A DNA stretch of 10,000 nt from assembly GCA_020216655.1 (NCBI GenBank), contig JAIWNU010000111.1, positions 1 through 10,000 of the forward strand. The letters are read 5' to 3'. The notes under the pieces are model-generated. The model did not search any database. It was not told the DNA's origin and was given only the letters and a program-made list of their open reading frames with translations. Positions 1 to 10,000 of the stretch are shown one piece after another. The stretch is from Treponema sp. (GTDB taxonomy: Bacteria; Spirochaetota; Spirochaetia; Treponematales; Breznakiellaceae). The position numbers were made by a program, and so were the translations under genes. How positions within the stretch are numbered: the stretch's first letter is position 1; each line of letters starts with the position of its first letter.

Positions 1-23
1 CTCGATATAAACCATCTTCTCAT
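1..23 (-). CDS. 5' end of a gene running off the left edge
   Basis: Only the first seven codons are visible: ATG at 23-21, reading MRRWFIS and then leaving the window. A start is supported by a clean GGAGG ribosome binding site (complement of 29-33) five bases upstream. A sigma-54 promoter (64-80) and a predicted start of transcription near 53-54 lie further upstream. The Arg-Arg-Trp-Phe beginning could be the start of a signal peptide or a membrane segment, but seven residues cannot decide that. An alternative ATG further upstream is in a frame that stops after five codons. The product cannot be recognised. Confidence 0.5.
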
Positions 24-35
24 AGAAACCTCCAC

Positions 36-54
36 ATGGTTCCAAAAGAACCAT
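36..54 (-). promoter_or_regulatory. Hairpin at the 5' end of the left partial gene's transcript
   Basis: A perfect 7-bp inverted repeat, 36-42 (ATGGTTC) with 48-54 (GAACCAT) and a five-base loop. On the minus strand it begins at the transcription start predicted from the sigma-54 promoter and ends just before the GGAGG ribosome binding site. It could stabilise the mRNA end, act in translational control, or be a DNA operator. Which of these applies is not shown by the sequence. Confidence 0.45.
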
Positions 55-63
55 TAATTTATA

Positions 64-80
64 AGCAAAAACCATGCCAA
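64..80 (-). promoter_or_regulatory. Sigma-54 (-24/-12) promoter of the left partial gene
   Basis: On the minus strand this reads TTGGCATGGTTTTTGCT. The GG (complement of 77-78) and GC (complement of 65-66) are separated by exactly 10 bases. The match to the RpoN consensus TGGCACG-N4-TTGCW is good, with T for C at one position. The predicted transcription start is near 53, giving a leader of about 30 bases to the ATG at 23. No convincing sigma-70 pair is seen nearby. Confidence 0.65.
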
Positions 81-250
81 AGAAAGCAGCAAGCAGTTGA
101 AATATAAAATCATTTATATATTGTTATATTATAAAAATATAAATTTAATAGAATGGAGAAAATTAGTATTTTGATGAGGTTTTTAGTGCTTGTATTGTCT
201 CTGATTCGACATTTCAGGCGATAACAACCGAATTATTCGACAATAATGTG
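81..250. other. AT-rich intergenic stretch with no gene recognised
   Basis: The stretch is very AT-rich between about 95 and 170. The only reading frame of note is a 23-codon hydrophobic one on the plus strand at 153-224, with no ribosome binding site. Two direct copies of ATTCGACA (204-211 and 235-242) lie 31 bases apart, upstream of the minus-strand sigma-54 promoter. Nothing else is supported. Confidence 0.4.
204..243 (-). promoter_or_regulatory. Candidate upstream activator sites (ATTCGACA repeats)
   Basis: ATTCGACA occurs at 204-211 and 235-242, a spacing of 31 bases or close to three helical turns. The two copies lie about 126 and 157 bases upstream of the GG of the sigma-54 promoter at 64-80, the usual distance for enhancer-binding activators. 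A longer version (204-218) matches 1462-1476, upstream of the lipoprotein gene, at 13 of 15 positions. The role is inference from position and repetition. Confidence 0.3.
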
Positions 251-290
251 GAAATAAAAAGACTGCCTGCAAAAGACACCCTGCAGGCAG
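251..290 (-). terminator. Rho-independent terminator of the lipoprotein gene
   Basis: A perfect 9-bp stem pairs 263-271 (CTGCCTGCA) with 282-290 (TGCAGGCAG) around a ten-base loop. Read on the minus strand it is followed by a T-rich tract (complement of 251-262, TCTTTTTATTTC). It begins about 26 bases past the lipoprotein stop codon, so it should end that transcript. Confidence 0.8.
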
Positions 291-315
291 CACAACTCGC
301 ACAAAAAAGGCTTTG

Positions 316-1287
316 TTATTCGGTTAGGTCAAAAGTAACAGGAGAGCCGTTGGGAACAAAGAGCGTAGCCCGGCTGCGGACCTGTTTAGGGCTCCGATCT
401 CCCGAAGCATTATTAATAGTATAGCTGTATACCGTTACAGTTTTCGCAACAAGTTTCCCCAATTCATCTTTCCAGTTCTCAAAATACAAGGCAGAAACTT
501 CCTTTCCGCTGACTGTTGGAACCTCCGTATAATAGCGGACACCTTCTAACGTAAGATCTACATTATTTCCCAGATAGTAAGAAAGTCCGATCTGCTGGGT
601 CTTTACTTCCTGGGTGTAGGTTACCTTGGAACTGTAGGTTGCAGACAAACTTGTATTTGGCGTGTAAGATGTTGCTTGCAAAACCGCGCTAAGGTCCACA
701 CTAGCGAAGGAAGCATATTTTAATGAGCCATTATGAGTTGTTGTATCTACAATCACTTCCTGCCGTAGACTTGGAATTGTTCGTATTTTTTCATAATTCA
801 ATAAACTAAAGTTTGTTTCAAACCGGGCGCGGTAGAGATCATTAGTGTTCCCATTTTGATCACAAACCGGATCGGCGTTGGTCAGCTTTCCGTCTCCACC
901 ATCTTTCAGGTAATAGTCTTCCCTGGTGTATTCCCGGTTGCTTCCTATCCGGTACTTCGTTTCAGTTTGTACAAAGTAGACCCCGCTCCCTTTATTGGTC
1001 ACTGTATACGTCGTGGCCTGTCCCAATTCAGGATAATCGGGCAAGGAACCGTTTAAGGAAGCACCAACAGTAATACTTATAGAACTCACGCTCAATTCTG
1101 CATTGTTAAAAAAGCTCGAATCATATATAGGCAGTGTCGCCTTGCTCAGGGTGTTCACTTCGTTCTCCGCCACCGCGGACATAAGAAGCATGTCTTTGAC
1201 CGCCGCTTCATAGTCCGGACTGTCCCACAGGGTGCAGGAAAGCAAGCCCGCGAGCACCACAGATCCTAATAGTAAATTTCGTTTCAT
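316..1287 (-). CDS. Exported lipoprotein of unknown function
   Basis: A 323-residue protein with a classic bacterial lipoprotein signal. It has MKRN, a hydrophobic stretch at residues 5-16, then the lipobox Leu-Leu-Ser-Cys with the lipidated Cys at position 18. The mature part is rich in Ser, Thr, Tyr and Asn and has alternating patterns that suggest beta-strands, with no further membrane segment. Residues 129-139 (DGGDGKLTNAD) resemble the second half of a calcium-binding loop of the EF-hand or dockerin type, but the first ligand positions do not fit. I do not recognise the family. The start is supported by GGAGG at complement 1295-1299, seven bases from the ATG. A near-consensus sigma-54 promoter lies at 1346-1362 and a hairpin terminator follows the stop. 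It is a stand-alone transcription unit, divergent from the thiamin operon. A role at the cell envelope is inferred only from the signal. Confidence 0.85.
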   Translation of the reverse strand: MKRNLLLGSVVLAGLLSCTLWDSPDYEAAVKDMLLMSAVAENEVNTLSKATLPIYDSSFFNNAELSVSSISITVGASLNGSLPDYPELGQATTYTVTNKGSGVYFVQTETKYRIGSNREYTREDYYLKDGGDGKLTNADPVCDQNGNTNDLYRARFETNFSLLNYEKIRTIPSLRQEVIVDTTTHNGSLKYASFASVDLSAVLQATSYTPNTSLSATYSSKVTYTQEVKTQQIGLSYYLGNNVDLTLEGVRYYTEVPTVSGKEVSALYFENWKDELGKLVAKTVTVYSYTINNASGDRSPKQVRSRATLFVPNGSPVTFDLTE

Positions 1288-1299
1288 ATCCTATCCTCC

Positions 1300-1315
1300 A
1301 ACCATTACCATGGTT
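1300..1315 (-). promoter_or_regulatory. Inverted repeat next to the lipoprotein ribosome binding site
   Basis: AACCAT (1300-1305) and ATGGTT (1310-1315) form a 6-bp inverted repeat with a four-base loop. It directly abuts the GGAGG at complement 1295-1299. The same AACCAT/ATGGTT half-sites make up the hairpin ahead of the left partial gene (36-54). This may be a shared leader element or chance in an AT-rich leader. Confidence 0.3.
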
Positions 1316-1345
1316 ATATTTCACATCAATATACGAAATAACTTA

Positions 1346-1362
1346 TGCAAATATCGTGCCAA
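1346..1362 (-). promoter_or_regulatory. Sigma-54 (-24/-12) promoter of the lipoprotein gene
   Basis: The minus strand reads TTGGCACGATATTTGCA, an exact match to the RpoN core consensus TGGCACG-N4-TTGCA. GG (complement 1359-1360) and GC (complement 1347-1348) are separated by 10 bases. The predicted start of transcription is near 1335, giving a leader of about 48 bases to the ATG at 1287. This is the best of the three such promoters in the window. Confidence 0.85.
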
Positions 1363-1461
1363 ACTATCTAGTATAACACCACTTATAATATAATACTTAT
1401 TTCATACTATGCAAACACTTGCGAAACCTGAAATAAAAAACATAAGCAGGAGCAATGCATA

Positions 1462-1476
1462 ATTCGACATAACAGG
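1462..1476 (-). promoter_or_regulatory. Candidate upstream activator site of the lipoprotein promoter
   Basis: ATTCGACATAACAGG here matches ATTCGACATTTCAGG at 204-218 in 13 of 15 bases. It lies about 102 bases upstream of the GG of the lipoprotein sigma-54 promoter, a normal distance for an enhancer-binding protein. A degraded second copy (TTCGTC, about 1494-1499) sits roughly 31 bases away, echoing the spacing at 204/235. The function is inferred. Confidence 0.25.
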
Positions 1477-1522
1477 CTAAATCATGCAAATTTTTCGTCT
1501 ATTTTGGCAAACTTAAGCACCA

Positions 1523-1551
1523 TTGACATTTCATTCAAACCTGTCTACACT
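1523..1551 (+). promoter_or_regulatory. Sigma-70-type promoter of the thiamin operon
   Basis: A perfect -35 TTGACA (1523-1528), a 17-base spacer and a -10 TACACT (1546-1551). Transcription should start near 1558, exactly at the first helix of the TPP riboswitch, so the whole leader would be the aptamer plus expression platform. Confidence 0.75.
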
Positions 1552-1554
1552 ATG

Positions 1555-1640
1555 ACCCGTCGTGGGGTGGCCTTTGAGGCCTGAGATTATACCCGTTGAA
1601 CCTGATCTGGGTAATGCCAGCGAAGGGAGACTGACGCATC
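1555..1640 (+). ncRNA. TPP riboswitch (THI element)
   Basis: The conserved aptamer core is present in order. P1 pairs CGTC (1558-1561) with GACG (1633-1636). GGGGTG (1564-1569) follows. A short P2 is closed by GGCC (1569-1572 with 1578-1581), then the invariant CTGAGA (1581-1586). P4 pairs ACCCG (1591-1595) with the GGG near 1625-1627. The CCTGATCTGG and TAATGCCAGCG blocks form the pyrophosphate-side arm (1601-1622). No P3a insertion is present, so it is a compact version. It precedes a YkoE-type transporter by about 60 bases, which fits repression of thiamin or precursor uptake when TPP is plentiful. The off state could be transcriptional, since GTGGGG (1562-1567) can pair with CCCCAC (1652-1657) shortly before six T residues (1663-1668). 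It could also be translational, through the ribosome binding site at 1688-1693. The sequence does not settle this. Confidence 0.95.
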
Positions 1641-1698
1641 TCAACACCATTCCCCACAGCCATTTTTTCGTACCGGTATAGACCGGGAAGGAGCTATT

Positions 1699-2304
1699 AT
1701 GGCTGGGAACAACAAGCTGTTTTCCTGGAAATTGAACGAAGTCGTGGTCCTGGCGGTGCTTTCTATTGCCATTGGTGTCCTCTTTTGGGCCTGGACCTTC
1801 ATTGCAGCCCTTGCGAAGCCCCTGTCGGCTATCGGATTGGACTACCTTTTGGCAGGGGTCTGGTTTATCGGGGGAACCCTGGTAGCCTTTATTATCCGCC
1901 GGCCAGGGGCAGCCCTGCTCGGAGAAGTCCTTGCGGCAATACTCGAAGGCTTTATAACCCAATGGGGCATAACCGCCGCCATCTGGGGCCTTGTGCAGGG
2001 CCTCGGGGCAGAGGCGGTCTTTGCTGCCACGAGGTACAAAAAATGGAACCTCCCGGTCATGCTCGCAGCGGCCTTAGGTTCATCAATCTTTTCATATATT
2101 CTGGACTTCTTTTACAGCCAGTACTGGACCTTGCAGCCCTGGGTCTGGCCTATTCAAATCATCTCTGTGTCTGCCGGCGGCCTTTTCTGGGCAGGCTGGC
2201 TTGCCTACCGCATCGGCCGCGGCATTATCCGCACCGGTGTGGCATCGAACCTGCGCTGCGCTGATGACCTGATTCGGGAAGAAACTGCTGAGAACCAGGA
2301 ATAG
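1699..2304 (+). CDS. ykoE: ECF transporter S component, YkoE type (thiamin/HMP)
   Basis: A 201-residue integral membrane protein, the substrate-specific subunit of an energy-coupling factor importer for thiamin or its hydroxymethylpyrimidine precursor. Hydrophobic segments at about residues 12-34, 45-65, 72-86, 93-110, 118-138 and 150-170 give the six-helix S-component plan. The block RRPGAALLGEV (67-77) with the following Glu83 and the Gln-Trp-Gly near 88-90 is the YkoE-family signature as I recall it. The start is fixed by AAGGAG (1688-1693) five bases before the ATG. The gene is directly downstream of a TPP riboswitch and followed by a double ATPase and a T component in the Bacillus ykoEDC order. 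That context makes the substrate assignment strong, although thiamin and its precursor cannot be told apart from sequence. The C-terminal tail (about 180-201) is charged and cytoplasmic. Confidence 0.93.
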   Translation: MAGNNKLFSWKLNEVVVLAVLSIAIGVLFWAWTFIAALAKPLSAIGLDYLLAGVWFIGGTLVAFIIRRPGAALLGEVLAAILEGFITQWGITAAIWGLVQGLGAEAVFAATRYKKWNLPVMLAAALGSSIFSYILDFFYSQYWTLQPWVWPIQIISVSAGGLFWAGWLAYRIGRGIIRTGVASNLRCADDLIREETAENQE

Positions 2305-2326
2305 GAACTCGGCTGATCACGTTATT

Positions 2327-3748
2327 ATGGAAGAAATCCGGCTGGAAGGGGCTTCCTTCCGTTTCCCCGGCAGGGCAAAACCCTTGCTGCGGGACATAAA
2401 CCTCGTCATTCACCGGGGAGATCGGGTGCTGCTCCATGGACCTTCCGGGAGCGGCAAATCGACCCTTCTCGCGATTCTCGCAGGCCTCGTGCCAGATCAT
2501 GTGGGTGGGGAACTTACGGGTACTATCAGGCTGTCCTACACCCGCAAAGCCCTGGTTTTGCAGAATCCGGAAGCCCAGGTGATTACTCCGACCGTGGAAG
2601 AAGAGCTTGCCTTTCCGCTGGAAAACCGAGCCATGCCGGCTGAAGAGATGGGTCCCCGAATTACCGCGATACTGGAACGTTTTGGTATGGCAGCCCTCCG
2701 CTGCCGCAATCCCCTTGAGCTTTCCGGGGGCGAATGTCAGCGGCTCTCCCTCGCGGCGGCCCTTATTCAGGAACCAGATATTCTATTTCTTGATGAGCCT
2801 ACTTCCTATTTGGACGAAGCCCGCTCCCAAGAGCTATTCCGGGATCTGGAAAGCTTACCGCCCCAGGTGACGGTGGTGCTGGTGGAGCACCGACTTGAGC
2901 TTGTAGAACATTTTTGCAAGCGCTGGATTTGCATTGATGGGGGAACAATCTCGGAACAGGCTTCCTGGGATGAGGTTCTTGCCTGTACACCGAGTTTGGA
3001 ACTGCCGGAAACAGCCCCAAGCGCAGATGGAGGTGCTTCTGACGCGGCCACAGCAGAGAAAGGACTTGATAGCAGTGCTGGGCCATCCCAGCCGCTGCTA
3101 GAAATTCGAAGCCTGAGCCACCGATACGGCCCGCCCGGCGCGCCACCAATCCTGCACAACCTATCGCTTAGCATCGAGCCGGGGACCATTACGGCCATAA
3201 TGGGAGCCAGCGGGAGCGGCAAAACAACGCTCCTAAAAAAAATAATCCGGCTCCTCCCAGTAGAACAAAATACGGTTTTTCTGTACGGCCGGGATATAAC
3301 AAGCATGGCCTCCAAAGAATATTATCAGCATATTGCCTATATTCCCCAAAACCCGGAACACCTGTTTCTGGAAGACACGGTAAAAGCTGAGCTCGCCCAT
3401 GGAGCTCACAACGCCGAAGAAGCCCTCCGCCTCGCTCGCCTCTTTTCGCTGGAACACCGGCTTAAAGCCCATCCCTTTAAATTGAGCGAAGGGGAAAAGC
3501 GGCGGCTCACCCTCTGTATCGCCCTCAGCATGGGTCGGGAATTCATCATTATGGATGAACCGACCTACGGACTTGACCGGGAAGCGCGGCACCGCCTTGC
3601 ATCCTACCTATCCATGCCCGAATTATCCGGAACAAGCATACTCCTGGTAAGTCACGACAGCCTCTTTGTCAACGCACTGGCAGAACGGGCAAACCGAAAC
3701 ACTAAGATCCTCTGGCTCTCGGAAGGTCAATTTAAGGAGGCAGATTGA
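2327..3748 (+). CDS. ykoD: ECF transporter double ATPase, YkoD type
   Basis: A 473-residue fusion of two ABC ATPase domains that powers the ECF importer from the cytoplasmic side. Domain 1 (about 1-220) has Walker A GPSGSGKST (38-46), Q-loop QNPEAQ (79-84), signature LSGGE (132-136), Walker B ILFLDEP (152-158) and switch His188. Domain 2 (about 255-473) has Walker A GASGSGKTT (293-301), Q-loop QNPEH (341-345), signature LSEGE (386-390), Walker B FIIMDEP (406-412) and His443. All catalytic residues are present in both halves, so both sites look active. The linker 222-256 is Ala/Ser/Pro-rich. QNPE in both Q-loops is typical of ECF ATPases. The gene begins 22 bases after ykoE. No clear ribosome binding site precedes its ATG, which suggests translational dependence on the upstream gene. 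It ends in TGATG, overlapping the ykoC start. Confidence 0.95.
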   Translation: MEEIRLEGASFRFPGRAKPLLRDINLVIHRGDRVLLHGPSGSGKSTLLAILAGLVPDHVGGELTGTIRLSYTRKALVLQNPEAQVITPTVEEELAFPLENRAMPAEEMGPRITAILERFGMAALRCRNPLELSGGECQRLSLAAALIQEPDILFLDEPTSYLDEARSQELFRDLESLPPQVTVVLVEHRLELVEHFCKRWICIDGGTISEQASWDEVLACTPSLELPETAPSADGGASDAATAEKGLDSSAGPSQPLLEIRSLSHRYGPPGAPPILHNLSLSIEPGTITAIMGASGSGKTTLLKKIIRLLPVEQNTVFLYGRDITSMASKEYYQHIAYIPQNPEHLFLEDTVKAELAHGAHNAEEALRLARLFSLEHRLKAHPFKLSEGEKRRLTLCIALSMGREFIIMDEPTYGLDREARHRLASYLSMPELSGTSILLVSHDSLFVNALAERANRNTKILWLSEGQFKEAD

Positions 3749-4545
3749 TGAACGTCCCGCATATGGAACATTCACCCTGTGCCGATTCAGTACTCATGAC
3801 CCCGCAGGGCAGGAAAAAAGTCGCCTGGCAGCCCAATCCGCTTGCGCTGCTTCTGGCTCAAGTCTTTTTCATGATCCCGGTTCTTTTTGCCATGGACCGC
3901 ATGACCCCCCTGGTTTTTTTGGCAGCGGGGCTCATCAACCTGTTTGGCATCGCAGGCCTTTCGCTCCGCCGGTTCATCAAGTTGGTACTACCTCTCTCCA
4001 CCCTGTCATTCGGGCTTTTTTTTATGAACCTGCTATTCCCCGCAGAGGGAATTAACGGCCTTGAACGGGCGATTGCGGTGTTCCTGCGGAGCTTTGCGCT
4101 CATCAGCCTTTCTTCTGGCTACATTCTTTCGGTGAGTCCCTATGACATAATCCGGGCCCTCATGCAAAACTGGGGATTAAATTATCGCTTAGGGTTTTCT
4201 CTTTTTGCAGGCTGGAATACTATCCCTCTCTTAAAACGGGATATAGAACTTGCCCAAAAAGCACAGGAGATCCGGTCTGCCAGCGCGGTCCGGGCAAAAA
4301 AAGGAGGGATTTCCCGCCTTACAAGGCTTCCCGTTACCATTCTGTCAGGGGCCATCCTGCACGGGGAGCGGCTCAGCCTTTCCATGGCCGGCCGCGGACT
4401 GGAAGAAACAGGGGAACGAACTTTTTTTCACAGGGTCCCGTGGACCGGTAAAGATAGTCTATATGTTGCGGGCATAGGACTCGCTGCACTGCTCGTTTGG
4501 CTGGCGCTTATACGATTGGGGATCTTTGTTTTTGAATTAGGATAA
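3748..4545 (+). CDS. ykoC: ECF transporter T component, YkoC type
   Basis: A 265-residue membrane protein that couples the ATPases to the S component. Hydrophobic segments run at about 32-50, 53-70, 77-97, 106-127 and 236-260. Between them are the two cytoplasmic coupling motifs of T components, here AQEIRSA (172-178) and SMAGRGL (212-218). The second retains the Arg-Gly pair. The first has Arg-Ser where Arg-Gly is usual, a mild departure. I chose ATG 3748 over an in-frame TTG one codon upstream, because it shares the TGATG overlap with the ykoD stop and sits seven bases after AAGGAGG (3734-3740). The N-terminal 30 residues are hydrophilic and longer than I expect for the family. It completes the ECF complex with the two genes upstream. 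Confidence 0.92.
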   Translation: MNVPHMEHSPCADSVLMTPQGRKKVAWQPNPLALLLAQVFFMIPVLFAMDRMTPLVFLAAGLINLFGIAGLSLRRFIKLVLPLSTLSFGLFFMNLLFPAEGINGLERAIAVFLRSFALISLSSGYILSVSPYDIIRALMQNWGLNYRLGFSLFAGWNTIPLLKRDIELAQKAQEIRSASAVRAKKGGISRLTRLPVTILSGAILHGERLSLSMAGRGLEETGERTFFHRVPWTGKDSLYVAGIGLAALLVWLALIRLGIFVFELG

Positions 4546-4550
4546 GCTGA

Positions 4551-4575
4551 ATAGTGCCAACACAGTGGACACTAT
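4551..4575. terminator. Possible two-way hairpin between convergent genes
   Basis: A 9-bp stem with one bulged A pairs 4551-4559 with 4566-4575 around ACACAG. It lies just past the ykoC stop and overlaps the stop of the minus-strand cysteine gene. Neither side has a run of T, so termination by this hairpin alone is uncertain. It is placed where convergent transcription must be resolved. Confidence 0.3.
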
Positions 4576-4787
4576 CCGGCGATAATGGCGAAGGCCTTGT
4601 CTTTTTCGCTGGGGAGCACATTCTTGGGCATTTTGTCCGTCCCCAAACTGGAGGCAATCATATAAAGAGCACAATGGAGGTTGTTGCCGCGGCAGTAGCT
4701 ATTTTTAACTTCCTCCGCGTTGGAACCCATGTTTTCACTCTGGTTGTTGTAAAAAGGACACTGGTTTGCAAATTCGCATTCTGTCAT
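4572..4787 (-). CDS. Small four-cysteine protein, family not named
   Basis: A 71-residue soluble protein with four Cys at positions 4, 10, 32 and 39 (C-x5-C and C-x6-C), within ECEFANQCPFY and YCRGNNLHCALY. The rest is a likely helix (39-49) and a charged C-terminal part containing PKNVLP and EKDKAF. Paired cysteines suggest a zinc or iron-sulfur site, or disulfides. There is no signal peptide, so a cytoplasmic metal site is the better guess. The gene is convincing despite its size. It has AAGGA (complement 4796-4800) eight bases before an ATG and an orderly cysteine pattern. No better gene fits this otherwise empty 326-base gap. I recall similar short proteins with CPFF/Y and a later C-A-R/L-Y block in spirochaetes and other anaerobes, but I cannot name the family. 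It lies opposite in strand between the ECF genes and the thiamin-binding protein gene. Confidence 0.75.
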   Translation of the reverse strand: MTECEFANQCPFYNNQSENMGSNAEEVKNSYCRGNNLHCALYMIASSLGTDKMPKNVLPSEKDKAFAIIAG

Positions 4788-4860
4788 AACTTGGATCCTT
4801 AGCTTATCTATTGCAGTGATGATATTTTTATCTGGCTCCGCAGGGACCAGAACTTATATG

Positions 4861-4866
4861 AAGGAG
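4861..4866 (+). promoter_or_regulatory. Ribosome binding site deciding the 4872 start
   Basis: AAGGAG lies five bases before ATG 4872. An in-frame GTG at 4866 overlaps this site and so cannot be the start it serves. This sets the thiamin-binding protein at 108 residues. Confidence 0.8.
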
Positions 4867-4871
4867 TGTAT

Positions 4872-5198
4872 ATGAAAATTGATGTTGATGCTATCCCCTC
4901 GGCCATGGCCATTCAGTGCCTTCCCATGGGGCTTGGAACGAAAGCGGAAACCTATGCGGTGGTGGACAGTGTGATTAAACTTATCGAAGAATCGGGGCTC
5001 TCCTATGAGGTGGGCCCCTTCGAAACCGTGGTAGAAGGCCCCCTCCCCCGTTTGCTTGAGCTGGCAGGCCAGATGCACCGCCGCATGCTGGAATCGGGAA
5101 TTAACACTGCAGCAAGCTACATAAAACTGTGGAGCGGTACTGACCTGGGAAGCAGCGAAGAAAAGGTCGGCAAATACCGGAAAAATGCATCAAGTTAA
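4872..5198 (+). CDS. Thiamin-binding protein, MTH1187/YkoF-like
   Basis: A 108-residue cytoplasmic protein of the MTH1187/YkoF-like thiamin-binding superfamily (ferredoxin-like fold). It starts with the strand MKIDVDAIP. A Gly-Leu-Gly turn and helix follow (about 20-41), then the hallmark VGPFETVVEG (47-56) near the usual ligand site. A second helix (about 59-76) and a closing strand ASYIKLW (81-87) complete the fold. It has one domain of about 95-100 residues, whereas Bacillus YkoF has two, so it probably works as an oligomer of single domains. It lies on the same strand as ykoEDC but is separated from it by the antisense cysteine gene. It may be transcribed by read-through or from an unseen promoter in 4788-4871. 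A role in handling thiamin or its precursor beside the importer follows from family and context. Direct transport is not implied. Confidence 0.88.
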   Translation: MKIDVDAIPSAMAIQCLPMGLGTKAETYAVVDSVIKLIEESGLSYEVGPFETVVEGPLPRLLELAGQMHRRMLESGINTAASYIKLWSGTDLGSSEEKVGKYRKNASS

Positions 5199-5214
5199 AA
5201 TACAGCTTCTATGC

Positions 5215-5243
5215 TTGACTTTTAAGAAGGATAAGGATAGGAT
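5215..5243 (+). promoter_or_regulatory. Sigma-70-type promoter of the partner-switch operon
   Basis: TTGACT (5215-5220), a 17-base spacer, and TAGGAT (5238-5243). Transcription should start near 5250, giving an AT-rich leader of about 37 bases with AAAGGG (5275-5280) ahead of ATG 5287. No terminator is visible between the thiamin-binding gene and this promoter, so some read-through is possible. Confidence 0.6.
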
Positions 5244-5286
5244 ATGTCAATATTTAACATTTTAGATTTTTTATAAAGGGAAACGC

Positions 5287-5757
5287 ATGGAAATTAATGA
5301 TTCAATGGGTTTTATTGAAATTAAATTCGGTCCGCGTTGGAAGTACATCGCAGTAGTGCGAGCCTTTATTCAAAACTTTATAGCCGTCAGTTATTCAGAT
5401 AATATTCGGGCAGACAAAATTGCCATGGCTGCAAGTGAGCTCCTGGAAAATGCAGTAAAATACGCTCAAGGGGAAGAAACGATTGTAAAACTGCAATTAT
5501 TACCAGAAAAAGAATCTATCATGGTTTCCGTCTCCAATAGGGCTAGTCCAGAAGCGATTAAGGGACTACAAGAGATTTGGAATAAGGTCATGCAGGGAGA
5601 TCCCTTACAATCCTATATTGCACAGATGCAGCTTGCAGCAACAAGGAATGACTCTAAGAGCCAATTAGGGCTCGTGAGAATACGATATGAAACGGGAGCA
5701 GAAATGAAGCTTGATATTCAAGGAGACTTGGTAACCATTACACTTATTCAAGCTTAA
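5287..5757 (+). CDS. GHKL ATPase, anti-sigma/RsbW-like regulator
   Basis: A 156-residue soluble protein with the fold of partner-switch kinases such as RsbW and SpoIIAB. The N-box is clear: ASELLENAVKYA (49-60) supplies the base Glu51 and the magnesium ligand Asn55. The region where the G1 box should be reads VSVSNRASPEA (80-90). It has Asn84 where the usual Asp of D-x-G sits and lacks the glycines. A later KSQLGLVRI (124-132) may serve as the G2 lid. The missing G1 Asp makes ordinary ATP use doubtful, so the protein may bind a partner without phosphorylating it. From memory it is closer to the SiaB/slr1658 branch than to true RsbW, but this was not checked. It is the first gene of an operon with a STAS protein and a SpoIIE phosphatase, the expected substrates and antagonists. 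Confidence 0.82.
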   Translation: MEINDSMGFIEIKFGPRWKYIAVVRAFIQNFIAVSYSDNIRADKIAMAASELLENAVKYAQGEETIVKLQLLPEKESIMVSVSNRASPEAIKGLQEIWNKVMQGDPLQSYIAQMQLAATRNDSKSQLGLVRIRYETGAEMKLDIQGDLVTITLIQA

Positions 5758-5804
5758 ATTGATGATATCGTTTACTAAAATATACTTTATTGGCGAGGAT
5801 ACCT

Positions 5805-6185
5805 ATGAATAAACTAAGCATTGATTCAATTAAACAAGATAAAGTAACCATTGATGTCCAAGATATTTCAGATGGAATCAAAGTAGTTGTTTCCGGAGAT
5901 ATTGATATGCAGGATCCAAGTACCCTGCTCGATCCCCTGTTCGACAAGGTCCACAACGGGGCTGTTTCTTCTGGAATAAAAACAGTTGAACTGGATGTAA
6001 CAAATCTAACCTTTTTGAATTCCAGCGGCATTAAAGCAATCGCAAAATGGATTATGAAGCTGGCCACCGTAGACGCGAGTAAAAAATATCTCATAAAAAT
6101 TATTCAAAATAAGGCGATTGCGTGGCAGGCGACCAGCCTTCAGACATTGACATTCTTAGTGCCCGGAAGTGTTAATGTCGTCTGA
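5805..6185 (+). CDS. STAS-domain protein, anti-sigma antagonist-like
   Basis: A 126-residue protein with one STAS domain, the phosphorylatable member of partner-switching systems. The core has the strand IKVVVSGDIDM (25-35) and the loop and helix TFLNSSGIKAIAKW (69-82). In SpoIIAA and RsbV the phosphorylated Ser follows an Asp (DSSG or DSTG). Here the Asp is Asn72, followed by Ser73-Ser74-Gly75, so Ser73 or Ser74 is the likely site. The N-terminal 20 residues precede the usual fold, and the protein is a little longer than SpoIIAA. I prefer ATG 5805 to an in-frame TTG at 5790, because GAGGA (5795-5799) is five bases before 5805 and overlaps the longer version. It follows the ATPase gene by 47 bases and overlaps the next start by 11, which implies coupled translation. 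From memory it resembles the slr1659-type regulators that accompany slr1658-type ATPases. Confidence 0.85.
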   Translation: MNKLSIDSIKQDKVTIDVQDISDGIKVVVSGDIDMQDPSTLLDPLFDKVHNGAVSSGIKTVELDVTNLTFLNSSGIKAIAKWIMKLATVDASKKYLIKIIQNKAIAWQATSLQTLTFLVPGSVNVV

Positions 6186-6987
6186 ACTCACAAATGACAG
6201 GATACGAAACATACTTGTATCCTGCCAAAAGATTTGTAATCACATTCTTGAACAATACGATGAAGATGCTGAGCGCATAGCTATCATCTCTCAATTACAG
6301 GGAGAGCTTAATCATCTCGGTTCCTTAAGTAAGCAAATCCTTGATAATGCTCAGCAAATATATGGAATTTCGGAAAATCTCTCTGGTTCAGCAGAAAATG
6401 GATTTAATCTTTCACAGCAAGTACAGTCAAGAGTTGCGGCTCTGGCAGAAATTATAAAAACCTCTTATGAAGATACCAACCGATTGCAGAACCAGTCAGA
6501 AAAGATTAATGAAATTCTTAATATTATGTCCGAAATTTCCTCCACCACAAATGTACTTTCCATTAACGCATCTATAGTTGCTGCCCGCTATGGTGCCAAG
6601 GGCAGGGAATTTGATGTGGTTGCTCGAGAAATTAGAAAGCTTTCCGAAGGCACTGAAAAATCCTTAAAGGATATAACAACATTAGTCAATGATATAAAAA
6701 ACTCGATAACCTCTGTCAGTTCAAAACTACAAAAAGTAAACCAGGAAATATTAAATCAGAACGAATCTATTTTAGCTGTGGCCGGAGCTTTGCAAGGAGT
6801 CACGCTTGCAGTGGAAGTTATCCGCTCGGTAACCACTATTTCCAAAGAAACCGCAGAAGCAGAGATAGGTACTTTTAAAACCATAGAAGAAGCGCTCGCA
6901 AAATTAGCAAGCTGTACTTCTGTTCAGCTATCCAAAGAAAGCATTGAACAACTACACCAGGATCTTGGTGTTGTTTTAGATCAATAG
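6175..6987 (+). CDS. Soluble MCP-like coiled-coil signalling protein
   Basis: A 270-residue, largely helical protein with no signal peptide or membrane segment. The centre (about 105-175) is recognisably the hairpin tip of a methyl-accepting chemotaxis protein: TTNVLSINASIVAAR (124-138), then KGREFDVVAREIRKLSEGT (142-160). Flanking heptad-rich helices run about 40-105 and 165-215. Asn126, Asn131 and Arg138 are kept. Several residues that matter in Tsr are changed: Ser123 for Phe373, Val135 for Glu385 and Ala141 for Glu391 (Tsr numbering from memory). The protein therefore probably does not join an ordinary CheA/CheW array. No ligand domain is visible; residues 1-45 are helical with two Cys (18 and 21). 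ATG 6175 is favoured over GTG 6169, with GGAAG just upstream. It overlaps the STAS gene and precedes the SpoIIE gene, so it likely serves this switch. Confidence 0.8.
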   Translation: MSSELTNDRIRNILVSCQKICNHILEQYDEDAERIAIISQLQGELNHLGSLSKQILDNAQQIYGISENLSGSAENGFNLSQQVQSRVAALAEIIKTSYEDTNRLQNQSEKINEILNIMSEISSTTNVLSINASIVAARYGAKGREFDVVAREIRKLSEGTEKSLKDITTLVNDIKNSITSVSSKLQKVNQEILNQNESILAVAGALQGVTLAVEVIRSVTTISKETAEAEIGTFKTIEEALAKLASCTSVQLSKESIEQLHQDLGVVLDQ

Positions 6988-7005
6988 TTTTGCAAGGAGG
7001 CTCCA

Positions 7006-9060
7006 ATGCTGCAAATCTTCTCATTATCTTTCTGGTTTATCATAGCCTTTACAATTCCCCTTTGGCTGAGTGCGAACTCAAGGAAAGAATATGGAGATCG
7101 TCCGTTCTGGCTTTTAATATCACTGATTCTTTTTACTATTAACGGCAGCTTGGTAAGTATCTATAATTTAAACTTGATTGCTCCTGCAAACCCTTTATAC
7201 ATTTTATTGATCCTAGCACCTCAGGCACTATATCCGGTTATCTTAACGATCACTGAGTATTCAATTCATAGCCAACGGATTCAGAACAATCTTTTACAAG
7301 CAGAATTCAATTCCCGGCTGCGAGTTATTTGGATTATAGCCGCTGGCATTATAGCTTCCCTTATATTAGGATTTTTATATTATAATAGCCAAATATTCCT
7401 AATATCAGAAATATTATTAGCTGTTTCCATATTCTTTCTTTATTTTTATAATTTTAGCCTTTTCAGCTTTGAAGAGGGAATTATACGCTTTAGTAAGATT
7501 CCTTTCATATTGGGAATGTCATTTTCGATTCTTGCGGTGTTTCTGAATCAATCTTCGTATAGTCAAATTGGTTCGTTTATTTTAACCTTACTTAATCTTA
7601 TATATGCGGCAAGAGTATTTCATGAATATTTTTGGTACAGGATGGAACATTTCAACCAGGTACATGTTCAGCACAAACAAAGAGAAAAAAACAGAACTCT
7701 TTTAATCAATGAGATCTTAGCTGCTTCCGCAGCAGATGAAGAGGCTATTATTAAGAATGTACTAGAGCAATATCTAACCCAAATGCAGAATTCATTAGCA
7801 AATCCCAATGTAAGATTTAAATCCATGATGCTTTATTCTACAAAGGCGCAAACACTCAGAGTTGATTCTGATAATTTTATTATTGGATATTGTATGCCGC
7901 TCATGAATATTGAGACATTAAAACGAATGAACAAGGATGCAGCCCATACTCTCATTAAAGAGAAAACGTTTAATATCGCATCCATTTTAAATATGGAGAA
8001 TGAACCAGAATCTTTCCCAGAAAATGCCATTTATCAAATGCTAAAAAAGCATGAGATGTTTATTTTAGACAATCCTCCTGTTCATTTAGCTTCTATATTT
8101 AAACTAATTGTATTTTATCCTCTCTACAATCAGAATGAATTGATAGGCATGCTGGTCTTATTCAAGGAAGGAGCCAGCTATGTATTTCCTAAAGAAAAAT
8201 CTATTCTCAATAACTTGACAGATGAATTGTCTATTGCATTAACATTACAAAATGCAAAAAGAATACAGGAAGATAAGAACCGTCTGAGCCAGGAAATGGA
8301 CGTAGCACGCAATATCCAAGTCTCTGTTTTACCCCGTTCGGTTTTTATAGATGGTTATGAATGTGCTACTACAATGAAGACTGCTACAGAAGTTGGCGGA
8401 GATGTTTACGATTTTATTGGTTTGAAAAAGAATAATTACCTCGCAATAGGTGATGTCTCAGGTCATGGGCTGCCAGCGGGACTCATGGCCCTTATTTTCC
8501 TTTCAGCACTCCATGGCAGCATTAAGACTTTAGAAGAATTAGGTACTGATCTTCCGGTTTCTAAAATATATGACATCATAAATAAGGTTTTAGTAGAAAT
8601 AAACCGCAACCGGATTGGCAGCGATAAATTTATGACCGGTAATATCCTTACAGAACAAAATGGGAATTTCACCTATGCAGGCTCCCACCTTATAGGTCTG
8701 GTATACCGTGCAGATACAAAAGATGTTGAAGAAATTACCGGGATGATCGACCGAGCTGCATTCCTTGGACTTTCAGAATATGCTCAATCTTCCCAATCGC
8801 TCGGTTCATTTACTTTACAAAGCGGGGATATACTGCTCCTGTATACAGATGGTCTTATCGAAGCACGGGACCGGCATGATAAGCTATTCGGTTTAGAGAA
8901 TTTAAAAAGGGTACTCAAAATGAAAGCCGAAGAATCGCCAGAAGAGATCCAGCGTGAATTGCTTAACCAAGTAGCCGCATTCGCTGAACAAGGGGATTTA
9001 CGGAAATATCAGGGAAACTTTGCTGATGATATAAGTATGATTATCCTTAAAAAGAAATAA
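7006..9060 (+). CDS. Membrane SpoIIE/RsbU-type Ser phosphatase, 7TM-GAF-PP2C
   Basis: A 684-residue sensor phosphatase expected to dephosphorylate the STAS protein encoded upstream. The N-terminal third has seven hydrophobic segments (about 3-22, 33-53, 61-83, 107-126, 130-150, 164-183 and 187-206), like the seven-helix input domain of some histidine kinases. Residues about 230-415 look like a divergent GAF domain. A coiled coil (412-440) with the LSQEMDVARNIQVSVLP linker follows. The PP2C/SpoIIE domain carries EVGGDVYDF (462-470), IGDVSGHGLPAG (481-492), YTDGLIEARD (613-622) and DDISM (674-678). The metal-binding Asp residues 466, 483, 615 and 674/675 are intact, so it should be active. AAGGAGG (6994-7000) lies five bases before the ATG, and the gene begins 18 bases after the MCP-like gene. 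It is the last gene of the operon, followed by a strong hairpin. Confidence 0.95.
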   Translation: MLQIFSLSFWFIIAFTIPLWLSANSRKEYGDRPFWLLISLILFTINGSLVSIYNLNLIAPANPLYILLILAPQALYPVILTITEYSIHSQRIQNNLLQAEFNSRLRVIWIIAAGIIASLILGFLYYNSQIFLISEILLAVSIFFLYFYNFSLFSFEEGIIRFSKIPFILGMSFSILAVFLNQSSYSQIGSFILTLLNLIYAARVFHEYFWYRMEHFNQVHVQHKQREKNRTLLINEILAASAADEEAIIKNVLEQYLTQMQNSLANPNVRFKSMMLYSTKAQTLRVDSDNFIIGYCMPLMNIETLKRMNKDAAHTLIKEKTFNIASILNMENEPESFPENAIYQMLKKHEMFILDNPPVHLASIFKLIVFYPLYNQNELIGMLVLFKEGASYVFPKEKSILNNLTDELSIALTLQNAKRIQEDKNRLSQEMDVARNIQVSVLPRSVFIDGYECATTMKTATEVGGDVYDFIGLKKNNYLAIGDVSGHGLPAGLMALIFLSALHGSIKTLEELGTDLPVSKIYDIINKVLVEINRNRIGSDKFMTGNILTEQNGNFTYAGSHLIGLVYRADTKDVEEITGMIDRAAFLGLSEYAQSSQSLGSFTLQSGDILLLYTDGLIEARDRHDKLFGLENLKRVLKMKAEESPEEIQRELLNQVAAFAEQGDLRKYQGNFADDISMIILKKK

Positions 9061-9080
9061 CACATCAATCAATAACATTG

Positions 9081-9118
9081 AAAAAGGGCTGTTCAGTTTT
9101 ATTCCTGAACAGCCCTTT
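9081..9118. terminator. Bidirectional rho-independent terminator
   Basis: A perfect 14-bp stem pairs 9083-9096 with 9105-9118 around TTTTATTC. On the minus strand it is followed by five T (complement 9081-9085), a textbook terminator for the exported-protein gene ending at 9143. On the plus strand it follows the phosphatase stop by about 20 bases. It ends in TTT and then AAAATTT, so it works less ideally there but is still plausible. Confidence 0.88.
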
Positions 9119-9142
9119 AAAATTTCCGCTCGTTAACGTCGC

Positions 9143-9595
9143 TTACCAGCGTCCGCCTCGACCACCGCGGCCACCAAAGTTACCGTTTGGACCCATATTG
9201 CCCGCAGGCCCCATCATGCCCATACCGCGGCCAAAGCTGTTGGAAAGATCGTAATCCTTGCCGTTAAAGGTCAGCTTGGTTACCCGCAGGTGCAGGTATT
9301 CGGGAGCTCCCGGCAAAGCAACCGCATAGCCTTCCAATTTTACCGCAGCGCCTTCTTTAAGACCGTCGATAAAACCGATGAGCCGGTTAAGGCCGCCTAC
9401 GTAGTAGGTTTTTCCGCCGCTCTGAACGGCGATCATACCGTTAACCAGGGCAAGCTTACCATCCACTTTAACGGTCTGAAGATTCTGGGTCTGCACTGCG
9501 GCAGCGCCAGGGCCAAAGCCAGGACCAAAAGCCTGGGCGGAAAGGGAACCGGCAGCGATGAGGCCGGCAGCGACGATAATCAGAATGCGTTTCAT
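9143..9595 (-). CDS. Small exported protein with Gly/Arg-rich tail
   Basis: A 150-residue protein with a clear Sec signal peptide: MKR, a hydrophobic core at about 4-18, and likely cleavage after SLSA or SAQA near residue 20-22. A Gly/Pro/Phe linker (23-30) leads to a compact beta-rich domain (about 39-118), with TVKVDGKLALVNG, KTYYVGG, AAVKLEGYAV and LHLRVTKLTFNGKDYDL as candidate strands. This may be a small OB-like barrel. The tail (121-150) is repetitive Gly, Met, Asn and Arg, ending in GGRGGRGGRW. There is no lipobox or membrane anchor, so it should be periplasmic or secreted. The function is not recognised. The start is set by AAGGAG (complement 9602-9607) six bases from the ATG. It is a single-gene unit with a sigma-54 promoter (9702-9718), a structured leader and a strong terminator. 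Confidence 0.87.
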   Translation of the reverse strand: MKRILIIVAAGLIAAGSLSAQAFGPGFGPGAAAVQTQNLQTVKVDGKLALVNGMIAVQSGGKTYYVGGLNRLIGFIDGLKEGAAVKLEGYAVALPGAPEYLHLRVTKLTFNGKDYDLSNSFGRGMGMMGPAGNMGPNGNFGGRGGRGGRW

Positions 9596-9654
9596 AGCAT
9601 ACTCCTTATGATCGTTAGTTTGGAGTGCTTAATGCAGCTCCGCGATAATTTCGT

Positions 9655-9692
9655 ATCGGCTTATTGCCGATGTGCCAGCCAACGGCTGACAC
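9655..9692 (-). promoter_or_regulatory. Two tandem hairpins in the leader of the exported-protein gene
   Basis: One stem pairs 9672-9680 with 9684-9692 (one mismatch, loop AAC) and starts at the transcription start predicted from the sigma-54 promoter. A second, perfect 6-bp stem pairs 9655-9660 with 9666-9671 and abuts the first without a gap. About 60 bases then lead to the ribosome binding site. mRNA protection or post-transcriptional control is inferred. Confidence 0.5.
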
Positions 9693-9701
9693 TTATTATA
9701 T

Positions 9702-9718
9702 TGCAAATTCCATGCCAA
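9702..9718 (-). promoter_or_regulatory. Sigma-54 (-24/-12) promoter of the exported-protein gene
   Basis: The minus strand reads TTGGCATGGAATTTGCA. GG (complement 9715-9716) and GC (complement 9703-9704) are 10 bases apart. Only one base of the TGGCACG-N4-TTGCA core differs. The predicted start is near 9691. A TATAAT (complement 9695-9700) lies just downstream but has no suitable -35, so it is not taken as the main promoter. Confidence 0.78.
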
Positions 9719-9934
9719 GAAATGATATCCACATCTATTTTCTGCAGAAATCGCAAATTTTATATATTTCTTTATAATAATTATATTTACATCATTTATT
9801 TTCTACTGATTAGTAGCGAGGAGAATTGTAAGCATGAAAGAAAGAAATATGATGGGCAAATTTTTCGCACCGTAACAGATGGGGCTAGAAAAAATTTCAC
9901 AAAGCTGTGGTACAATACAACAAGGAGGAAGGTC
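9719..9934. other. Intergenic region between divergent genes
   Basis: An AT-rich stretch upstream of both the exported-protein gene and the right-edge gene. It holds a 13-codon frame (9834-9875, MKERNMMGKFFAP) with GAGGAGA about nine bases upstream. This could be a leader peptide or chance. It also holds an extended -10 element at 9908-9916. No RNA gene or repeat is recognised. Confidence 0.35.
9908..9916 (+). promoter_or_regulatory. Possible extended -10 promoter of the right-edge gene
   Basis: TGGTACAAT fits an extended -10 (TGnTATAAT) with one mismatch. No good -35 hexamer lies 16-18 bases upstream. Transcription would begin near 9922, leaving a very short leader ahead of ATG 9935, with the ribosome binding site nearly at the 5' end. 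A weak -24/-12-like pair (9855-9868) is a less likely alternative. Confidence 0.3.
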
Positions 9935-10000
9935 ATGAGTCTGGATCCACAGATTGAACAGAATATAAATAAGGTGTTTGCGGGAGCCCTTGCTGCAGGC
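9935..10000 (+). CDS. 5' end of a gene running off the right edge
   Basis: The first 22 codons read MSLDPQIEQNINKVFAGALAAG. The start is well supported by AAGGAGGAAGG (9923-9933) just before the ATG. The beginning is hydrophilic and then mildly hydrophobic, without a basic signal-peptide start, so a cytoplasmic product is more likely. The piece is too short to assign a family. Confidence 0.6.
   Translation, partial: MSLDPQIEQNINKVFAGALAAG

Follow-up and report, generated by a model that had tools for sequence, protein, structure and literature searches.

Predicted sigma-54 promoters before lipoprotein and sigma-factor genes of a Gracilinema-type spirochaete suggest an old RpoN-to-RpoS cascade

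The closest described system is the Rrp2-RpoN-RpoS (sigma-54 to sigma-S) cascade of Borrelia burgdorferi. There rpoS is driven by RpoN, as the experiments described in the available text of PMC3037356 indicate. As in the genome studied here, a sigma-54 site is found directly before an apparently orthologous gene of the sigma-70 family, with tsaD nearby. The origin of the Borrelia RpoS is disputed, and according to the available text of PMC6719511 some authors question whether it is a true RpoS at all and propose a separate duplication. The genome studied here differs from B. burgdorferi in that it has sigma-54 sites before two sigma-factor genes (P1 and P2), two lipoprotein genes with sigma-54 sites of their own, and eight enhancer-binding proteins (EBPs), where B. 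burgdorferi has Rrp2 alone (PMC12655853, available text). Promoters before lipoprotein or exported protein genes and before nitrogen genes were likewise described in the accessible part of the survey by Francke et al. 2011 (PMC3162934). The main text of that survey is without the terms Spirochaet-, Treponema and Leptospira, and the sigma-factor, hsp20 and enhancer-motif groups reported here are additional to it. A further parallel is Escherichia coli rpoH, also a gene of the sigma-70 family behind a sigma-54-type site (one mismatch in the present scan). According to the same survey, experimental evidence for this link had not yet been reported as of 2011.

The window, that is, the whole stretch of 10,000 nucleotides that was analysed, carries three sites on its minus strand which match the pattern TGGCAYG-N4-TTGCW exactly, each with the GG-N10-GC spacing, as the first-pass annotation had proposed. 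These are TTGGCATGGTTTTTGCT (64..80), predicted to drive the lipoprotein gene at the left edge, TTGGCACGATATTTGCA (1346..1362), predicted to drive the gene of a 323-aa lipoprotein, and TTGGCATGGAATTTGCA (9702..9718), predicted to drive the gene of a Gly-rich exported protein. The pattern scan found no exact site on the plus strand of the window. With the window's own dinucleotide frequencies only about 0.007 exact sites are expected per 10 kb on both strands, and the probability of at least three is 6e-8; it is still only 4e-6 if the density of the genome's eight remaining exact sites is assumed. The start codons follow 40, 58 and 106 bp downstream. The annotation had placed the sites a few tens of bases before the start codons, which describes the first two well but is exceeded by the third. 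It saw exported proteins behind two of the sites; all three precede genes for exported proteins or lipoproteins. Taken jointly with the whole of the explanation developed below, it is very probable that all three are sigma-54 promoters belonging to a Gracilinema-type spirochaete.

Only the start of the left-edge gene (MRRWFIS..., 1..23, minus strand) is present, as the gene is truncated by the contig start. A possible continuation begins at the end of contig C151. In the genome G131 the orthologue is a 654-aa lipoprotein (L128:2829-4793; lipobox by eye) which carries a LamG/ConA-like domain (Pfam PF13385) at its C-terminus, and going by this orthologue the left-edge gene seems to encode a lipoprotein as well. 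The 323-aa lipoprotein (316..1287, minus strand; lipobox LLSC by eye) is without a match in Pfam or NCBIfam; its homology lies with the N-terminal region of the family of the left-edge lipoprotein. The three genes had been taken for unlinked single units; this has to be corrected because the left-edge and lipoprotein genes are adjoining paralogues on one strand. A 16-mer of the left-edge promoter recurs identically before the G131 orthologue (L128), and for the 323-aa lipoprotein gene G131 has an exact sigma-54 site at the same place. The third gene (9143..9595, minus strand) codes for a 150-aa exported protein with a signal peptide, assigned by eye, and a Gly/Arg-rich tail. An OB-fold core is predicted for about residues 36-113 (model pLDDT 76; fold matches). 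Homologues are found in 55 of the 68 genomes of the family, the source genome counted. We fetched 30 loci each for this gene and for P1, one of each 30 being from the source genome. A site with at most one mismatch precedes 21 of the 30 Gly-rich loci, against one of 30 for the reversed control.

By inspecting these same upstream regions we also came upon the candidate enhancer TGTCGAA. On the minus strand it occurs twice before the left-edge promoter, at 205..211 (-132 from the promoter; -133 in G131) and at 236..242 (-163 in both genomes), and once before the promoter of the 323-aa lipoprotein gene, at 1463..1469 (-108; -107 in G131). Two window promoters out of three thus have it conserved at -107 to -163, an enhancer-like placing. 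Of 43 upstream regions taken from four genomes, six contain the motif, every one before a lipoprotein or exported protein gene. The region upstream of the Gly-rich gene is without TGTCGAA, and no conserved enhancer motif was found there. TGTCGAA, TGTWTCATWWWGAC and TGTCTACAATTGTAGACA can be named as candidate upstream regions recognised by EBPs. As the upstream motifs of the sigma-54 promoters are of at least three kinds, several EBP-specific sub-regulons appear more likely than one regulon.

In the whole genome 11 exact sites were found and none with the reversed control pattern; with up to one mismatch the numbers are 61 and 16. Nine of the 11 exact sites stand 30-106 bp before a start codon. 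The remaining two are an antisense site within a long frame on contig C215 and a site at the end of contig C129, whose matching sequence in a relative is located about 207 bp upstream of 16S rRNA genes. The genome has a single rpoN gene and eight clear EBPs, five of the response-regulator type and three of the GAF type, and rpoN was found in 43 of the 44 genomes examined. Two of the refuting conditions named in the first-pass annotation thus fail: an rpoN gene is present, and with nine of the 11 exact sites before start codons the pattern is not as common inside genes as before them.

Two of the well-placed sites precede genes for sigma factors of the sigma-70 family, P1 (294 aa) and P2 (281 aa; site exact and 35 bp before the gene). 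For P1 all 30 fetched loci have a sigma-54 site and the reversed control has none. For P2 the site is present in all 60 spirochaete-titled loci with upstream sequence (at most two mismatches, 57 of them with at most one; control 0/60), and in one of 17 loci of other titles. The names Borrelia-type and Treponema-type are given to genomes which we take to be such from genome size, gene position and gene content. All four Borrelia-type rpoS genes and all five P2 genes examined of the Treponema-type family f3 have a site with no more than one mismatch, and the same scan recovers both Borrelia rpoS and E. coli rpoH. Three sites of the families f3 and f8 (L369, L370 and L374) have TAG in place of TGG in the -24 element. 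In L285 and L305 the site (one and zero mismatches, respectively) escaped one scan owing to the choice of start codon. For comparison, the best matches upstream of rpoD have three to six mismatches (14 loci, 13 distinct genes, with the gene start set at the first ATG in the open frame). The site is absent from four of four P1-like genes outside the class Spirochaetia and from one P1-like gene of family f11. A genome of the size of T. pallidum has kept only the P1-type gene, with an exact sigma-54 site of its own. As this genome has two exact sites, no more than the reversed control (three), the case for sigma-54 there is made by the position of the site alone.

To place P2 we computed a quick tree of 106 sequences, comprising 10 of the 30 P1 loci, 20 P2 and eight other sequences from 80 loci, L309 (the P2 of the source genome), and 67 from the 76-locus set L311-L386; left out were seven of the 14 RpoD rows, L337 and L367 (start mis-set). 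A careful tree was built from 79 of the 106. There P2 and the Borrelia-type RpoS form a clade with UFboot/SH-aLRT support of 100/99, and E. coli RpoS falls in a different clade. Borrelia RpoS has a long branch (1.46), and the P1 of the T. pallidum-sized genome is also placed on a long branch. The branch of E. coli RpoH is very long, which leaves its placement in both trees unsure. Proteobacterial RpoS (TIGR02394) is the best NCBIfam model for P2 and the fourth for P1, but its scores (256.7 bits for P2, 262.2 for P1) are below the curated cut-off of 378.7. The gene neighbourhood is largely shared. A scan of 189 loci with sigma-factor genes of all types pooled (P2, P1, RpoD and others) shows tsaD following on the same strand in 62, and in 52 of these a deacetylase-like gene lies between, including all four Borrelia-type loci. 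Of the 62 P2 loci with spirochaete titles, 44 have the tsaD neighbourhood, against one of 18 loci of other titles. It is absent from 14 of the 53 spirochaete-titled P2 loci with at least 1700 nt downstream; in family f3 tsaD is seen in one of five, within 1.3-1.5 kb of downstream sequence. Thus, P2 and Borrelia RpoS are most probably orthologues, the AU tests being only partly decisive: with few non-spirochaete outgroups, a grouping of Borrelia RpoS with E. coli RpoS alone is rejected only at p=0.039 and one with a wider RpoS-like set is not (p=0.093).

Could the motifs in the window be chance matches or non-productive RpoN sites, with the genes transcribed from ordinary sigma-70 promoters? 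In the genome, two exact sites of the 11 (C215 and C129) are probably not gene promoters, and binding of sigma-54 inside genes is reported for E. coli (title of PMC4591121). However, the excess over the reversed pattern and the clustering of three sites in 10 kb speak against chance, and the sites are kept before orthologues although the flanking DNA has diverged. We regard this explanation as very improbable. The sites could also be real and form one coherent regulon for the envelope, as the first-pass annotation proposed. All three window genes are indeed exported, TGTCGAA marks only lipoprotein and exported protein genes among the promoters examined, and Francke et al. 2011 (PMC3162934, accessible part) proposed that sigma-54 controls the bacterial exterior. 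Genome-wide, however, only four of the nine well-placed exact sites precede exported protein or lipoprotein genes; the other five precede P1, P2, hsp20, a membrane-protein gene (by eye) and glutamine synthetase III. Moreover, the upstream motifs differ, and TGTCGAA is absent before the Gly-rich gene. The proposal is about half right, and a single regulon of this kind is unlikely.

It is likewise unlikely that RpoN control of P2 arose independently in Borrelia and in other spirochaetes, or that Borrelia rpoS is of proteobacterial origin. A neighbour-joining tree in the available text of PMC6719511 puts Borrelia RpoS among diverse bacteria including proteobacteria, and the long branch, the AU result for the RpoS-like grouping and the P2 loci without the tsaD neighbourhood would fit such an origin. 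Against it stand the support for the common clade, the middle gene and tsaD after rpoS in every Borrelia-type locus, the tsaD neighbourhood, far commoner in spirochaete-titled P2 loci than in loci of other titles, and the sigma-54 site in each of the spirochaete-titled P2 loci with upstream sequence.

For the window sites we infer the following course of events. The RpoN holoenzyme would wait at the -24/-12 sites as a closed complex, to be opened by an EBP that is driven by ATP and binds 100-165 bp upstream. One EBP reading TGTCGAA could switch both lipoprotein genes, and the Gly-rich gene, without this motif, would answer to a different EBP. The same pool of RpoN would also start P1, P2, hsp20 and nitrogen genes, so that a signal could act in two ways, directly on lipoproteins and chaperone and, as a second wave, by way of the sigma factors.

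The shared clade, the tsaD neighbourhood and the sigma-54 site before P2 make the RpoN-to-RpoS cascade of the Lyme bacteria look ancestral, and suggest that it is far older than these bacteria. With P2 as the probable orthologue of Borrelia RpoS, this cascade is best understood as the one arm that is left of an ancestral spirochaete circuit. We consider it likely that in an ancestral spirochaete RpoN started P1, P2, chaperones and surface proteins, that the reduced parasites each kept a single arm, P2 (as RpoS) in Borrelia and P1 in the T. pallidum-sized genome, and that a genus-specific TGTCGAA enhancer put the Gracilinema lipoprotein genes directly under RpoN.

The P2 clade, the gene neighbourhood largely held in common with free-living spirochaetes and the sigma-54 sites give a direct and testable answer to the question of where Borrelia RpoS comes from. 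If this holds true, an RpoN-driven sigma factor is predicted in treponemes, for which we found no report in the titles and abstract openings of the papers that searches of the open literature listed. The cascade, studied so far as an adaptation to tick and mammal, would then be open to study in harmless environmental spirochaetes.

All three sigma-54 promoters which the first-pass annotation placed in front of genes of the window are borne out as -24/-12 elements. The sites lie on the minus strand, keep the spacing GG-N10-GC and match TGGCAYG-N4-TTGCW exactly: TTGGCATGGTTTTTGCT at 80-64 before the left-edge lipoprotein gene (1..23), TTGGCACGATATTTGCA at 1362-1346 before the gene of a 323-aa lipoprotein (316..1287) and TTGGCATGGAATTTGCA at 9718-9702 before the gene of a Gly-rich exported protein (9143..9595). 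Three sites are well above chance, as about 0.007 are expected per 10 kb. The whole assembly (2.66 Mb in 251 contigs, 89.6% complete, the window being contig C123) contains 11 exact sites versus none for the reversed pattern and, with one mismatch allowed, 61 versus 16 matches.

The contig start truncates the left-edge gene, leaving only the codons for MRRWFIS. In genome G131 of the same genus (Gracilinema) the orthologue encodes a lipoprotein of 654 aa (lipobox by eye) that carries a LamG/ConA-like domain at its C-terminus; the N-terminal part of this family has a paralogue in the 323-aa lipoprotein (about 30% identity). In G131 both genes stand in the same order, each preceded by an exact site (locus L128). 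The 323-aa protein was matched in 3 of 68 family genomes, counting the window's own; G131 is outside this sample. At the end of contig C151 a LamG-type lipoprotein frame runs off at ...ISSLMIG (locus L248), which may continue the left-edge gene or belong to a paralogue. Homologues of the Gly-rich protein are widespread in the family (55/68 genomes). A model from a 30-sequence alignment has a pLDDT of 76, and its predicted core resembles OB folds with weak scores, a likeness of fold and not of function. If one mismatch is allowed, a site is present within 220 bp upstream at 21 of the 30 loci fetched, window included, and the reversed pattern at one.

Between the sigma-54-preceded genes lies a partner-switch-like set (5287-9060, plus strand) of a HATPase_c_2 protein, a weakly matching STAS-like protein, an MCP-signalling-domain protein that by eye lacks a membrane part and a SpoIIE-type phosphatase whose N-terminal part is hydrophobic. 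Also on the plus strand, a TPP riboswitch (1552-1645; Rfam RF00059, 65 bits) precedes a thiamine-type ABC transporter (1699-5198; ABC_cobalt permease, double ATPase, CbiQ and thiamine-binding protein), its leader facing the lipoprotein promoter region head to head. The right end of the window continues into contig C124, in which the last gene's frame remains open.

Elsewhere in the genome well-placed exact sites precede the genes of hsp20 (151 aa), an exported Ig-repeat protein (1554 aa, Big_7, truncated at the end of its contig), a protein of 197 aa that matches no Pfam family and looks by eye like a membrane protein, glutamine synthetase III and two sigma-70-family factors, P1 (294 aa) and P2 (281 aa). 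One-mismatch sites precede, among others, genes of an ammonium transporter, an MCP-domain protein and a SHOCT protein. The exact sites of three other Gracilinema genomes stand before mostly the same kinds of genes, and further before those of TusA, a peroxiredoxin, a ferritin/Dps-like protein and an Fe-S protein. Some remaining exact sites of the four genomes look intragenic or sit in a dispersed repeat (in the relatives judged by eye). Each of the four also has at least one exact site of rRNA-leader type, that on contig C129 of the window's genome assigned by sequence likeness only. The sequence TGGCAYGRAAGTTGCTAGC, about 207 bp before the 16S rRNA at L153 (genome G012), mimics a sigma-54 site; it is conserved at L153:1734 and 7281 and at L007, L130, L134, L144 and L161 and is probably an rRNA leader element. 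The dispersed element spans about 150 bp, has the nested inverted repeats GTTCTTTCAAAACTC...GAGTTTTGAAAGAAC and CCAATTTCAAAAGT...ACTTTTGAAATTGG and contains a near-sigma-54 match. Copies lie at L028, L031 and L089 in the window's genome and, diverged, at L135 in G131; Rfam gave no match for L028, L089 and L135. A hairpin similar to that of the element is found upstream of the Gly-rich promoter in genome G127.

A search for rpoN and enhancer-binding proteins (EBPs), proposed along with the promoters, found both: one rpoN copy, followed by a presumably hpf-like gene, and eight full activators, five with receiver and three with GAF domains, leaving out six weaker activator-domain matches. Of the 44 genomes examined, 43 have rpoN; the exception is an 81%-complete assembly. 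In the Borrelia-type genome G291 the rpoN match (C1:472400-472828) contains several stops, though the rpoS site is exact; this may be a broken gene or an assembly error. One EBP gene (L092, contig C235) lies about 3 kb from what we take to be a PspA-like gene and another (L096, contig C17) one gene away from a presumed acetate-kinase-like gene, which are leads for envelope-stress and acetyl-phosphate signalling.

Comparison of upstream regions across the genus gave candidate enhancer motifs. TGTCGAA, whose wider form is close to TCGCCNNAAWTGTCGAAT, is found at -108 from the promoter of the 323-aa gene and -132/-163 from that of the left-edge gene, and in G131 at -107 and -133/-163. A scan of 43 upstream regions gave two further matches, before the G127 Ig-repeat exported gene (-125) and a G012 lipoprotein gene (-107), and none in the other 37; the Ig-repeat genes of the window's genome and G131 have no such motif upstream. 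Its background is 7 in 133.8 kb of the window's genome, both strands. TGTCGAA lies 96-126 bp before an exact site in 4/4 Gracilinema genomes (6 places), in 1/114 other family genomes and never with the control; as the Gracilinema places are the sites already used, only the rarity elsewhere is independent. P1 (3/3 genomes) and hsp20 (4/4) share TGTWTCATWWWGAC at -143 to -167, and the 197-aa membrane-protein gene has the palindrome TGTCTACAATTGTAGACA at about -110 in the window's genome and G131 and a degenerate form of it in G127 and G012. Since the motifs differ between gene groups, they suggest EBP-specific sub-regulons.

Of the two sigma-factor genes, P1 has a site with no more than one mismatch at all 30 family loci fetched, the window's genome included (control 0). 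Outside the family, 12 of 13 P1-type genes of the class Spirochaetia have a site with 0-2 mismatches, two of them (L369, L374) with TAG for TGG, the exception being L381 with three; in P1-like genes of other classes the count is 0/4. The 1.14-Mb genome G013, of the size of the T. pallidum genome, has a single P1-type gene with an exact site 40 bp before the start; genome-wide its two exact sites do not exceed the reversed control (three). For P2 we used the best 80 loci of the named collection, the nearest matches being Gracilinema caldarium bin74 (99%) and a Treponema sp. (92%), so that the window belongs to Gracilinema or close to it. All 60 spirochaete-titled loci with upstream sequence (of 62) have the site, 57 with at most one mismatch and three with two (control 0), versus 1 of 17 loci of other titles that likewise have upstream sequence (L195, 'bacterium', 61% identity to P2). 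In four genomes which we take to be Borreliaceae (0.9-1.2-Mb assemblies with two sigma-70-type P2 matches each, one at 809-821 kb), the P2-type gene, rpoS, is preceded at 56-64 bp by a site with 0-1 mismatch (4/4). The best matches upstream of 13 distinct rpoD genes have 3-6 mismatches; E. coli rpoS gave no site and E. coli rpoH one with a single mismatch.

RpoN is reported to act directly at Borrelia rpoS (PMC3037356), and Rrp2 to be the sole EBP of B. burgdorferi, Leptospira interrogans being without RpoS (PMC12655853). That BB0771 is a true RpoS has been doubted by some authors (PMC6719511); the tree of that paper places it with taxonomically diverse bacteria including proteobacteria, and the word Treponema is not found in it. 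Sigma-54 has been proposed as controller of the bacterial exterior, with mention of sigma-S control in Borrelia (PMC3162934). Among the papers listed from an open-access library, no title or abstract opening names an RpoN-driven sigma factor in treponemes or spirochaete-wide.

In our tree of 79 sequences P2 forms a clade with the Borrelia-type sequences (support 100/99), apart from E. coli RpoS. The AU test gave p=0.039 for grouping Borrelia with E. coli RpoS alone and p=0.093 for the wider RpoS-like group, so the matter is not settled by the tree by itself. The order of genes adds evidence. On the same strand tsaD follows P2 at 62 of 189 sigma-factor loci scanned, with a presumably polysaccharide-deacetylase-like gene between in 52 and none in 10. 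At all four Borrelia-type loci tsaD (54-55% identity) stands about 925 bp beyond the sigma gene, and the gene in the middle matches too; the arrangement is found at 0/30 P1 loci. Among the best 80 it occurs at 44 of 62 spirochaete-titled loci (39/53 with at least 1700 nt downstream) and at 1 of 18 of other titles, again L195. The neighbourhood is thus common, though some lineages have lost or rearranged it.

We infer every step from site to transcription from sequence. On this basis the three window genes are members of a sigma-54 regulon conserved in spirochaetes, and the proposal of one RpoN regulon directed at envelope or exported proteins is half right, as sites also precede the genes of two sigma factors, hsp20 and glutamine synthetase III. 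The conserved regulon appears to switch on both of these sigma-70-family factors, and P2 is very probably the orthologue of Borrelia RpoS.
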